From Lachnospiraceae bacterium (GTDB lineage Bacteria; Bacillota; Clostridia; Lachnospirales; Lachnospiraceae): a stretch of DNA of 62,592 nt. Where the stretch lies: NCBI GenBank assembly GCA_017621075.1, contig JAGATV010000022.1:1-62592 (forward strand). The letters run 5' to 3'. The translations under genes and the position numbers were made by a program. How positions within the stretch are numbered: position 1 is the first letter of the stretch; every line of letters begins with the position of its first letter. Below are positions 1 through 62,592 of this stretch, piece after piece. The notes below the pieces were generated by a model, which ran no database searches, was not told where the DNA came from, and worked only from the letters and a program-made list of their open reading frames with translations.

Positions 1-612
1 AAGCTGCGTGTACAGATGAGAATCGAGATCGCTAAGCTGCATCAGAGATTAGGCACCACCATCATCTACGTTACCCATGACCAGACTGAGGCTATGACCC
101 TTGGTACCAGAATCGTAGTTATGAAGGATGGCGTTATCCAGCAGGTTGATACTCCTCAGAATCTGTATGAGAAGCCTCAGAACCTGTTCGTAGCAGGATT
201 CATGGGATCTCCTCAGATGAACTTCTTAGATGCTACCGTCAGAGTAGAAGGCGATGTAGCAAACCTGGAGATTGCCGGACGCAAGATTCCTCTTCCTCCT
301 GCAAAATCCAAGAAGGTGATCGATGGCGGTTATGACGGAAAGGTTGTTACCTTCGGTATCCGTCCTGAGGATGTATATGATTCCGAAATGTTCATCGAGT
401 CCTCTCCTCAGAGCGTATTCGAGTCTACTGTTAAGGTTTACGAGCTGCTGGGTGCAGAAGTATACTTATACTTCGATCTGGACGAGTTCCCTCTTACTGC
501 AAGAGTAGATTCCCGTACCAATGCAAGACCCGGCGATCACATCAAGTTTGCTCTTGATGTTGAGAAGATCCATGTATTTGACAAAGAGACTGAGCAGATC
601 ATCACAAACTAG
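1..612 (+). CDS. msmX: Sugar ABC transporter ATPase, C-terminal part (MsmX/UgpC type)
   Basis: The reading frame is open from base 1, so the gene starts outside the window; about 203 residues are seen. The visible part begins after the ABC signature, with the stretch KLRVQMRIEI, then the H-loop region YVTHDQTEAMTLG, then a C-terminal TOBE-like regulatory domain containing FGIRPEDVYD. This layout is typical of the shared ATPases that drive several carbohydrate importers. The two sugar ABC clusters in this window (24.2 and 48.7 kb) have binding proteins and permeases but no ATPase, which fits a shared role; that link is inference. A terminator follows at 652. Walker A and B motifs lie outside the window and cannot be checked. 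Confidence 0.9.
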   Translation, partial: KLRVQMRIEIAKLHQRLGTTIIYVTHDQTEAMTLGTRIVVMKDGVIQQVDTPQNLYEKPQNLFVAGFMGSPQMNFLDATVRVEGDVANLEIAGRKIPLPPAKSKKVIDGGYDGKVVTFGIRPEDVYDSEMFIESSPQSVFESTVKVYELLGAEVYLYFDLDEFPLTARVDSRTNARPGDHIKFALDVEKIHVFDKETEQIITN

Positions 613-651
613 TGTCTTTTTGGTAAGTGCAAAATCATATTTTTGATAAGT

Positions 652-684
652 AAGGGAGTGCTGGTGACAGCACTCCCTTTTCTT
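652..684 (+). terminator. Rho-independent terminator after the sugar ATPase gene
   Basis: Perfect 11-bp stem AAGGGAGTGCT / AGCACTCCCTT with a 6-base loop, followed by TTTTCTTG. It separates the ATPase gene from the pucR-like gene. Confidence 0.88.
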
Positions 685-727
685 GTGCCCTGTGTATGAT
701 ATTTTTATAAAAAATCCGGCTTTCAAC

Positions 728-756
728 TTGCGGGTGGGTTTAAAATAGGCTATGAT
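728..756 (+). promoter_or_regulatory. Promoter of the PucR-like regulator gene
   Basis: TTGCGG (728-733), 17-base spacer, TATGAT (751-756). The -10 box covers an upstream in-frame ATG at 752, so translation must start further down, at 779. Confidence 0.7.
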
Positions 757-778
757 GAATGAAATGGAGGGCAAAAGC

Positions 779-1867
779 ATGATTTCCAGTCAGATTATTC
801 AGACCAGCCTTGATGAGCTGAAAGCGATTACAAAAGTGGATTTAGGAGTTTATGACCTTTCCGGAGCTGTGGTGGCAACCACCATGGAACAGAGCGATAT
901 CTCCCCGGAGTTGATCAGTGGGTTTGCGGATTCTCCGGCAGACAGCCAAGTGATCGGCATGCATCATCTTCTCAAGATCCTGGATGAGGGGGACCTTTTG
1001 TATGTGCTGGTAGCCAGAGGCGTGACCGAGGATGTATATATGGTGGGCAAGGTTGCCGTGTGCCAGCTAAAGAATCTGGTGATCGCATACAAGGAGCGGT
1101 TCGACAGGAATAATTTCTTCCAGAATCTGTTGTTGGATAATATGCTGTTGGTGGATATCTACAACAGGGCCAAGAAGCTTCATATTGAGACCACTCTGCC
1201 CAGATCGGTATTTCTGATCGAGACCAAGCTGGAGAAGGATAGTATCGTGCAGGAGGTGTTAAAGGGGATGTTCTCTGCCCAGGCCGGGGATTATGTCACG
1301 GCGGTGGATGAAAGCAGTGTGATCCTGGTAAAGTCTCTGGCGGAGGATCAGTCTGCGGAGAATCTGCGGTCCGTAGCAGACACCATTGTGGCGATCCTGA
1401 ATACCGAGGCGATGATCAAGGTGCGGGTGGCTTACGGCACGGTAGTACAGGAGCTTAAGGATGTCTCCAAATCCTACAAAGAAGCCAAGATGGCCCTGGA
1501 TGTGGGGAAGATCTTCTATGCGGAGAAGAGTGTGGTGGCATATAGTACGCTGGGCATCGGACGGCTGATCTATCAGCTTCCCGTGAATCTGTGCAGGATT
1601 TTCGTGGAAGAGATCTTTGGCGATCATGTTCCCACAGATCTGGATGAAGAGACCCTTACTACCCTGAACAAATTTTTTGAAAACAATCTCAATGTGTCGG
1701 AGACTTCCAGACAGCTTTTTGTGCATCGGAATACCTTAGTGTACCGCATTGAAAAGATTCAGAAGAATACCGGGCTCGACCTGCGCAGCTTTGATGATGC
1801 GCTGACCTTCAAGATTGCCTTGATGGTAGTCAATTATATGAAATATCTGGACAGCCTGGAATATTAA
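779..1867 (+). CDS. PucR/CdaR-type transcriptional regulator
   Basis: A 362-residue protein whose C-terminal 60 residues form a PucR-type helix-turn-helix (SETSRQLFVHRNTLVYRIEK, then GLDLRSFDDALTFKIAL). This family controls purine, sugar-diacid and amino acid catabolism genes. The middle part resembles the GGDEF-like CdaR region, and the N-terminus has no recognised metabolite-binding domain. The start at 779 is chosen because GGAGGG (766-771) sits 8 bases upstream; an earlier ATG at 752 lies inside the -10 box. The gene stands alone between two terminators, so its target is not evident from context. Confidence 0.85.
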   Translation: MISSQIIQTSLDELKAITKVDLGVYDLSGAVVATTMEQSDISPELISGFADSPADSQVIGMHHLLKILDEGDLLYVLVARGVTEDVYMVGKVAVCQLKNLVIAYKERFDRNNFFQNLLLDNMLLVDIYNRAKKLHIETTLPRSVFLIETKLEKDSIVQEVLKGMFSAQAGDYVTAVDESSVILVKSLAEDQSAENLRSVADTIVAILNTEAMIKVRVAYGTVVQELKDVSKSYKEAKMALDVGKIFYAEKSVVAYSTLGIGRLIYQLPVNLCRIFVEEIFGDHVPTDLDEETLTTLNKFFENNLNVSETSRQLFVHRNTLVYRIEKIQKNTGLDLRSFDDALTFKIALMVVNYMKYLDSLEY

Positions 1868-1872
1868 AGACA

Positions 1873-1924
1873 ACCCCCCGAATATACTGTTTCATAGATG
1901 AAATAGGAATTTGGGGGATTTTTT
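1873..1924 (+). terminator. Terminator after the PucR-like gene, overlapping the next ribosome site
   Basis: CCCCCGAAT pairs with ATTTGGGGG (one G-T pair), with a 27-base loop, followed by ATTTTTT. The GGGGGA on its 3' arm is also the only Shine-Dalgarno-like sequence before the ATG at 1925. Confidence 0.7.
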
Positions 1925-2791
1925 ATGGATTTTGACAGAAAAATAAAGTATTTGGATCATATCGTAGACGGGGAAAGAGTACGGGGGGCAGGATTTGTCC
2001 GGGCTGAAGTCAGAGACCGTTCCTGCCATATCATCATCCAGGTCAGAGGATTGCACGGCACAGATCATTTTGAAAAACCGGTGCTGTTAGTGTACGGGGA
2101 AAAGGAGTGTGAACTTTGCCGGATACAGATTTCGGAGGGAAAGGGCTCCACAGGGGAGCTTGCTCTGGACAGCAGATATCTGGGAACAGACAGGATCTCC
2201 TACCATGAGATAGATGAGATCAGGATACCCATTGCCGCAGGTCGGGAGCTTAAGTGCAGGTGGAAAGAGAAAGACACTCCTTCGGGGACTGAGCGGAGGG
2301 TGCAGGAAGCACCCGAATTGCAGGCGGCAGACAACTTAGAGGATGTCACGGGGGAAACGCCGGGCAGGGATTTTGAATCGGAGGCTGTGGTGTCGTCTGC
2401 CCCGGAACCGGAACTGCCTGCCAAGGCGCCCTGCTTTCCCCTGGAGGATAAGTGGAGCCAGCTTTCGGAAATCTATCCCCATGTTTATCCCTTTGAGGAT
2501 GAACGGGAATATCTGGCGCTTGGGCCATCCGACTTTGTGATTTTTCCCTCTGCTTACTACAGGTTGGTAAATAACAGCTTTCTTTTGCATGGGTATCACA
2601 ATTATGAGCACCTTTTGCTGGGAAGAACGGAAAAGAAGGGGCAGGTCCGCTACTATGTGGGAGTGCCGGGAAATTATTATGAGAAAGAAAAGCAGGTTGC
2701 TGTCATGTTCGGATTTGAGAGCTTTGAATGCAGGAGCGAACCCGCCGGGCAGGGAGATTACGGGTATTATATGATGCGGGTAGAGCTCTAG
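1925..2791 (+). CDS. Uncharacterised two-domain protein (DUF6128-like C-terminus)
   Basis: A 288-residue soluble protein without signal peptide or membrane segment. Residues 1-115 form a compact beta-rich region (GAGFVRAEVRDRSCHIIIQVRG). Residues 115-170 are a low-complexity acidic linker. Residues 175-288 are an aromatic-rich domain (YPHVYPFEDEREYLALGPSD, then VNNSFLLHGYHNYEHLLLGR and YYVGVPGNYYEKEKQVAVMF). The C-terminal part resembles a family I know only from Lachnospiraceae (DUF6128, from memory). No function can be given. The ATG directly follows a terminator T-run, and its ribosome site would be the GGGGGA in that hairpin. The gene overlaps the convergent radical SAM gene by 4 bases at a CTAG. 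Confidence 0.75.
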   Translation: MDFDRKIKYLDHIVDGERVRGAGFVRAEVRDRSCHIIIQVRGLHGTDHFEKPVLLVYGEKECELCRIQISEGKGSTGELALDSRYLGTDRISYHEIDEIRIPIAAGRELKCRWKEKDTPSGTERRVQEAPELQAADNLEDVTGETPGRDFESEAVVSSAPEPELPAKAPCFPLEDKWSQLSEIYPHVYPFEDEREYLALGPSDFVIFPSAYYRLVNNSFLLHGYHNYEHLLLGRTEKKGQVRYYVGVPGNYYEKEKQVAVMFGFESFECRSEPAGQGDYGYYMMRVEL

Positions 2792-3681
2792 ATGCCTTCT
2801 AAGTCAAATTCCGGAATAAAGCTTTCGTCGGCGGTTTCCCCTTCCTGTACGAAGCCTTTCCCGATACCGATCTGTTCGGCAAAAGCAAGGATGCGCTCAT
2901 ATTCTTCGGCAGTGACACGCCTGGAAAGCTCCGGAATATGGGCAGCCCGGGGCATGGGAGTATATTGGTTCATAATGCTGACATATATGTCATTTCCATA
3001 AGTCTCATGCAGATAGCGCAGGACTTTTTTAGAGTCTTTGGTATTGCCGGGCAGTACCAGATGGCGCACGATCATCCCGCGTTTCATGAGTCCGGTGGAT
3101 TCGTCAAGCACCGGGGGCCCTGTCTGCCGGAACATTTCCGCCAGAGCAGCGGAGGCTTTCTCAAAATAGTCCGGGGCGTTAGAGCAGCGAAGACTAAGCG
3201 CGGGGGAACAGTATTTGAGATCCGGAAGGTAAATGTCCACAAGGCCCTTAAGCATTTTCAGGGAAGATACTTCCTCATAACCGGAGGTATTGTATACCAC
3301 CGGAATGTTAAGTCCCTGTTTTTTGGCATGGACAAGACTTTCTACAACCTGCGGAAGGAAATGGGTGGCAGTTACCAGATTGATGTTGTGGGCTCCCTTT
3401 TCCTGCAATTCCAAAAAGATTTCGGACAGTCTGCCGGGCGGCAGCACGGCACCTGCTTTCCCCCGGGCGATATGATCATTCTGACAGAACACGCACCTTA
3501 AGTTACATCCTGAAAAAAACACTGTGCCGGAGCCGTTCCTGCCAGAGATACAGGGTTCTTCCCAAAAGTGCAGGGCGGCCCTGGCGGCCACGACTTCGCT
3601 GCCCTGCCCACAATAGCCCAGTTGGCCTTCCAGACGGTTCACATGGCATTTTCTGGGACACAATACACAATCTTCCAGCAT
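2788..3681 (-). CDS. Radical SAM protein, pyruvate formate-lyase activase-like (PflX type)
   Basis: A 297-residue radical SAM enzyme. The cluster motif CNLRCVFC (C59-X3-C63-X2-C66) is followed by QNDHIARGK, and a cysteine-rich N-terminus (C5, C8, C12, C24) precedes it, as in the PflX branch related to glycyl-radical activases. The family uses S-adenosylmethionine and a 4Fe-4S cluster; the substrate of this branch is not established. The start at 3681 is chosen because GGAG (3690-3693) lies 8-9 bases upstream. A TTG at 3717 is in frame but has its AGGA touching the start codon. The gene begins about 55 bases after the SRP RNA and may be read from the same promoter. Confidence 0.82.
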   Translation of the reverse strand: MLEDCVLCPRKCHVNRLEGQLGYCGQGSEVVAARAALHFWEEPCISGRNGSGTVFFSGCNLRCVFCQNDHIARGKAGAVLPPGRLSEIFLELQEKGAHNINLVTATHFLPQVVESLVHAKKQGLNIPVVYNTSGYEEVSSLKMLKGLVDIYLPDLKYCSPALSLRCSNAPDYFEKASAALAEMFRQTGPPVLDESTGLMKRGMIVRHLVLPGNTKDSKKVLRYLHETYGNDIYVSIMNQYTPMPRAAHIPELSRRVTAEEYERILAFAEQIGIGKGFVQEGETADESFIPEFDLEGI

Positions 3682-3734
3682 ACTTCTCATCTCCGGATTT
3701 ACGTTTGGTAATGTCAATTCCTATCACAAATTGA

Positions 3735-3905
3735 AAACCGCACACTGCCGGGCCTTACCTATGACTCCACCCAGCGCCCTTGCGGCACATGAAAGGTTCT
3801 ACTTAGTGCTGCTTTGTTCCCAACCTGACACGGTTCGTAGATTCTCATTGCGCAAGACCGAGTTTCATCGTCACAGATAAGGGAAATCCCGGACAATGTA
3901 CGGCC
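3735..3905 (-). ncRNA. ffs: Signal recognition particle RNA (4.5S/scRNA)
   Basis: On the minus strand the domain IV signature GTCAGG-TTG-GGAA-CAA-AGCAGC is present: the GGAA tetraloop closed by TTG/CAA, then CACTAAG and CATGTGCCGCAAGGG, as in other Firmicute SRP RNAs. The ends are set by a long closing stem: bases 3903-3888 (CCGTACATTGTCCGGG) pair with 3752-3738 (CCCGGCAGTGTGCGG) with G-U pairs. A TTGACA/TAAACT promoter at 3911-3939 predicts a 5' end at about 3905. The length, about 170 nt, is intermediate between the short proteobacterial and the 265-nt Bacillus forms. Confidence 0.87.
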
Positions 3906-3910
3906 TTATA

Positions 3911-3939
3911 AGTTTATCGGGTTTCCGGATTTTTGTCAA
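3911..3939 (-). promoter_or_regulatory. Promoter of the SRP RNA
   Basis: Read on the minus strand: TTGACA (3939-3934), 17-base spacer, TAAACT (3916-3911). The predicted start is near 3905, exactly where the SRP closing stem begins. Confidence 0.85.
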
Positions 3940-3979
3940 CAGTTAAAGTCAAAGTCGGCAAAAAAAGCCGAAATAAGGG

Positions 3980-4008
3980 TTGATTTTAATGGGATGATGT
4001 GATAAACT
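3980..4008 (+). promoter_or_regulatory. Promoter of the opp operon
   Basis: TTGATT (3980-3985), 17-base spacer, TAAACT (4003-4008). It is divergent from the SRP RNA promoter and uses the same -10 hexamer. A small CGGC-A7-GCCG hairpin (3956-3970) lies between the two. Confidence 0.75.
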
Positions 4009-4084
4009 ATACTCCGACGCAAAGAGGCGGTATACAATAATACAGGCGCTTTGCGTTATTTAGTCAAACAAGGAGGAAACTATT

Positions 4085-5782
4085 ATGAAAAAGACCAAAG
4101 CTTTGGTTGCTCTTGTGTTGGCTTCCGCAATGGTATTCGGTCTTGTAGGATGCGGCGATAACGCTTCTGCTCCTGCAAACAATAATACCGCTGCAGCTTC
4201 CAACACATCAGCCGGTACAGAAGCAACTGCTGCTTCTGACCTGAACGTAATGCTTGAGACTCCTGTGGAATCACTGGACCCTCAGCAGGCAACAGACGGT
4301 ACTTCTTTTGAAGTCATTGCAAACTACACTGACGGACTTATGCAGATGGATGCAGACGGTAAGGCTGTAAATGCTATCTGTGACCATTATGAGCTCTCCG
4401 AAGACGGACTGACCTATACCTTCTATCTTCGTGACGATGCCAACTGGAGCAACGGCACTCCCGTTACCGCAGCAGACTTCGTGTTTGCTTGGCAGAGAGC
4501 TGTAGATCCCGCTGTAGCTTCCGAGTATTCTTACATGATGAGCGATATCGGACAGATCAAGAATGCAGCAGAGATCATTGCAGGTGAGAAGGACAAGAGC
4601 GAACTTGGCGCAACTGCCATTGACGAGAAGACCTTACAGGTTGAACTGAATGTTCCCGTAAGCTACTTCCTGTCCTTATTGTACTTCCCTACCTACTATC
4701 CTGTAAATGAAGAGTTCTTCAATTCTTGTGGTGATACCTTCGGAACCAGTCCTGAGACTGTTCTTTCCAACGGTGCATTTGTTCTGGATTCTTATGAGCC
4801 CGCAGCAACTGCTTTCCACCTGACCAAGAACGAGAATTACTATGATGCAGACAGAGTAAAGCTTTCCGGACTGAATTATCAGGTTATCCAGGATTCCCAG
4901 CAGGCACTGATGAGCTATCAGACAGGCGCCCTGGATACCACTCTGGTAAACGGCGAGCAGGTTGACCAGGTTAAGGATGATCCTGAGTTCATGGCGATCG
5001 GTGCAGGTTATCTGTGGTATGTGAGCCCTAACATCGCAGGAGTTCCTGAACTTGCAAACCAGAATATCCGTATGGCTATGACCATGGCTATCAATCGTGA
5101 TGCTATCTGTGAGGATGTGTTAAAGGATGGTTCCGCACCTACCTACACTGCAGTTCCTCCTCAGTTCGCAACCGGTCCTGACGGATCTGATTTCTCCGCA
5201 GACCAGACCAAGTTCTCCGATGTATGTGCTTATGATGCTGCAAAGGCTGCTGAATATTGGTCCACCGGTTTGAGCGAGCTTGGTATTACCGAGATCACTT
5301 TGGACATGATAGTAGATGCAGACGATGCACCTCAGAAGGTTGCACAGGTTCTGAAGGAGCAGTGGGAGACCACTCTTCCCGGACTGACCGTAAACCTTGT
5401 TGTGGAGCCCAAGAAGCAGAGAGTAGAAGATATGCAGAACGGTGACTTTGAGGTAGCTCTTACCCGTTGGGGACCTGACTATGCAGATCCTATGACCTAT
5501 CTTGGAATGTGGATCACCAACAACTCCAACAACTATGGTTTCTGGAGCAATGCTGAGTATGACGCAATCATCGCTGAGTGTACTACCGGTGCTCTTTGCA
5601 CAGATGCAGAAGGTCGTTGGACCAGACTGTATGATGCAGAAAAGCTCGTAATGGATGAGGCAGTTATCTTCCCTCTCTATACACAGTGCAATGCAGAGAT
5701 GTTGTCTTCCAAGGTTACCGGCATGCAGTTCCACCCTGTAGCACTTAACCGTGTATACAAGGATGCTGTAAAAGCAGAGTAA
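4085..5782 (+). CDS. oppA: Oligopeptide ABC transporter substrate-binding lipoprotein
   Basis: A 565-residue family 5 solute-binding protein. A lipoprotein signal (KKTK, hydrophobic run, lipobox LVGC with C23) is followed by an Asn/Ala/Thr-rich linker to about residue 55. The mature part carries family 5 landmarks: DPQQATDGTSFEV, a SEDGLTYTFYLRDDANWSNG stretch, and the C-terminal AEYDAIIAEC region. It is anchored outside the membrane and delivers peptides to the permease pair encoded downstream. Start chosen by AAGGAGG at about 4070. A hairpin without T-run separates it from oppB. Confidence 0.93.
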   Translation: MKKTKALVALVLASAMVFGLVGCGDNASAPANNNTAAASNTSAGTEATAASDLNVMLETPVESLDPQQATDGTSFEVIANYTDGLMQMDADGKAVNAICDHYELSEDGLTYTFYLRDDANWSNGTPVTAADFVFAWQRAVDPAVASEYSYMMSDIGQIKNAAEIIAGEKDKSELGATAIDEKTLQVELNVPVSYFLSLLYFPTYYPVNEEFFNSCGDTFGTSPETVLSNGAFVLDSYEPAATAFHLTKNENYYDADRVKLSGLNYQVIQDSQQALMSYQTGALDTTLVNGEQVDQVKDDPEFMAIGAGYLWYVSPNIAGVPELANQNIRMAMTMAINRDAICEDVLKDGSAPTYTAVPPQFATGPDGSDFSADQTKFSDVCAYDAAKAAEYWSTGLSELGITEITLDMIVDADDAPQKVAQVLKEQWETTLPGLTVNLVVEPKKQRVEDMQNGDFEVALTRWGPDYADPMTYLGMWITNNSNNYGFWSNAEYDAIIAECTTGALCTDAEGRWTRLYDAEKLVMDEAVIFPLYTQCNAEMLSSKVTGMQFHPVALNRVYKDAVKAE

Positions 5783-5811
5783 TGATCAAGTTGGACTGAA
5801 GTAAATTGTTT

Positions 5812-5845
5812 GCAGCCGCACTAAGGGCAACTTTGGTGCGGCTGT
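5812..5845 (+). other. Intercistronic hairpin between oppA and oppB
   Basis: Stem GCAGCCGCAC / GTGCGGCTGT with a 14-base loop, followed by ATCATTAAAA and not by a T-run. Likely an mRNA-stabilising or partial termination element that lets oppA be made in excess. Confidence 0.7.
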
Positions 5846-5871
5846 ATCATTAAAAAGCGAGGAGACAAAAG

Positions 5872-6807
5872 GTGAAGAAATATATATTCAAACGAATACT
5901 GACATCCGTCTTTACACTTTTGGCGATTCTGCTGGTTTTATTTGTACTGATGCAGCTCATGCCGGGCTCGCCGTTTAACGATGAAAAGTTGAATGAAGAC
6001 CAGGTTCAGGCGCTTTATGCGAAATATGGATTGGACCAGCCGATTGTCGTACAATTCTTTAAATATGTGGGTAATATGCTGCAGGGCGACCTGGGTGTGA
6101 GCTACAAGATCTCCAAGAACACCCCCATCTCACAGCTGATCCAGACCAGACTTCCCATTTCTATCAGGATCGGAGGCTGTGCGGTAGCCATCGGTGCGCT
6201 GGCGGGGCTTTTGTTGGGGCTGGTTGCGGCGCTAAAGCATGATACTATCATAGATTCCCTGGCCACCGTCATTTCGGTCATCGGCGTATCGGTGCCGTCA
6301 TATGTGTTTGCATTGGCTCTAAGCTATACCTTTGGTTTTAAGTTAGGCTGGTTCCCCATGCTGTTCTCGCAAAAGGATATCTTTGGTTCCAGCATACTCC
6401 CAAGCGTATCTCTTTCCATGTTCACCATGGCATCTATAGCAAGATTTACCAGAAGCGAGATGCTGGAGGTGTTGGGAAGCGATTATATGCTGCTTGCGGA
6501 GAGTAAGGGAATTTCCGGGCCTGCATTGATCTTCAGACATGCGCTCCGAAATGCCCTGATCCCTATTATTACCGTTTTGGCTCCCCTGATCGTGGACCTG
6601 ATGACAGGTTCTTTGGTGGTGGAGAAGATCTTTGCCATTCCCGGTGTGGGAAGCCTTTTAGTAAATGCGATCCAGTCAAATGACTACAATGTGGTAATTT
6701 CGTTAAGCTTTATTTATTCTGCAATGTACATCGGTATCATGCTGGTGGTAGATATCCTGTACGGTATCATCGACCCCAGGATCCGGCTTGCAAAGAAGGG
6801 AGACTGA
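5872..6807 (+). CDS. oppB: Oligopeptide ABC transporter permease
   Basis: A 311-residue inner-membrane permease of the DppB/OppB type. It starts at GTG, with GAGGAG (5859-5864) upstream. The first helix (FKRILTSVFTLLAILLVLFV) is followed by the family motif MQLMPGSPF. The EAA-like coupling loop LLAESKGISGPALIFRHALR (about residues 205-224) contacts the ATPases. The C-terminus GIIDPRIRL is typical. It is translated 90 bases after oppA and 4 bases before oppC. Confidence 0.93.
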   Translation: MKKYIFKRILTSVFTLLAILLVLFVLMQLMPGSPFNDEKLNEDQVQALYAKYGLDQPIVVQFFKYVGNMLQGDLGVSYKISKNTPISQLIQTRLPISIRIGGCAVAIGALAGLLLGLVAALKHDTIIDSLATVISVIGVSVPSYVFALALSYTFGFKLGWFPMLFSQKDIFGSSILPSVSLSMFTMASIARFTRSEMLEVLGSDYMLLAESKGISGPALIFRHALRNALIPIITVLAPLIVDLMTGSLVVEKIFAIPGVGSLLVNAIQSNDYNVVISLSFIYSAMYIGIMLVVDILYGIIDPRIRLAKKGD

Positions 6808-6811
6808 TAGG

Positions 6812-7879
6812 ATGAGCAAAAGTAAGACTGCAAACCCCATGGAAGCAGTGGCAGCTTATACTCCGGTCGACGATGATTTCAAGTTAAAGGATAATGCCAG
6901 TGCCATTGCGATTGATGAAAACTATGCCGCACAGAGCTTTTGGAAGGATGTATTCATCCGTTATTTCAGAAAAGCCAGTGCTGTGATCGGATTGTTCCTG
7001 ATCGTGCTGATCACGGTCATGGCCGTTATCGGTCCTGACATGAATGAGTATACCTATTCCGGTCAGAATCTTGACCAGAAGAATTTTGCACCCAGGATCA
7101 AAGTGTTGGAAAAATTCGGTATTTTTAACGGTGATGAGAAAATGAATACCACCACCGGTACAAAGACCATTAACTATTATAAAGAATTCGGTCTGGATGA
7201 TGTGGAATATTGGTTCGGAAGCGACAAATTCGGACGTGATATCTGGACCCGTACCTGGTCAGGCGCCAGAGTATCTTTGATCATTGCAGTAGCGGCTGCC
7301 GTCATTGATATGGTAATCGGTATGAGCTATGGTCTGATCTCCGGATATTTTGGCGGCAAGACAGATATGATCATGCAGCGAATCCTGGAGATCGCCAACG
7401 GTATCCCCAGGCTGGTGATCGTAACGCTGTTACTGTTGATCCTGGAACCGGGTATGCTTACCATTATTTTTGCGTTGATGTTGACAGAGTGGGTGGGCAT
7501 GAGCCGTATCGCCCGCGCAGAGATGCTGAAGTTAAAAGAGCAGGAATTTGTCCTGGCATCCAGGACCTTGGGCGCAGGCCACTTCTTTATCATTTTCAAG
7601 GAAGTGCTGCCCAATATCATCGGACCCATCATTACCCAGGTAATGTTCTCCATTCCTACGGCAATCTTTACGGAGGCTTTCTTAAGTTTCGTAGGTCTGG
7701 GCATCCCGGTTCCCCAGTGTTCCCTGGGGTCCCTGATCTCAGAAGGCTTCAACAGCTTTACCACCCATCCTTATCAGATCGTGCCGCCTATCGTGGTAAT
7801 GGCACTTTTGATGCTCAGCTTCAACCTGGTGGCTGACGGACTGCGTGAAGCGCTTGACCCCAAGATGAAAGAAATGTAA
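6812..7879 (+). CDS. oppC: Oligopeptide ABC transporter permease
   Basis: A 355-residue DppC/OppC-type permease. The extended cytoplasmic N-terminus (about 55 residues) precedes the first helix near SAVIGLFLIVLITVMAVIG. The stretch WFGSDKFGRDIWTRTWSGAR is diagnostic of the family, as is the coupling loop with VLASRTLGAGH. The C-terminus ends NLVADGLREALDPKM. Start taken at ATG 6812, 4 bases after the oppB stop; a frame extension upstream into oppB has no ribosome site of its own. Between the first helix and the core is an insert of about 65 residues (residues 70-135), within the usual range. Confidence 0.92.
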   Translation: MSKSKTANPMEAVAAYTPVDDDFKLKDNASAIAIDENYAAQSFWKDVFIRYFRKASAVIGLFLIVLITVMAVIGPDMNEYTYSGQNLDQKNFAPRIKVLEKFGIFNGDEKMNTTTGTKTINYYKEFGLDDVEYWFGSDKFGRDIWTRTWSGARVSLIIAVAAAVIDMVIGMSYGLISGYFGGKTDMIMQRILEIANGIPRLVIVTLLLLILEPGMLTIIFALMLTEWVGMSRIARAEMLKLKEQEFVLASRTLGAGHFFIIFKEVLPNIIGPIITQVMFSIPTAIFTEAFLSFVGLGIPVPQCSLGSLISEGFNSFTTHPYQIVPPIVVMALLMLSFNLVADGLREALDPKMKEM

Positions 7880-7897
7880 GCGAAAGGAGTAAGAAAG

Positions 7898-8992
7898 ATG
7901 TCAGAAGAAAAAGAAAAGATCCTTCAGGTCAGAGACCTTGATATCACCTTTCGCACTACAGCAGGACCCGTCCATGCGATCAGAGGTGTGAATATCGACT
8001 TATACAAGGGAGAGACCGTGGCTATCGTAGGGGAGTCCGGCTCCGGCAAATCCGTCACCATGAAGGCGGCAATGGGCATCCTTGCATCCAATGCCACTGT
8101 GACAGGCGGAAGCATCGAGTTTTCCTATCACCATGCAGACGGTTCGCCTGAGACCGTAGATATTTTGAAAAAGGATAAGAAGTGGATTCGTAAGCATATC
8201 AACGGCAAGCGTATCGCTATGGTATTCCAGGACCCTATGACCAGTCTGGACCCTACCATGACCATCGGCAAACAGATCATGGAGGGCATGATCTGGCACT
8301 TTAAGACCCCCAAGAAGGAAGCCTGGGACAAGGCGGTTTCCCTCTTAAAGGAGGTTGGCATCGAGGATGCGGAGAAGAGAATGAAAAACTATCCGCACCA
8401 GCTTTCCGGCGGTATGCGCCAGCGTGTAGTCATTGCGATCGCACTGGCATGCAATCCGGATCTTTTGATCTGCGACGAGCCTACCACTGCTTTGGATGTG
8501 ACCATCCAGGCCAAGATCATTGAACTGATCCGCAGGGTACAGAAGGAGAGAGGTATCTCTGTTATCTATATCACCCATGATCTTGGGGTGGTTGCCAAGG
8601 TGGCTGACTATGTAAATGTTATGTATGCCGGAAAGATCGTGGAAAAGGGAACCATCAATGAGATCTTTTACGATCCCCGCCATCCGTATACCTGGGGCCT
8701 GCTTTCCGCAATGCCCGATCTGGACACGGATGATGAGCGGCTTTACACCATTCCCGGCTCCCCTCCGAATCTGCTGCATGAAAAGGTCGGAGATGCATTT
8801 TCACCCCGTAACCGCTATGCACTGGAGGTGGATGACAAGGTAGATCCGCCGATGTTTAAGGTGACAGATACTCACTATGCGGCGACCTGGCTGTTGGATG
8901 AAAGGGCACCCAAGGTGGAGATGCCGGAGGAGCTTCGTGCAAGGCTTGATCGTATGAAGAAGGAGGCTGAGAACTATGGCAGTGGATTATAA
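7898..8992 (+). CDS. oppD: Oligopeptide ABC transporter ATPase
   Basis: A 364-residue ATPase. Walker [11 protein letters not shown] (about residues 45-54), Q-loop [11 protein letters not shown], signature LSGGMRQR (about 168-175), Walker [13 protein letters not shown] and H-loop ITHDLG are all intact. The C-terminal oligopeptide/dipeptide extension ([20 protein letters not shown]) defines the OppD branch and often carries an Fe-S cluster; only part of that cysteine set is evident here. GAAAGGAG lies upstream of the ATG. Its end overlaps the oppF start by 17 bases. Confidence 0.93.
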
Positions 8993-9911
8993 TGCAGCAC
9001 CTATTCTTACGGTGGAAGGTCTGAAACAGTACTTTAAAGTAAGCAGCAGTTACACAGTGAAAGCTGTGGAAAATGTATCTTTCAAGATTTATCCCGGTGA
9101 GACCTACGGGTTGGTAGGAGAATCCGGTTCCGGTAAGTCCACCATTGGAAGAAGCGTGATCCGGCTGTACGATCCCACTGCCGGCAAGATCGTGTTTAAC
9201 GGCGTGGACATCAGCGGAAAGTTAAGCAAGGAGAAGAACAATGCCCTTAGGACCCAGATGCAGATGATCTTCCAGGACCCTATGGCATCTTTAAATCCCA
9301 GAAAGAAGATCGGCGATATCATCGGGGAAGGGCTGGATATCCATCATGCTTACAAGAACAATGCAGAGCGTGAGGAGAAGATCAAGGCGATCCTTGAGAA
9401 GGTAGGGCTTGCTCCGGAGCATGCCACCCGTTATCCCCACCAGTTCTCCGGCGGACAGAGGCAGCGTGTGGGCATTGCCCGGGCGTTGATCATGAATCCC
9501 AGGCTTATCATTGCGGATGAGTGTATTTCCGCACTGGATGTGTCCATTCAGGCACAGGTAGTAAACCTGATGAAGGATATCCAGGAGGAGACCGGTACAG
9601 CGTACTTGTTCATCGCCCATGATCTGTCCATGGTAAAATATATCTCTGACCGTATTGGAGTATTGCATCTTGGACACCTGTTGGAGACCGGCACTACGGA
9701 GGAGATCTTTGCCAATCCCATCCATCCGTATACCAGGAGTCTGCTTTCTGCGATTCCGGCGCCCAACCCTGTGGTAGAAAAGAACCGTATCGCGCTGGCT
9801 TATGACTACAAGACTTCCGGCATCGACTACAACAAGGGCACGGAACATCTGGTAGCAGGCACACATTTCGTGAAATGTACGGACGAAGAATTTGACAAGT
9901 GGACGAAATAA
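8976..9911 (+). CDS. oppF: Oligopeptide ABC transporter ATPase
   Basis: A 311-residue ATPase and partner of OppD. Walker [12 protein letters not shown]-loop MIFQDPMASLNPRKKIG, signature FSGGQRQRVGIARAL, Walker B IIADECISALD (a Cys replaces the usual Pro after the Glu, common in this branch), H-loop IAHDLSM, and the C-terminal HPYTRSLLSAIP block. GGAGG within the oppD end serves as ribosome site. Translation is probably coupled through the 17-base overlap. The operon ends at the terminator at 9957. Confidence 0.93.
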   Translation: MAVDYNAAPILTVEGLKQYFKVSSSYTVKAVENVSFKIYPGETYGLVGESGSGKSTIGRSVIRLYDPTAGKIVFNGVDISGKLSKEKNNALRTQMQMIFQDPMASLNPRKKIGDIIGEGLDIHHAYKNNAEREEKIKAILEKVGLAPEHATRYPHQFSGGQRQRVGIARALIMNPRLIIADECISALDVSIQAQVVNLMKDIQEETGTAYLFIAHDLSMVKYISDRIGVLHLGHLLETGTTEEIFANPIHPYTRSLLSAIPAPNPVVEKNRIALAYDYKTSGIDYNKGTEHLVAGTHFVKCTDEEFDKWTK

Positions 9912-9956
9912 CCTGATCAAAGTTTTCAATATGTTTTACAAGGAACAAAAGGATTT

Positions 9957-10002
9957 CGGAAGGGAGCCTTGCCAACGGGCAAGGTTTTCCTTCCGATTTT
10001 TT
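9957..10002 (+). terminator. Terminator of the opp operon
   Basis: Stem beginning CGGAAGG and closing CCTTCCG, with inner CCTTGCC / GGCAAGG around AACG, followed by ATTTTTT. Confidence 0.88.
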
Positions 10003-10028
10003 GCTGCAGGAAATTTGAAAAAATGGTG

Positions 10029-10057
10029 TTGACATAGAAGAATACTTATGCTATTAT
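10029..10057 (+). promoter_or_regulatory. Promoter of the iclR-like gene
   Basis: TTGACA (10029-10034), 17-base spacer, TATTAT (10052-10057). A transcript would start near 10064, directly before the palindromic sites at 10075-10099. Confidence 0.85.
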
Positions 10058-10074
10058 ACAAAAAAGCAAAAAGG

Positions 10075-10099
10075 GGAACAGTGTTCCGAATATAGGAAC
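10075..10099 (+). promoter_or_regulatory. Palindromic operator candidates (GGAAC half-sites)
   Basis: Three GGAAC half-sites alternate in direction: GGAACA-G-TGTTCC (10075-10087) and GTTCC-GAATATA-GGAAC (10083-10099) share the middle half-site. They lie 10-35 bases after the predicted transcription start and before the iclR ATG. IclR proteins commonly bind such palindromes; autoregulation here is inference. Confidence 0.55.
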
Positions 10100-10110
10100 G
10101 AATGTAGGAT

Positions 10111-10851
10111 ATGGATGATAACTATTTACAGACAGTTGAGAAGGCATTAACTGTATTAAAGTATGTGGCAGAAGCTGACAGACCTATAGGAGTCACAGAG
10201 GTCAGTAGGGCATTGAACTACAGTAAAACTGCTTCCTTTCGTTTTTTGGAAACCTTGGAGCATCAGCGTTTTTTATTCAAGAGGCCGGACGGAAGTTATG
10301 AGATTGGCCCACAGGCTGCTTATGTCGGGCGCAGATTCAAAGCCAATGATGTTGTGAAGGAAGCACTTCTTCCAATTATGTCAAAGTTGCGGGACCGCTT
10401 CAATCTGGGTGTGCAGTTATGTACTCTTTCGCAAAACAAAGTAGTTGTTGTGGAGTATTTACACAGCAGCTCCGTCATTCAGATCAAATCTGAAGTAGGG
10501 ACCAGCCTATCTTTGAACACTTCTGCGGCTGGGAAGTTGATCCTGTCAAAAATGCCGGATGGTGAGGCAATAGATTTTATCAGCACCATGCAGTTTGAAA
10601 GATGCACGGAATATTCTATCTGTGACCCGGATGCTTTTCGAAAGGAAATCAGAGATGTAAGGATGGTAGGATATGCCACGGCTAAACAAGAGTGGGCTCC
10701 GCATACATTTGCGATTGCAGTACCACCGCCTTATGAGGGAATGGAGGGATTTGCCATTGTTCTTTTGGCCCCTATCGCATCCATTGATTCCACGCCGGAT
10801 GGCATCAGGGATCTGTACCGTAAAATAGAAGAAACAATGCAAACATTTTAA
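10111..10851 (+). CDS. IclR-family transcriptional regulator
   Basis: A 246-residue IclR-type regulator. Residues 5-65 form the winged helix (TVEKALTVLKYVAEADRPIG, then VTEVSRALNYSKTASFRFLE and RPDGSYEIGPQAAYVG). Residues about 75-245 are the effector domain (LRDRFNLGVQLCTLSQNKVV, TSAAGKLILSKMP). The family binds small acids or other catabolites and controls adjacent catabolic genes. It is followed by a terminator and then by the ArcS-like and nucleoside transport operon in the same direction, its likely target. The effector is unknown; a purine-derived ligand would fit the context. Confidence 0.88.
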   Translation: MDDNYLQTVEKALTVLKYVAEADRPIGVTEVSRALNYSKTASFRFLETLEHQRFLFKRPDGSYEIGPQAAYVGRRFKANDVVKEALLPIMSKLRDRFNLGVQLCTLSQNKVVVVEYLHSSSVIQIKSEVGTSLSLNTSAAGKLILSKMPDGEAIDFISTMQFERCTEYSICDPDAFRKEIRDVRMVGYATAKQEWAPHTFAIAVPPPYEGMEGFAIVLLAPIASIDSTPDGIRDLYRKIEETMQTF

Positions 10852-10862
10852 AGTAGACAAAG

Positions 10863-10891
10863 ACGTCATTCTAAAAGGATGACGTTTTTTT
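10863..10891 (+). terminator. Terminator between iclR and the ArcS-like operon
   Basis: ACGTCATTC (10863-10871) pairs with GGATGACGT (10877-10885), one wobble pair, 5-base loop, followed by a run of T. The next gene's AGGAGG begins only a few bases later, so no promoter fits between terminator and gene: the operon must be read through it or from a promoter inside iclR. Confidence 0.82.
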
Positions 10892-10908
10892 ATTGAGGAG
10901 GAAAAAAG

Positions 10909-11841
10909 ATGACAAGAGAAGAAATGGTAGAAATTTCAAAAACAAAACCGGCGTATCCGTTTCAAGTGGATGAAACTCTGACTTATTATTCTCCACAGGA
11001 AAATATAGATGCGTTACAGAATCCGGAAGTGGTTGCGTTCCAGGAGGAATTGCTCTCTACTTACGAGCCAGAGCTTCCTAAGGGAAAGGTAACACTTCTG
11101 ATTCTTCCCTGCGCAAAGCACAAGCCGTATCCCATCAGCGCAGAGCACCTTTGTGTTAATAAGATGTTGTTAGAAGACGGGTACAGACCTATAGGGAAAG
11201 GAGATTATCCTTCGGAATTGGTGAAATCCCTTCCACAAGGATATCCGGAAGAAGTATTGAATAATTCTCTTTTAAAAAAGGGTAGTCATTACATTCACAG
11301 GATGGTGGTTTCAGAGCCTATGGGCGTAGTTCCTTACGAGTATGTGTACTACTACGGAGGAAAGCAGTCTGTGTCGGCACGCTACGATGATCCGGGACTC
11401 TTTGAACACAGAGGAACTGCTGCTTCTCCCTGGAGAGATGATTGTACCGCTGTTCTGGTAAACGGAAAATACAAGTGGGGGGTCAATGAGAAGAAAGCTT
11501 ATGCGCAGGTGCATAACAGTTTGTCCAAGATCATTTATGAGGAGCTCTCCAGAATTGCTGATCGTTATGACCAAATTGTTGCTTATGTTGCACCGAAGAT
11601 GACCCATCGCAGTTTTCTTACCAGCAGGGAAGAAAAGAAAGAATCGGGGCTTCGGCAGAATGTGCTGGCAGGCAATGAAAGGTTGAAACTGATCGGAGCC
11701 AATGATTATAAAAAAGGTTTGGTAAGGCTTGTACCAACTATGAAAGAATTGGAAGAGATCAGGGAAAAAACAGGAAAATCTGTCGCCGTGCCATTAGGAC
11801 TTCCGGAATCCCTGGAAATCTTAAAGAACATTGTTAGTTAA
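10909..11841 (+). CDS. ArcS-like protein (archaeosine synthase catalytic domain, DUF5591 type)
   Basis: A 310-residue soluble protein. Residues 67-80 match the archaeosine synthase signature PC-X3-KPY-X2-S-X2-H exactly (P67, C68, K72, P73, Y74, S77, H80). A second ArcS-like block follows (VVSEPMGVVPYEYVYYY, then ARYDDPG), and a third near IVAYVAPKMTHRSF. In archaea ArcS attaches lysine to the nitrile of preQ0 in tRNA, with a TGT-like N-terminus and a C-terminal PUA domain. Both are absent here, leaving only the catalytic core plus about 60 N-terminal residues. It is the first gene of an operon for nucleoside import and base deamination (overlapping or closely spaced genes to 19640). The true substrate is unknown; processing of an imported 7-deazapurine is my inference. 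Confidence 0.7.
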   Translation: MTREEMVEISKTKPAYPFQVDETLTYYSPQENIDALQNPEVVAFQEELLSTYEPELPKGKVTLLILPCAKHKPYPISAEHLCVNKMLLEDGYRPIGKGDYPSELVKSLPQGYPEEVLNNSLLKKGSHYIHRMVVSEPMGVVPYEYVYYYGGKQSVSARYDDPGLFEHRGTAASPWRDDCTAVLVNGKYKWGVNEKKAYAQVHNSLSKIIYEELSRIADRYDQIVAYVAPKMTHRSFLTSREEKKESGLRQNVLAGNERLKLIGANDYKKGLVRLVPTMKELEEIREKTGKSVAVPLGLPESLEILKNIVS

Positions 11842-11879
11842 AATTTTTAACTATAAAAACATGCAGGAGGAGAAAAATT

Positions 11880-12878
11880 ATGAGAAAAAGAAGTAAACTA
11901 GTCAGCTTATTGGTAACAGGTATGTTAACAGTCGCTCTGTTATGCGGATGCGGTAACAGCTCCACCAAAGACGAAAGTGCCCAAAAGGCTTCTGAGGAAA
12001 GCCTCAAGGTGGCACTGGTATTGTCCGGTTCTGCAGATGATCAGTCTTTTAACCAGAATGCGTATGAGGGATTGATGAAGATTGAAAAAGAATTGGGATG
12101 TGAGGTAGCATATTCTGAAAATACGGCAACTGCCGATGAGGAAAAGACGCTCCGTGCTTATGGAGATGCGGGATATGATGTGATCATCGGACATGGCGGG
12201 GAATACAGCGATATCATCCAAAAGGTAGCCCCGGATTATCCGGACAGTCTCTTTATCATTCATACAGGAACCGTATATGGAGACAATTATGCGTCTTTAA
12301 AGGCAAGCACCTATGAGAATGCCTATCTGGCAGGTGTGTTGTCAGCCTTTATGACCAAGAGCAACAAGATCGGTTGTGTGGCAGGATTTGATTTCCCTGA
12401 TATCGTAAAAGAGATGAATAGTTTTTCCCTGGGAGCTCAGTCCGTCAATCCCAATCTGTCTGCCGATCCTATCTACTTAGGTTCCTTTGACGATGTGAGT
12501 CTGGGAAGTGAAGCGGCAGCAGCTCTGATCAATTCAGGGGTGGATTTTATCTATGAAAATGCAGACGCTGCAGGCGTAGGTATCATCAACGGCTGCAAGG
12601 ACAGCGGAACTTATGCGGTGGCTAACGGTGCAGGCAAAGTAGATCTGGCCCCCGAATCAGTTATCGCATATACAAAGGTGGATTACGGGCGAATGGATTA
12701 TCTTGCGATCCAGGCTATTAAAGAGGGGACCTTCAAGTGTGATGTCCATGTGTACGGCCTTGAAACAGAGGTTATCGACCTATGCATGGTGGGAGAGGGT
12801 ATCAGCGAGGAAGCCAAGGAAGCTGTGGCAAAGGCAAAAGAAGATATCATCGCAGGAAAGATAACATTTGAGGAATGA
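11880..12878 (+). CDS. BMP-family nucleoside-binding lipoprotein
   Basis: A 332-residue basic membrane protein (BmpA/PnrA/NupN) type binding lipoprotein. The signal MRKRSKLV plus hydrophobic run ends in the lipobox LLCGC (C24). The ligand-site motif SADDQSFNQNAYEG (about residues 50-65) is the hallmark of purine-nucleoside binders. The sequence YENADAAGVGII (about 220-232) replaces the usual aromatic and Gly-rich segment, which may alter specificity. GGAGGAG precedes the ATG. It supplies the ABC importer encoded by the next three genes. Confidence 0.9.
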   Translation: MRKRSKLVSLLVTGMLTVALLCGCGNSSTKDESAQKASEESLKVALVLSGSADDQSFNQNAYEGLMKIEKELGCEVAYSENTATADEEKTLRAYGDAGYDVIIGHGGEYSDIIQKVAPDYPDSLFIIHTGTVYGDNYASLKASTYENAYLAGVLSAFMTKSNKIGCVAGFDFPDIVKEMNSFSLGAQSVNPNLSADPIYLGSFDDVSLGSEAAAALINSGVDFIYENADAAGVGIINGCKDSGTYAVANGAGKVDLAPESVIAYTKVDYGRMDYLAIQAIKEGTFKCDVHVYGLETEVIDLCMVGEGISEEAKEAVAKAKEDIIAGKITFEE

Positions 12879-12899
12879 TCTATCTGAAGGGACAAGTAT

Positions 12900-14414
12900 A
12901 TGAAACTGTTAGAGCTAAAGGACATTTCCAAACAGTATGGAACAATGTATGCAAATGACAAGATAAGCCTTCAAATGGAAAAAGGTGAAATACGGGCACT
13001 GCTTGGTGAAAATGGTGCCGGTAAGACCACTTTGGTCAAGATGATCTGCGGACTGTCTAAGCCCACGGAGGGAGAAATCTTCTGGAAAGGGAAGAAAGTA
13101 GATTTTCATAATCCCTCAGAGGCCAGAAAATGCGGGATTTCCATGGTGCATCAGCACTTCATGCTGGCAGATGAATTGACGGTATTGGAAAATATCACCT
13201 TGGGCATCTCCCATATCGGAGCGGTTCCGGATTACAGGAAGATCAAAGAAAAAGTGACAAGACTAATGGATTCAGTGGGACTTTCCGTCCCACTGAACCT
13301 AAAAGTAGGAGACCTATCCATCGGATTTAAACAGAGAGCCGAAATTGTCAGAGCCTTATATAACGGAACGGAATTATTGATCCTGGATGAGCCCACTGCG
13401 GTTTTGACGCCACAGGAGATAAAAAATCTTCTGGAGGTATTGCGGACATTGAAGGAGCAGGGCTGTTCCATTATCCTGATCAGCCACAAACTGAATGAGA
13501 TCATGGAAATATGTGACAGTGTATCCATTTTGCGTGATGGGCGGCTGATCCAGACCCTTGCCATCTCATCTACTGATACCAATGAACTTGCCCGATTGAT
13601 GGTTGGGCGTGAAGTCAACATGAAATTGGAAAAGGCGGTGGCTGAAAAGGGAAAGCGGTTGTTAAAAATAGAAAACCTGACTGTGAAAGATGACTTTGGA
13701 ACCCGAAAGGTAAAAAAGTTGAATCTTGAGATCGCAGAGGGCGAGATCGTAGGAGTGGCCGGCGTGGAAGGTAACGGACAGAAGGAATTGGCAGACTGCC
13801 TGTTCGGTGTTCGTAAACCTGAGGAAGGACATGTCTACTTTGAAGAGGAGGACATTACTTTCTATTCGGCCAGACAACGCAGGAACATCGGTATCGGACG
13901 GGTCCCGGAGGACCGTCAGAAGACAGGGCTGATCATGGGATTTTCCGTAAACGAGAATCTGAACAGTGAATCCTATATGCAGCGGCCCTATTCCAAAGGA
14001 GGCATGCTGAATCCCGGGAAGATGATGGAATTTTCCCATGAAATGATTAAAAGATTCGGAATCAAGGTTATGGATGCAAGAGAGGCGGTGGATGCCTTGT
14101 CCGGAGGAAACCAGCAGAAGGTGATCCTTGCAAGGGAGTTGTGCTTCTCCCCCAAGCTGCTGATCATTGTCAATCCTACCAGAGGGATGGATGTAGGAGC
14201 ATCAGAGTACATTTACCAGAAGATTTTTGAACTAAAAAAACAAGGCAGTGCTGTTTTGTTGATATCGACGGAGTTGGATGAGATCCTGACATTAAGCGAC
14301 AGGGTGGAGGTCATCTTTGACGGCAACATGATTGGCAGCACGGAAGCGACGGGTGATCAAATATGGGAAATAGGAAGATTGATGGCAGGAATAAAACCGG
14401 AAGCGAAAGAGTGA
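12900..14414 (+). CDS. Nucleoside ABC transporter ATPase, double domain (NupA/YufO type)
   Basis: A 504-residue protein with two ABC domains. The N-terminal domain has Walker A GENGAGKTTL, the variant signature LSIGFKQRAEI, and Walker B LLILDEPTAVLTP. The C-terminal domain begins near residue 255 (LLKIENLTVKD), has a degenerate Walker A (GVEGNGQKEL), signature LSGGNQQKVILAREL and the variant Walker B LLIIVNPTRGMDVG. One complete and one degenerate ATP site is usual for the RbsA/NupA branch. It energises the two permeases downstream. Its end overlaps the next gene by 52 bases. Confidence 0.92.
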   Translation: MKLLELKDISKQYGTMYANDKISLQMEKGEIRALLGENGAGKTTLVKMICGLSKPTEGEIFWKGKKVDFHNPSEARKCGISMVHQHFMLADELTVLENITLGISHIGAVPDYRKIKEKVTRLMDSVGLSVPLNLKVGDLSIGFKQRAEIVRALYNGTELLILDEPTAVLTPQEIKNLLEVLRTLKEQGCSIILISHKLNEIMEICDSVSILRDGRLIQTLAISSTDTNELARLMVGREVNMKLEKAVAEKGKRLLKIENLTVKDDFGTRKVKKLNLEIAEGEIVGVAGVEGNGQKELADCLFGVRKPEEGHVYFEEEDITFYSARQRRNIGIGRVPEDRQKTGLIMGFSVNENLNSESYMQRPYSKGGMLNPGKMMEFSHEMIKRFGIKVMDAREAVDALSGGNQQKVILARELCFSPKLLIIVNPTRGMDVGASEYIYQKIFELKKQGSAVLLISTELDEILTLSDRVEVIFDGNMIGSTEATGDQIWEIGRLMAGIKPEAKE

Positions 14415-15457
14415 TAGCGATATTTATTATTGTTGCAGCAATATTGACAGCGCTCCTTTTAGGCTCTGTATTTATTGCAATATCCGGGGAAAATCCTATT
14501 AAGATCTATATCCAGCTTGTAAAGGGGGCGTATGGAAGCAATGTCCTGCGTGGAATCACTATATCCAAAATGGCAACGTTGCTGCTGGTGGGACTGGGCG
14601 TAGGCATCGCCTTCAAATGCAATCTTGTGAATATAGGAGGGGACGGGCAACTGCTCATGGGGGCATTGGGGAGTGCGCTGGCAGCTTTATATTTGGACAA
14701 TATACCAACCATGCTCCATATCCTCCTGTGTTTTCTGATGGGGTTCCTCTTCGGGGCGGTATGGGGAATGATAGCAGGTTTGCTGAAAGCTTATAAAGGT
14801 ATGAGTGAAATGATCACAACGATCATGCTAAATTATATTGCGACCTGGTTTGTGAGTTTTCTGGTAAACGGGGTGCTGAAGGATACAGAAAGCAATTACC
14901 CGTATCCTTGGACACCTGAAGTGCCGGACCGTTTAAAGCTGGCATCATTGTTTGGAACAAGAGTGAACATCGGAATTCTTATCGCATTGGCTATTGCGGT
15001 GGCGATCTTCTGGTATCTGCGCTATACTGCTTCGGGTTATGAGCTGAGAGCCAGCGGAAAAAATGCGGAGGCTGCTTCCTTTGTGGGAATTAATGTGAAT
15101 CGATCCGTGGTAAAAGCAATGGCTCTTAGCGGAGGCCTTGCAGGTATGGCGGGAACCGTAGAATTGTTGGGCTCCCAGTTCAGGGTTAGTGATACCTTTG
15201 CAAACGGCTACGGTTTTGACGGAGTTGCAGTGGCATTTTTGGCAAACTCCAATCCCATAGGAACGATTTTTTCCTCCTTTTTCTTTTCCTCCCTGCAATG
15301 TGGTGCGGAGAATGTGGCACGTATCACCAATGTATCAAGCTCCGTATCCGGAATTATCCAGGGACTTATCATCCTCCTGATACTGATAGGAACCTCAAAG
15401 AAACTAAACAGGGTGATGAAAGGCGTATTAGAAAGGAGGAAAAAACAGCATGAGTGA
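14363..15457 (+). CDS. Nucleoside ABC transporter permease (NupB/YufP type)
   Basis: A 364-residue permease of the BPD_transp_2 family with about nine hydrophobic helices. Landmarks are NPIKIYIQLVKGAYGS, the stretch GIAFKCNLVNIGGDGQLLMG and the motif LRASGKNAEAASFVGINV (about residues 228-245), typical of purine-nucleoside permeases. The ATG at 14363 lies inside the ATPase gene. A GTG at 14411 that overlaps the ATPase stop as GTGA and follows GGAAG is an equally possible start and would remove 16 residues. It pairs with the next gene product. Confidence 0.9.
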   Translation: MGNRKIDGRNKTGSERVIAIFIIVAAILTALLLGSVFIAISGENPIKIYIQLVKGAYGSNVLRGITISKMATLLLVGLGVGIAFKCNLVNIGGDGQLLMGALGSALAALYLDNIPTMLHILLCFLMGFLFGAVWGMIAGLLKAYKGMSEMITTIMLNYIATWFVSFLVNGVLKDTESNYPYPWTPEVPDRLKLASLFGTRVNIGILIALAIAVAIFWYLRYTASGYELRASGKNAEAASFVGINVNRSVVKAMALSGGLAGMAGTVELLGSQFRVSDTFANGYGFDGVAVAFLANSNPIGTIFSSFFFSSLQCGAENVARITNVSSSVSGIIQGLIILLILIGTSKKLNRVMKGVLERRKKQHE

Positions 15458-16379
15458 ATTGTTGGCACAAAGCATCCTTTCGGTGGCATTCTGGCACTCG
15501 GCCATCCGCTTGTCCGTGACTACGGGAACGGCAGCACTTGGTGAAGTATATGCGGAGAAATCAGGAACGGTAAATATCGGCCTGGAAGGCATGGTGTTAA
15601 CGGGGGCTTTCTTCGGAGCCGTGGGCTCTTACTATACCAACTCTCCATGGGGCGGACTTTTGCTGGCAGCAGTTTCGGGAATTGTCATGGCACTGATCCA
15701 TTCTTTGGTGACTGTATTTCTGTCTGCCAATCAGGTGGTTGCAGGAACTGCGATCAACATTCTAGCTGCCGGCATCACTACATTCCTAAACGGAATCTTA
15801 TTAAAGCATGTAAGCAATATCCCTACTTTTTCCAACTTCGCCATTCCGGGGTTGAGCAGGATTCCTTTCGTGGGAGAGATTTTTTTTGATCAGAACATAT
15901 TTGTCTATTTGCTGTATGTCATGATCTTTGTTACCTGGTTCCTGATGAAGAAAACCAGACTGGGGCTGTACCTTCGGACTGTGGGGGAAAACCCAAAAGC
16001 TGCGGACAGTCAGGGGATATCGGTAATTCGGACCAAACTGACAGGAATGATGATCTGTGGTGTATTGGCTGCAATCGGCGGTTCCTTCATGCCACTTTTC
16101 CAATTGGGACTGTTTTCACAAAATATGAGTGGCGGACGTGGCTTTATTGCGTTGGCAGTTGTCATTGTGGGTGGTTGGAAACCAAGCCTCAGTGTGTTGA
16201 CTGCTCTTTTGTTTGGCATGGTGGAGGCATTTACCTACACTTTTCAGACCTGTTATCCGGAGGTGCCTTATCAGATGGTCATGATGCTTCCATACATCAT
16301 CACTATCGTGGTATATGTATTTATGACAGGAAAGGCAAAGGCACCTGCCGCATTGGCGATTCCATACGAAAAAGAATAA
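15450..16379 (+). CDS. Nucleoside ABC transporter permease (NupC/YufQ type)
   Basis: A 309-residue permease. It shows the family landmark LGEVYAEKSGTVNIGLEGMV (residues 31-50), then ANQVVAGTAINILAAGITTF and the coupling segment LRTVGENPKAADSQGISV. AGAAAGGAGG lies within the end of the preceding gene, and the two genes overlap by 8 bases, so translation is probably coupled. It completes the importer: lipoprotein, double ATPase, two permeases. The MATE gene follows after 6 bases. Confidence 0.91.
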   Translation: MSELLAQSILSVAFWHSAIRLSVTTGTAALGEVYAEKSGTVNIGLEGMVLTGAFFGAVGSYYTNSPWGGLLLAAVSGIVMALIHSLVTVFLSANQVVAGTAINILAAGITTFLNGILLKHVSNIPTFSNFAIPGLSRIPFVGEIFFDQNIFVYLLYVMIFVTWFLMKKTRLGLYLRTVGENPKAADSQGISVIRTKLTGMMICGVLAAIGGSFMPLFQLGLFSQNMSGGRGFIALAVVIVGGWKPSLSVLTALLFGMVEAFTYTFQTCYPEVPYQMVMMLPYIITIVVYVFMTGKAKAPAALAIPYEKE

Positions 16380-16385
16380 GAGAGA

Positions 16386-17723
16386 ATGATCTTTATGGGT
16401 GATAATATCAAAATGATGGAGAATGTGTCGGAAAAGAAGGCACTTTTGGCCTTTGGTCTCCCGACTGTAGTGGGAATGCTCTCTACAGGAATCTACAATC
16501 TTATAGATGGATTATATGTCGCAAGGCTCAGCACGGAGGCTATGGATGCGGTTTCCATCATGTATCCTATTGTGACTCTCATATCGGGACTGGGACTGCT
16601 GATCGGAAACGGAGCTGCGGTATACATATCGGAACTCTTGGGCAAGAAGAAGCGGCAAGAGGCGGAAACCGTACTTGCCACTGCACTGTTTACCAGTCTG
16701 CTTTTGGGGATCGCATTACAGTTGTTCCATCCGTTTTTAAAAAACATCTTGTCGTTGATAGGTGCGACGGAGGAAATTCTTCCTTATGCGCTTCCTTATG
16801 CCAGAGTTGTGTTCCTTGGGTTCATATTTCAACTATTGAGTGTATGCATGATGAATCTGGTGAGGGCAGAAGGACAGGTGTATCTCAGTACCTTTTCAAT
16901 GCTGATCGGGGCAGGGGTCAGTATTGTGGCAGATCCCATTGCTATCTTTACTTTAAAGGGGGGCATTATAGGAGCAGCATGCGTCAATGCGCTTTCACAG
17001 TTTGTCTCCTTCTTGGTGCTGGCTTGCTTCTATCTGGGTAAGAGAAGTGCGTTGAGGATATCTTTCAGAAAGATTTCTTATCGGGCGGAATTTGTGAAGC
17101 CCGTGCTGTCGGTCGGGATTCCGGTTTTCTGTGTGAACTTGTTCCAATGCCTTTCCAGCGGGATTGCCAATATACTGGCAAAGCCCTTTGGCGTCAATGG
17201 GTTGGCGGCACTGGCCATAGCTAATAGGATGTTGAATCTTTCCGTGCTGGGAATTACCGGTTTTGCCAGGGGCTATCAGAATCTGGCTTCCTATAATTTT
17301 GGCGCAGGCAGGGGCGGAAGGCTGCGGGAGATCACCAAGCTTGCTATTGGTTGGACTACAGGAATCTGTGGATGTGTGGCTGTTTGTCAGATGATCTTTG
17401 CCGGAAGCATTGCAGGAGCTTTTTCGACGGAGCAGGAGGTCATTGCCTTGGGAAGAAAAGCACTTTTCTGCGGCAGCATTCTGTTGGTCACTTATGGCTT
17501 TCAATCGGTAGGCAGCGTGTATCTGCTCTGTATACACAGGCCGAAGGCAGGGCTGGTGTTCAGCATTGCAAGACAGGGGATCTTTTATATTCCTTTGATT
17601 CTGTTATTGTCAGTGGTGTTTGGGCTTAACGGGATCTTTTATACACAGCCGCTGGCCGATTTTTGTACCACCATCGCATTGATCTTATATCTTAAGCATA
17701 TTCAAAAGGAGCAGGAAAGTTGA
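16386..17723 (+). CDS. MATE-family efflux transporter (in the ArcS-like operon)
   Basis: A 445-residue MATE exporter with about 12 helices. It starts with the MATE block LPTVVGMLSTGIYNLIDGLY and carries the second-half repeat motif GITGFARGYQNLASYNFGAG. It exchanges Na+ or H+ for a drug or metabolite; the substrate is not predictable. The start is uncertain: ATG at 16386 has only a weak GAGA upstream, and ATG at 16395 or 16413 is possible. Its place between an importer and a deaminase suggests export of a product or toxic analogue, which is inference. Its TGA overlaps the TTG start of the next gene. Confidence 0.86.
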   Translation: MIFMGDNIKMMENVSEKKALLAFGLPTVVGMLSTGIYNLIDGLYVARLSTEAMDAVSIMYPIVTLISGLGLLIGNGAAVYISELLGKKKRQEAETVLATALFTSLLLGIALQLFHPFLKNILSLIGATEEILPYALPYARVVFLGFIFQLLSVCMMNLVRAEGQVYLSTFSMLIGAGVSIVADPIAIFTLKGGIIGAACVNALSQFVSFLVLACFYLGKRSALRISFRKISYRAEFVKPVLSVGIPVFCVNLFQCLSSGIANILAKPFGVNGLAALAIANRMLNLSVLGITGFARGYQNLASYNFGAGRGGRLREITKLAIGWTTGICGCVAVCQMIFAGSIAGAFSTEQEVIALGRKALFCGSILLVTYGFQSVGSVYLLCIHRPKAGLVFSIARQGIFYIPLILLLSVVFGLNGIFYTQPLADFCTTIALILYLKHIQKEQES

Positions 17724-18988
17724 GCAGGTTACAGGCATTCAGAGGAAATTACATAGATACACCGGAGTATGGGATCTTGGAAAAATTTTCCGGCTATCTT
17801 ATTGCGGAGGACGGAGTAATCCGGGATAGGAGGACAGAGCTGCCTGACGGGTGGAACGGTGAAATGACGGACTTTGGAGATGCTGTTGTCATTCCTTCCT
17901 TTTGTGACGTGCACCTCCATGCCGGGCAATATGAGAATATTGGGATCGGTTATGATCATCAGTTGTTGGAATGGCTTGAGAAATATACTTATCCTACAGA
18001 AAAGAAGTTTTACGACCTGGAATATTCCAAAAGTATTTACAAAAGGCTGCTCCGGGAGCTTTGGGAGGTAGGCACACTGCATTTTATCAGTATGTGCACG
18101 GCCTCTACAGACTCTACAGCCCTGTTTATGGATCTGATCGCAGAGAGTGGGCTTGAGGCTTATGTGGGCAAGCGGAATACGGATTATCAGATCACTACTA
18201 CCGATAACGAAGATACAGAAACTTCCTATTTGGGCACCTTGCAGCTTTTACAGGAAAAGGGGGAACAGTATGAAAATGTGCGCTACATTCTCAGCCCATC
18301 CTTTGTTCCCGGCTGTACGGAGGAAATGTTGGGACGCCTTGGGCGTCTTGCGGAAAAAACGATGACTCCGGTGCAGTCCCATCTGGACGAAACCCTTAGT
18401 GAGATCCAACTGGTAAAAGATCGATTCCCGGAAATTTCTTCTTATGCGGCTGTGTATGAGAAGTATCATATCATAGGAAAGAGCAGGACCATCATGGCTC
18501 ATTGCAATTATATCGGGGATGACGAAATAAGACTGTTGAAGAAACATCATGTTATGGTTGCGCATTGTCCATGTTCAAATCTTGATCTGGGCAGTGGGAT
18601 CATGCCTTTGCGGAAACTGAAGGATGCCGGACTGGAGATCGGTTTGGGAAGTGATATTTCGGGCGGGCATACATTGAACCTTGCAACCGTCATGAAGACC
18701 GCTGTGGAGGTTTCAAAGCTACGCTATCTTGCCAACCCACAAGAATCTCCGGCTACCATTCCGGAAGCATTATATTTGGCGACAAAAGGCGGTGGAGCAT
18801 TTTGGGGCAATACCGGAAGTTTTGAGAAGGGCTATTCTTTTGATGCTCTGGTAATATGCGATGAGGATACCGGAAGGTTAAACCTGCAAGAGAGGTTGGA
18901 AAAATTCATATATGCCGGCGACTATAGACAGATTAAGGCCAGATACCTAAAAGGTGTCAGATTGGACAGGCCTTGTTTTAGCGAGTAG
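17720..18988 (+). CDS. Amidohydrolase, guanine-deaminase-like
   Basis: A 422-residue zinc amidohydrolase. Metal and catalytic residues are present in the order H65-x-H67 (DVHLHAGQY), H221 and E224 (QSHLDET), H261 (IMAHCNY) and D312 (GLGSDISGG). LLEWLEKYTYPTEKKF and AHCPCSNLDL match guanine deaminase closely over the full length. The base-contact Gln of HAPQY is kept (Q70), but the Arg of the family TPRF motif is a serine here (SPSF, S194), so a substrate other than guanine is possible. Translation starts at TTG 17720, overlapping the MATE stop as TTGA, with AAGGAG upstream. Confidence 0.82.
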   Translation: MSRLQAFRGNYIDTPEYGILEKFSGYLIAEDGVIRDRRTELPDGWNGEMTDFGDAVVIPSFCDVHLHAGQYENIGIGYDHQLLEWLEKYTYPTEKKFYDLEYSKSIYKRLLRELWEVGTLHFISMCTASTDSTALFMDLIAESGLEAYVGKRNTDYQITTTDNEDTETSYLGTLQLLQEKGEQYENVRYILSPSFVPGCTEEMLGRLGRLAEKTMTPVQSHLDETLSEIQLVKDRFPEISSYAAVYEKYHIIGKSRTIMAHCNYIGDDEIRLLKKHHVMVAHCPCSNLDLGSGIMPLRKLKDAGLEIGLGSDISGGHTLNLATVMKTAVEVSKLRYLANPQESPATIPEALYLATKGGGAFWGNTGSFEKGYSFDALVICDEDTGRLNLQERLEKFIYAGDYRQIKARYLKGVRLDRPCFSE

Positions 18989-19004
18989 AGAAAAGGAGAA
19001 GAAG

Positions 19005-19640
19005 ATGCAGGAACATTATGTGATTACCATTGCAAGAGAATTTGGCAGCGGAGGAAAAGAAATCGGCGTGAAGGCAGGAGAACTTCTGGGAATCCCCTGC
19101 TATGAAAAGGAAATCATGACAAAGGCATCTGAGTACAGCGGACTAAAGGAGGAATTATTTGAGAATGTGGATGAGAGGCTACGGGGAAATATTCTGGCAA
19201 AAAAGCTTCTCAGAGTGCCCAAGGAGTATGTGGTGGAACCCGTAGGTAAGACTTTTACCTCTGACGATAATCTTTTCCATATTCAGGCGGAGATCATAGA
19301 GGAACTTTACAAGACAGAATCCTGTATCATTGTGGGAAAATGCGCAGATTCTGTGTTGATAAGGAGGTGGAATACTATCAGCGTTTTTATAGGCGCACCC
19401 TTTAGGGATTGTGTACATTCCATTATGGAACGAATGAAGGTGCCAGAGGCCAAGGCGCAAAAGCTGGTGAAAGAAACCAATAAATATAGGGCAGACTATT
19501 ACAAATACTACACACGGGGAAAAGACTGGAAGGACCCTATGAATTATTCTCTGTATTTGAACAGTGCCAAAGTGGGAAGAGATATGTGTGCACAGATTAT
19601 TGCCGATTATGCGAGAGCAAAATTTAAAGATCTTATTTAA
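19005..19640 (+). CDS. Cytidylate kinase-like protein
   Basis: A 211-residue P-loop protein of the cytidylate-kinase-like family found often in Clostridia. The N-terminal phosphate-binding motif is REFGSGGKEIG (R11-G21), and a second motif IIVGKCADSVL (about residues 106-116) precedes the lid helices. True Cmk proteins are larger and have a different NMP domain, so the substrate is open; a role in phosphorylating the imported nucleoside is inference from the operon. The ATG at 19005 has AAAGGAGAAGAAG upstream; frame extension upstream into the previous gene has no ribosome site. It is the last gene of the operon, with no clear terminator following. Confidence 0.8.
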   Translation: MQEHYVITIAREFGSGGKEIGVKAGELLGIPCYEKEIMTKASEYSGLKEELFENVDERLRGNILAKKLLRVPKEYVVEPVGKTFTSDDNLFHIQAEIIEELYKTESCIIVGKCADSVLIRRWNTISVFIGAPFRDCVHSIMERMKVPEAKAQKLVKETNKYRADYYKYYTRGKDWKDPMNYSLYLNSAKVGRDMCAQIIADYARAKFKDLI

Positions 19641-19730
19641 TTTCTGCTTTCATTTTGAAGTAAAATGTGATATATTAAAAAATAGGAATTATTACTATTT
19701 TACCACAGAGTGAAAGAAGGGATCAGGATT

Positions 19731-20393
19731 ATGAACAAAAACGCATTTCGTCAGTTGTCTTATGGAGTTTATGTGGTAAGTACCTGGGATAAGGGAAGAG
19801 CCACGGGCTGTACCGCCAACAGTGCCATGCAGATCACATCGGAACCTGCAACCATTGCGGTGAGTATCAATCACGATAATTACACCAATCAATGCATCCG
19901 GGAAAACGGGAAATTTGCTATTTCCATTTTGGGGGAGCATTCCGATCCGGGTATCATCGGAACCTTCGGTTTCAAGAGCGGCAGGGATAACAATAAATTC
20001 GATGAAGTAGAGCAGGCCGTGAAGGGTTATATGCCTGTGGTGGCAGATGCCTGCGCCTATATCGTATGCGAAGTGATCGATAAGATGGAAACCTCTACCC
20101 ACACAGTCTTTCTGGGCAAAGTAGTGGATGCGGATATCCTGAAGGAAGACGCGGCCATGACCTATGCTTATTACCACAATGTCATCAAGGGAAAGAGCCC
20201 TAAGACGGCGCCTACCTACATTGCTGAGGAAACACCGGCTCCTTCTACAGACGGCCCCAAGGAGACAAAGAAAGAGTATGTCTGCGGAATCTGCGGCTAT
20301 GTTTATGACGGGGAGATTCCTTTTGAGGAGCTTCCGGATGACTATGTGTGCCCGATCTGTAAGCAGCCAAAGTCGGTATTCAAAGAGAAATAA
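19731..20393 (+). CDS. hrb: Flavin reductase-rubredoxin fusion (high molecular weight rubredoxin type)
   Basis: A 220-residue two-domain electron carrier. Residues 1-150 form an FMN-binding flavoredoxin domain ([12 protein letters not shown], then [20 protein letters not shown]). Residues about 167-220 form a rubredoxin domain with two CxxC pairs, [12 protein letters not shown] and [10 protein letters not shown], which bind one Fe. In clostridia such proteins pass electrons from NADH-dependent reductases to flavodiiron or other oxygen-scavenging proteins. ATG 19731 is chosen over an in-frame GTG at 19710 because AGAAGGGA (19714-19722) lies 8 bases before it. The gene appears monocistronic. 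Confidence 0.88.
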
Positions 20394-20459
20394 GATTCAA
20401 AGTGAATAATAAGAGTGATCAAATAAAAGTTGCAGAGCAAAGCTCTGTCTCAAGGCAAT

Positions 20460-20822
20460 TCTGACGGAATTTCCAATAGAAAACAATAATAAGGGTGTAT
20501 CTTTGCCGGTCATGATTGGAGAATCCGTCAGATATTCATTATGCAATGTCGCTTGATCCCTATCATAACTTTAGTGCTGTATTTTGAGATAAAGCCATGG
20601 GATGGGCCCAGGGATCTGAAAGATATGATGGATATGAAGGGCTATCCGGGGGCGCTAAAGGAAATGATACTGGATGGACAAAAATACGGAGAACAAATAG
20701 GACAGCAGAGAGTCAATGCTTTGAACATGCTTTTGGTGGAAAAGGGTCGCATACAGGATATGATACAATCTGCCGGTGACAGGGCCTTTCAGGAGGAACT
20801 GTTTGCAGAATTCGGATTGTAG
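20460..20822 (+). pseudogene. Remnant of an Rpn/YhgA-family (PD-D/ExK) nuclease gene
   Basis: A 93-codon frame from 20541 encodes RLIPIITLVLYF and WDGPRDLKDMMD, which match the conserved core of recombination-promoting nucleases (YhgA/Rpn, once annotated as transposases). It then jumps to a C-terminal tail with QRVNALNMLL and ends AEFGL. About 200 residues are missing. Just upstream, in another frame (20527-20544), SDIHYAM resembles the segment that normally precedes the core, so at least one frameshift and a large deletion have occurred. Its 3' end overlaps the end of tadA by 34 bases. Probably non-functional. Confidence 0.6.
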
Positions 20823-21331
20823 GAAAGAGATTCTGCCTTACGGCGGGCTTCCTTCTCCAGCTTATTCCGCTCTCTTAATCCTGTGAAGAACACTTTCAGG
20901 ATATCGCTGCACTCCCGCTCTAAAATGCCGCGGGTAACCTGGACCTGATGATTGAACTGTGGCATTTCCAGGATGTTTAAGATGGAACCGCCGCAGCCGG
21001 CTTTGGGATTCATGCAGCCCATGACTACTTCGGGAATCCGTGCCTGTACGATGGCGCCGGCACACATCTGGCAGGGCTCCAGGGTCACATACAGGGTACA
21101 ACCCTCCAGGCGCCAGTCGCCAATTTTTTTACTGGCCTTGTTGATGGCGGTGATTTCTGCATGGGCCAGGGTGTTTTTGTCGGTGTTGCGGCGGTTATAG
21201 CCTCTGCCGATGATCCTGCCTTCATATACGATGACACAGCCGATAGGCACTTCCCCCAGGGCAAGTGCCTTTTTTGCCTGTTTCAAGGCTTCTTTCATGT
21301 ATTTTTCCTGTACGCTGGTAAAGGCGGGCAT
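20789..21331 (-). CDS. tadA: tRNA-specific adenosine deaminase
   Basis: A 180-residue zinc deaminase that converts A34 to inosine in tRNA-Arg(ACG). The HAE motif (H57-A58-E59) and PCxxC motif (P86, C87, C90) are intact, and GEVPIGCVIV, NTLAHAEI and GCMNPKAGCGG are TadA-type. Start at ATG 21331: AGGAG lies 6 bases upstream. A longer frame upstream adds residues unlike the family. The tail after residue 155 is rich in charged residues. Confidence 0.93.
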   Translation of the reverse strand: MPAFTSVQEKYMKEALKQAKKALALGEVPIGCVIVYEGRIIGRGYNRRNTDKNTLAHAEITAINKASKKIGDWRLEGCTLYVTLEPCQMCAGAIVQARIPEVVMGCMNPKAGCGGSILNILEMPQFNHQVQVTRGILERECSDILKVFFTGLRERNKLEKEARRKAESLSYNPNSANSSS

Positions 21332-21431
21332 AGCAATCTCCTGTTCGTGGTATCCGGGCAAAAAATATCCCGGAACATATTATTGTATTTAGTATAAAAA
21401 AGAATAAAGTATGTGTCAAGAAATGTCCGGC

Positions 21432-21460
21432 TTGCGAAATCCTTCATCTTATGTTATCCT
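21432..21460 (+). promoter_or_regulatory. Promoter of the phosphorylase gene
   Basis: TTGCGA (21432-21437), 17-base spacer, TATCCT (21455-21460). About 110 bases of untranslated leader follow before the ATG at 21579. Confidence 0.6.
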
Positions 21461-21578
21461 AAGAAACGTAAAAATCGGACAGCTTTGTATTAGCAGGAAG
21501 AAAAAAAGGAAATGATGATAGAAAAGGCGTCCTGTGCGGGAGTATGTTCTGCCCGGGACACAGTGACAGGAGGTAAAC

Positions 21579-23846
21579 ATGAATCTGGAACAGGAGTTGA
21601 ATGAGATCACCGGCAGGATGTGTGGTAAAAATATTGCTGCATGTACCAATGCCCAGCTTTATAACGGCGTGTTGCAGCTTGTAAAGAAAAAGATGGCTGC
21701 GGTACCTGCAATTACCGGTGACAAGAAGGTATATTATATTTCCATGGAATTTCTGATCGGGAAGCTGCTTTCCAACAATCTGATCAATCTGGGCCTCTAT
21801 GAGGAACTGAGCAGTGTGCTGGAGGAAAACGGCAAGCATCTTTCGGATATTGAGGAGGAAGAGCCGGAGCCTTCCCTGGGTAACGGCGGTCTGGGCAGGC
21901 TGGCAGCCTGTTTCCTGGACTCCATTGCCACGCTGGGGCTTCCCGGAGACGGCATCGGACTGAATTATCACTTTGGTCTGTTCAGGCAGGTATTTGAGGA
22001 GAGGCTTCAGAAAGCGGAGAAAAACAGTTGGATCGAGGATTATTCCTGGTTGAACAAAACAGGCACTTCCTTTGAGGTGGCCTTTGGTGATAAGAAGGTG
22101 ACCTCCGTCCTTTATGACATTGATGTTGTTGGTTACCAGAATGGTGTGAATAAATTGCATCTGTTTGATATCCGGTCTGTGGATGAGAGCCTGGTAAAGG
22201 AAGACATTACCTTTGATAAGACGGCAGTAGATAAGAATCTGACCCTGTTCTTATATCCCGATGATTCCGATGAGGCAGGCAATCTCCTGCGTATCTATCA
22301 GGAATACTTCATGGTGAGCAATGCGGCGCAGTTGATCCTTAAGGAGCAGAAGGAGAAGGGAAATGATCTGCATGCGCTGAATGAACATGTGGCCATTCAG
22401 ATCAATGATACCCATCCCACCATGTTCATTCCTGAGTTGATCCGCATCCTGACAGAACAGGAAGGGTTTTCCATGGAGGAAGCGATCCAAGTGGTCAGCA
22501 GGACCTGTGCATATACCAACCATACGATTTTGGCAGAGGCACTGGAAAAATGGCCCCTTGCTTATATTGAGAAGGTGGTTCCCCAGTTGGTGCCCATTAT
22601 CAGGGAACTAAATGACAGGGTGGCGGTAAAGTACAAGGACCCCAAGGTACAGATCATCGACAAGGACAAGAAAGTACACATGGCCCACATTGATATCCAT
22701 TACGGTTACAGCGTCAATGGTGTGGCGGCTATCCATACGGATATCTTAAAGGAGAGTGAGCTGAATCATTTCTATAAGCTCTATCCTGAGAAGTTTAATA
22801 ACAAGACTAACGGCATTACCTTCCGCAGATGGCTGCTGTCCTGTAATCGGGAATTGTCGGCATTCCTCGACCAGACCATCGGTGAGGGCTACAAGAAGGA
22901 TGCAGCAGAACTGGAAAAGCTTCTTGAAAAGAAGGAAGATCAGGCAGTACTGGACCGGATTTATGAGATCAAACAGGAAAAGAAGAGAGAACTGGTTTCC
23001 TACATCCGGGAAAAAGAAGGTATTACACTGGACCCCGGTTCTATCTTTGATATTCAGGTCAAGCGTCTCCACGAATATAAGAGACAGCAGATGAATGCTC
23101 TTTATATCATTCACAAATATCTGGAGATCAAGGGTGGCAGGAAGCCCTCCGCACCTATTACCTTTATCTTCGGCGCCAAGGCGGCCCCCGCTTATGTGAT
23201 CGCCCAGGACATCATCCACCTGATCCTGGTACTTTCCCAGATTGTGAACAATGATCCCGAGGTCAGTCCCTATATGAAAGTGGTAATGGTGGAAAACTAT
23301 AATGTCAGCTATGCCGAAAAGCTGATTCCGGCCTGTGACATTTCCGAGCAGATTTCCTTGGCGTCCAAGGAAGCATCCGGCACCGGAAATATGAAGTTCA
23401 TGTTAAACGGTGCAGTTACCCTGGGGACCAGCGACGGCGCCAATGTGGAGATCCATCAGTTGGTAGGGGATGACAATATTTATATGTTCGGTGAAAAGAG
23501 TGATGCCGTCATTGCCCATTATGCCAAGGCGGATTATGTATCAAAGGATTACTATGAAAAGAGTCCGGTCATCAGGGAGGCAGTAGATTTCATTATCGGC
23601 AGGCAGGCATTGGCGGTAGGCCATAAGGAGAATCTGGAGCGTCTGCACAAGGAGCTACTGAATAAAGACTGGTTCATGACCCTGTTGGATCTTGAGGATT
23701 ATATCCGGGTGAAGGATCAGGCCTTTGCAGACTATGAGGATAAGCAGAAGTGGAAGAAGATGATGTTAGTCAATATCGCCAAGGCAGGTTTCTTCTCCTC
23801 CGACCGTACCATTGCGGAATATAACAGAGATATCTGGAAACTGTAA
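21579..23846 (+). CDS. glgP: Glycogen/maltodextrin phosphorylase
   Basis: A 755-residue family GT35 phosphorylase, releasing glucose 1-phosphate from alpha-1,4-glucans in the cytoplasm. The pyridoxal phosphate lysine is K606 in [14 protein letters not shown], followed by [10 protein letters not shown]. Early landmarks are [14 protein letters not shown] and [19 protein letters not shown]. The length fits the short bacterial form. GGAGG lies 5 bases before the ATG. It has its own promoter and terminator, and the maltodextrin importer and 4-alpha-glucanotransferase follow directly, so it probably degrades imported maltodextrin as well as glycogen. Confidence 0.95.
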
Positions 23847-23871
23847 GCAGAAAACAAAACAGGGATCTTTG

Positions 23872-23907
23872 AAAAAGACAGCTTCTACTTTGGAAGCTGT
23901 CTTTTTT
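23872..23907 (+). terminator. Terminator after the phosphorylase gene
   Basis: GACAGCTTC / GAAGCTGTC (23877-23885 and 23893-23901) extended by AAAA/TTTT, 7-base loop, then a T-run. Confidence 0.9.
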
Positions 23908-24023
23908 ATCCGTTTTCGGCAGGGAGAAAGAGAAAAGGAAATAGTTTTTGTGCTTTATGCACAAAAACAGGAATGCGTAATCTGCCATTATATACAAAGT
24001 TACAAACAAAAGTGTGAAAGCAG

Positions 24024-24052
24024 TTGCAAACACAAAGGGAATGTGATAGCAT
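24024..24052 (+). promoter_or_regulatory. Promoter of the maltodextrin operon
   Basis: TTGCAA (24024-24029), 17-base spacer, TAGCAT (24047-24052). The predicted start, near 24059, lies just before three 12-bp repeats. Confidence 0.75.
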
Positions 24053-24067
24053 CAAGGCATAGAAACG

Positions 24068-24103
24068 GAAACGTTACCAATAACGATACCGAAAACGATA
24101 CCG
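24068..24103 (+). promoter_or_regulatory. Three tandem 12-bp operator repeats
   Basis: AAACGTTACC (24069), TAACGATACC (24081) and AAACGATACC (24093) recur exactly every 12 bases, each with a CG centre as in LacI-type operators. They sit about 10-45 bases after the predicted transcription start. The likely ligand is the LacI regulator encoded last in this operon. A separate inverted repeat, TTGGT-AAC-ACCAA, lies at 24163-24175. Confidence 0.65.
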
Positions 24104-24196
24104 GACAGATTTTCTGTTTAGTATGCGGATAATGGGGCAACCTATTGAAAAGGTTAGGATAGTTGGTAACACCAATCAGAAAAGGAGAGATGCATT

Positions 24197-25588
24197 ATGA
24201 AAAAGAAATTTGCGAGCGTATTGTTATGTGCAGCAATGGCAGTATCTTTGCTGACAGGCTGCGGCAGCACAGGCGAAACGCAGAAACCGGCAGAAAGCAA
24301 GCCGGCTGCTGAAGCTTCCAAGGATAATAATGGTGGAGCAGATGCAACAGGTTCCGTATACTATCTGAACTTTAAGCCGGAAGTAACCGCTGTTTGGGAA
24401 AGCCTGGCTGCAAAGTATACTGAGGAGACAGGAGTGCCTGTTAAGGTGGTTACCGCTGCACAGGGTACTTATGAACAGACTCTGATGTCTGAGATCGCCA
24501 ATGCAGAAGCACCTACCCTGTTCCAGATCAACGGACCTATCGGTTATCAGAACTGGAAAGATTATTGCGCAGACTTAAAGGATACTGATCTTTACAGCTG
24601 GCTTTTAGACAAGAGCCTGGCAATCACCGGAGAGGATGGCGGAGTATACGGTATCCCTTATGTGGTAGAGGGCTATGGCATCATTTACAACGATGCGATC
24701 ATGCAAAAATATTTCGCACTGGATGGCGCCAAGGCAGCTTCCATGGATGAGATCAACAATTTCGAGACCCTGAAGGCAGTGGTAGAAGATATGCAGGCAA
24801 AGAAAGATCAGCTTGGCATTGAGGGCGTATTCGCTTCTACCTCTTTAAAGACAGGCGATGACTGGAGATGGCAGACTCATCTTGCAAACATTCCTGTATA
24901 CTATGAGTATAAGGATAAGAACATTACCGATACAGATGCACTGGAGTTCAAGTATGCAGAGAACTACAAGAATATTTTTGATCTGTACATCAACAATTCC
25001 TGCACAGCACCCGGGCTTCTGGGAAGCAAGGCTGTAGACGATTCCATGGCAGAGTTCGCACTGGGCAAGGTTGCAATGGTGCAGAACGGCAACTGGGCAT
25101 GGGGGCAGATCTCCGGCGTGGACGGCAATACTGTTAAGGCAGAGGATGTTAAGTTCCTTCCCATCTACACAGGTGTAAAGGGCGAGGAAAGCCAGGGATT
25201 GTGTACCGGTACGGAGAACTTCTTCAGCATCAACAGCCAGGCATCTCCTGAAGACCAGGCAGCATCCATCGCATTCGTAGAATGGGTGTTCAGCTCTGAC
25301 ACCGGTAAGGCAGCAGTAACCAATGACCTTGGATTTATCGCTCCTTTCAATACCTTTGCAGACGATGAGAAGCCCAGTGATCCTCTGGCACAGGAAGTAC
25401 TTCGTTACATGAGCGACAGCTCCAAGACTTCCGTAGCATGGAACTTCACTTCTTTCCCCAGCCAGCAGTTCAAGGATGACTTCGGTGCAGCTTTATTGGA
25501 ATACGCTGCAGGAAGCATGAGCTGGGATGATGTAAAGGCACTGGTTGTAGAAAGATGGGCAGCAGAAAAGGCAGCCATCGCTCAGTAA
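24197..25588 (+). CDS. malE: Maltodextrin ABC transporter substrate-binding lipoprotein
   Basis: A 463-residue family 1 solute-binding protein. Its signal peptide ends in the lipobox LTGC (C22), followed by a linker rich in Ala, Lys and Glu. The sequence APTLFQINGPIGYQNW and the block VYGIPYVVEGYGIIYND resemble maltose-type binding proteins. Sugar type is inferred from context: phosphorylase upstream and malQ downstream. GGAGAG precedes the ATG. It is the first gene of malE-F-G-Q-lacI and is set apart from the permeases by a hairpin. Confidence 0.88.
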   Translation: MKKKFASVLLCAAMAVSLLTGCGSTGETQKPAESKPAAEASKDNNGGADATGSVYYLNFKPEVTAVWESLAAKYTEETGVPVKVVTAAQGTYEQTLMSEIANAEAPTLFQINGPIGYQNWKDYCADLKDTDLYSWLLDKSLAITGEDGGVYGIPYVVEGYGIIYNDAIMQKYFALDGAKAASMDEINNFETLKAVVEDMQAKKDQLGIEGVFASTSLKTGDDWRWQTHLANIPVYYEYKDKNITDTDALEFKYAENYKNIFDLYINNSCTAPGLLGSKAVDDSMAEFALGKVAMVQNGNWAWGQISGVDGNTVKAEDVKFLPIYTGVKGEESQGLCTGTENFFSINSQASPEDQAASIAFVEWVFSSDTGKAAVTNDLGFIAPFNTFADDEKPSDPLAQEVLRYMSDSSKTSVAWNFTSFPSQQFKDDFGAALLEYAAGSMSWDDVKALVVERWAAEKAAIAQ

Positions 25589-25631
25589 ACTTACGATCCA
25601 CAACTGTATAAAAGCAGTTACCAAAAGCTGA

Positions 25632-25664
25632 ATCAGGGGCAGTGGCAGAGTCACTGCCCCGATT
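25632..25664 (+). other. Intercistronic hairpin between malE and malF
   Basis: Perfect 9-bp stem GGGGCAGTG / CACTGCCCC (25636-25644, 25652-25660), extended by AATC/GATT around a bulged A, with no T-run after it. Probably an mRNA-stabilising or partial termination element below the binding protein gene. Confidence 0.7.
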
Positions 25665-25697
25665 GTTCCCAAAGTAATCAAAAATAGGAGAAGACTT

Positions 25698-26540
25698 ATG
25701 CAAAAGACATTGAAACGTTATTTCCCAATCTTTGTAGTACCTACGTTAATTGCATTTTCGTTTGCATTTATCATCCCTTTTGTTATGGGCGTTTATTTGT
25801 CCTTTTGCAAATTCAAGACGATAACAAATGCCCAGTTTATCGGATTTGACAACTATATTAAGATATTTGCAGACAAGGATTTTTTGAATTCCTTTTTGTT
25901 TACCTTGAAATTTTCAGTGGTTTCCATTGTTACCATAAATGTTTTTGCTTTTATGCTGGCACTTGCCCTGACAAAGAAGATCAAGGGAACCAATCTTTTC
26001 CGTACCGTATTTTTCATGCCCAACCTGATCGGTGGGATCATCCTGGGTTATATCTGGCAGCAGATGATCAATGCGGTCCTGTTAAGATATGAGACTACGC
26101 TGATCGCAAATGCCACTTACGGTTTTTGGGGTCTGGTCATTCTGATGAACTGGCAGATGATCGGTTATATGATGATCATTTACATTGCCGGTCTGCAGAA
26201 TGTGCCCACAGACCTGATAGAGGCAGCCCAGATCGACGGGGCTACCGGATGGCAGATCCTGACCAGGGTCAAGATCCCCATGGTCATGCCCTCCATTACG
26301 ATCTGTTTGTTCCTCACGGTTTCCAACAGTTTCAAGCTCTTTGACCAGAACCTGGCACTGACGGCCGGAGCACCCAGTAAGAAGACAGCCATGATGGCAC
26401 TGGATATTTACAATACCTTCTACGGAAGGACCGGCTTTGAGGGAGTCGGCCAGGCAAAAGCAGTGCTGTTCTTCATCATTGCGGCTGCCATTGCATTGAC
26501 GCAGCTGGCAGTTACCAGAAGAAAGGAGGTTGAGCAGTAA
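25698..26540 (+). CDS. malF: Maltodextrin ABC transporter permease
   Basis: A 280-residue six-helix sugar permease of the MalF/UgpA type. The coupling (EAA) loop is DLIEAAQIDGATGWQILTRVKIP (about residues 172-194), which docks on the shared ATPase. The first helix follows LKRYFPIFVV. GGAG lies upstream of the ATG. Its stop shares one base with the start of the next permease gene (TAATG), indicating coupled translation. Confidence 0.9.
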   Translation: MQKTLKRYFPIFVVPTLIAFSFAFIIPFVMGVYLSFCKFKTITNAQFIGFDNYIKIFADKDFLNSFLFTLKFSVVSIVTINVFAFMLALALTKKIKGTNLFRTVFFMPNLIGGIILGYIWQQMINAVLLRYETTLIANATYGFWGLVILMNWQMIGYMMIIYIAGLQNVPTDLIEAAQIDGATGWQILTRVKIPMVMPSITICLFLTVSNSFKLFDQNLALTAGAPSKKTAMMALDIYNTFYGRTGFEGVGQAKAVLFFIIAAAIALTQLAVTRRKEVEQ

Positions 26541-27379
26541 TGAAAAAGAAGAAATTGTCAAACGCCATTCTCTTTTGTGTATTGTGCGTATTAGTAGTGA
26601 TCTTCCTCACTCCCATCTTTTTCGTGGTGTTAAACTCCTTTAAGGGAAAGCTGTTCATCAGCAATGATCCCTTCGCTTTTCCCACAAAGGAAACTTTTGC
26701 CGGTCTGTCCAATTATATCAATGGCATCGAGAAGACCAATTTCTTTGCTTCCTTTGGATGGTCTGCTTTCATCACGGTATTTTCCGTGCTGGCGATCCTG
26801 CTGTTCACTTCCATGACGGCATATTACCTGACCAGGGTGAAAACAAAGATCACTTCGGTGCTTTACTATCTGTTTGTATTTTCAATGATCGTGCCTTTCC
26901 AGATGGTCATGTTCACCATGTCAAAGCTGGCCAATATGACACATCTGAACAACCCTGTGGGTATGGTGATCCTGTACCTGGGCTTTGGTGCCGGACTTTC
27001 CATTTTTATGTTCTGCGGCTTTATCAAGTCGGTTCCGCTGGATATTGAGGAAGCGGCCATGATCGACGGCTGCAATCCGTTGCAGACCTTTTTTAAGGTG
27101 GTGCTCCCTATCTTAAAGCCGACTGCCATTACCGTGGCAATCTTAAATGCCATGTGGATCTGGAACGATTATCTGCTTCCTTATCTGGTGATCGGTCTCA
27201 GCACTCCCTATAAGACGATTCCGGTGTCCGTGCAGTACCTGGTAGGTTCCTACGGCGCAAAGGATATGGGTGCTATGATGGCGCTGCTTGTGTTATCCAT
27301 TATCCCTATCATCATTTTTTATCTGACCTGTCAGAAATATATCATTGAGGGTGTTGTGGCAGGTGCGGTAAAAGGTTAG
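26540..27379 (+). CDS. malG: Maltodextrin ABC transporter permease
   Basis: A 279-residue MalG/UgpE-type permease. The coupling loop is DIEEAAMIDGCNPLQTFFKV (about residues 171-190), and the sequence ends in the family tail IIEGVVAGAVKG. AAGGAGG in the end of malF acts as ribosome site. It forms the heterodimeric channel with MalF. No ATPase gene accompanies the pair; the MsmX-type ATPase at the left edge of the window is a candidate partner. Confidence 0.9.
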   Translation: MKKKKLSNAILFCVLCVLVVIFLTPIFFVVLNSFKGKLFISNDPFAFPTKETFAGLSNYINGIEKTNFFASFGWSAFITVFSVLAILLFTSMTAYYLTRVKTKITSVLYYLFVFSMIVPFQMVMFTMSKLANMTHLNNPVGMVILYLGFGAGLSIFMFCGFIKSVPLDIEEAAMIDGCNPLQTFFKVVLPILKPTAITVAILNAMWIWNDYLLPYLVIGLSTPYKTIPVSVQYLVGSYGAKDMGAMMALLVLSIIPIIIFYLTCQKYIIEGVVAGAVKG

Positions 27380-27394
27380 GAAAGAGGAAGTATT

Positions 27395-28894
27395 ATGAGA
27401 GAAAGTGGGATCTTACTGCCGATTGCAAGCCTTCCTTCCCCTTACGGCATCGGCTGCTTTTCCAAAGAGGCATATCAATTCATAGACCGTTTACAGGAAG
27501 CCGGACAGTCCTACTGGCAGATCCTGCCACTAGGTCCTACCGGATATGGGGATTCCCCCTATCAGTCTTTTTCTGCTTTTGCGGGCAATCCCTACTTTAT
27601 CGATCCGGAGGATCTGATCGCAAGAGGTTTCCTAACCAGAGAAGACTGCAAAGCTTATGACTTCGGTACGGATGAACGAGCTGTGGATTACGAGAAGATC
27701 TATAAAGGGCGGTTCAAACTTTTGCGGACTGCTTATGAAAACAGCAATATCGCTCAGGATCCGGACTTTCGGCAGTTTGTGGAAAAAAATGCCTACTGGC
27801 TGGATGACTATGCACTCTATATGGCGGTAAAGGACAGCTTTCGGGGGATCTGCTGGGAGGCTTGGGAGGACGGGATCAAGCTGCGCCGCCCGGAGGCTAT
27901 GGAAGCGTACCGCAACCGCTACAGCAAGGAGATCGAGTGCTATCAGTTTCAACAGTACCTGTTTGAGATACAGTGGAAAAAGCTAAAAGGTTATGCCAAT
28001 GAAAAGGGCATCAAGATCATCGGGGATATTCCCATCTATGTTGCCTTTGACAGTTCGGATACCTGGGCCAATCCGGAGCTTTTCCGGCTCGACGAAGACT
28101 GTAATCCTACAGTGGTAGCCGGCTGTCCGCCGGATGCTTTTGCCGCAGAGGGACAGCTTTGGGGCAATCCCATCTATCGTTGGGATTATCACAAGGAAAC
28201 AGGATATGAATGGTGGATGAAACGTCTGGCGGCCTGCTATGAGAGATATGATGTGGTCCGCATCGACCATTTCAGAGGATTTGATGAATATTATTCCATT
28301 CCTTACGGGGAGACCACGGCAAAGAACGGCGTTTGGGAAAAAGGTCCCGGTTATGACATTTTCCGGGTGATGAAAGAAAAACTGGGAGAAAAGGAAATTA
28401 TTGCAGAAGACCTTGGCTTTTTGACGGAATCTGTGATAGAATTAGTCAGAAGAACCGGATATCCCGGAATGAAGATACTGCAGTTTGCTTTTGATTCCCG
28501 TGAGGAAAGCGATTATCTGCCGCATAATTATACACAGAATTGTGTGGTCTATACCGGTACCCATGACAATGATACGGTGATGGGCTGGTATCGCACCCTG
28601 AAGGATGAGGACAGGAGATTATGCGATGCATACCTGAATATTGCCGGTCACGGTAAGGAGGATTTCCATTGGGAGTTCATCCGCTGTGCCATGGCAAGCG
28701 TGGCAAAGCTGGCAGTCATTCCTATTCAGGATTATCTGGGACTGGGATCGGAAGCCCGGATCAATGTTCCTTCCACCTTGGGCAATAACTGGAAGTGGAG
28801 GATGGGAAACGGGGACTTTACGAAAGAACTTGCCGAGCAGATAAAAGGAATGACAAAATTGTATGGAAGAAATAACGATCAAGGACATTGCTAA
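27395..28894 (+). CDS. malQ: 4-alpha-glucanotransferase (amylomaltase)
   Basis: A 499-residue family GH77 enzyme that transfers alpha-1,4-glucan chains between maltodextrins, releasing glucose. Catalytic regions are intact: the nucleophile Asp in VVRIDHFRGF, the acid Glu in IIAEDLGFL and the third Asp in YTGTHDND. GDIPIYVAFDSSDTW and NVPSTLGNNWKWRM are also typical. It works with the phosphorylase upstream to shorten imported maltodextrins. Its 3' end overlaps the lacI start by 32 bases. Confidence 0.95.
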   Translation: MRESGILLPIASLPSPYGIGCFSKEAYQFIDRLQEAGQSYWQILPLGPTGYGDSPYQSFSAFAGNPYFIDPEDLIARGFLTREDCKAYDFGTDERAVDYEKIYKGRFKLLRTAYENSNIAQDPDFRQFVEKNAYWLDDYALYMAVKDSFRGICWEAWEDGIKLRRPEAMEAYRNRYSKEIECYQFQQYLFEIQWKKLKGYANEKGIKIIGDIPIYVAFDSSDTWANPELFRLDEDCNPTVVAGCPPDAFAAEGQLWGNPIYRWDYHKETGYEWWMKRLAACYERYDVVRIDHFRGFDEYYSIPYGETTAKNGVWEKGPGYDIFRVMKEKLGEKEIIAEDLGFLTESVIELVRRTGYPGMKILQFAFDSREESDYLPHNYTQNCVVYTGTHDNDTVMGWYRTLKDEDRRLCDAYLNIAGHGKEDFHWEFIRCAMASVAKLAVIPIQDYLGLGSEARINVPSTLGNNWKWRMGNGDFTKELAEQIKGMTKLYGRNNDQGHC

Positions 28895-29894
28895 AATATG
28901 CGGTGTCGGAATCAGTACGGTTTCCCGCGCCATCAACAATCATCCGGACATCAACCCGGAGACGAAGGAGATGATCATGCGGGTCATTCAGGAAAATAAC
29001 TACATTCCCAACAACAGTGCCCGCAATCTGAAACGTCAGGATGCCAAAGCCATTGCGGTATTGGTAAAGGGCATTGACAACTCTTTCTTCAGCGCCATGA
29101 TCAGAGTATTAGAACAGGAGATCAAAGAGAAAAAGTACACCATGGTGCTGCGCCATGTAGACTTTGCGGAGGATGAAGTGGATGTAGCTCTGAAACTGGT
29201 GAAGGAAAAGCGACTCCGCGGAATTATTTTCCTGGGCGGCTATCTGCTGCACAGTGAGGAGAAGCTGGCGCAGTTGCATGTTCCTTTTATCCTGTGCACC
29301 ATTGGCACAGGGCCTGTGGGATACAGCCGGAATACTTATTCTTCCGTGGCAGTGGACGACGCCAGGGAGAGCTACAAGATGGTGGATTACCTGTGCAAGA
29401 GCGGTCACAGGGATATTGCCATTATATGTGCGTGCGAGACGGATGCCTCCATTGGTATGCTGCGTCTTCAGGGGTACAAGAAGGCCTTGCAGGATAACGG
29501 CATTCCGGTGAAGGAGGAGCTGATCCTTCCCATGAAACCGGATCTGGAGGACTATTCCCTGGAAAATGGCTATGAGGTCACCAAAGAATTCCTGGCAAAA
29601 GGAACCCCCTGTACAGCGATTTATGCCATTTCAGACATTCTGGCCATCGGTGCCGGGAAAGCACTTTCGGATGCCGGATACCGGGTGCCGGAGGATATTT
29701 CGCTGGCAGGGTTTGACGGCGTGGAGATCGGGAAGTATGTCATTCCTGCCCTGACCACCATAAAGCAGCCTGTGGACAGCATGGCGAGGGAGACCGCAAG
29801 GATACTCTTTGAAATCATTTCCGGCAGGGAGCAGCATCAGCACCGGATTTTTGAAGGAGAGCTGACCATCCGGGAATCCACAAGGAATCTATAG
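28863..29894 (+). CDS. LacI-family regulator of the maltodextrin operon
   Basis: A 343-residue LacI-type regulator. The helix-turn-helix is at residues 5-26 (IKDIAKICGVGISTVSRAIN), followed by the hinge helix NNSARNLKRQ. The sugar-binding core has ISDILAIGAGKAL and the C-terminal block PEDISLAGFDGVEIG. It is the last gene of the operon; the ATG lies inside malQ, 13 bases after AAAAGGA, so it is probably translated by coupling. The likely operators are the three repeats at 24068-24103; a maltodextrin or maltose inducer is inferred. Confidence 0.88.
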   Translation: MEEITIKDIAKICGVGISTVSRAINNHPDINPETKEMIMRVIQENNYIPNNSARNLKRQDAKAIAVLVKGIDNSFFSAMIRVLEQEIKEKKYTMVLRHVDFAEDEVDVALKLVKEKRLRGIIFLGGYLLHSEEKLAQLHVPFILCTIGTGPVGYSRNTYSSVAVDDARESYKMVDYLCKSGHRDIAIICACETDASIGMLRLQGYKKALQDNGIPVKEELILPMKPDLEDYSLENGYEVTKEFLAKGTPCTAIYAISDILAIGAGKALSDAGYRVPEDISLAGFDGVEIGKYVIPALTTIKQPVDSMARETARILFEIISGREQHQHRIFEGELTIRESTRNL

Positions 29895-29936
29895 TGAGAA
29901 CATAGTATCAAAAGAAGGAAAGACATTGCAAAATGA

Positions 29937-29977
29937 GGCGGTCCGTAAGGGCTTCCCTTATCCGGCGATGCCTTTTT
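29937..29977 (+). terminator. Terminator of the maltodextrin operon
   Basis: Hairpin with CCGTAAGGG pairing imperfectly with CCCTTATCCGG, closed by GGC/GCC, then TTTTTT (29973-29978). Placed between lacI and the MATE gene. Confidence 0.65.
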
Positions 29978-29980
29978 TGC

Positions 29981-30008
29981 TTGAAAAATCACCGAAATAT
30001 GTTACTAT
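29981..30008 (+). promoter_or_regulatory. Promoter of the MATE/HD-GYP genes
   Basis: TTGAAA (29981-29986), 16-base spacer, TACTAT (30003-30008), about 30 bases before the MATE ATG. Confidence 0.5.
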
Positions 30009-30041
30009 AGAAATACTAAATATATAATAGGAAGAAGTGAA

Positions 30042-31436
30042 ATGAAACAGATCAGTCTCAGAAAGAAATTATTTGGCGACAAAGCTTTCTATCTCATGGT
30101 GCTGTCAGTGGCAGTACCCATTATGATACAGAACGGCATAACCAATTTTGTAGGCCTTTTGGACAATATCATGGTAGGCCGTATCGGCACGGAGCAGATG
30201 TCCGGCATTGCCATTGTGAATCAGTTGCTGTTAGTATATAATCTGGCCATTTTCGGAGCCATTTCCGGGGCCGGTATCTTTGGAGCACAGTTTTACGGCT
30301 GTAAGGATCATGCGGGAGTGAGACATACCTTTCGATTCAAAGTCTATATCTGTGCCGCACTCACGGTAATCGGCATTCTGATCTTTCTTTTGGGCGGCGA
30401 CAGCCTGATACAGATGTATCTTCACGGGGAGGAAAATGCCCAGGCGCTGGAGCAGGCATTGTACTATGGCAAGGAGTATCTGACAGTGATGCTCATAGGA
30501 CTCCTTCCTTTTGGCGTGGAACAGATCTATACCAGTACTCTCAGGGAATGCGGGGAGACCATGATACCCATGAAAGCCGGTATCGTGGCGGTGTTGGTCA
30601 ACCTGTGCCTGAATTATCTGTTGATCTTTGGTAAGTTTGGATTCCCCGAGCTTGGAGTGGTGGGTGCTGCCGTTGCCACGGTGATCTCCCGGTATGTCCA
30701 GGCGCTGATCGTAATGGTGTGGACCCATACTCATGGGGACAAGATGCCGTTTGTGACAGGGGTCTACCGCTCATGGTCCATTCCGGCAAGTCTGGTGAGT
30801 AAGATTCTGGTGAAGGGTACACCCCTCATGGTCAATGAGGTGCTGTGGTCAGCAGGAATGGCCGGGATGATGCAGTGTTATTCCGTACGGGGCCTGGATG
30901 CAGTGGCGGCTTTGAATATTTCCACCACCATTTCCAACTTATTTAATGTGGTGTTCCTTGCCATGGGAAGTGCCATTTCCATTATCGTAGGACAGCTTTT
31001 GGGGGCTGGCAGAATGGAGGAGGCCAAGGATACGGACCGGAAACTGATCGTGTTCAGTGTGTTGTCCTGTATGGTGATCGGGGGAGCCTTGATCTGTATG
31101 GCGCCGCTGTTTCCCATGCTGTACAATACATCCCACAGGGTACGGGAGCTGGCCACATGGTTCTTGCGGATCGCAGCCGCCTGCATGCCGTTGGCAGCAT
31201 TCATGCATGCCACCTATTTTACCCTGCGTTCCGGGGGAAAGACCATTGTGACTTTTTTGCTCGACAGTGTGTTTCTGTGGTGTGTCAGCATTCCCTTTGC
31301 ATATTTGCTCAGCAGATATACCGATATGCATGTGATCCCGTTGTATCTGTGCTGCCAGCTTGTGGATATCATCAAATGTATCATAGGATATATTCTGGTG
31401 AAAAAAGGGGTCTGGCTGCATAATATCGTAAGTTAG
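30042..31436 (+). CDS. MATE-family efflux transporter
   Basis: A 464-residue, roughly 12-helix MATE protein. The N-terminal family block is SVAVPIMIQNGITNFVGLLD followed by NIMVGRIGTEQMSGIAI; the second half has MGSAISIIVGQLLGAGRMEEA. It exports cationic compounds or drugs in exchange for Na+ or H+; no substrate can be assigned. GGAAGAAG lies upstream of the ATG. The HD-GYP gene follows after 17 bases and is probably cotranscribed, with no evident functional link. Confidence 0.9.
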   Translation: MKQISLRKKLFGDKAFYLMVLSVAVPIMIQNGITNFVGLLDNIMVGRIGTEQMSGIAIVNQLLLVYNLAIFGAISGAGIFGAQFYGCKDHAGVRHTFRFKVYICAALTVIGILIFLLGGDSLIQMYLHGEENAQALEQALYYGKEYLTVMLIGLLPFGVEQIYTSTLRECGETMIPMKAGIVAVLVNLCLNYLLIFGKFGFPELGVVGAAVATVISRYVQALIVMVWTHTHGDKMPFVTGVYRSWSIPASLVSKILVKGTPLMVNEVLWSAGMAGMMQCYSVRGLDAVAALNISTTISNLFNVVFLAMGSAISIIVGQLLGAGRMEEAKDTDRKLIVFSVLSCMVIGGALICMAPLFPMLYNTSHRVRELATWFLRIAAACMPLAAFMHATYFTLRSGGKTIVTFLLDSVFLWCVSIPFAYLLSRYTDMHVIPLYLCCQLVDIIKCIIGYILVKKGVWLHNIVS

Positions 31437-31453
31437 TTGCAGGGGAGGATCGG

Positions 31454-32557
31454 ATGATCAGGAGAAAATTTATCAGTACGCGGTTGTTGAAAAACGGAAT
31501 GAAGATTGACCAGGCGATCGTGGACGGCACCGGCCGGGCATTGATCGCCAAAGGGGCATTTCTGGATGATTTCCAGATTGAGTATCTTCAGGATAAAGGC
31601 GTGAACGGAGTCTATATCCAGGAGGGGGAAGCAGACCCGGAGGACCTGGAAGAAAAGATCCAGATTCCACAGTATACCAAGGAAGTCATTGCGAAGAACC
31701 GTGTGGAAGACCGTGCCAAGGTAAAATTGTCGGAGAGTGTCCGCAAGCGGGTGGGAGAAGGAATCCAGTATTTGTATAACAATACGGAGGACAGCGGTTT
31801 TGAGGAATCTACCCGGAATATTGCCAATGAGCTGATGAATGCCATTTTTGAAAACGATGCGGTGGCGGTGGATATCGGCATGCTGAAGGTCAGTGATGAA
31901 TACACCTTCAAGCACAGTGTGGATGTGGCTACCATGGCCATGGTCATCGGAAAGAAGTGCGGTCTGAATGAAGGGGAACTGCGAGAACTGGGAATTGCGG
32001 GGCTGCTCCATGATGTGGGGAAGTCCAAGATCCCCAACGAAGTGTTAAATAAGCCCGGAAAGCTCACGGATGAGGAATTTGCCCTGATGAAGCAGCATTC
32101 CCTGTTCGGATTCCAGATCCTGAAGGAAAAACATACTTTTTCGGATGCCATCATGCGCGGGGTCCTGCAGCACCATGAGAAGATCAACGGCAAAGGTTAT
32201 CCTTTGGGAGTGGGGGAGGAGAAGATCCATCGTTTCGCAAAGATCATCTCCGTGGCGGATGTGTATGACGCCCTTGTGACGGAGCGCCCATATAAAAGTG
32301 CTTTTTCCAAACGGGATGCAGTGGAGATGATCATGGCCATGACCATGGAACTGGACTTAGATGTCATGAAAAGTTTTTTGGAGAGTGTCATTCTCTACCC
32401 GGTAGACAGTATCGTGGAACTGTCCAACGGGGAGAGGGCCAAGGTGGTGGAGAACAGCACCCAGTATGTCCTGCGCCCCAAGGTGGTGGGCATCAGGTCC
32501 GGAAAGGTATATGATCTGGCCGGGGACCTTAGCTGCGCCAGCATCATCATTTTGTAA
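31454..32557 (+). CDS. HD-GYP domain protein (probable cyclic dinucleotide phosphodiesterase)
   Basis: A 367-residue soluble protein. Residues 1-60 resemble the DUF3391-like N-terminal segment (ISTRLLKNGMKIDQAIVDG). The HD-GYP domain spans about 135-310: metal residues H186 and D187 (LLHDVGK), then H240-H241-E242 with the diagnostic G246-x-GYP (HHEKINGKGYP), and VADVYDALVTERPYK. The family hydrolyses cyclic di-GMP or related dinucleotides using a di- or tri-metal centre. All signature residues are present, so it is probably active. GGGGAGG precedes the ATG. No receiver or sensor domain is fused to it. Confidence 0.92.
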   Translation: MIRRKFISTRLLKNGMKIDQAIVDGTGRALIAKGAFLDDFQIEYLQDKGVNGVYIQEGEADPEDLEEKIQIPQYTKEVIAKNRVEDRAKVKLSESVRKRVGEGIQYLYNNTEDSGFEESTRNIANELMNAIFENDAVAVDIGMLKVSDEYTFKHSVDVATMAMVIGKKCGLNEGELRELGIAGLLHDVGKSKIPNEVLNKPGKLTDEEFALMKQHSLFGFQILKEKHTFSDAIMRGVLQHHEKINGKGYPLGVGEEKIHRFAKIISVADVYDALVTERPYKSAFSKRDAVEMIMAMTMELDLDVMKSFLESVILYPVDSIVELSNGERAKVVENSTQYVLRPKVVGIRSGKVYDLAGDLSCASIIIL

Positions 32558-32585
32558 AGCAACACAAACGGTAAAAGGTATCGTT

Positions 32586-32617
32586 ATGCCCCATGGCTTA
32601 GCCATGGGGCATTATTT
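32586..32617 (+). terminator. Terminator after the HD-GYP gene
   Basis: Perfect 12-bp stem ATGCCCCATGGC / GCCATGGGGCAT with a TTA loop, followed by TATTTTA. Confidence 0.85.
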
Positions 32618-32645
32618 TACATATTTAATATTTTGAAATACCCCC

Positions 32646-32673
32646 TTGACATATGATTCCAGTATGATATACT
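32646..32673 (+). promoter_or_regulatory. Promoter of the fatty acid synthesis operon
   Basis: TTGACA (32646-32651), 16-base spacer, TATACT (32668-32673). A FabT-like palindrome begins directly at the -10 box. Confidence 0.8.
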
Positions 32674-32685
32674 TTGAAAGTCAAA
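32673..32685 (+). promoter_or_regulatory. FabT-like operator 1
   Basis: Perfect palindrome TTTGA-AAG-TCAAA at the transcription start. It resembles the TTTGA/TCAAA sites known for FabT, the MarR-type repressor of streptococcal fatty acid genes. A FabT-like gene closes this operon at 43236. Confidence 0.65.
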
Positions 32686-32720
32686 TAATATCAAAATAAA
32701 ATAATTTAAGTTTTAAATAA

Positions 32721-32733
32721 ATTGATTATCAAA
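32721..32733 (+). promoter_or_regulatory. FabT-like operator 2
   Basis: TTGA-TTA-TCAA palindrome with flanking A and AC, 48 bases after the centre of operator 1 and 30 bases before the fabH ATG. Shorter arms than operator 1. Confidence 0.5.
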
Positions 32734-32762
32734 CAAAAAATATATATTTTGAAGGAGAACAG

Positions 32763-33746
32763 ATGATAGGAGTAATCACAGGCACAGGTTCCTGGCTGCC
32801 GGAGCAGATCGTGGATAACGATGATCTTGCGAGGATCATGGACACCAATGACGAATGGATCAGGGAGAGGACAGGGATAGTAAAACGCCGTATCATAAAA
32901 GAGGAATCCACGGTAAGTATGGCGACAGGGGCGGCCCTCAGGGCCCTTGAGGATGCCGGAGTGGCAGCGGAAGAACTGGATATGCTCCTGGTATCCACAG
33001 TGTCTTCCGATGTGCTCTTGCCCTCCACTGCATGTGAGGTTCAAAAAAACATTGGTGCGACAAATGCCGTGTGCTTTGACATCAATGCGGCCTGCACGGG
33101 ATTTTTGTTTGCCCTGAATACTGCCCAGGCCTATTTCCATGCCGGACTGGTAAAAAAGGTGTTGTTAATTGGGGCAGAGAGCCTTTCCACCCTGGTGGAC
33201 TGGAGTGACAGAGGCACGGCTATCCTGTTTGGCGACGGAGCCGGAGCAGCAGTGCTGGAGGCTGCAGAAGGAGAACTTTTACCGATGGTGATGCATTCCG
33301 ACGGCGCAAGGGGAGAGGCACTTACCTGCAAGAGTCCTTTTGCGGTCAGAAAGAGTCCCCTGACAGTGGCAAACATGATGAAGGCAGTGGAAAAAGAGGA
33401 CTATGTGGGCATGAACGGCCAGGAGGTGTTCCGTTTTGCGGTAAAGCGGGTGCCGGAATGTGTGGAGGAGCTTTTGGACAAATGCGGAAAGACCACGGAG
33501 GATGTCGACTACTTCATTCTTCACCAGGCAAATCGCCGCATTGTGGAAAGTATTGCCAAGCGACTTAAGACCGATATCTCAAAATTTCCCATGAATCTGA
33601 TGGAATATGGAAATACTTCCTCGGCCAGCATCCCGATCCTGCTGGATGGACTGAACCGGAAAGGAACCCTGAAAAGGGGTATGAAGCTGGTGATCGCAGG
33701 CTTTGGCGCCGGGCTTTCCTGGGGAGCCGCCTATATGGAATGGTGA
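32763..33746 (+). CDS. fabH: 3-oxoacyl-ACP synthase III
   Basis: A 327-residue condensing enzyme that starts fatty acid chains from an acyl-CoA and malonyl-ACP. The catalytic triad is C111 (NAACTGF), H254 (LHQANRRI) and N284 (EYGNTSSAS). The length is that of standard FabH. GAAGGAG lies before the ATG. It is the first gene of the fab/acc operon and directly follows the two FabT-like operators. Confidence 0.96.
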   Translation: MIGVITGTGSWLPEQIVDNDDLARIMDTNDEWIRERTGIVKRRIIKEESTVSMATGAALRALEDAGVAAEELDMLLVSTVSSDVLLPSTACEVQKNIGATNAVCFDINAACTGFLFALNTAQAYFHAGLVKKVLLIGAESLSTLVDWSDRGTAILFGDGAGAAVLEAAEGELLPMVMHSDGARGEALTCKSPFAVRKSPLTVANMMKAVEKEDYVGMNGQEVFRFAVKRVPECVEELLDKCGKTTEDVDYFILHQANRRIVESIAKRLKTDISKFPMNLMEYGNTSSASIPILLDGLNRKGTLKRGMKLVIAGFGAGLSWGAAYMEW

Positions 33747-33826
33747 TAACCGGCATGGAGACATGACCGGATACACATAGATCAAGGATCAAAAATCAAA
33801 CAAAACAAAGAAAAAGGAGATTCAAA

Positions 33827-34051
33827 ATGTTAGAGAAAATTCAGGAAATGATCGCAGAAGGTTTAGGTGTTGAGAAGGAGCAGGTAGTGGAGACCGCATC
33901 CTTTAAGGATGATCTGGCAGCAGATTCTTTGGATCTGTTTGAACTGGCTATGTCCTTGGAAGAGGAGTTCGGAGTAGAGATCCCTTCTGAGGAACTGGAG
34001 AAGATGGTAACTGTTGGCGACGTGATCAAGTACATCGAAGCTCATCAGTAA
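33827..34051 (+). CDS. acpP: Acyl carrier protein
   Basis: A 74-residue acidic helical protein carrying the acyl chain during synthesis. S34 in the ADSLDLFEL motif is the phosphopantetheine site. Acidic helix II (EL..AMSLEEEFG) is typical. AAAGGAG lies before the ATG. It is placed between fabH and fabK, consistent with a dedicated carrier of fatty acid synthesis. Confidence 0.96.
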   Translation: MLEKIQEMIAEGLGVEKEQVVETASFKDDLAADSLDLFELAMSLEEEFGVEIPSEELEKMVTVGDVIKYIEAHQ

Positions 34052-34093
34052 GAAATGCGCCGATGTAAAATGCATGAAAGGACGAGTCAGACT

Positions 34094-35032
34094 ATGAAGA
34101 CAGAAATCACCGAATTGTTAGGAATCGAATATCCCATTATACAGGGAGGCATGGCATGGGTCGCTGAATATCATCTTGCATCGGCGGTATCGGAAGCAGG
34201 CGGTCTGGGCATCATCGGTGCAGGTGGCGCCCCGGCAGCCTGGGTGCGGGAACAGATAAAAGAGGCCAAGAAGCTTACAAGTAAGCCTTTTGGCGTGAAT
34301 CTGATGTTAATGAACCCGGAGGCAGAAGAGATTGCCAAAGTCATCGTGGAGGAAGGCGTGAAGGTAGTGACTACCGGCGCCGGAAGCCCGGAAAAATATA
34401 TGAAGATGTGGAAGGAAGCCGGAGTGAAGGTCATTCCTGTAGTGGCTTCCGTGGCACTGGCAAAGCGCATGGAGCGCTGTGGCGCAGATGCTGTGGTGGC
34501 AGAGGGCATGGAGTCCGGCGGACACATCGGTGAGACCACTACCATGGCGCTGGTGCCTCAGGTGGTGGATGCAGTGGAGATCCCTGTCATCGCAGCGGGC
34601 GGTATCGGAGACGGCAGAGGTGTTGCTGCAGCATTTATGCTGGGTGCGAGGGCAGTCCAGATGGGAACCCGTTTCGTGGTGGCAAAGGAATCCATCGTAC
34701 ATGAAAATTATAAGAATTATGTCATCAAGGCAAAAGATATCGATACCCGTGTGACAGGCAGAAGCACAGGGCATCCGGTGCGTGTGATCCGGAACAAGCA
34801 GACCAAGGAGTACCTGCGTCTGGAAGCGGAGGGGGCAACTTTAGAAGAACTGGAGAAGCTGACTCTGGGAGGCTTAAGAAGAGCTGTTGTGGAAGGTGAT
34901 ATGGAAACCGGAAGCATCATGGCAGGTCAGATCGCAGGTCTGGTAAAGGAAGAAAAAACCTGTAAGGAAATTGTCATGGAATTGGTCAAGCAGGCTGAAA
35001 GCCTGATGAAAGGAACGGTAATCAATGGGTAA
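34094..35032 (+). CDS. fabK: Enoyl-ACP reductase II (FMN-dependent)
   Basis: A 312-residue flavin enzyme that reduces enoyl-ACP, the last step of each elongation cycle. It has the family start ELLGIEYPIIQGGMAWVAEY and the FMN-binding stretches AEGMESGGHIGE, PVIAAGGIGDGRG and GARAVQMGTRFV. Start at ATG 34094 by homology to the usual N-terminus; AAAGGA lies 11 bases upstream, and two earlier in-frame ATGs (34055, 34070) are alternatives. It overlaps fabD by 8 bases. No FabI is seen, so this is probably the main enoyl reductase. Confidence 0.94.
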   Translation: MKTEITELLGIEYPIIQGGMAWVAEYHLASAVSEAGGLGIIGAGGAPAAWVREQIKEAKKLTSKPFGVNLMLMNPEAEEIAKVIVEEGVKVVTTGAGSPEKYMKMWKEAGVKVIPVVASVALAKRMERCGADAVVAEGMESGGHIGETTTMALVPQVVDAVEIPVIAAGGIGDGRGVAAAFMLGARAVQMGTRFVVAKESIVHENYKNYVIKAKDIDTRVTGRSTGHPVRVIRNKQTKEYLRLEAEGATLEELEKLTLGGLRRAVVEGDMETGSIMAGQIAGLVKEEKTCKEIVMELVKQAESLMKGTVING

Positions 35033-35975
35033 GATCGCATTTATTTATCCCGGTCAGGGCGCCCAGAAATGCGGCATGGGAAAAGATTTTTATGAGAACT
35101 GTCCCAGAGCCAAGGCTCTTTATGACAGGGCAGGGGAAATCCTGAATCTGGATATGAAGGAACTTTGTTTTGAAGAAAATGAAAGGTTGGACATTACGGA
35201 ATATACGCAGGCGGCTTTGGTTACTACCTGCCTTGCCATGACGGATGTGGTGCGAAGCAAAGGTCTTGAGCCGGATGTGACGGCAGGCTTAAGCCTTGGA
35301 GAATACTGCGCCATCGCTGTGGCCGGCGGTATGTCCGAACTGGATGCCATCCGCACGGTAAGAAAGCGCGGCATCCTGATGCAGGAGGCAGTCCCTGTGG
35401 GAGTGGGCGCCATGGCGGCAGTGCTTGGCATGACGGCAGAGGAGATCGAAGCGGTAGTAGATCCTTTGGAAGGCGTGTCCATTGCCAACTATAACTGTCC
35501 GGGCCAGCTGGTCATCACCGGATATGTCCAGGCGGTGGAAACGGCATCCGGGCTTTTGAAAGAAGCGGGAGCCAAAAGGGTAGTGCCTCTTAAGGTAAGT
35601 GGTCCTTTCCACTCTGTTCTCCTGACAGAAGCAGGACAGAAGCTGGGGGAGGAACTGAAAACGGTGCAGTGGAGTTCTTTAAGGATTCCTTATGTGACAA
35701 ATGTGACTGCGGAGGCGATCATTGATATCCGCAAGACAAAAGAGTTTTTGGAAAAACAGGTTGCAGGAAGCGTTCGCTGGGAGCAGAGTATGCGCAATAT
35801 GCTGGCGGACGGTGTGGACACCTTTGTGGAGATCGGGCCCGGCAGAACGCTGGCGGGCTTCCTTAAAAAGATAGATAAAGAAGCAGTTGTATATAACATT
35901 GAGAAGCTGGAAGATGTGGATACGGTGGTAGAGGCAATCTGCGGAAAGGAAGCATTATGTTGCAGGGAAAAGTAG
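35025..35975 (+). CDS. fabD: Malonyl-CoA:ACP transacylase
   Basis: A 316-residue acyltransferase loading malonate onto ACP. The nucleophile S90 lies in GLSLGEY, where the usual His before Ser (GHSLGE) is Leu; H196 in GPFHSVLL is the partner residue. The N-terminal FIYPGQGAQKCGMG is standard. It overlaps fabK by 8 bases and fabG by 19 bases, implying coupled translation. Confidence 0.95.
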   Translation: MGKIAFIYPGQGAQKCGMGKDFYENCPRAKALYDRAGEILNLDMKELCFEENERLDITEYTQAALVTTCLAMTDVVRSKGLEPDVTAGLSLGEYCAIAVAGGMSELDAIRTVRKRGILMQEAVPVGVGAMAAVLGMTAEEIEAVVDPLEGVSIANYNCPGQLVITGYVQAVETASGLLKEAGAKRVVPLKVSGPFHSVLLTEAGQKLGEELKTVQWSSLRIPYVTNVTAEAIIDIRKTKEFLEKQVAGSVRWEQSMRNMLADGVDTFVEIGPGRTLAGFLKKIDKEAVVYNIEKLEDVDTVVEAICGKEALCCREK

Positions 35976-36697
35976 CAGTCATTACAGGCGCTTCCCGTGG
36001 AATCGGCCGGGCGATCGCATTGGCCATGGCAGAAAATGGTGCCACGGTCATCATCAATTACAACGGTTCTGCCCAGAGAGCGGAAGCGGTACAGCAGGAA
36101 ATCTTAGAAAAGGGCGGCAAAGCTTTTGTCTATCAGTGCAATGTCTCGGATTATGCCGCTACGGAGCAGTTCATCCAGGATGTGATCGGGGAACATGGAC
36201 GGATCGATATTCTGGTGAACAATGCCGGGATTACCCGTGACGGACTTCTGATGCGGATGTCGGAGGAAGATTTTGATGCAGTGCTGGACACGAATTTGAA
36301 GGGCACTTTCCATACCATTCGGTTTGTTGCCAGGCAGATGCTGAAGCAAAAAGGCGGTCGGATCATCAATCTGTCTTCCGTATCGGGTATTACAGGAAAT
36401 GCAGGACAGGCCAATTATTCTGCTTCCAAGGCAGGCGTGATCGGACTGACCAAGGCGGTGGCAAGAGAGCTGGCAAGCAGGCATATCACAGTCAATGCCA
36501 TTGCTCCCGGCTTTATAGAAACCGAGATGACAGATGTGCTGGGAGAAGCAGTGAAGGCGGAGGCTGTAAAGCAGATTCCCTTGGGGGCCTTCGGCAAGCC
36601 GGAGGATATTGCCAATGCTGCGGTTTTCCTGGCATCCGATCAGGCGGCATATATTACCGGACAGGTAATCCGGGTAGACGGCGGCATGGCCATGTAA
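35957..36697 (+). CDS. fabG: 3-oxoacyl-ACP reductase
   Basis: A 246-residue NADPH-dependent short-chain dehydrogenase reducing 3-oxoacyl-ACP. The cofactor motif is TGASRGIG (10-17), the structural NNAG is at 88-91, and the catalytic residues are a Ser in NLSSVSG with Y154 and K158 (YSASK). The C-terminus GQVIRVDGGMAM is typical. The start lies within fabD with GGAAAGGAAG upstream. Confidence 0.96.
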   Translation: MLQGKVAVITGASRGIGRAIALAMAENGATVIINYNGSAQRAEAVQQEILEKGGKAFVYQCNVSDYAATEQFIQDVIGEHGRIDILVNNAGITRDGLLMRMSEEDFDAVLDTNLKGTFHTIRFVARQMLKQKGGRIINLSSVSGITGNAGQANYSASKAGVIGLTKAVARELASRHITVNAIAPGFIETEMTDVLGEAVKAEAVKQIPLGAFGKPEDIANAAVFLASDQAAYITGQVIRVDGGMAM

Positions 36698-36745
36698 GTT
36701 TGACAGCGGTCTGCAAAGCAGGACGGACCGAGGATAGGAGATCGT

Positions 36746-37984
36746 ATGAAGAGAAGAGTTGTGGTAACAGGTATGGGAGCAGTGACCCCCATCGGAAATA
36801 ATGTAGAAGATTTCTGGGCCGGCATCAGAGAGGGAAAGGTGGGTATTGGACCCATCACCAAGTTTGATACCACAGATTACAAGGTAAAGATCGCTGCCCA
36901 GGTCAAGGATTTCGTGGCAAAGGATCTGATGGATTTCAAGGCTGCCAAGCGCATGGAAGCTTTTTCCCAGTATGCGGTGGCGGCTGCCAAGGAGGCATTT
37001 GCCCAGTCCGGGCTCGACATGGAAAAGGAAGATCCTTACCGGGTAGGCGTCATTGTCGGTTCCGGTATCGGCGGTCTGGATTGCATGGAAAGAGAACACA
37101 GCAAGATCCTGGAGAAAGGTCCTTCCCGTGTAAACCCGCTGACAGTTCCTTTGATGATCTGCAATATGGCAGCAGGAAATGTGGCAATCCAGTTGGGCTG
37201 CAAGGGCAAGTGTACCAATGTAGTTACCGCCTGTGCCACCGGAACCCATTCTATCGGTGACGGATTCCGCGCCATTTTGTGCGGTGATGCGGATGTGATC
37301 CTGGCAGGAGGAGCGGAAAGCTCAATCACACCTGTGGGAGTTGCCGGATTTACCGCACTTACCGCTCTGACAGAAAGCACCGATCCTCTGCGTGCATCCA
37401 TTCCTTTTGATAAGGACAGAAGCGGCTTTGTCATCGGAGAAGGTGCAGGAGTGGTAGTGCTGGAGGAACTGGAGCATGCCAGGAAAAGGGGAGCCAAGAT
37501 CCTGGCAGAAGTAGTGGGTTACGGCGCTACCTGTGACGCTTATCACATCACTTCCCCTGCAGAGGATGGAAGCGGTGCGGCAAAGGCCATGAGCCTTGCT
37601 ATGGAAGAGGCAGGCATCGAGCCTTCTGAAGTGGACTATATCAATGCACACGGAACCAGCACCCATCACAATGATCTGTTTGAGACCAGGGCCATCAAGC
37701 TGGCCTTCGGAGAGGCAGCAAAAAAGGTAAAGATCAATTCCACAAAATCTATGATCGGACATCTTTTGGGAGCGGCAGGCGGTGTGGAATTCATTGTCTG
37801 CGTCAAGAGCATTCTGGACGGCTTCATCCATCAGACGGTAGGAACCCGGGAGGCAGATCCGGAATGTGATCTGAATTATATGATCGGTGCGCCTGCCAAG
37901 CAGGAAGTCAGGTATGCCCTGACCAATTCCCTGGGCTTTGGCGGACATAATGCAACCCTTTTGGTAAAGAAGTATGAGGAATAA
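36746..37984 (+). CDS. fabF: 3-oxoacyl-ACP synthase II
   Basis: A 412-residue elongating condensing enzyme. The nucleophile is C163 (TACATGTHS); the two histidines lie in NAHGTSTHHND and GHLLGAAGG. It starts with RRVVVTGMGAVTPIG. GGAG lies before the ATG. No FabB is encoded, so this enzyme alone probably performs all later condensations. Confidence 0.96.
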   Translation: MKRRVVVTGMGAVTPIGNNVEDFWAGIREGKVGIGPITKFDTTDYKVKIAAQVKDFVAKDLMDFKAAKRMEAFSQYAVAAAKEAFAQSGLDMEKEDPYRVGVIVGSGIGGLDCMEREHSKILEKGPSRVNPLTVPLMICNMAAGNVAIQLGCKGKCTNVVTACATGTHSIGDGFRAILCGDADVILAGGAESSITPVGVAGFTALTALTESTDPLRASIPFDKDRSGFVIGEGAGVVVLEELEHARKRGAKILAEVVGYGATCDAYHITSPAEDGSGAAKAMSLAMEEAGIEPSEVDYINAHGTSTHHNDLFETRAIKLAFGEAAKKVKINSTKSMIGHLLGAAGGVEFIVCVKSILDGFIHQTVGTREADPECDLNYMIGAPAKQEVRYALTNSLGFGGHNATLLVKKYEE

Positions 37985-37995
37985 AGGAGCAGAGT

Positions 37996-38496
37996 ATGGA
38001 TTTTAATCAGGTTTTGGAATTGATAAAGACAGTATCGGATTCAGAACTGACTGCTTTCCAGTATGAGGAAGGCAACCAGAAGATCCTTATGCACACCGGC
38101 AATGTGGTATTTAACACCACGATGCCGGATATGAGCGGCATATCTGCAAGCAGCGTCCAGACTGCCGGTGAGGCCGGTACGGCAGGAAAGGCATCCGTTG
38201 CAGGCGTGACAGAGACCGGTATGGCAGATGCGGATGAGAAGGCAGGACATGGGACTGCTGCCGGCAATCTGGTGAAATCTCCCCTGGTGGGCAGGTTCTA
38301 TGTGGCACCCTCCGAGGATGCAGAGCCTTTCGTCAAGGTGGGAGACCGGGTGAAGAAGGGACAGGTGTTAGCCATTGTGGAAGCTATGAAACTGATGAAT
38401 GAGATCGAGTGTGAATATGACGGCATAGTGGCGGAAGTGCTGGTATCGGACAGCGAAGCCGTGGAGTATGGCCAGCCTCTGTTCCGCATCGCGTAA
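37996..38496 (+). CDS. accB: Biotin carboxyl carrier protein of acetyl-CoA carboxylase
   Basis: A 166-residue carrier. The N-terminal part (1-40) is the usual BCCP start. An Ala/Gly/Thr-rich linker covers about 55-90. The biotinyl domain has K132 in [15 protein letters not shown] precedes the ATG, 11 bases after fabF. It carries carboxybiotin between AccC and the AccDA transferase encoded downstream. Confidence 0.95.
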
Positions 38497-38510
38497 AAAG
38501 GAGTTCTTAT

Positions 38511-38939
38511 ATGAAACTTGGGATCAAGGAAATAGAAGCAATCATTCCCCACAGGCACCCATTTCTGCTCATCGATTATATCGAGGATTATGAGCCCGGT
38601 GTCAGTGCAGTGGGATATAAGTGTGTAACCTTCCGGGAAGATTTCTTTAAAGGACATTTTCCCGAAGAACCTGTCATGCCCGGTGTCCTGACGGTGGAGG
38701 CATTGGCCCAGGTGGGCGCAGTAGCCATCCTCAGCAAGGAGGAGAACAAGGGAAAGATCGCTTATTTCGGCGGTATCAACAAATGCAGGTTTAAAGGAAA
38801 GATCGTGCCCGGAGATAAGGTGCGTCTGGAGACAAAGATCATTAAGCAGAAAGGCCCCATGGGCATCGGTGAGGCTGTTGCCAGTGTGGACGGCAAGGTG
38901 GTAGTCAGTGCGGAGCTGACCTTTGTGGTTGGAGCATAA
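38511..38939 (+). CDS. fabZ: 3-hydroxyacyl-ACP dehydratase
   Basis: A 142-residue hotdog-fold dehydratase forming trans-2-enoyl-ACP. The catalytic H49 lies in [13 protein letters not shown] and E63 in [16 protein letters not shown] is the family start. AAAAGGAG lies before the ATG. It is placed between accB and accC, which is common in clostridial fab operons. Confidence 0.95.
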
Positions 38940-38959
38940 ACAGGAGCAGACAGTAAATT

Positions 38960-40303
38960 ATGGAACGAACAATACATAAAGTCCTGATTGCAAACAGAGG
39001 AGAAATTGCTGTGAGGATCATCCGTGCCTGCAGGGAAATGGGCATTGAGACCGTTGCGGTATATTCGGAAGCGGACAGGGAAGCCCTGCATACACAACTG
39101 GCGGACGAGGCGATCTGTATCGGTCCGGCAGAAGCTGCTGAGAGCTATCTGGATATGGAACGTATCATCAGCGCCACGGTAGTGTCCGGCGCAGACGCCA
39201 TCCATCCGGGGTTTGGTTTCCTGTCGGAAAATGCAAGATTTGCGGAGCTGTGTGAGCAGTGCAATATCATCTTTATCGGCCCCTCATCCCGGGTCATTCG
39301 CAAGATGGGCAACAAGGCGGAAGCCAGGGCTACCATGATCCGGGCGGGCGTGCCTGTGATTCCCGGCAGTAAGGAACTGATCCGGGAGGAAGCGGAAGGA
39401 AGGGAACTGGCCGACAGGATCGGCTATCCTGTCATTATCAAGGCGGCTCTCGGCGGAGGCGGAAAGGGCATGCGCGTGGCAGCAGGCCCCGAAGAATTTG
39501 AAAAAGCCTTTTTTACTGCCAAAAAAGAGGCAAAGATGGCTTTTGGGGATGACTCTGTTTATCTGGAGCATTTTGTGGAGAACCCCAGGCACATTGAATT
39601 TCAGATCCTGGCAGATTCTTACGGTAATGTGATCCATTTGGGGGAGCGTGACTGTTCCATTCAGAGGAATCATCAGAAGATGATCGAGGAATCTCCGTCA
39701 GTGGCACTGTCAGAAGAGCTGAGGGCCAGGATGGGGGAAGCGGCAGTGCGGGCAGCCAAGGCGGCACAGTATGAGAGCGCCGGCACCATAGAATTTCTTT
39801 TGGAGAAGAACGGCAATTTCTATTTTATGGAGATGAATACCCGCATCCAGGTAGAGCATCCGGTGACAGAGTGGGTGACGGGCATCGATCTGATCAAGGC
39901 CCAGATCCGTATTGCATCCGGTGAGGCGCTTTCTTTAAAACAGGAGGATGTGGTCATCAAAGGCCATGCCATAGAGTGCCGCATCAATGCTGAGAACCCG
40001 GAAAAGAATTTCATGCCTTCCCCGGGAACGGTTACAGACATGTATCTGCCGGGCGGCAAGGGCGTGAGGGTGGATTCTGCCATTTACAGCGGTTATACCA
40101 TTCCTCCCTATTATGATTCCATGATCGCCAAGCTGATCGTCTATGCCGGAAACCGGAAAGAGGCCATCATGAAGATGCGAAGCGCACTGGGTGAAGTCAT
40201 CATAGAAGGCATCCACACCAACGTGGACTATCTGTATGAGATCGTAAATCATCCGGACTATATTGATGGGAACATTGACATTTCATTTATCGAGAATTTA
40301 TAA
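38960..40303 (+). CDS. accC: Biotin carboxylase subunit of acetyl-CoA carboxylase
   Basis: A 447-residue ATP-grasp enzyme that carboxylates biotin on AccB. It begins [20 protein letters not shown], carries the glycine-rich ATP loop [11 protein letters not shown], the HIEFQ and [12 protein letters not shown] motifs, and [15 protein letters not shown] with catalytic Glu, Asn and Arg. The length is standard. GGAGC lies upstream of the ATG. Confidence 0.96.
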
Positions 40304-40314
40304 GAGGCTGAAGT

Positions 40315-42057
40315 ATGAATCTTTCTAACATGTTCAAGAAGACGAAAGATAATTATATTCCTTTAAAGAGCGGCGATGTCAGGACAAAGGAGAAGCAGGA
40401 GGACGGACAGGGACCCAATGTACCGGAAGGACTGGCCCGCAAATGCAATAAATGTGGCAGGGCCATTCTGACGGATGACGTGGTGAACGGCCATTATATC
40501 TGCCCGAAGTGTGGCGGCTATTTCCGTATGCCTGCCGGGGTCAGGATCAGAATGATCGTTGACGAGGGCACCTTTGAAGAGTGGGATACCGGAATGAATA
40601 CCCGCAATCCTTTGCAATACAAAGGATATGAGGAAAAAATCGAAGCTCTCAGGGAAAAGACGGGACTGGATGAGGCAGTGGTCACCGGCAGGGGGAAAAT
40701 TGACGGTCATGGGGCAGTCATCGCTGTCATGGACGGACGTTTCCTCATGGCCAGCATGGGGGAAGTAGTGGGAGAAAAGATCACCCGTGCCGTGGAGCGC
40801 GCTACCGTGGAAAAGCTCCCCATCATCATCTTTACCTGTTCCGGCGGGGCCAGGATGCAGGAGGGGATCACATCTCTGATGCAGATGGCCAAGACCAGTG
40901 CGGCCTTGAAGCGGCATAGCGATGCAGGGCTTTTATATATCACGGTATTGACGGACCCTACTACAGGCGGTGTCACCGCAAGCTTTGCCATGCTGGGAGA
41001 TATCATCCTGGCGGAGCCCAAGGCTTTGGTGGGGTTTGCAGGGCCCAGGGTCATCGAGCAGACGATTGGACAGAAGCTCCCCAAGGGTTTCCAGAGATCG
41101 GAGTTTTTGTTGGAACACGGGTTTGTGGACGCTATTGTGGAACGCAGGGAAATGAAGGAAACATTGTCCCTTTGCCTCTCCTTGCATGAACAGGGGCAGG
41201 CTAAAGGACAGCAGGCGTCCGGAAGTGGGTCTGATGCGGACAGGAAAACAAAGGCAGTGGGACTGATCTCTGATGTGATGTCTGCATGGGACCGTGTCAT
41301 GCTTTCCAGAAAAAAGGACAGACCTGTGGGAGAAGACTATATCAAAGCCTTGTTCACGGACTTTGTGGAATTTCACGGGGACCGTTATTTTGCCGACGAT
41401 GCTGCCATTATCGGCGGAGTTGCCGTTTTTGAGGGAACACCGGTGACAGTGATCGCCCAGGCAAAGGGCAAGAACACCAAAGAAAATATCAGAAGGAATT
41501 TTGGCATGCCTTCCCCGGAAGGTTACCGCAAAGCGTTGCGTCTGATGAAACAGGCAGAGAAATTCCACCGTCCCATCATCTGCTTTGTGGATACACCCGG
41601 CGCATTCTGCGGACTGGAGGCAGAGGAGCGGGGACAGGGAGAAGCCATTGCCCGGAACCTTTACGAGATGTCTGCGATCAGAACCCCCATTCTTTCCATG
41701 GTGATCGGAGAGGGCGGCAGCGGCGGAGCGCTGGCCATGGCGGTGGCTGACGAAGTGTGGATGCTGGAAAATTCCGTGTATTCCATCCTCTCACCGGAAG
41801 GCTATGCGGCGATCCTTTGGAAGGACAGCAGCAGGGCCAGGGAAGCGGCACAGATCATGAAGATGACGGCAGCAGATTTAAAAGAACTGGGTGTGATAGA
41901 ACATGTCTTTGAGGAGCCGGAGCATTTTACGGAAGAAACATTCCCGGAGGTGGCAGAAAAGATCTGCGGCAGGCTGAGAGCGTTCCTGGATCGATACGGC
42001 AGCTTTTCCCCGGAGGAACTGGCACAGTCCAGATATGACAGATTCCGCAGAATGTAG
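40315..42057 (+). CDS. accDA: Fused acetyl-CoA carboxyltransferase beta-alpha (AccDA)
   Basis: A 580-residue single chain. Residues 1-290 are the AccD half, with a zinc finger (C44, C47, C63, C66) and the crotonase core [22 protein letters not shown] and [15 protein letters not shown]-like block. Residues about 315-580 are the AccA half ([20 protein letters not shown], then [18 protein letters not shown] and [12 protein letters not shown]). The linker around 291-312 is Gln/Ser/Gly-rich. In most bacteria these are two genes; here there is no stop between them. It transfers the carboxyl group from biotin to acetyl-CoA, the committed step of the pathway. Confidence 0.93.
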
Positions 42058-42078
42058 CAGAAAGGTTAGGGAACGGAT

Positions 42079-43198
42079 ATGAAATATCAACCCTTAAAAA
42101 TCGGAGAATTGGTGGCAGACATTCCCATTGTACAAGGTGGAATGGGCGTGGGCATCAGCCTGGGAACTTTGGCGGGAACCGTGGCAGCAGAAGGCGGTGT
42201 AGGCATCATCTCCTCTGCGCAGATCGGTTTTAAAGAACCGGATTTTGAGAAAGATCCCAAAGAGGCGAATCTGCGCACCATGGAAAAGGAATATTTGAAA
42301 GCGAAAGAGATCCGCAGGCAGGCGGCAGCAAGATACGCCGGACAAGAGAATCCCACGTCCCGCCGGGGCATCCTTGGCTTTAATATCATGGTAGCTCTGC
42401 GCAATTATGAAGAATATGTGCGCAAGGCAGCGGCGATCGGGGCAGAACTGATTATTTCAGGAGCGGGGCTTCCCACGGAGCTACCCCTTTATGTGGAAGG
42501 CACTTCCACCAAGATCGCACCCATTGTATCTTCCGACAAATCTGCCAAGGTTATTCTAAAATACTGGGATCGGAAGTACGGGCGGACTGCGGATATGGTG
42601 GTGATCGAAGGCCCCAAAGCCGGAGGCCATCTGGGATTTTCCAAAGAACAACTGGAAGAGTATGCCCATGAGGCAGAAAATGCGCAGAATCCTTACGACA
42701 GGGAGATCCTGGCAATCTGTGGCACCGTGAAACAGTATGAGGAAAAATACGGGTGCCGGATACCTGTAGTGGTGGCCGGAGGCATCGATGATGCTACGGA
42801 AATGCAGCGAGTCATGGCTCTTGGAGTACAGGGGGTACAGGTTGCCACCCGTTTCGTTACCACAAAAGAGTGTGATGCGGATATCCGCTATAAGATGACT
42901 TATATCAATGCAGGAAAAGAAGATATCAGGATCGTGAAAAGTCCTGTGGGAATGCCGGGACGGGCCATCATGAATCCCTTTATGGAAAAAGTCATGTCAG
43001 GGGAGAGGATAGCACCCGGGATGTCTGCACAAATGTAATCCTGCCGAAATCCCCTATTGCATTACGGAGGCATTGATCCATGCCGCCAGGGGAGAAGTGG
43101 ATCAGGCACTTCTTTTCTGCGGAGCAAATGCTTACAAGGCAGAAAAGATAGAAACTGTGAAGGAAGTCATTGATTCTTTGGTGGAATCTTGTGTATAA
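42079..43198 (+). pseudogene. FabK/nitronate monooxygenase homologue, frameshifted near the 3' end
   Basis: The frame from 42079 encodes 319 residues of an FMN enzyme (IPIVQGGMGVGISLG, EGPKAGGHLGFS, PVVVAGGIDDATEM, GVQVATRFVTT) and stops at 43038 with an unrelated APGMSAQM end. From 43022 the +1 frame continues to 43198 with the family's usual C-terminus: CLHKCNPAEIPYC, then ALIHAARGEVDQALLFCGAN and a VKEVIDSLVE tail. A two-base loss or one-base gain near 43020 explains this. The truncated product keeps the FMN barrel but lacks a cysteine-bearing tail of about 57 residues. It may be a recent mutation or a sequencing error. Role is unknown; its place suggests a lipid-related reductase or nitronate detoxification. 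Confidence 0.85.
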
Positions 43199-43235
43199 TA
43201 TAAGAAGTAGTATCAAAGACGAGGAGAAAGGTTCC

Positions 43236-43676
43236 ATGGATGCAAACAGGACAGTGAGTGATATACTGGTAAATCTATTCCAACAGATCTGGAAGCTGGA
43301 GGAGAAAGCTCTGATAACAGAGGAATATAAAGATATTTCCGTAAATGATATGCATATCATTGAGGCGGTGGGATTGGACGGCGGCAACAATATGTCCACC
43401 ATTGCCAGAAAGCTGGATATCACTGTGGGTTCCCTGACTACGTCCATGAACAGTCTGGTCTTGAAAAATTATGTGACAAGAGAGCGCAGCGAGACGGACA
43501 GGCGGGTGGTGAATATCTGCCTCACCGAAAAGGGAAAGCGCGCTTACCGTCATCACGAACAGTTTCACGAGGAAATGGCCAAAGCAGCGCTGCAGAGCCT
43601 GTCGGATGCACAGATACCGCCTGTGATCCAGACTCTGCAGCATCTGTCAGAGTTTTTCCGAAGCTATGACGAGTGA
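43236..43676 (+). CDS. fabT: MarR-family regulator, FabT-like
   Basis: A 146-residue MarR-type regulator. The winged helix covers about residues 40-105 (NDMHIIEAVGLDGGNNMSTI, then KLDITVGSLTTSMNSL and RSETDRRVVNICLTEKGKR). It closes the fab/acc operon; in streptococci and Lachnospiraceae-like genomes such regulators repress fatty acid genes with acyl-ACP as cofactor. Two TTTGA-N3-TCAAA-like sites lie at the operon promoter. Start at ATG 43236: GAGGAG is 10 bases upstream. Frame extension to 43170 would overlap the broken gene before it. It converges with and overlaps the ldh-like gene by 13 bases. Confidence 0.82.
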   Translation: MDANRTVSDILVNLFQQIWKLEEKALITEEYKDISVNDMHIIEAVGLDGGNNMSTIARKLDITVGSLTTSMNSLVLKNYVTRERSETDRRVVNICLTEKGKRAYRHHEQFHEEMAKAALQSLSDAQIPPVIQTLQHLSEFFRSYDE

Positions 43677-44662
43677 GTGACATCGTTGGCACTGGGCTTT
43701 CCGGCAAGGGCATCCATGGCATTTAGCAGGGTGGTGTCTGCGATGGCCGACAGTGCTTCCCGGGTAAAGAACCCCTGGTGGGAAGTGATCACAACATGGG
43801 GAAAGGACAGGAGCCGTGCGGTGGTAGAGTGCTCCAGGATCTCATCGGAGCGGTCCTCAAAGACATTCCGGGTTTCTTCCTCATAGACGTCAAGCCCGAC
43901 TCCGCTAAATTTTGGCAGGCGGATGCCTTCGATCAGATCCTCGGTATTGACCAGGGCGCCCCGTGAGGTGTTCACCAGGATGACGCCGTCTTTCATTTTT
44001 TTGATGGTATCGATGTTGATGATATGATAAGTGGAATCTGTCAAAGGGCAGTGCAGGGAAATGAGATCGCTTTCTGCTAAAAGCTGTTCCAAAGAGACAT
44101 ATTCCACATTGTTTTTTAAAGAAGGATTCTCATACACATCGTAAGCAATGACCTTCATGCCGAAACCATGGCAGATACGGCACATGGCGGCACCGATCTT
44201 TCCGGTGCCGATGATCCCGGCAGTTTTTCCGTAGAAATTAAAACCCATCAGACCGTTTAAACTGAAATCGTTTTCCCTGACTTTGTTGTAGGCTTTGTGA
44301 ATGCGGCGGTTGCTGGCCAGGGCAAGAGCCATGGCATGTTCGGCCACTGCCTCAGGGGAATATCCCGGCACGCGCATGATGCGAATGTCATATTCCGCAG
44401 CCGCTTTTAAATCTACATTATTGTAGCCGGCACAGCGCATCAGCACCAGTCGGATGCCCTGACGGTGCAGGATCGTAAGGACGGGGGCGCTGACGTCGGA
44501 GCTGACGAAGGCGCAGACGGCATCAAAGCCCTGTGCCAGGGATGCGGTGCGGATATCCAGGTCCGAGCGGGTGAACTCGATCTCGATGCCGTGGAAATTC
44601 GCAAGCGCTTCCCGGAAAAATTTTTCGTCGTAAGATTTGGTGTCATAGAACAGGATTTTCAT
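43664..44662 (-). CDS. D-2-hydroxyacid dehydrogenase (D-lactate dehydrogenase-like)
   Basis: A 332-residue NAD-dependent dehydrogenase. N-terminal substrate-domain residues begin MKILFYDTKSYDEKFF. The NAD site is GIIGTGKIGAAMCRI. Catalytic residues are the Arg of VNTSRGALVN, the Glu of GLDVYEEE and the His of VITSHQGFFT, the last a D-lactate dehydrogenase feature. It would reduce pyruvate to D-lactate, regenerating NAD during fermentation. Start at ATG 44662: AAAGGA lies 7 bases upstream. A longer frame exists upstream but covers the promoter. Confidence 0.88.
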   Translation of the reverse strand: MKILFYDTKSYDEKFFREALANFHGIEIEFTRSDLDIRTASLAQGFDAVCAFVSSDVSAPVLTILHRQGIRLVLMRCAGYNNVDLKAAAEYDIRIMRVPGYSPEAVAEHAMALALASNRRIHKAYNKVRENDFSLNGLMGFNFYGKTAGIIGTGKIGAAMCRICHGFGMKVIAYDVYENPSLKNNVEYVSLEQLLAESDLISLHCPLTDSTYHIINIDTIKKMKDGVILVNTSRGALVNTEDLIEGIRLPKFSGVGLDVYEEETRNVFEDRSDEILEHSTTARLLSFPHVVITSHQGFFTREALSAIADTTLLNAMDALAGKPSANDVTHSS

Positions 44663-44702
44663 GGTATTTTCCTTTCTGCAATGAAATGATGGAGTGAAAG
44701 GC

Positions 44703-44730
44703 TCCATAATGATTAGTGTATCAATTTCAA
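44703..44730 (-). promoter_or_regulatory. Promoter of the D-lactate dehydrogenase-like gene
   Basis: On the minus strand TTGAAA (44730-44725), 16-base spacer, TATGGA (44708-44703), about 40 bases before the ATG. Confidence 0.45.
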
Positions 44731-44756
44731 GAGAAATCATACAGGAAGAGAGAGCA

Positions 44757-44797
44757 ATAAATGAGCCCGCCACCCAATTTTCATTGAGCGGTGGGCT
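44757..44797 (-). terminator. Terminator of the cellobiose phosphorylase gene
   Basis: On the minus strand AGCCCACCGCTCAA pairs with TTGGGTGGCGGGCT (14 pairs, one mismatch, two wobbles), followed by CATTTATT. Confidence 0.7.
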
Positions 44798-44825
44798 TGA
44801 TTTATAAAGTAAGCCGGTCTGGGGA

Positions 44826-47261
44826 TCAACCCATGGTGATCACTACATCGTAGTTGGTCTTGCCCTTCTCATAAGGAATGACATGGCCATCTACTGTCTT
44901 GCCGTCCACGGTCATGGAAGCGACACCCTTTTCCGCATTGTTTGGGTTCTTCACGGTAATGTGGTAAGTACCTTCCCGGAACTTTCTGGTGAGGGTAAAG
45001 TCACCGAAGCCCTTGGGCACGCAGGGATCAACGGACAGTCCCTTGTGGGTGGGATATACACCCAGGATGTACTGGGAGATATTTACAAAGGTCCATGCAG
45101 CGGTGCCGGTCAGCCAGCTGTTCTTGGCTTCGCCGTGGAACTTGGCATCCTTTCCGGCGATCATCTGGGAATAGACATAAGGCTCGGTGCGGTGGATCTC
45201 ACTGATCTCCTCCACGTAAGCGGGGCAGGTCTTCTTGTAGATTTCAAAAGCTCTGTCACCTCTGCCGATCACAGTTTCCGCAATGGAGACCCAAGGGTTA
45301 TTGTGGCAGAAGATGCCGGCATTTTCCTTGTATCCCGGAGGATAGGAGGAAACCTCGCCGAGCTCTAAGTGGTACTCGGTGTATGCAGGCTGCAGGATCA
45401 TAACGCCGTACTTGGTATCCAGGCGTTCTTTCACGGAATCCAGCGCTTTTTCTGCCAGGCCTTCCTTTACGCCAACACCGGCCAGTACGCAGAAGCCCTG
45501 GGGCTCAATGTAGATCTGGCCTTCCTTGCACTCTTTGGAACCCACCTTATGGCTGTAAGCGTCATAAGCGCGGACGAACCACTCGCCGTCCCAGCCATCC
45601 TTTAAGATGGCATCGTACATGATCTTAACTTCGCTGCGGGCGCGGGCCGCCTCGGCCTCGTCGCCTAAAAGCTCACAGAGCTGTGCATATTCTTCGCCGT
45701 ATTTTACGAACATGCCTGCGATGAATACGGACTCGGCTACGGGACCTTCACTGGGACCAAAGGTCTGGAAGGATTCGCCGGGATGCTCTGAGAAGCAGTT
45801 CAAGTTCAGACAGTCATTCCAGTCAGCGCGTCCGATCAAAGGCAGGTTATGGGGTCCTTTATGGGTTACGATGTAGTCAAAAGATCTCTTCAAATGATTC
45901 ATAAGAGGAGTGGCTACGCTCATATCATTGTCAAAAGGAACAAGTTCCGTCAGGATGGAGGTGTCTCCGGTTTCACGCACATAAGCGCTGGTTCCTGCAA
46001 TGAGCCACAAAGGATCGTCATTGAAGCCGCTTCCGATGTCGGAGTTGCCCTTTTTGGTGAGAGGCTGATATTGGTGATAAGCGCTGCCGTCCTGGAATTG
46101 GGTGGAAGCGATATCAATGATACGTTCTCTTGCGCGGTCAGGAATCAGGTGTACGAAGCCCAAAAGATCCTGACAGGAATCACGGAAGCCCATGCCGCGG
46201 CCGATGCCGGATTCATAATAGGAAGCGGAACGTGACATATTGAAGGTTACCATGCACTGATACTGGTTCCAGGTATTTACCATGCGGTTTACCTTGTCAT
46301 CGGAAGAAGATACGGTGTATTTAGACAGCAGATCGCTCCAGTAAGCCTTAAGTTCAGCAAAAGCAGCATCCACGCCTTCCTCCGTATTATACTTTGCCAG
46401 CATCTCAAAGGCGCGTTTCTTGTTGATGACTCCGTAGGATTCCCATTTCTCTTCCTGGGGATTTTCGATATAGCCCAGCACAAAGATAAAGGTCTTGCTC
46501 TCGCCGGGAGCCAGGGAGACATTTAACTGATGGGAAGCGATGGGGGACCATCCGCTGGCCATGGAATTCGTGCAGGCTCCGTTCTCGACAGCCTCCGGAT
46601 CATCGGCTCCTCTGTAGGCGCCTAAGAAGGCATCTCTGCTGGTGTCGAAGCCGGCGATATCTGCATTTACGGAATAGATCGCATAGTGATTGCGGCGCTC
46701 TCTGTACTCAGTCTTGTGGAAGATGGTGGAACCGGATACCTCCACTTCTCCGGTGCTTAAGTTGCGCTGGAAGTTTTTCATATCGTCATCAGCGTTCCAG
46801 AGGCACCACTCTACATAAGAGAAAACAGAGAAATCTTTTGCCTTGTCGGATTGATTGGTGAGCGTCAGCTTGGAGATCTCGCAATTATCGTTGGTGGGAA
46901 CGAAAGTCAGCACGGAGGCCTTAAGTCCGTTCTTTTCGGAGGTAAAGCGGCTGTAGCCGATACCGTGGCGGCACTCGTAGGAATCGAGAGCTGTCTTTAC
47001 AGGCTGCCAGCCGGGATTCCATACACAGTCTCCATCCTTAATATAGAGGTACTTTCCGTTTATGTCTGCGGGCACGTTATTATAGCGGTAGCGGGTAATG
47101 CGCAGAAGCTTTGCATCCTTATAAAAGGAATAACCGCCGCAGGTGTTGGAGATAAGACTGAAGAATTCATTGGTCCCCAGGTAATTGATCCAGGGGAGAG
47201 GGGTTTTGGGGGTTGTGATGACATATTCCTGATTGGCATCATCAAAAAAACCGAATTTCAT
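44826..47261 (-). CDS. cbp: Cellobiose phosphorylase (GH94)
   Basis: An 811-residue family GH94 enzyme, the length of clostridial cellobiose phosphorylases. It has the N-terminal beta-sandwich start [18 protein letters not shown], the [19 protein letters not shown] block and the general acid Asp in [11 protein letters not shown], followed by the [20 protein letters not shown] region. It splits cellobiose with phosphate into glucose 1-phosphate and glucose in the cytoplasm; the lack of a signal peptide agrees. It is divergent from a lacI and sugar ABC operon and shares its control region. GAAGGAG lies before the ATG. Cellodextrin or a related disaccharide remains possible as substrate. Confidence 0.92.
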
Positions 47262-47324
47262 AACTGTTCTCCTTCATTTTAATATATTTTTGTTGCTTTC
47301 AGAATACTATGAATTGTGGGAACA

Positions 47325-47340
47325 GAAAACGATTAAGTAA
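47325..47340 (+). promoter_or_regulatory. LacI-type operator A in front of the phosphorylase gene
   Basis: GAAAACGATTAAGTAA, 16 bases identical to operator B at 47556. Read on the minus strand it lies about 11-26 bases after the predicted phosphorylase transcription start. Confidence 0.75.
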
Positions 47341-47357
47341 CTCAAATCTTGACTAAA

Positions 47358-47386
47358 ATTATACAAAAAGCGGTGAAAAATTGCAA
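47358..47386 (-). promoter_or_regulatory. Promoter of the cellobiose phosphorylase gene
   Basis: On the minus strand TTGCAA (47386-47381), 17-base spacer, TATAAT (47363-47358), a perfect -10 box. Confidence 0.88.
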
Positions 47387-47518
47387 TAGCAATGTGTGAA
47401 AAACATTTTGTGCAGACAAAACTGTTAAAAATCACTATAACAGGTGCCTAAAAGCCTGTTAAAATAATAACATTATGGATGATTTTCACAAAAATACACA
47501 AAAAAGGCAAAAAAAGTA

Positions 47519-47547
47519 TTGCAAAATTATGTATCTTGTTATATAGT
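47519..47547 (+). promoter_or_regulatory. Promoter of the lacI-cebEFG operon
   Basis: TTGCAA (47519-47524), 17-base spacer, TATAGT (47542-47547). Same -35 hexamer as the divergent phosphorylase promoter. Confidence 0.82.
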
Positions 47548-47555
47548 TAAGTTAC

Positions 47556-47571
47556 GAAAACGATTAAGTAA
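47556..47571 (+). promoter_or_regulatory. LacI-type operator B in front of lacI
   Basis: GAAAACGATTAAGTAA at the predicted lacI transcription start. The distance to operator A is 231 bases in the same orientation, about 22 helical turns, so a repression loop is possible. Confidence 0.75.
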
Positions 47572-47621
47572 AAGCAAATCCACCAATACATACCTACAAG
47601 AAACTGATCGGGAGAACGGCG

Positions 47622-48647
47622 ATGGCATCACTGAAGGACATATCCAAGCTCTGCGGAGTTTCAGTGGCAACAGTAAGCAAAGCGCTGAACGATCACAAGG
47701 ACATTGGAGAAGATACAAAACAGTATATTAAGAAAGTGGCCAAAGAGATCGGATACTCTCCCAATCTTTCCGCAAGGGCGCTTAAGACGAATAAGACACA
47801 GGGAATCGGAGTGCTGTTTGTCGACGATGCCATGAGCGGGCTGACACATGACTACTTCTCAAGAGTGCTGGACAGTTTCAAGCGGACGGCGGAGAAGGGC
47901 GGTTATGATATTACTTTTATCAATAGCTGCAAGAACAGGAAGGGGCGGATGTCCTACCTGGAGCACAGCAGGTATCGGGGATTAGACGGAGTGGTCCTGG
48001 CCTGTATCGATTTTAATGATCCGGAAGTAATGGAGCTGGTGCAGAGCGATATTCCGGTGGTGACGATCGATTATCTGTTCAACGACAGGATTGCAGTCAT
48101 GTCGGACAATGTGACGGGCATCAGAGATCTGCTGGAATACATATATGGAAGAGGCCACCGCAGGATCGCTTATATCCACGGTGCGGAATCAGCGGTAACC
48201 AGATCCAGACTGTCCAGCTTTTACAGGACGGCAGAGAGACTGGGGCTGGAGATCCCGGATGAATATATCCGTGAAGCAGCATACAGAGACACGATCACCA
48301 CTTACCAGGTGACCAATGAACTTTTAAATCTGCAAAACCCGCCTACCTGTATCATTTACCCGGATGATTTTGCCGCATTTGGCGGCATCAATGCCATCAG
48401 GGAGCGGGGGTTGAGAATACCGGAGGACGTTTCGGTGGCAGGCTATGATGGAATCAGCGCCGCAAGGAATCTGGAGCCGAAACTCACCACAGTCCAGCAG
48501 GACGCAGAGCAGATCGGCTGTGTGGCGGCGAGAGAACTGATCAGCCTCATTGAAAGACCCAAGACCACTATTGTGGAACAGGTCATCATTCCGGGACACA
48601 TCATTGAGGGTAAATCCGTAGCTGATGTGAACAAACAGAATAAATAG
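47622..48647 (+). CDS. LacI-family regulator of the cellobiose regulon
   Basis: A 341-residue LacI-type protein. The helix-turn-helix is at the N-terminus (LKDISKLCGVSVATVSKALN) with the hinge NLSARALKTNKT, followed by a periplasmic-binding-like core (ESAVTRSRL, IIYPDDFAAFGGINAIRERG, DVSVAGYDGI). GGGAGAACGG lies before the ATG. Two copies of GAAAACGATTAAGTAA flank its promoter region, so it probably represses itself, the transport genes behind it and the divergent phosphorylase. Cellobiose as inducer is inferred. Confidence 0.9.
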   Translation: MASLKDISKLCGVSVATVSKALNDHKDIGEDTKQYIKKVAKEIGYSPNLSARALKTNKTQGIGVLFVDDAMSGLTHDYFSRVLDSFKRTAEKGGYDITFINSCKNRKGRMSYLEHSRYRGLDGVVLACIDFNDPEVMELVQSDIPVVTIDYLFNDRIAVMSDNVTGIRDLLEYIYGRGHRRIAYIHGAESAVTRSRLSSFYRTAERLGLEIPDEYIREAAYRDTITTYQVTNELLNLQNPPTCIIYPDDFAAFGGINAIRERGLRIPEDVSVAGYDGISAARNLEPKLTTVQQDAEQIGCVAARELISLIERPKTTIVEQVIIPGHIIEGKSVADVNKQNK

Positions 48648-48728
48648 GCATTTATGCCGCAAAACTCAAAATGCGGCATGGATATAAATGCAACACCAAA
48701 AACTAATTCATTTAGGGAGGAAACAAGA

Positions 48729-50063
48729 ATGAAGAAGAAAGTACTTAGTGCTTTGCTCGTAACCGCTATGGTTGCAAGTATGTTAGTCGGCTGTGGCGAC
48801 AAGGCTGCATCCGGCAAGGCTACCGATGGTGGTAAGGTTCTTAACGTTTACTGCTGGAATGATGAGTTCCAGAGACGTGTAAAAGACCACTATCCGGATT
48901 ACCAGGAAGTAGATGCTACCACCGGTAAGATCGGCGATGTTACCGTAAAGTGGAACATCACTGCTGACCAGGACAATGCTTACCAGAACAATCTGGATGC
49001 TGCCCTGTTAAAGCAGAAGGATGCTGCAGCTGATGACAAGATCGATATCTTCCTGATCGAGGCTGACTATGCATTAAAGTATGTTGATACTGATTATGCC
49101 CTGTCTGTTAAGGATCTGGGTATTACCGATGAAAATCTTGCCAACCAGTATCAGTACACCAAGGATATCGTTACCGATTCCAAGGGCGTATTAAAGGGTG
49201 TATCATGGCAGGGTTGCCCCGGCGTCCTGATCTACAACCGTGACATCGCTAAGGATGTATTCGGAACCGACGATCCCGCAGAAGTTCAGAAGAAAGTAGC
49301 TGACTGGGATACCTTCAAGGCTACCGCTGCTGAACTGCAGGCAAAAGGTTACTATGCAATGTCTTCTGTAAACGACAGCTATCGTGTATACTCCAACAAC
49401 GTATCTACCAAGTGGGTTGTTGACAACAAGATCGTTATCGACGAGAACCTGATGAAGTGGGTTGAGGACTCCAAGGCAATGGTAGACGCAGGTCAGACCA
49501 ACACTTATGAGCTGTGGGGCGATGACTGGAGCAAGGGCTTCTATCCTGAAGGAAAGGTATTCTGCTACTTTGGACCCGCTTGGTTCGTAGATTTCTCCAT
49601 GGCTGCTGACAAGGATGGCAGTATTGCTAATGCAGGCGGCTGGGCAGCAACCGAAGGACCTCAGGGCTTCTTCTGGGGCGGTACCTGGGTATGCGCAGCA
49701 AGCGGCACTGACAACGCAGCTCTGGTTAAGGACATCATGCTGAAGCTGACCACTGATGAAGCAATCATGACCGATATCGTTAAGGCTGACAATGACTTCG
49801 TAAACAACAAGCCTGCAATGAATGCTATGGCTGCTGATACCAGCTATTCCAGCAAGGTACTGGGCGGACAGAATCCTTTGGCTATGTACTGCGCAGGTGC
49901 TGAGAAGATCGACTTAAGCAACCTTTCCAAGTACGACCAGGCATGTAACGAAGAGTTCCAGCATGCTATGAAGAACTACTTCGACGGCAACGCAACTTTG
50001 GATCAGGCTCTTGATCTGTTCTACAAGGCAGTTGAGGAGAAGCATCCTGAGTTGAGCCACTAA
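48729..50063 (+). CDS. Sugar ABC transporter binding lipoprotein (cellobiose type)
   Basis: A 444-residue family 1 solute-binding lipoprotein. Its signal ends in the lipobox LVGC (C22). The sequence VLNVYCWNDEFQRRVKDHYP starts the mature domain, and EGPQGFFWGGTWVCAASGTD lies in the sugar-site region. GGGAGG is 8 bases before the ATG; a frame extension to 48654 has no ribosome site. It follows lacI by 81 bases, which hold a weak ATGCCGC/GCGGCAT hairpin. The cellobiose assignment rests on the neighbouring phosphorylase. Confidence 0.88.
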   Translation: MKKKVLSALLVTAMVASMLVGCGDKAASGKATDGGKVLNVYCWNDEFQRRVKDHYPDYQEVDATTGKIGDVTVKWNITADQDNAYQNNLDAALLKQKDAAADDKIDIFLIEADYALKYVDTDYALSVKDLGITDENLANQYQYTKDIVTDSKGVLKGVSWQGCPGVLIYNRDIAKDVFGTDDPAEVQKKVADWDTFKATAAELQAKGYYAMSSVNDSYRVYSNNVSTKWVVDNKIVIDENLMKWVEDSKAMVDAGQTNTYELWGDDWSKGFYPEGKVFCYFGPAWFVDFSMAADKDGSIANAGGWAATEGPQGFFWGGTWVCAASGTDNAALVKDIMLKLTTDEAIMTDIVKADNDFVNNKPAMNAMAADTSYSSKVLGGQNPLAMYCAGAEKIDLSNLSKYDQACNEEFQHAMKNYFDGNATLDQALDLFYKAVEEKHPELSH

Positions 50064-50099
50064 TTTCATTAGATGGTAATTGTAAATAGTTTATAAGAG

Positions 50100-50137
50100 C
50101 CATGCCTGCCTGAGCAGTCAGGCAGGCATGGTTTTCT
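50100..50137 (+). terminator. Strong hairpin with T-run between binding protein and permease genes
   Basis: Perfect 14-bp stem CCATGCCTGCCTGA / TCAGGCAGGCATGG with a GCAG loop, followed by TTTTCTTT. It looks like a full terminator, but the permease genes behind it have no obvious promoter, so partial read-through is likely. Confidence 0.82.
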
Positions 50138-50238
50138 TTCAAAAAGACTTACAGGACTGGCCGCAGATTTTTATGCGGGGAATGATTTGCGTCGAGGCCT
50201 GTAAGAACAGGCGAGAGATAGTAAACGGAGGGTCATAT

Positions 50239-51156
50239 ATGAAGAGTGCAAAGCCAAAGCGTGGAAAGGTCGTCAGCTATAATAAGTGGGGTTACATATT
50301 TTTGATTCCCTTTGTTGTTGTCTATCTGGTGTTCCAGCTGATTCCTATGGTAACCACCATATACAACAGCTTTTTTGAGAATTATCGTTCGGGACTGATA
50401 CAGGTAGGTCCTACATTCATAGGTTTGGATAACTTTATCAAGATCTTTTCCAATGCGGATATCTGGATCTATGCCAAGAACACTTTGATCATGTGGGTAT
50501 TGGGATTCGTTCCCCAGATCATCGTGTCTCTGCTTCTGGGCTCCTGGTTTTCCAATCCCAGCCTTCGCCTGAAGGGACAGAGATTTTTCAAGACTGTGAT
50601 CTATCTGCCCAACCTGATCATGGCATCAGCATTTGCAATGCTGTTCTTTACCCTGTTCTCTGACGGCGGCCCTATCAACTCCATATTGATCCAGATGGGT
50701 ATCCTGGATACTCCTTTCAGTTTCCTTTCCAATGTGTGGAGTACCAGAATCCTGGTTGCTTTCATGAACTTCATCATGTGGTTCGGAAATACTACCATTC
50801 TCCTGATGGCAGGTATGATGGGTATCGATACCGCCCTGTTTGAAGCGGCTGAGGTGGACGGTGCCACTTCCACCCAGGTATTCTTCAAGATCACCTTGCC
50901 GCTGTTAAGGCCGATCTTGGTCTATGTTATGATCACTTCTCTGATCGGTGGTCTGCAGATGTTCGATGTACCTCAGATTCTGACCAATGGTACCGGAGAT
51001 CCGGTAAGATCTTCCATGACGCTGATCATGTACCTGAACAAACATTTGTACAGCAAGAACTTCGGTATGGCCGGTGCATTGTCCGTGATCCTGTTTATCA
51101 TTACCGGCGCCTTAAGCTTGTTGGTGTACAATTTCTCAAATAAGAAAGAAAAGTAG
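50239..51156 (+). CDS. Sugar ABC transporter permease (MalF type)
   Basis: A 305-residue six-helix permease. The first helix follows YNKWGYIFLIPFVVVYLVFQ, and the coupling loop is TALFEAAEVDGATSTQVFFK (about residues 192-211). GGAGGG lies 8 bases before the ATG at 50239. Upstream frame extension would run into the terminator hairpin. It forms the channel with the next gene product; no ATPase gene is present in this cluster. Confidence 0.9.
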   Translation: MKSAKPKRGKVVSYNKWGYIFLIPFVVVYLVFQLIPMVTTIYNSFFENYRSGLIQVGPTFIGLDNFIKIFSNADIWIYAKNTLIMWVLGFVPQIIVSLLLGSWFSNPSLRLKGQRFFKTVIYLPNLIMASAFAMLFFTLFSDGGPINSILIQMGILDTPFSFLSNVWSTRILVAFMNFIMWFGNTTILLMAGMMGIDTALFEAAEVDGATSTQVFFKITLPLLRPILVYVMITSLIGGLQMFDVPQILTNGTGDPVRSSMTLIMYLNKHLYSKNFGMAGALSVILFIITGALSLLVYNFSNKKEK

Positions 51157-51168
51157 GAGGTGAAGGAC

Positions 51169-52035
51169 ATGAAAACAGCAGAAAATCATACAATCAATAA
51201 AGGCCTGAATATTCATGCAAGACGTGCAATCGCATACATCGTGTTAGTGTTGGTGTCCTTCCTGTGTCTGTTCTGGTTTTATGTATTGTTCATTAACGCT
51301 ACCAGATCTCACGGAGAACTTACCCGGGGATTTACCCCTATACCCAGTACGCATTTTGGAGATAACTGGGAAAGCCTGATGACAGGTACCCTTCCGGTGT
51401 GGAACGGCCTGATCAACAGCCTGATCGTTGCCGGCTTCAGTGCGCTGTTGTGTACTTACTTTTCTACCATGACCGCTTATGCGATTCATGCTTATGATTT
51501 TAAGTTAAAGAAATTCATGTTTACTTTTATCCTGGCGGTAATGACCATCCCTACCCAGGTGACGGCACTCGGTTTCGTGCAGTTGGTATCCAACATGAAA
51601 CTGGAAGATACCTTCGTTCCCTTGATCGTACCCGCCATTGCAGCTCCGGTGACCTTCTTCTATATGAAGCAGTATATGGAGAGCGCTCTGCCCCTGTCAC
51701 TGGTGGAGACGGCGCGAATCGACGGCTCCGGTGAATTCCACACCTTCAATGCCATCGTTCTGCCGCTGATGAAGCCAGCCATTGCAGTACAGGCAATCTT
51801 CACCTTTGTACAGAGCTGGAACAATTACTTCACTCCTGCACTGATCCTGCATGAGGATAAAGTAAAGACCCTGCCCATCCTGATCGCACAGCTGCGTTCC
51901 GCAGACTGGCTGAAATTTGATATGGGTCAGGTGTACATGATGATCGCTTTCTCCATCTTCCCGGTTATCCTGGTATATCTGTTCCTGTCCAAGTTCATCG
52001 TACAGGGTGTTGCACTGGGAAGCGTAAAGGGCTGA
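51169..52035 (+). CDS. Sugar ABC transporter permease (MalG type)
   Basis: A 288-residue MalG/UgpE-type permease. The coupling loop is LVETARIDGSGEFHTFNAIV (about residues 183-202), and the C-terminus has the family ending FIVQGVALGSVKG. AGGAGG lies 7 bases before the ATG at 51169. A GTG at 51160 overlaps the ribosome site and is unlikely. The gene ends the lacI-binding protein-permease operon. Confidence 0.9.
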   Translation: MKTAENHTINKGLNIHARRAIAYIVLVLVSFLCLFWFYVLFINATRSHGELTRGFTPIPSTHFGDNWESLMTGTLPVWNGLINSLIVAGFSALLCTYFSTMTAYAIHAYDFKLKKFMFTFILAVMTIPTQVTALGFVQLVSNMKLEDTFVPLIVPAIAAPVTFFYMKQYMESALPLSLVETARIDGSGEFHTFNAIVLPLMKPAIAVQAIFTFVQSWNNYFTPALILHEDKVKTLPILIAQLRSADWLKFDMGQVYMMIAFSIFPVILVYLFLSKFIVQGVALGSVKG

Positions 52036-52058
52036 TGCCCCGGTTGTCCCTGATAAAC

Positions 52059-52098
52059 AGAAATCCTGCCTACTTGAAAAAGTGGGCAGGATTTCTTT
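52059..52098 (+). terminator. Terminator between the sugar permease and DUF3048 genes
   Basis: 17-bp stem AGAAATCCTGCCTACTT / AAGTGGGCAGGATTTCT with one G-T pair and a GAAA tetraloop, followed by TTAA. It lies between convergent genes and can work in both directions. Confidence 0.85.
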
Positions 52099-52132
52099 AA
52101 CTGTATGATATCTGTTTTGGATTTAAAATCCT

Positions 52133-53329
52133 TTATTTCAGTACCAGCTCGTTCCATCTGGTGGAGGATACCAGTGCGATATAGGTCCTTCCGGTGTTCA
52201 GGGTAATCTCAGTGCCGTTGCTGTCATAAAATTTGGTGGGATCCACGGCATCGTTCTTTTCCCAGGTAACAGGGATGGCCTTTCCGCCGGTGATGTAGTA
52301 ACCGCTTCCGGTCTGGTTGAGGATGTTGAATTTCATGTAGCCGTTTGCATCGAGCTCTGTAACGTCTGCACGCTGAAGGATGACATTTGTGAAGGCAAGC
52401 TGTTTGTCGTCATTTTCGGGGTCGATATGAGCTCGTCCGTATTCATAGTAAAGATAGGTGCCGCTGCCTTCATCGTATTTGAGCTCTGAGGAGTTGTGGG
52501 GAAAAGGAAGATCTACCAGAGTACAATCTTTCACATTGTAGACAGAGGAAAGATCTACGGGAGCGGTTTCGTCTGCAAATTGCCAGTGCTGCCCCTGATA
52601 ATAAGAATTGTATTCTGTGGAGTAGCCTGCGGATTTCATTCGGGAGGCAATCTCTCCGGTGGTGACATACTCTGTAAATTCACGGGCCTTTCCGTTGTTG
52701 ATGCGGGCAAAGCCGCCGCTTAAGTTATTGACCCAGGGATTGGTCAGATACTCATTGATGTAGAAAGGACCGCCATCGTGAACCAGAACGGCATTGTATT
52801 CCGGTGCGATCATAAAGTTGGTGGGACGGACGCTTCGAATGCTTCCGAAACGGGTGATGCTTCCCCAGTCTTTTACGATCGCCATGAGCCGGGTGACTTC
52901 GCCGTTGGCTGTGCTGTTCATCATCTCATAGACGATATCTGCCTGTGTCAGTCCGTAATGATCCAATGCGGTCACTTCGTTGTCTACCATAACGGCTACG
53001 GGCCGCTGGGACTTTAGGGCGTTGCCGATCCATTCGTTGGTCAGCTCGCTGCGGTACATGTTGTCATGGTTTTCCACAACAGGTTTGGCGGACTTTTCCG
53101 ACTGGGACTCTTTAGCTGTCTCAGAAGTTGCGGACTCAGAGGCAGAGGTTTCGGAAACAGATGTCTCGGATGAAGCTGCCGGTTCTGTTTGGAGTGAGGT
53201 CTTGTCTGACTGAGAGGCAGATTCCTCGGTTACAATGGGGGAGGCAATTTCTTTTGTGTCCTGGCAGCCGGTCAGCACGCAGGCGGCCAGTACCGTGGAC
53301 AAAAGAAGTGCGAATGCTTTTTTCGTCAT
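52133..53329 (-). CDS. DUF3048-family lipoprotein (YerB-like)
   Basis: A 398-residue lipoprotein: signal with lipobox LTGC (C22), then an 80-residue Ser/Glu/Thr-rich linker, then the DUF3048 core (RPVAVMVDNEVTALDHYGLT, ADIVYEMMNSTANGEVTRLM, GSIRSVRPTNF, NAVLVHDGGP) and a C-terminal domain (KFYDSNGTEITLNTGRTYIA). YerB in Bacillus is a lipoprotein of unknown function, so only location on the outer membrane face can be stated. AAAGGA precedes the ATG on the minus strand. It appears monocistronic. Confidence 0.88.
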   Translation of the reverse strand: MTKKAFALLLSTVLAACVLTGCQDTKEIASPIVTEESASQSDKTSLQTEPAASSETSVSETSASESATSETAKESQSEKSAKPVVENHDNMYRSELTNEWIGNALKSQRPVAVMVDNEVTALDHYGLTQADIVYEMMNSTANGEVTRLMAIVKDWGSITRFGSIRSVRPTNFMIAPEYNAVLVHDGGPFYINEYLTNPWVNNLSGGFARINNGKAREFTEYVTTGEIASRMKSAGYSTEYNSYYQGQHWQFADETAPVDLSSVYNVKDCTLVDLPFPHNSSELKYDEGSGTYLYYEYGRAHIDPENDDKQLAFTNVILQRADVTELDANGYMKFNILNQTGSGYYITGGKAIPVTWEKNDAVDPTKFYDSNGTEITLNTGRTYIALVSSTRWNELVLK

Positions 53330-53470
53330 TTGGTATAAATCCTTTCTTTCGTTTATGGTTTATAAAAAACAGTATACCCCTTTTTGGCAGGATTAGAAAG
53401 GGAAAAGTTGAATTTGATGCTGAAAATGATCTGTAAAGTATGGTAAAATAAATACAAGGGGGTACGACGT

Positions 53471-54160
53471 ATGGAAATGATGAAAAACCTTTTGACCTAT
53501 CTGGAAGGATGGAACGGATTATCGGTGGCTGTGCGATTGATCCTCGCAGCTCTCATGGGCGGAATCATCGGTATGGAGCGCGGCGCCACAAAACATGCGG
53601 CAGGGCTTAGGACATTTACCCTGGTGTGTCTGGGAGCTGCATTGGCACAGATCGTGGATCTGCACTGTGTGCTGTTGTACGGGACCGGCGATCCGGTGCG
53701 CCTGGCACAGGGGGGGATCAGTGGTATCGGCTTTTTGGGAGTAGGTACTATTATTGTAACCGGAAAGAGTCACATCAAGGGGCTGACTACAGCGGCAACC
53801 CTGTGGACAACGGCCGTGCTGGGTATTTCCATAGGTGCGGGATATATTTATGCGTCCCTGCTTACTTTTGCGCTGGTCATGATCGTGATCAAAGCAATGG
53901 CCGGGGTCAGCCACAAACATATACAGTATCACCGGCTGATGAGGATCGAAGTGGAAGTTAGCGCCAATGAGGGAGCCAGGGGAGTGACCGCCTATTTGCG
54001 GGAGCATGGGTATCATATCACCGATATGGAGAGAAAACAGTGCGATGACCATATCCTGCTTGGCCTGGATATTGATCTGGGCGGAAAAAGAGACCACAAT
54101 CAGATCATAGAAGAGATCAATCGGTTAGATGCAGTGGATTTTGCCACGGAGATTTTTTAA
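53471..54160 (+). CDS. MgtC/SapB-family membrane protein
   Basis: A 229-residue protein with four to five hydrophobic helices in the first 140 residues. It has the family motif LMGGIIGMERGATKHAAGLRT, split here by no insertion, then GGISGIGFLGVGTIIVTG and TTAATLWTTAVLGI. A C-terminal ACT-like domain covers about 150-229 (MRIEVEVSANEGARGVTAYL). The family has been linked to Mg2+ homeostasis and membrane potential; the role here is not known. AAGGGGG lies before the ATG. The terminator at 54177 follows. Confidence 0.9.
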   Translation: MEMMKNLLTYLEGWNGLSVAVRLILAALMGGIIGMERGATKHAAGLRTFTLVCLGAALAQIVDLHCVLLYGTGDPVRLAQGGISGIGFLGVGTIIVTGKSHIKGLTTAATLWTTAVLGISIGAGYIYASLLTFALVMIVIKAMAGVSHKHIQYHRLMRIEVEVSANEGARGVTAYLREHGYHITDMERKQCDDHILLGLDIDLGGKRDHNQIIEEINRLDAVDFATEIF

Positions 54161-54176
54161 ACAGTATGCATAATAA

Positions 54177-54203
54177 AAAGCACCGGGCAGCCTCGGTGCT
54201 TTT
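54177..54203. terminator. Bidirectional terminator between mgtC-like gene and tRNA-Ser
   Basis: AAAAGCACCG pairs with CGGTGCTTTT (54176-54185, 54194-54203), with A-runs and T-runs on both sides, so it can end both the mgtC-like mRNA and the minus-strand tRNA. Confidence 0.85.
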
Positions 54204-54206
54204 CAG

Positions 54207-54291
54207 CGGAGAGCATGGGATTCGAACCCACGGTGCCTTGCGGCACACGGCTTTTCGAGAGCCGCACCTTAAACCACTCGGACAACTCTCC
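54207..54291 (-). tRNA. tRNA-Ser (anticodon CGA)
   Basis: On the minus strand the 7-bp acceptor stem GGAGAGT/GCTCTCC closes the molecule, with G73 as the serine discriminator. The anticodon loop is CTCGAAA (CGA, reading UCG), closed by CGGCT/AGCCG. A long variable arm GTGCCGCAAGGCAC and the T-loop GGTTCGAATCC follow. The 3' CCA is not encoded. Confidence 0.96.
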
Positions 54292-54309
54292 ACGTTATCA
54301 GACTTATTT

Positions 54310-54338
54310 ATTTTAAAGGAAAATCTCCGTTAATGCAA
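54310..54338 (-). promoter_or_regulatory. Promoter of tRNA-Ser
   Basis: On the minus strand TTGCAT (54338-54333), 17-base spacer, TAAAAT (54315-54310), about 20 bases before the tRNA. Confidence 0.75.
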
Positions 54339-54345
54339 CTAAAAG

Positions 54346-54374
54346 TTGTGCCGGGAGGAAAATTAGGATATAAT
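54346..54374 (+). promoter_or_regulatory. Promoter of the pfk-dnaX-recR operon
   Basis: TTGTGC (54346-54351), 17-base spacer, TATAAT (54369-54374). It is back-to-back with the tRNA-Ser promoter. Confidence 0.78.
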
Positions 54375-54470
54375 ATACCCGAAAGAGTGAACAAAACGCA
54401 GCGGCATCAGGCAAGGCTGCGGAGAGATAGGATGACGGCTGCCCGGCGGGGCGGCGGAATGGAGGCGCAG

Positions 54471-55544
54471 ATGAAAAGAATCGGTATGCTGACCAGCGGT
54501 GGGGACTGTCAGGCGCTGAACGCAGCGATGCGGGGGGTGGTAAAGACATTGTATCATAGCGGGGAGCCTGTGGAGATATATGGTTTTTTGGATGGCTATA
54601 AAGGTTTGATCTATGGGAATTTTCAAATGCTTACCGGGAAGGATTTTTCGGGCATCCTGACAAAGGGCGGCACGATCCTTGGCACCTCCAGAACTCCTTT
54701 CAAGACCATACAGGATCCGGATGAAAATGGTCTTAATAAGGTCGAGGCCATGAAGCAGAATTATCATAAATTAAAACTGGACTGTCTGGTGATCCTGGGT
54801 GGCAACGGCACTCACAAGACAGCCAATCTTCTGCGGAAGGAAGGACTGAATATAGTTACCCTTCCCAAGACCATTGACAATGACCTGTGGGGAACGGATA
54901 TGACTTTCGGTTTCCAGAGCGCAGTGGACATTGCCACCAATGCAATCGACTGCATCCACACTACGGCTGCGTCCCATGGCCGTGTGTTCATTGTGGAGGT
55001 CATGGGCCACAAGGTGGGCTGGCTGACGTTGAATGCGGGTATGGCAGGCGGCGCTGACATCATCCTGGTCCCTGAGATCCCTTATGATATTGATAAAGTG
55101 ATTGAGAAGATAGAGGAGCGTGACAGAAAAGGCAGTCGTTTTACCATCATTGCGGTAGCGGAGGGCGCCATTTCCAAGCAGGATGCACAGCTCTCCAAAA
55201 AAGAATATAAAGAGAAGATGAAAAATTATCAGTATCCTTCCGTGTCTTATGAGGTGGCTGCCGCTATTCAGGAGCGGACAGGCCGGGAGGTACGTGTTAC
55301 GGTTCCCGGACATATGCAGCGCGGTGGAAGCCCCTGCCCGTATGACCGTGTGTTTGCAAGCCGTCTCGGCTCTGAGGCGGGAAGGCTTATCTTGAACGGA
55401 GAATATGGGTTTATGGTGGGTTACAAGAATCGTGAGATCGTAAAAGTGCCCCTGGAGGAGGTGGCAGGCAAATTAAAGTGCCTGGACCCGGCATCTTCCA
55501 TGGTACAGGAAGCAAAGCTTTTAGGCATTAGTTTTGGCGATTAA
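54471..55544 (+). CDS. pfkA: 6-phosphofructokinase (G104/K124 type)
   Basis: A 357-residue phosphofructokinase. Residues can be aligned to the E. coli enzyme by the catalytic Asp in TIDND (D136 = 127). The phosphate-loop residue is G113 (= G104, as in ATP enzymes), but K133 (= K124) is the residue of pyrophosphate enzymes, and the usual Mg-binding Asp103 is Asn (N112 in GGNGT). This combination fits the mixed long-clade group, so the phosphoryl donor is uncertain, with ATP more likely. Start at ATG 54471: GGAGG lies 6 bases upstream. Earlier in-frame ATGs lack ribosome sites. First gene before dnaX-ybaB-recR-galM. Confidence 0.9.
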   Translation: MKRIGMLTSGGDCQALNAAMRGVVKTLYHSGEPVEIYGFLDGYKGLIYGNFQMLTGKDFSGILTKGGTILGTSRTPFKTIQDPDENGLNKVEAMKQNYHKLKLDCLVILGGNGTHKTANLLRKEGLNIVTLPKTIDNDLWGTDMTFGFQSAVDIATNAIDCIHTTAASHGRVFIVEVMGHKVGWLTLNAGMAGGADIILVPEIPYDIDKVIEKIEERDRKGSRFTIIAVAEGAISKQDAQLSKKEYKEKMKNYQYPSVSYEVAAAIQERTGREVRVTVPGHMQRGGSPCPYDRVFASRLGSEAGRLILNGEYGFMVGYKNREIVKVPLEEVAGKLKCLDPASSMVQEAKLLGISFGD

Positions 55545-55587
55545 GGTGGAGGCCGTGCTTTGCAGAAAACAGAATTGAGGAAAAATT

Positions 55588-57183
55588 ATGTCATATACGG
55601 CACTTTATAGAAAGTTCCGACCGGATACTTTTGCGGATGTAAAAGGCCAGGATCATATCGTGACTACCTTGAAGAACCAATTAAAGGCAGGCAGGATCGG
55701 CCATGCATATCTGTTCACGGGCACCAGAGGCACCGGCAAGACTACGGTGGCAAAGATCTTTGCCAAGACAGTGAACTGTGAGCATCCCACAGAGGAAGGC
55801 CCCTGCGGGGAATGCCGGATCTGTAAGGCTATTGCGTCGGGAGCCAGCATGAACGTGATCGAGATTGATGCTGCTTCCAACAACGGCGTGGATAATATCC
55901 GCGAGATCGTGGAGGAAGTTTCTTATTCCCCTGCGGAAGGGAAATATAAGGTTTATATTATAGATGAGGTTCATATGCTTTCCATAGGGGCGTTCAATGC
56001 GCTTTTAAAGACGCTGGAGGAGCCCCCCTCTTATGTTATTTTTATCCTGGCTACCACGGAGGTGCACAAGCTGCCCATCACGATCCTTTCCCGGTGTCAG
56101 CGGTATGATTTTAAGCGCATCTCCATCGACACCATTACCGATAGGATGAAGGAATTGATGGACACGGAGCAGGTGAAGGTGGAGGACAAGGCTTTGCGTT
56201 ATATTGCCAAGACGGCAGATGGCTCTTTGAGAGATGCCCTGAGCCTTTTGGATCAATGTATTGCCTTCAACCTGGGAGAGGAACTGACATATAATAAGAC
56301 GTTAGATGTGCTGGGGGCCGTGGACACTCAGGTATTCAGCAGGCTGCTGCGGTGCGTGCTGGACCGGAATGTCATCGGCTGTGTGGAGCTTTTGGAGGAA
56401 ATCGTCATGCAGGGCCGCGAACTGGTACAGTTCGTTACGGATTTTACCTGGTATCTGCGCAACCTGATGCTGGTACAGTCCTCGGAAAACCTGGAGGATG
56501 TCATCGATATGTCCACGGACAATCTGGCCCGCCTGAAAGAGGAAGCATCCATGGCGGATATGGATCAGATCATTCGGTATATCAGGATCTTTTCGGAATT
56601 GTCCGGGCAGATCCGATATGCGTCGCAGAAACGTATTCTGGTGGAGATTGCGTTGATCAAGCTGTGCCGGCCGGATATGGAGACCAGTCAGGATGCTGTG
56701 CTGGACCGCATCCGGCAGGTGGAACAAAAGGTAGAAAACGGCGTGGTGATGAGCCCGGAAAGCATGCAGGGCATGATGGCGGCAGGAATGACGGCTTCCG
56801 GTATGAGTAGCGCTTCGGGCGCCGTGAGCAGACCCAAGCCACAGTTGCCTAAGGCGGTGCCGGAGGATGTGAAAGCCATTGTGACAAAGTGGCCCTCCAT
56901 TGTGGGCAATGCAGACCAGCCAATGAAGACGTATTTAAAGTCTGCAAGGCTGAGCCTGGGAGGAGATAACCGCCTGATGGTGGTATTTGAAGATGGCGGT
57001 GCTTCGGATTATTTTACCAAACATGACTACAACAGAGAGCAACTGGAATTACTGCTGTCGGATTTCTCTGGCAAGGAGATAGAAGTTGGTATACAGACCG
57101 TGCGGGACAGCAGGGAGTTTGAAGAAGGTTATGTGGATCTTTCAAAAGTGATCAACATGGAAATTGAAGAGGAGGATGAATAG
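55588..57183 (+). CDS. dnaX: DNA polymerase III subunits gamma and tau
   Basis: A 531-residue clamp-loader ATPase. Walker A GTRGTGKTTVAKIFAK, a zinc module (CEHPTEEGPCGECRICKA), Walker B YIIDEVHML and sensor 1 TILSRCQRYDFK are intact in the first 220 residues. Domain III and a C-terminal tau extension follow (about 360-531), including a Met/Ala/Ser-rich linker near 385-410. No A-rich slippery site was seen for a programmed gamma product. TGAGGAAA precedes the ATG. It is followed by ybaB and recR, a standard arrangement. Confidence 0.96.
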   Translation: MSYTALYRKFRPDTFADVKGQDHIVTTLKNQLKAGRIGHAYLFTGTRGTGKTTVAKIFAKTVNCEHPTEEGPCGECRICKAIASGASMNVIEIDAASNNGVDNIREIVEEVSYSPAEGKYKVYIIDEVHMLSIGAFNALLKTLEEPPSYVIFILATTEVHKLPITILSRCQRYDFKRISIDTITDRMKELMDTEQVKVEDKALRYIAKTADGSLRDALSLLDQCIAFNLGEELTYNKTLDVLGAVDTQVFSRLLRCVLDRNVIGCVELLEEIVMQGRELVQFVTDFTWYLRNLMLVQSSENLEDVIDMSTDNLARLKEEASMADMDQIIRYIRIFSELSGQIRYASQKRILVEIALIKLCRPDMETSQDAVLDRIRQVEQKVENGVVMSPESMQGMMAAGMTASGMSSASGAVSRPKPQLPKAVPEDVKAIVTKWPSIVGNADQPMKTYLKSARLSLGGDNRLMVVFEDGGASDYFTKHDYNREQLELLLSDFSGKEIEVGIQTVRDSREFEEGYVDLSKVINMEIEEEDE

Positions 57184-57184
57184 A

Positions 57185-57532
57185 ATGGCAAAAAGAGGTG
57201 GATTTCCGGGAGGCGCAATGCCCGGCAACATGAACAATCTGATGAAACAGGCGCAGCGTATGCAACGCCATATAGAGGAAGGGCAGAAGGAACTTGAGGT
57301 AAAAGAGTTCACGGCCAGCGCCGGGGGCGGTGCGGTAGAAGTGTCCGTGAACGGCAAGAAAGAGCTGATAAACATCAGGCTGGCCGAGGAGATCGTGGAT
57401 CCCGAAGATATTGAGACTCTGCAGGATGCTATCGTGGCTGCTGTCAATGAGGCCATGCGGCAGGCTGATGAAGCAAGCGCAGAACTGATGGGCAGGATGA
57501 CCGGTGGATTTGGAGGAGGCTTCCCCTTCTGA
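57185..57532 (+). CDS. ybaB: Nucleoid-associated protein YbaB/EbfC
   Basis: A 115-residue DNA-binding protein of the YbaB/EbfC family. Central sequence [20 protein letters not shown], then [19 protein letters not shown] and a glycine-rich C-terminus. It binds nucleoid DNA as a dimer. ATG 57185 follows GAGGAGG located in the end of dnaX. Its stop and the recR start share one base (TGATG). Confidence 0.95.
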
Positions 57533-58128
57533 TGGAGCTTTACAGTGGACATATCAATAAGTTAATAGAAGAATTGGCGGAGCTTCCCGGCATCGGCAAT
57601 AAATCTGCTCAAAGACTGGCCTTTCATATCATCAATATGCCAAAGGACAAAGTAGAGCGCCTTGCCCATGTCATGATGGAGGCCAAGTCCAACGTGCGTT
57701 ACTGCAAGGAATGCTATACCCTGACGGACAAGGAGATCTGCCCTGTCTGCGCCAATGAACGGCGCAATCACAGGCAGATCATGGTGGTGGAAAACGTAAG
57801 AGATCTGGCTGCATATGAGAAGACCGGAAAGTACGAGGGCGTGTACCATGTGCTTCATGGTGCCATCTCTCCCATGCTGGGCATCGGCCCCGGCGACATC
57901 AAGCTGAAAGAACTGATCGAGCGCCTGGAGGGGGATGTGGAGGAAGTTATCATCGCTACCAATTCCAGCCTTGAGGGAGAGACTACGGCAATGTATATCA
58001 GCAAGCTGATCAAACCCACAGGGATCAGGGTAACCAGGATCGCCAGCGGCGTACCCGTGGGCGGAGATCTGGAGTATATCGATGAAGTGACACTTCTGCG
58101 CGCTTTGGAGGGCAGAGTGGAAATATAA
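57532..58128 (+). CDS. recR: Recombination mediator protein RecR
   Basis: A 198-residue protein of RecFOR repair. The N-terminal helix-hairpin-helix has [16 protein letters not shown]. The C4 zinc finger lies in [19 protein letters not shown]. The TOPRIM domain begins [17 protein letters not shown] and ends with the Walker-like [11 protein letters not shown]. The length is typical. It is translationally coupled to ybaB by the one-base overlap. Confidence 0.97.
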
Positions 58129-58153
58129 TGTGGTTTTGGAGGGAGAGTATCAG

Positions 58154-59209
58154 ATGGCAGTAGAAAAGAGCATATTCGGAAAGAGCCCTGCAGGGCAGGA
58201 TATCACATTGTACACCCTGTGCAACAGCAAGGGGATGAAAGCGGCAGTGACGGATCTGGGAGCCATCCTGGTGAAACTGTTAGTGCCCGGTACAGACGGA
58301 CAGGTGAAAGATGTGGTTCTTGGTTTTGACAAGGCGGCGGATTATTACAAAAATCCCAGCTTTTTTGGCGCGGTGATCGGCCCCAGCGCCAACAGGATCG
58401 GGGGAGCTTGCTTTGAGATAGACGGTGTGACTTACAAGCTGGATGTCAACGACGGGGTCAACAATTTACATAGTCACATGGAACTTGGCTATCATAAACA
58501 GATATGGGATGCCAAAGTAAACGACAATAGTGTCACATTTTTTCTGGAAGATCCTGCTACCATGGGATTTCCGGGGAACAAAAAGGTGCAGATTACATAT
58601 ACCCTGACAGAAGAGAATGAGCTGATCCTGCACTATCACGGAGCCAGTGACAGGAAAACGGTGTTCAATCCTACTAACCATTCCTATTTTAATCTGAAGG
58701 GAGCGGGTGATGGCAGTATCGAGGACCATAAGCTGTGGCTGGGAGCTTCTTCTTATACACCAGTGGTGGCAGGCGCCATTCCTACGGGAGAGATTGCGCC
58801 GGTAGCAGGCACGCCTATGGATTTCACCGTTTCCAAGGTGGTAGGCAGGGATATCGGAGCAGATTTTGAACAGCTGAAGCTGACCGGCGGCTATGATCAC
58901 AACTGGGTCATTGACGGTTGGGATGAATCCTTGAAGCACATTGCCACAGTGGAGGCTCCTGATGGCAGCAGGACCATGAAGGTGTTTACGACTCTGCCCG
59001 GTGTGCAGTTTTATGCAGGCAATTTCATTGAGGAACAGACCGGCAAGAATGGCGCAGTGTATGCGGCCAGAAGCGGTCTCTGTTTAGAGACCCAGTATTA
59101 TCCTGACAGTATCCACCAGGATCATTTTCCCTCCTGCGTTTTTGGCGGGCAAGAGGGTGCGGCTGATGCCAGAGAGTACGATTCTGTGACGATCTATCAG
59201 TTTGCATAA
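58154..59209 (+). CDS. galM: Aldose 1-epimerase (galactose mutarotase)
   Basis: A 351-residue beta-sandwich mutarotase interconverting alpha and beta anomers of aldohexoses. GPSANRIGGACFEIDG gives the substrate Arg, PTNHSYFNL the first catalytic His region, GGYDHNWVID a second binding motif, and GLCLETQYYPDS the catalytic Glu. Start at ATG 58154, 8 bases after GGAGGGAG; an in-frame ATG at 58130 lacks a ribosome site. Last gene of the pfk-dnaX-ybaB-recR group, though it may only share the transcript. Confidence 0.94.
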   Translation: MAVEKSIFGKSPAGQDITLYTLCNSKGMKAAVTDLGAILVKLLVPGTDGQVKDVVLGFDKAADYYKNPSFFGAVIGPSANRIGGACFEIDGVTYKLDVNDGVNNLHSHMELGYHKQIWDAKVNDNSVTFFLEDPATMGFPGNKKVQITYTLTEENELILHYHGASDRKTVFNPTNHSYFNLKGAGDGSIEDHKLWLGASSYTPVVAGAIPTGEIAPVAGTPMDFTVSKVVGRDIGADFEQLKLTGGYDHNWVIDGWDESLKHIATVEAPDGSRTMKVFTTLPGVQFYAGNFIEEQTGKNGAVYAARSGLCLETQYYPDSIHQDHFPSCVFGGQEGAADAREYDSVTIYQFA

Positions 59210-59271
59210 AGATCCGGAGAAAGAATCGTGGAAGGATACAAGGCTTCTTTTGCGAAACAAGTCGAACAGTT

Positions 59272-59300
59272 TTGTGATTATCGCGACAAAGAATGATAAA
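59272..59300 (+). promoter_or_regulatory. Promoter of the LysM protein gene
   Basis: TTGTGA (59272-59277), 17-base spacer, GATAAA (59295-59300). A 33-base imperfect palindrome follows at 59309. Confidence 0.5.
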
Positions 59301-59308
59301 ATACCTCG

Positions 59309-59341
59309 CATACCGATGCTATATTTTATAGAAACGGTATG
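59309..59341 (+). promoter_or_regulatory. 33-base imperfect palindrome before the LysM gene
   Basis: CATACCG-ATG-CTATA-TTT-TATAG-AAA-CGGTATG: 7 outer and 5 inner base pairs around a 3x3 mismatch. It lies just after the promoter and ends at the GGGAGGTG ribosome site. It could be an operator or a leader hairpin controlling translation. Confidence 0.5.
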
Positions 59342-59355
59342 GGAGGTGTTTTTAT

Positions 59356-60519
59356 ATGGAATTGCCAAAAAATATTACACAAATCGGGGAAGTGAATCCT
59401 TTTTGCAAGGTATATGTGGAAGATTATGTCATTTCCTATTTAAAACAGTTGAACCGGGTAGCGGTTAACAAGGATATGGCAGCCGCCGTGTACGGACAGC
59501 GCAGGGAGGAAGGGGAAGTCTCTTATCTGTTTGTGTATGGCGCATGTAAGGTGGATTTTTTGCAAAGAGAGACCAGACATCTCTCCCAGGCACAGAAACA
59601 GGAGATGGAAAAGCTGAGGAAGAGATATTTTCCGGACCAGGAGTTTTTGGGATACCGTCTGTTGAATGGAGAAATGATAGAAGGTTTCCATATTTATGAA
59701 CAGGATATATGCAGATACATAGAAGGCTATGCACAATTTTATGAAAAGAATGAGAGCATGCTGGCCTATATGCTGGATACCAGAGAGCAGGAGACTCCAC
59801 CGGAGATAGTGGATCGTGAGAAGTATGAAGCGGTAAAGAGAAAACAGGAGGTCCGCAGGCAGGAGGAGGGAAGGCAGGCAACTTTTTCAGAAAGCATCAG
59901 CGAACCGGAGCGAAAAGCACTGGCAGAAGCCTGGCGCAGGGGCAGGACAAGCCCCTCGGGAGAAACTGCAGGACTTGGAAAAATGAAACTGGCAGCAGCC
60001 GGCGTATTTGTGCTCTTGTGCGTATTGGGGATCGCCAGTTTAGAGGAAGGAGCAAAACTCGGAGAACTGCAGACGGCAGCCAGGGAGGTGGTGAAGGATG
60101 TCGCGGAACAAAAGATTCCGGATGCCGTGGCAGTGAACGGACAGGGAGAAAATGGACAGACACAGAACAGTACCTTGATTGCGGAGGAAAAGTTGACAGA
60201 GGCCCTGCAGAAAGAAAATCAGACACTTGAAATGACACCGGCACCGGAAGAGATGCCTGCACCGGAAGAAACGCCTGCACCGGAAGCAACACCCATACCG
60301 GAGACAACGCCGATACCGGAGACAATCCCTGCACCGGAAGAGACGCCTGCACCGGAACCTGCGCCGGTATCCTATACCATACGGAGCGGAGATACTTTGA
60401 GCGCTATCTGTCTGAAAAGTTACGGCACCGATGCCAGGCTGCAGGAGATCTGTGAACTGAATGAAATTGCTGATCCGGACGATATTAAGGTGGGAGAAAA
60501 AATTTTATTACCTCAGTAA
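59356..60519 (+). CDS. Membrane-anchored LysM protein with Pro-Glu repeat stalk
   Basis: A 387-residue protein with four parts. Residues 1-205 are a charged cytoplasmic region without signal peptide (VEDYVISYLKQL, then a Lys/Glu/Arg-rich linker). Residues 211-228 form one membrane helix. Residues 294-337 are a tandem stalk of PAPEET/PIPETT units. Residues 339-386 are one LysM domain (YTIRSGDTLSAICLKSYGTD, DDIKVGEKILLP) that should bind peptidoglycan outside the cell. The layout implies a link between cytoplasm and wall, possibly in growth or sporulation; function is unknown. GGGAGGTG lies before the ATG. Confidence 0.82.
   Translation: MELPKNITQIGEVNPFCKVYVEDYVISYLKQLNRVAVNKDMAAAVYGQRREEGEVSYLFVYGACKVDFLQRETRHLSQAQKQEMEKLRKRYFPDQEFLGYRLLNGEMIEGFHIYEQDICRYIEGYAQFYEKNESMLAYMLDTREQETPPEIVDREKYEAVKRKQEVRRQEEGRQATFSESISEPERKALAEAWRRGRTSPSGETAGLGKMKLAAAGVFVLLCVLGIASLEEGAKLGELQTAAREVVKDVAEQKIPDAVAVNGQGENGQTQNSTLIAEEKLTEALQKENQTLEMTPAPEEMPAPEETPAPEATPIPETTPIPETIPAPEETPAPEPAPVSYTIRSGDTLSAICLKSYGTDARLQEICELNEIADPDDIKVGEKILLPQ
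60229..60366 (+). repeat. Tandem coding repeat for the Pro-Glu stalk
   Basis: Degenerate 18-base units of the type CCTGCACCGGAAGAAACG recur about seven times and encode PAPEET/PIPETT. Such repeats often vary in number between strains. Confidence 0.8.
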
Positions 60520-60588
60520 GCATAGAGTGTGGTATACTATACTTTGCAATGTAAGGACGAAAGACGGAAGACGTAAAGAGGACATTTC

Positions 60589-61785
60589 ATGGCAGATATC
60601 AAGAATTATCTGAAAGAAAGAGAAAAAAGAGAGCAGAATCAGAATCATTATAAGGAAAAGATCAGAAAGCACAAGCTGACCGCATTGTACAGAGTATTGC
60701 TGGTGCTGGCGGCGTTTGCCGCAGTGGTGGTCCTGATCATGGTACAGTACAAACGCCATATCTATACGGGGTATGATATCGTGTCCTCCGTGGCCAGGGA
60801 TACTTCTTCGGATGCCACGGATATGCGATTGAAGAATGCCATACTTACTTATAGTAAAGATGGAGCGCACTGTATCACCCAGGATGGCACTGTGGTCTGG
60901 AATCAGACTTACGAGATCCAGGATATTAAAGTGGCATCCAATCAGGATGTGGTGGCAATCGGCAATTATAACGGAAGAGACATTTATGTGAGCAATGCCC
61001 AGAAACAATTAGGGACCATCACCACCACCATGCCCATCCGGGATATTACCGTGTCTGCTTCCGGATATGTGACGGCAGTTCTGGCGGATACAAATGTGAC
61101 ATGGGTCAATACATACAGTCCTGACGGACAGCTGGTGTACAGCGGACAGACCCACATGCACAACAGCGGATATCCCGGGGCGATCAGCCTTTCGCCCAAC
61201 GGAGAACTTTTGGGAGTGGGCTATGTGTATGTGGATGCCGGAATCTTAAAAACAAACATATCTTTTTATAATTTCGGCCCTGTAGGTGCCAACCAGAGTG
61301 ATTATCTGGTGAGCGGCTATACATATACCGATCTGCTGGTGCCGGAAATCCGGTTTATGAATAATGACACAGCTTTTGCAGTGGGAGACAGCCGTCTGAT
61401 GATTTATAAGGGAGCGCAGAAACCGGTGCTTGAGGCTGAGTATTTGTATGACCAGGAGATCCAGTCGGTATTTTCCAATGAGAATTATGTGGGATTGGTA
61501 TTTTTGTCTGACGAGACAGAAAACCGCTATAAAATGGATGTGTACAACACGGCTGCAGAAAAGGTGGGGACGTATCGGTTCAATATAGATTATTCGGACA
61601 TCTTTTTCGGAAAGGACAACTTTGTCGTATACAATGAAACGGAATGCGTGATCAAGACCTTTGACGATATGGAAAAGTATAACGGATATTTTTCCAAGTC
61701 GGTGAATATTATGATCCCAACGACAACTGCTTATAAATATGTGCTGGTAACGGACAATTCCATCGACGTGATACAGTTGAAATAA
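60589..61785 (+). CDS. Membrane-anchored beta-propeller-like protein (DUF5711 type)
   Basis: A 398-residue protein. Residues 1-30 are highly charged and cytoplasmic, residues 31-52 form one membrane helix, and residues 60-398 are extracellular. The outer part is made of repeated beta-blade-like segments (AILTYSKDGAHCITQDGTVV, NYNGRDIYVSNAQKQLGTI, then AISLSPNGELLGVGYVYVDA), suggesting a propeller. I associate it with a Lachnospiraceae family named DUF5711 (from memory). No catalytic motif is seen; function is unknown. Its neighbours, LysM and CvpA-like proteins, suggest the cell envelope. Confidence 0.78.
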   Translation: MADIKNYLKEREKREQNQNHYKEKIRKHKLTALYRVLLVLAAFAAVVVLIMVQYKRHIYTGYDIVSSVARDTSSDATDMRLKNAILTYSKDGAHCITQDGTVVWNQTYEIQDIKVASNQDVVAIGNYNGRDIYVSNAQKQLGTITTTMPIRDITVSASGYVTAVLADTNVTWVNTYSPDGQLVYSGQTHMHNSGYPGAISLSPNGELLGVGYVYVDAGILKTNISFYNFGPVGANQSDYLVSGYTYTDLLVPEIRFMNNDTAFAVGDSRLMIYKGAQKPVLEAEYLYDQEIQSVFSNENYVGLVFLSDETENRYKMDVYNTAAEKVGTYRFNIDYSDIFFGKDNFVVYNETECVIKTFDDMEKYNGYFSKSVNIMIPTTTAYKYVLVTDNSIDVIQLK

Positions 61786-61805
61786 GCGGTGTAAAGGAGG
61801 TACAA

Positions 61806-62315
61806 ATGAATCTGTTATTGATTATTGCAGCAGTGGTATTGATCGCCAATATCATAGAAGGAAGCAGGAATGGGCTGGTGCGCCAGCTCATAGGTTTTGT
61901 ATCGGTGATCATCATGGGGGTGGTGGCCGCACTGATCCTGAATGGGTTGGAAAGTTATACTGCCGGGCGGACTCTGAGCTTGATCCTTTCTATTGTCCTG
62001 CTGTGCGCCATCGGACTGGTGCGCCATCTTCTGAGTGTGGTCTTTGTTCCGGCGAAACTGATTTCCAGGCTTCCTATTGTGAGCTGGCTGGATAAGCTTT
62101 TGGGCATTTTGTTTGGAATTTTGGAAACGGTTTTGATTCTCTGGATCATATACACTTTTGTCATGATGACGGATATGGGAATGATAGGGGAGCAGATTGT
62201 GGAATACACCCGCCAGAGTCGGGTCCTTACATGGCTATATCAACACAATTACCTGGCATATCTGATAGAAACTTATGTTTTAGAATTTCCGCTTGCAGCC
62301 ACTTTGGCAGAATAG
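61806..62315 (+). CDS. CvpA-family membrane protein
   Basis: A 169-residue protein with four hydrophobic segments. The N-terminus NLLLIIAAVVLIANIIEGSR followed by NGLVRQLIGF is typical of CvpA, as is the third segment ending LPIVSWLDKLLGILFGILE. CvpA is linked to colicin V secretion and septation in Proteobacteria; in Firmicutes the role is undefined. AAAGGAGG lies 5 bases before the ATG. It probably shares a transcript with the preceding gene. Confidence 0.85.
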   Translation: MNLLLIIAAVVLIANIIEGSRNGLVRQLIGFVSVIIMGVVAALILNGLESYTAGRTLSLILSIVLLCAIGLVRHLLSVVFVPAKLISRLPIVSWLDKLLGILFGILETVLILWIIYTFVMMTDMGMIGEQIVEYTRQSRVLTWLYQHNYLAYLIETYVLEFPLAATLAE

Positions 62316-62337
62316 TTCAAAAATTCGCAAAACACAA

Positions 62338-62366
62338 TTGACAAATAAAATCCCAGGGACTATAAT
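62338..62366 (+). promoter_or_regulatory. Consensus promoter P1 (probable rRNA operon)
   Basis: TTGACA (62338-62343), 17-base spacer, TATAAT (62361-62366): both hexamers perfect. Confidence 0.85.
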
Positions 62367-62401
62367 AAAAATCCACCGCCAAAAACAAAACTTGTGCGGA
62401 G

Positions 62402-62438
62402 AAAAAGTTTGAAAAAACTTTGAAAAAACTTTAAAAAA
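62402..62438 (+). promoter_or_regulatory. Phased A-tracts (UP element-like) before promoter P2
   Basis: A-runs of 5-6 bases begin at 62402, 62412, 62423 and 62433, spaced 10-11 bases apart, just upstream of the -35 box at 62443. Such phasing bends DNA and contacts the RNA polymerase alpha subunit. Confidence 0.75.
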
Positions 62439-62442
62439 GTTG

Positions 62443-62471
62443 TTGACAGAAGGAGACGGCTGTGGTATTCT
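62443..62471 (+). promoter_or_regulatory. Promoter P2 (probable rRNA operon)
   Basis: TTGACA (62443-62448), 17-base spacer, TATTCT (62466-62471). Tandem strong promoters 105 bases apart are usual for rRNA operons. Confidence 0.82.
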
Positions 62472-62477
62472 AAATAA

Positions 62478-62592
62478 GCTGTCGCCGATGCAGACGACAC
62501 AGTGTACCTTGACAAATAAACAGTAATGCAACCCTGAAAATTCCAGAGAAGAGCATGGGAGACCATGCAGGGGATCGAAAAGATCCCGTCTG
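62478..62592 (+). other. Probable pre-16S rRNA leader, running out of the window
   Basis: No reading frame. It contains GTACCTTGACAAATAAACAG, resembling the leader segments found before clostridial 16S genes, then two small hairpins, GCATGG-GAGA-CCATGC (62553-62568) and GGGATC-GAAAA-GATCCC (62572-62588). The 16S gene itself is outside the window, so the assignment is inference. Confidence 0.5.

Follow-up and report, generated by a model that had tools for sequence, protein, structure and literature searches.

A Lachnospiraceae operon that joins a stand-alone archaeosine synthase (ArcS)-like enzyme to an importer and a deaminase may serve to take up and break down a guanine-like heterocycle; a 7-deazaguanine substituted at C7 is the most likely candidate. 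We hold this reading tentatively, at somewhat below even confidence. The operon lies within the window, by which we mean the whole 62,592-nt stretch of DNA analyzed. Organisms across the tree of life make 7-deazaguanines in their tRNA and DNA. The DUF5591 domain has been described in archaeal tRNA modification and in some viruses. Here, the ArcS catalytic core, without the domains used on tRNA, would work in an uptake-and-breakdown operon, and the substrate would be preQ0 or its amide, amidine, or acid, derived from the turnover of tRNA or modified DNA. The presence of a stand-alone DUF5591 core in conserved bacterial degradation-type clusters suggests that its chemistry has been recruited into small-molecule metabolism, and the occurrence of ArcS-like clusters in several bacterial groups points to a so far undescribed pathway in which the 7-deazaguanines of tRNA and DNA may be broken down. 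The initial annotation had proposed a salvage or catabolic route for a 7-deazapurine or other modified purine nucleoside; a catabolic reading for a purine-like ring gains from our survey of related loci, while the 7-deazapurine substrate is one that we infer from family membership only.

How secure is the identity of the ArcS-like protein? Its gene (10909..11841, + strand, from the ORF call) encodes 310 residues, and the motif PC-X3-KPY-X2-S-X2-H, which we take to be the catalytic motif of ArcS, is exact at residues 67-80 (PCAKHKPYPISAEH), as first reported. Residues P67, C68, K72, P73, Y74, S77, E79, and H80 are invariant across 35 aligned ArcS-like rows (alignment A2: 34 of the 41 genome loci described below, plus the window). 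The Pfam profile PF17884 (DUF5591) matches the protein above its cut-off (31.7 versus 26 bits, E 1.6e-7), although the match covers just positions 1-42 of the 150 in the profile; it also matches 35/35 rows at E up to 1 (best E 2.1e-9). Profile comparison with viral DUF5591 proteins aligned SEPM..VPYE...YDDP (probability 98.2, E 6e-14), and an AF2 model aligned 135 residues at 2.3 Å with the solved DUF5591-type protein 2q07, which was reached separately by sequence profile (E 0.0015). Foldseek searches of the model against the PDB and viral libraries gave no match at E 0.001; the 2q07 fold match comes only from a second structural comparison. A chance occurrence of the motif is ruled out by the agreement of profile, profile-profile, and fold results. 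Judged from its sequence, the protein is a genuine stand-alone DUF5591/ArcS core, and the viral alignment and 2q07 fold bear out the further ArcS-like blocks that had been claimed for it. A literature search on AF0587 returned unrelated papers only.

The protein is not an archaeosine synthase. DUF5591 is its sole Pfam domain at E 0.1, with neither a TGT-like nor a PUA domain in its 310 residues, as the initial annotation had stated. Its ArcS likeness holds for the core but stops short of the NCBIfam ArcS equivalogs, the scores of which are far below cut-off (NF040592, 31.3 versus 440 bits; NF053620, 28.6 versus 600 bits). With ArcS (NF040592), an enzyme that transfers lysine to preQ0, it shares the catalytic-core domain PF17884, the exact motif, and the 2q07 fold; it differs in lacking the TGT-like and PUA domains, in being bacterial, in sitting inside import/catabolic gene clusters, and—together with the other ArcS-like proteins here—in the extra conserved blocks YSPQ[ED]N, DDPGLFExRG, PWRxD, and THRSF. 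Archaeosine synthesis in the window bacterium was rejected, because TGT/PUA parts are absent and QueC is not over its cut-off. The DUF5591 proteins of Sulfolobus viruses STSV1 and STSV2 (profile E 6e-14) are likewise single-domain, with no TGT or PUA within the chain, but they are shorter than 190 aa and, unlike the bacterial clusters, have no catabolic genes nearby within the stretch examined; in STSV2 the gene overlaps that of a queuine tRNA-ribosyltransferase. A phage origin of the bacterial gene is unlikely: the phage collection gave no match at 1e-5, and PHROGs gave a weak signal (phrog_34505 only, E 0.0035-0.08, in three of the four ArcS-like proteins tested).

Are the neighboring genes those of ordinary purine salvage? 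Pfam and NCBIfam profiles confirmed the families first assigned to them (IclR, BMP, MATE, guanine-deaminase-like, and cytidylate-kinase-like). The importer and the deaminase, however, each deviate from the signature expected of nucleoside and guanine proteins, respectively. The importer comprises a BMP/PnrA-type lipoprotein receptor (11880..12878, +; PF02608, 183.6 bits, 5.5e-54), a double-cassette ABC ATPase (12900..14414, +; PF00005 in two stretches), and two BPD_transp_2 permeases (14363..15457 and 15450..16379, both +; PF02653), a makeup shared with PnrA/BMP importers and AtzT. The solved structures closest to the receptor are Lbp (7x0r) and then AtzT (6pi5), an atrazine periplasmic binding protein. 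In contrast to PnrA/BMP importers, the window receptor lacks the Asp of the canonical GVDxDQ block—presumably the ribose contact of these receptors—and has NGAGK in its place. The Asp is also missing from 5/5 linked BMP homologs, which read GWGxDQ; it is present in 7x0r and, as GVDSDQ, in an opposite-strand protein at locus L033. With this residue missing from the linked receptors, the import of nucleosides is open to doubt.

The deaminase (17720..18988, +) resembles a clostridial guanine deaminase (2i9u, E 2.6e-101), with which it shares the His/Asp/Glu blocks of Zn amidohydrolases (HxH, H, H, and D plus E; VHLHAGQY, QSHLDET, AHCNYI, and GSDISGGH aligned). It differs in scoring below the guanine deaminase cut-off (TIGR02967, 286.6 versus 375.4 bits) and in carrying Ser at residue 194 where the PRF block has Arg in 7/7 relatives, in 2i9u, and in the human enzyme 2uz9. 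We take this Arg to be active-site Arg213 of human guanine deaminase. Because the deaminase Arg and the importer Asp are both missing, ordinary guanine or nucleoside use is not the simplest reading. The same two losses count against a plain purine salvage operon with the ArcS-like gene as an incidental passenger, a view that draws on guanine-deaminase-like, BMP importer, and kinase-like genes being common purine parts. It is opposed further by the ArcS-like gene adjoining the same importer type in another phylum (locus L004) and by the gene content of the related loci, and we consider it very improbable.

We surveyed 42 further ArcS-like loci, 41 from genomes and one from a plasmid, and every fraction of 43 takes in the window and the plasmid locus. 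Genome loci were recovered as exact matches to peptide patterns taken from a pair of sequences, so that diverged homologs are missed, and most are alphaproteobacterial and not independent. Gene-content counts are raw (thresholds >120 bits, or >100 bits for deaminases), with ORFs called by a custom script and neighbor families named from one or two representatives each. Deaminase-type amidohydrolases occur in 31/43 loci, a count that pools subfamilies and includes four loci scoring only 113-132 bits (L030, L038, L039, and L040). The guanine-deaminase type is found in the window only; the relatives' enzymes are of the 8-oxoguanine-deaminase or TRZ/ATZ type, and the 8-oxoguanine-deaminase-like protein of L008 exceeds its curated cut-off (607 versus 532 bits). 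Homologs of dihydroxyphthalate (DHP) decarboxylase are present in 28/43 loci and aldolase-II proteins in 8/43, with both together in 0/43. All 28 DHP-type genes lie on the ArcS-like strand, 23 of them within 300 nt (median gap 4 nt), and the one protein compared with solved structures matched 9jp7 (E 1.7e-47). The aldolase-II proteins may be decarboxylases; the one scanned scored 54.8 bits for 3,4-dihydroxyphthalate decarboxylase (cut-off 200) and 54.5 bits for an epimerase. That weak likeness slightly lowers the probability of 7-deazaguanine catabolism, and of the multi-phylum pathway outlined below, and slightly raises that of the passenger view and of the pterin alternative discussed below. 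Altogether, a deaminase-type amidohydrolase or a decarboxylase-type gene of either kind is found in 38/43 loci. PuuE-like or hydantoinase-like genes occur in 25/43, FAD oxidoreductases in 25/43, HpaB-like genes in 24/43, and BMP-type parts in 9/43.

Seven loci—the window, L004, L018, L024, L026, L027, and L034—have neither decarboxylase-type gene, and in L018, L024, and L026 a contig end lies near the ArcS-like gene. Genes nearby include a CDA-type deaminase (L027), a molybdenum hydroxylase (L024), a Rieske oxygenase (L026), and asparaginase-like and P450 genes (L034); L004 also has no deaminase in the stretch examined. The six gene types of the initial annotation are thus not the conserved set: neither the MATE and kinase-like genes nor the deaminase subfamily of guanine type fell into a cluster shared across the loci. 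What did hold up is a significant DUF5591 match and retention of the ArcS-like gene with the BMP importer in some relatives. The relatives' loci share 8-oxoguanine-deaminase, PuuE-like allantoinase, hydantoinase-like, RutB/biuret-hydrolase-like, and amidase enzymes with urate/allantoin and pyrimidine degradation clusters; they differ in that the scanned PuuE-like, hydantoinase-like, and biuret/RutB-like members fall below curated cut-offs and in the addition of the ArcS-like core and DHP-decarboxylase homologs.

How are these genes distributed? The nearest relative of the window protein (Chloroflexota, 49%) has the identical order of ArcS-like and BMP-importer genes. In a tree of 42 ArcS-like proteins (L042 omitted for a broken frame; L023 trimmed at its N terminus), the window and L004 are sisters (100/99) from different phyla, both with the ArcS-like gene followed by BMP; the sisterhood could be inflated by long branches. 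The DHP-type versus aldolase-II label needs three changes on the tree, which fits one step having been replaced more than once. The ArcS-like gene may mark a first 7-deazaguanine catabolic pathway spanning several phyla, with import of preQ0-type bases or nucleosides, conversion of the C7 nitrile or amidine to an acid, decarboxylation by either of two interchangeable enzymes, deamination, and urate-like ring opening, though as a whole we find this possible rather than probable. We found no paper on the degradation of 7-deazaguanines and none on a bacterial DUF5591 catabolic cluster, in literature whose coverage takes in few subscription papers. Isolates that carry the clusters (Kaistia, Bradyrhizobium, Parvibaculum, Martelella, and Herbiconiux) offer some ten candidate enzymes.

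In the proposed route, the BMP receptor and ABC importer, a family observed here with a presumed ligand, would carry the compound in. The ArcS-like enzyme would then bind the ring, and invariant Cys68 would attack the C7 group, converting nitrile or amidine to amide or acid, as ArcS chemistry and the invariant Cys and Lys suggest. A nitrile-to-amide conversion is also the reaction of DpdC. The deaminase, with Ser for the guanine-site Arg, would take off the ring amino group. Gene content suggests that in the relatives an aryl-acid decarboxylase removes the C7 carboxylate, an 8-oxoguanine-deaminase-like enzyme deaminates the ring, and flavin oxygenases with allantoinase/hydantoinase-like and amidase enzymes open it in a urate-like manner. 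In the window organism just import, the ArcS-like step, and deamination would be encoded together, and the MATE-family pump (16386..17723, +; PF01554; TIGR00797, 170.9 bits, cut-off 147.4) may export an end product.

Could the ring be something else? Enzymes related to 8-oxoguanine deaminase deaminate pterins, and the clusters might degrade another fused 2-amino-4-oxopyrimidine (a pterin or pterin carboxylate) or an oxidised purine, with the DUF5591 core repurposed. The L008 deaminase, being over its curated cut-off, makes a true oxidised purine possible; DHP-type decarboxylase homologs hint at a hydroxylated aromatic acid; and no 7-deazaguanine gene was found among the neighbors of the annotated representative loci. 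Weighing the other way are the unaltered catalytic motif and ArcS chemistry, which acts on preQ0 in PMC11298593, PMC5485725, and PMC6884629. We regard this alternative as somewhat improbable. If the DUF5591 fold resembles that of uracil/thymine DNA glycosylases, as it may, the ArcS-like protein could be a nucleosidase or base-exchange enzyme that frees the base of a modified nucleoside after import; we judge this role unlikely.

In support of catabolism of a C7-substituted 7-deazaguanine, full-length Thermococcus kodakarensis ArcS is, according to PMC11298593, slow on the preQ0 nucleoside and good on its 5'-phosphate, so that tRNA is not essential; the free preQ0 base, however, is not a substrate. 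The idleness of ArcS on the free base conflicts with a receptor that looks ill-suited to a plain nucleoside, unless binding relies on a phosphate or on a different contact to the sugar. The authors of PMC6884629 suggest that some phage ArcS homologs may also catalyze the DpdC reaction.

Dependence on salvaged queuosine (Q) is a common trait. The window organism's own genome (87% complete) has tgt and queA, with QueC and QueF-II not over cut-off, so it probably needs salvaged preQ1 or Q, and degrading 7-deazaguanines might look wasteful. Together with the importer and ArcS-like enzyme, this gene content would fit an operon that brings in archaeosine or a 7-deazaguanine nucleoside and alters the C7 group of that compound so as to supply queuosine for tRNA. 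The deaminase would, however, destroy the ring amino group, the gene's relatives sit in degradation-type clusters, and the gene occurs in its own genome only among the 196, 397, 391, and 398 genomes searched, common as the need for Q salvage is. Such salvage therefore seems quite unlikely. An Rfam scan of 9500-21500 gave no match, and hence no preQ1 riboswitch in that interval.

The genes from IclR to the cytidylate-kinase-like protein all lie on the + strand, with successive gaps of 57, 38, 21, -52, -8, 6, -4, and -35 nt and no abrupt change of composition at the operon. The kinase-like gene (Cytidylate_kin2; 18954..19640, +; PF13189, 2.2e-45) likely starts at ATG 19005, which would turn the final overlap into a gap of about 16 nt. 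Upstream, a hairpin plus T run (9955..10003, +; -28.8 kcal/mol, z -5.93, 0/200 shuffles as good) is absent from the consensus-scan listing and is likely the terminator of the preceding peptide-ABC operon. TTGACA-17-TATTAT, with TG ahead of the second hexamer (10029..10057, +; 11/12 consensus positions), is suggestive of a promoter at most, such sites numbering 20 across the region versus 16.7 (sd 4.1) in shuffles. Between it and the IclR-family regulator gene (10111..10851, +; PF01614 and PF09339 over cut-off), lies the perfect palindrome GGAACA-G-TGTTCC (10075..10087, no strand assigned). With up to two mismatches it has five matches versus 2.49 expected, a number reached in 10/100 shuffles; as an exact match it is single in the window and is a candidate IclR operator.

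What kind of protein does the ArcS-like gene of the window (10909-11841, + strand) encode? The 310-residue product has DUF5591 (PF17884) as its sole Pfam domain (31.7 bits vs. a cut-off of 26), no TGT or PUA domain was found in it, and residues 67-80 read PCAKHKPYPISAEH, a motif that we take to be that of ArcS. These results bear out the initial annotation, which had described an ArcS core with the exact motif and without TGT or PUA domains. NCBIfam archaeosine-synthase models matched the same region (E = 8.1e-8 and 4.6e-7), and archaeosine synthase was rejected as its identity, given that these scores lie far under the cut-offs and that TGT and PUA domains are lacking. The product truly belongs to the ArcS core family, as a stand-alone protein, and its gene context is conserved and looks catabolic; we found no description of such ArcS-like catabolic clusters in open-licence papers.

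The gene is scarce near the window organism. It was the single DUF5591 match in its own genome, which in turn was the sole match in each of four partly overlapping samples (196 relatives and 397, 391, and 398 genomes of the family, class, and phylum, respectively). Starting from a two-sequence alignment (A1), we found 41 ArcS-like loci in named genomes of Chloroflexota, Actinomycetota, and Alphaproteobacteria, and a plasmid collection yielded one homolog, in Rhizobium sp. ACO-34A (40% identity over 98%), with a gene annotated 8-oxoguanine deaminase nearby. DUF5591 was matched by 35 of 35 aligned rows, across which Cys68, Lys72, Tyr74, Ser77, Glu79, and His80 are invariant. The ArcS-like frame of the Rhizobium sp. 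Q54 MAG (L042:9989-10270) stops after 94 codons, either because the gene is broken or because the assembly is wrong there.

Which genes accompany the ArcS-like gene? We clustered ORFs over 43 loci, adding the window and the surroundings of the plasmid homolog to the 41 found in genomes, and counted families with cluster-built profiles. A homolog of 4,5-dihydroxyphthalate decarboxylase (DHP-type) occurs at 28 of the 43, 26 of them alphaproteobacterial, always on the same strand as the ArcS-like gene and within 300 nt in 23 cases (median gap 4 nt); the one protein checked, from locus L003, matches the solved structure 9jp7 (E = 1.7e-47). Often found with it are a flavoprotein oxidoreductase (25/43 loci; 16 within 300 nt), a PuuE-like allantoinase (17 loci; L003 member 317 bits vs. 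a cut-off of 424.6), an 8-oxoguanine-deaminase-like enzyme (L008 member 607 bits vs. 532), an HpaB-like monooxygenase and an amidase (24/43 loci each), a class-III aminotransferase, and an aldehyde dehydrogenase. At L027 (9181-9774), a cytidine-deaminase-fold deaminase, a further unrelated deaminase family in such a context, adjoins the ArcS-like gene. A second cluster type, at eight loci from Chloroflexota, Actinomycetota, and two Alphaproteobacteria, contains hydantoinase-like, biuret/RutB-like, DUF1989, and aldolase-II genes. Calling the aldolase-II protein a decarboxylase is a guess, because the L028 member falls far below cut-off for both 3,4-dihydroxyphthalate decarboxylase (54.8 bits) and a ribulose-phosphate epimerase (54.5 bits). 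None of the 43 loci carries both DHP-type and aldolase-II genes, and on the 42-row tree this label takes three changes, three being forced by starred branches. If both are decarboxylases, one step would have been replaced repeatedly by an unrelated enzyme, and the swap would place the ArcS-like product and aryl-acid decarboxylation in one pathway.

What chemistry might connect these enzymes? According to PMC11298593, full-length Thermococcus kodakarensis ArcS adds lysine to the nitrile group of tRNA-borne preQ0, acts very slowly on the preQ0 nucleoside and well on its 5'-phosphate, and shows no transfer to the free base. Activity on nucleoside and 5'-phosphate means that ArcS chemistry can work on small molecules, the free base being unsuited to ArcS itself. 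Some phage ArcS proteins possibly also perform the bacterial DpdC reaction, in the view of the authors of PMC6884629. The bacterial ArcS-like enzyme may handle the C7 group of a 7-deazaguanine via Cys68. Were its product an acid, the adjacent decarboxylase homolog would gain a natural substrate, an especially apt one if C8 hydroxylation came first and gave an ortho-hydroxy acid; CO2 loss would yield 8-oxo-7-deazaguanine for the 8-oxoguanine-deaminase-like enzyme, followed by urate-like ring opening. We hypothesize this route from acid through decarboxylation and deamination to ring opening, which fits the enzymes present. Of such a pathway, the window encodes together just import, the ArcS-like step, and deamination.

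How does the window's own operon compare? Profile matches of its neighboring genes agree with their first description, and retention of the ArcS-like gene with the importer is seen in the nearest relative, L004 (Chloroflexota; 49% identity; sister at 100/99, with long branches on both), where the gene likewise precedes a BMP receptor, an ATPase, and two permeases. The one other cluster common to both, a 4-alpha-glucanotransferase gene, abuts the ArcS-like gene in L004 (8467-10011), lies far downstream in the window, and is probably shared by chance. BMP-type parts and NMT1-type receptors each occur at 9 of the 43 loci. GVDSDQ is present in 7x0r, taken as the canonical BMP protein, and in an opposite-strand protein at L033; the receptors linked to the ArcS-like gene group together and have GWGxDQ (5/5) or, in the window (11880..12878, + strand), NGAGK. 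The Asp of GVDSDQ presumably contacts ribose in PnrA, and if so, the linked receptors would bind a base or other molecule and not a plain nucleoside. The window deaminase (17720..18988, + strand) keeps its metal and catalytic blocks, with Ser194 replacing the Arg of 2i9u, the human enzyme, and 7/7 relatives in the order. At E 1e-40, it was absent from all 60 congeners searched and present in 7 of 38 other genomes (identity ≤41%). Its guanine-deaminase-type subfamily was not seen at the other 42 loci, whose amidohydrolases are of 8-oxoguanine-deaminase or TRZ/ATZ type. Judged by sequence, Ser194 and the altered GVDSDQ site argue against the usual use of guanine or guanosine. The initial annotation was right in outline (an ArcS core in a catabolic setting); its specific gene set and its nucleoside import were not supported.

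A terminator-like strong hairpin (9955-10003; z = -5.93) lies upstream of the operon, and a near-consensus promoter (10029-10057) and a perfect 13-bp palindrome (10075-10087) shortly precede the IclR start. Such a layout of candidate elements fits an IclR operon that regulates itself; taken alone, consensus matches are weak evidence. About 70 nt past the operon, on the same strand, is a flavin reductase carrying a rubredoxin at its C terminus (19710-20393), not clearly a member.

In the organism's genome, tgt and queA both pass their cut-offs (G000:C36:19304-20419 and G000:C46:9203-10219); QueC and QueF-II were not found over cut-off in this 87% complete assembly, and the organism probably relies on salvage of preQ1 or queuosine. 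Two viral contigs each encode a stand-alone DUF5591-like protein in which the motif is complete (L061:3159-3755, and L060:3055-3672, whose 23 bits fall short of the 26-bit cut-off). In Sulfolobus virus STSV2 (L083:2148-3558), a DUF5591 gene annotated as hypothetical protein, also carried by STSV1 (95.7% identity), overlaps a queuine tRNA-ribosyltransferase gene, which suggests a viral 7-deazaguanine modification pair.
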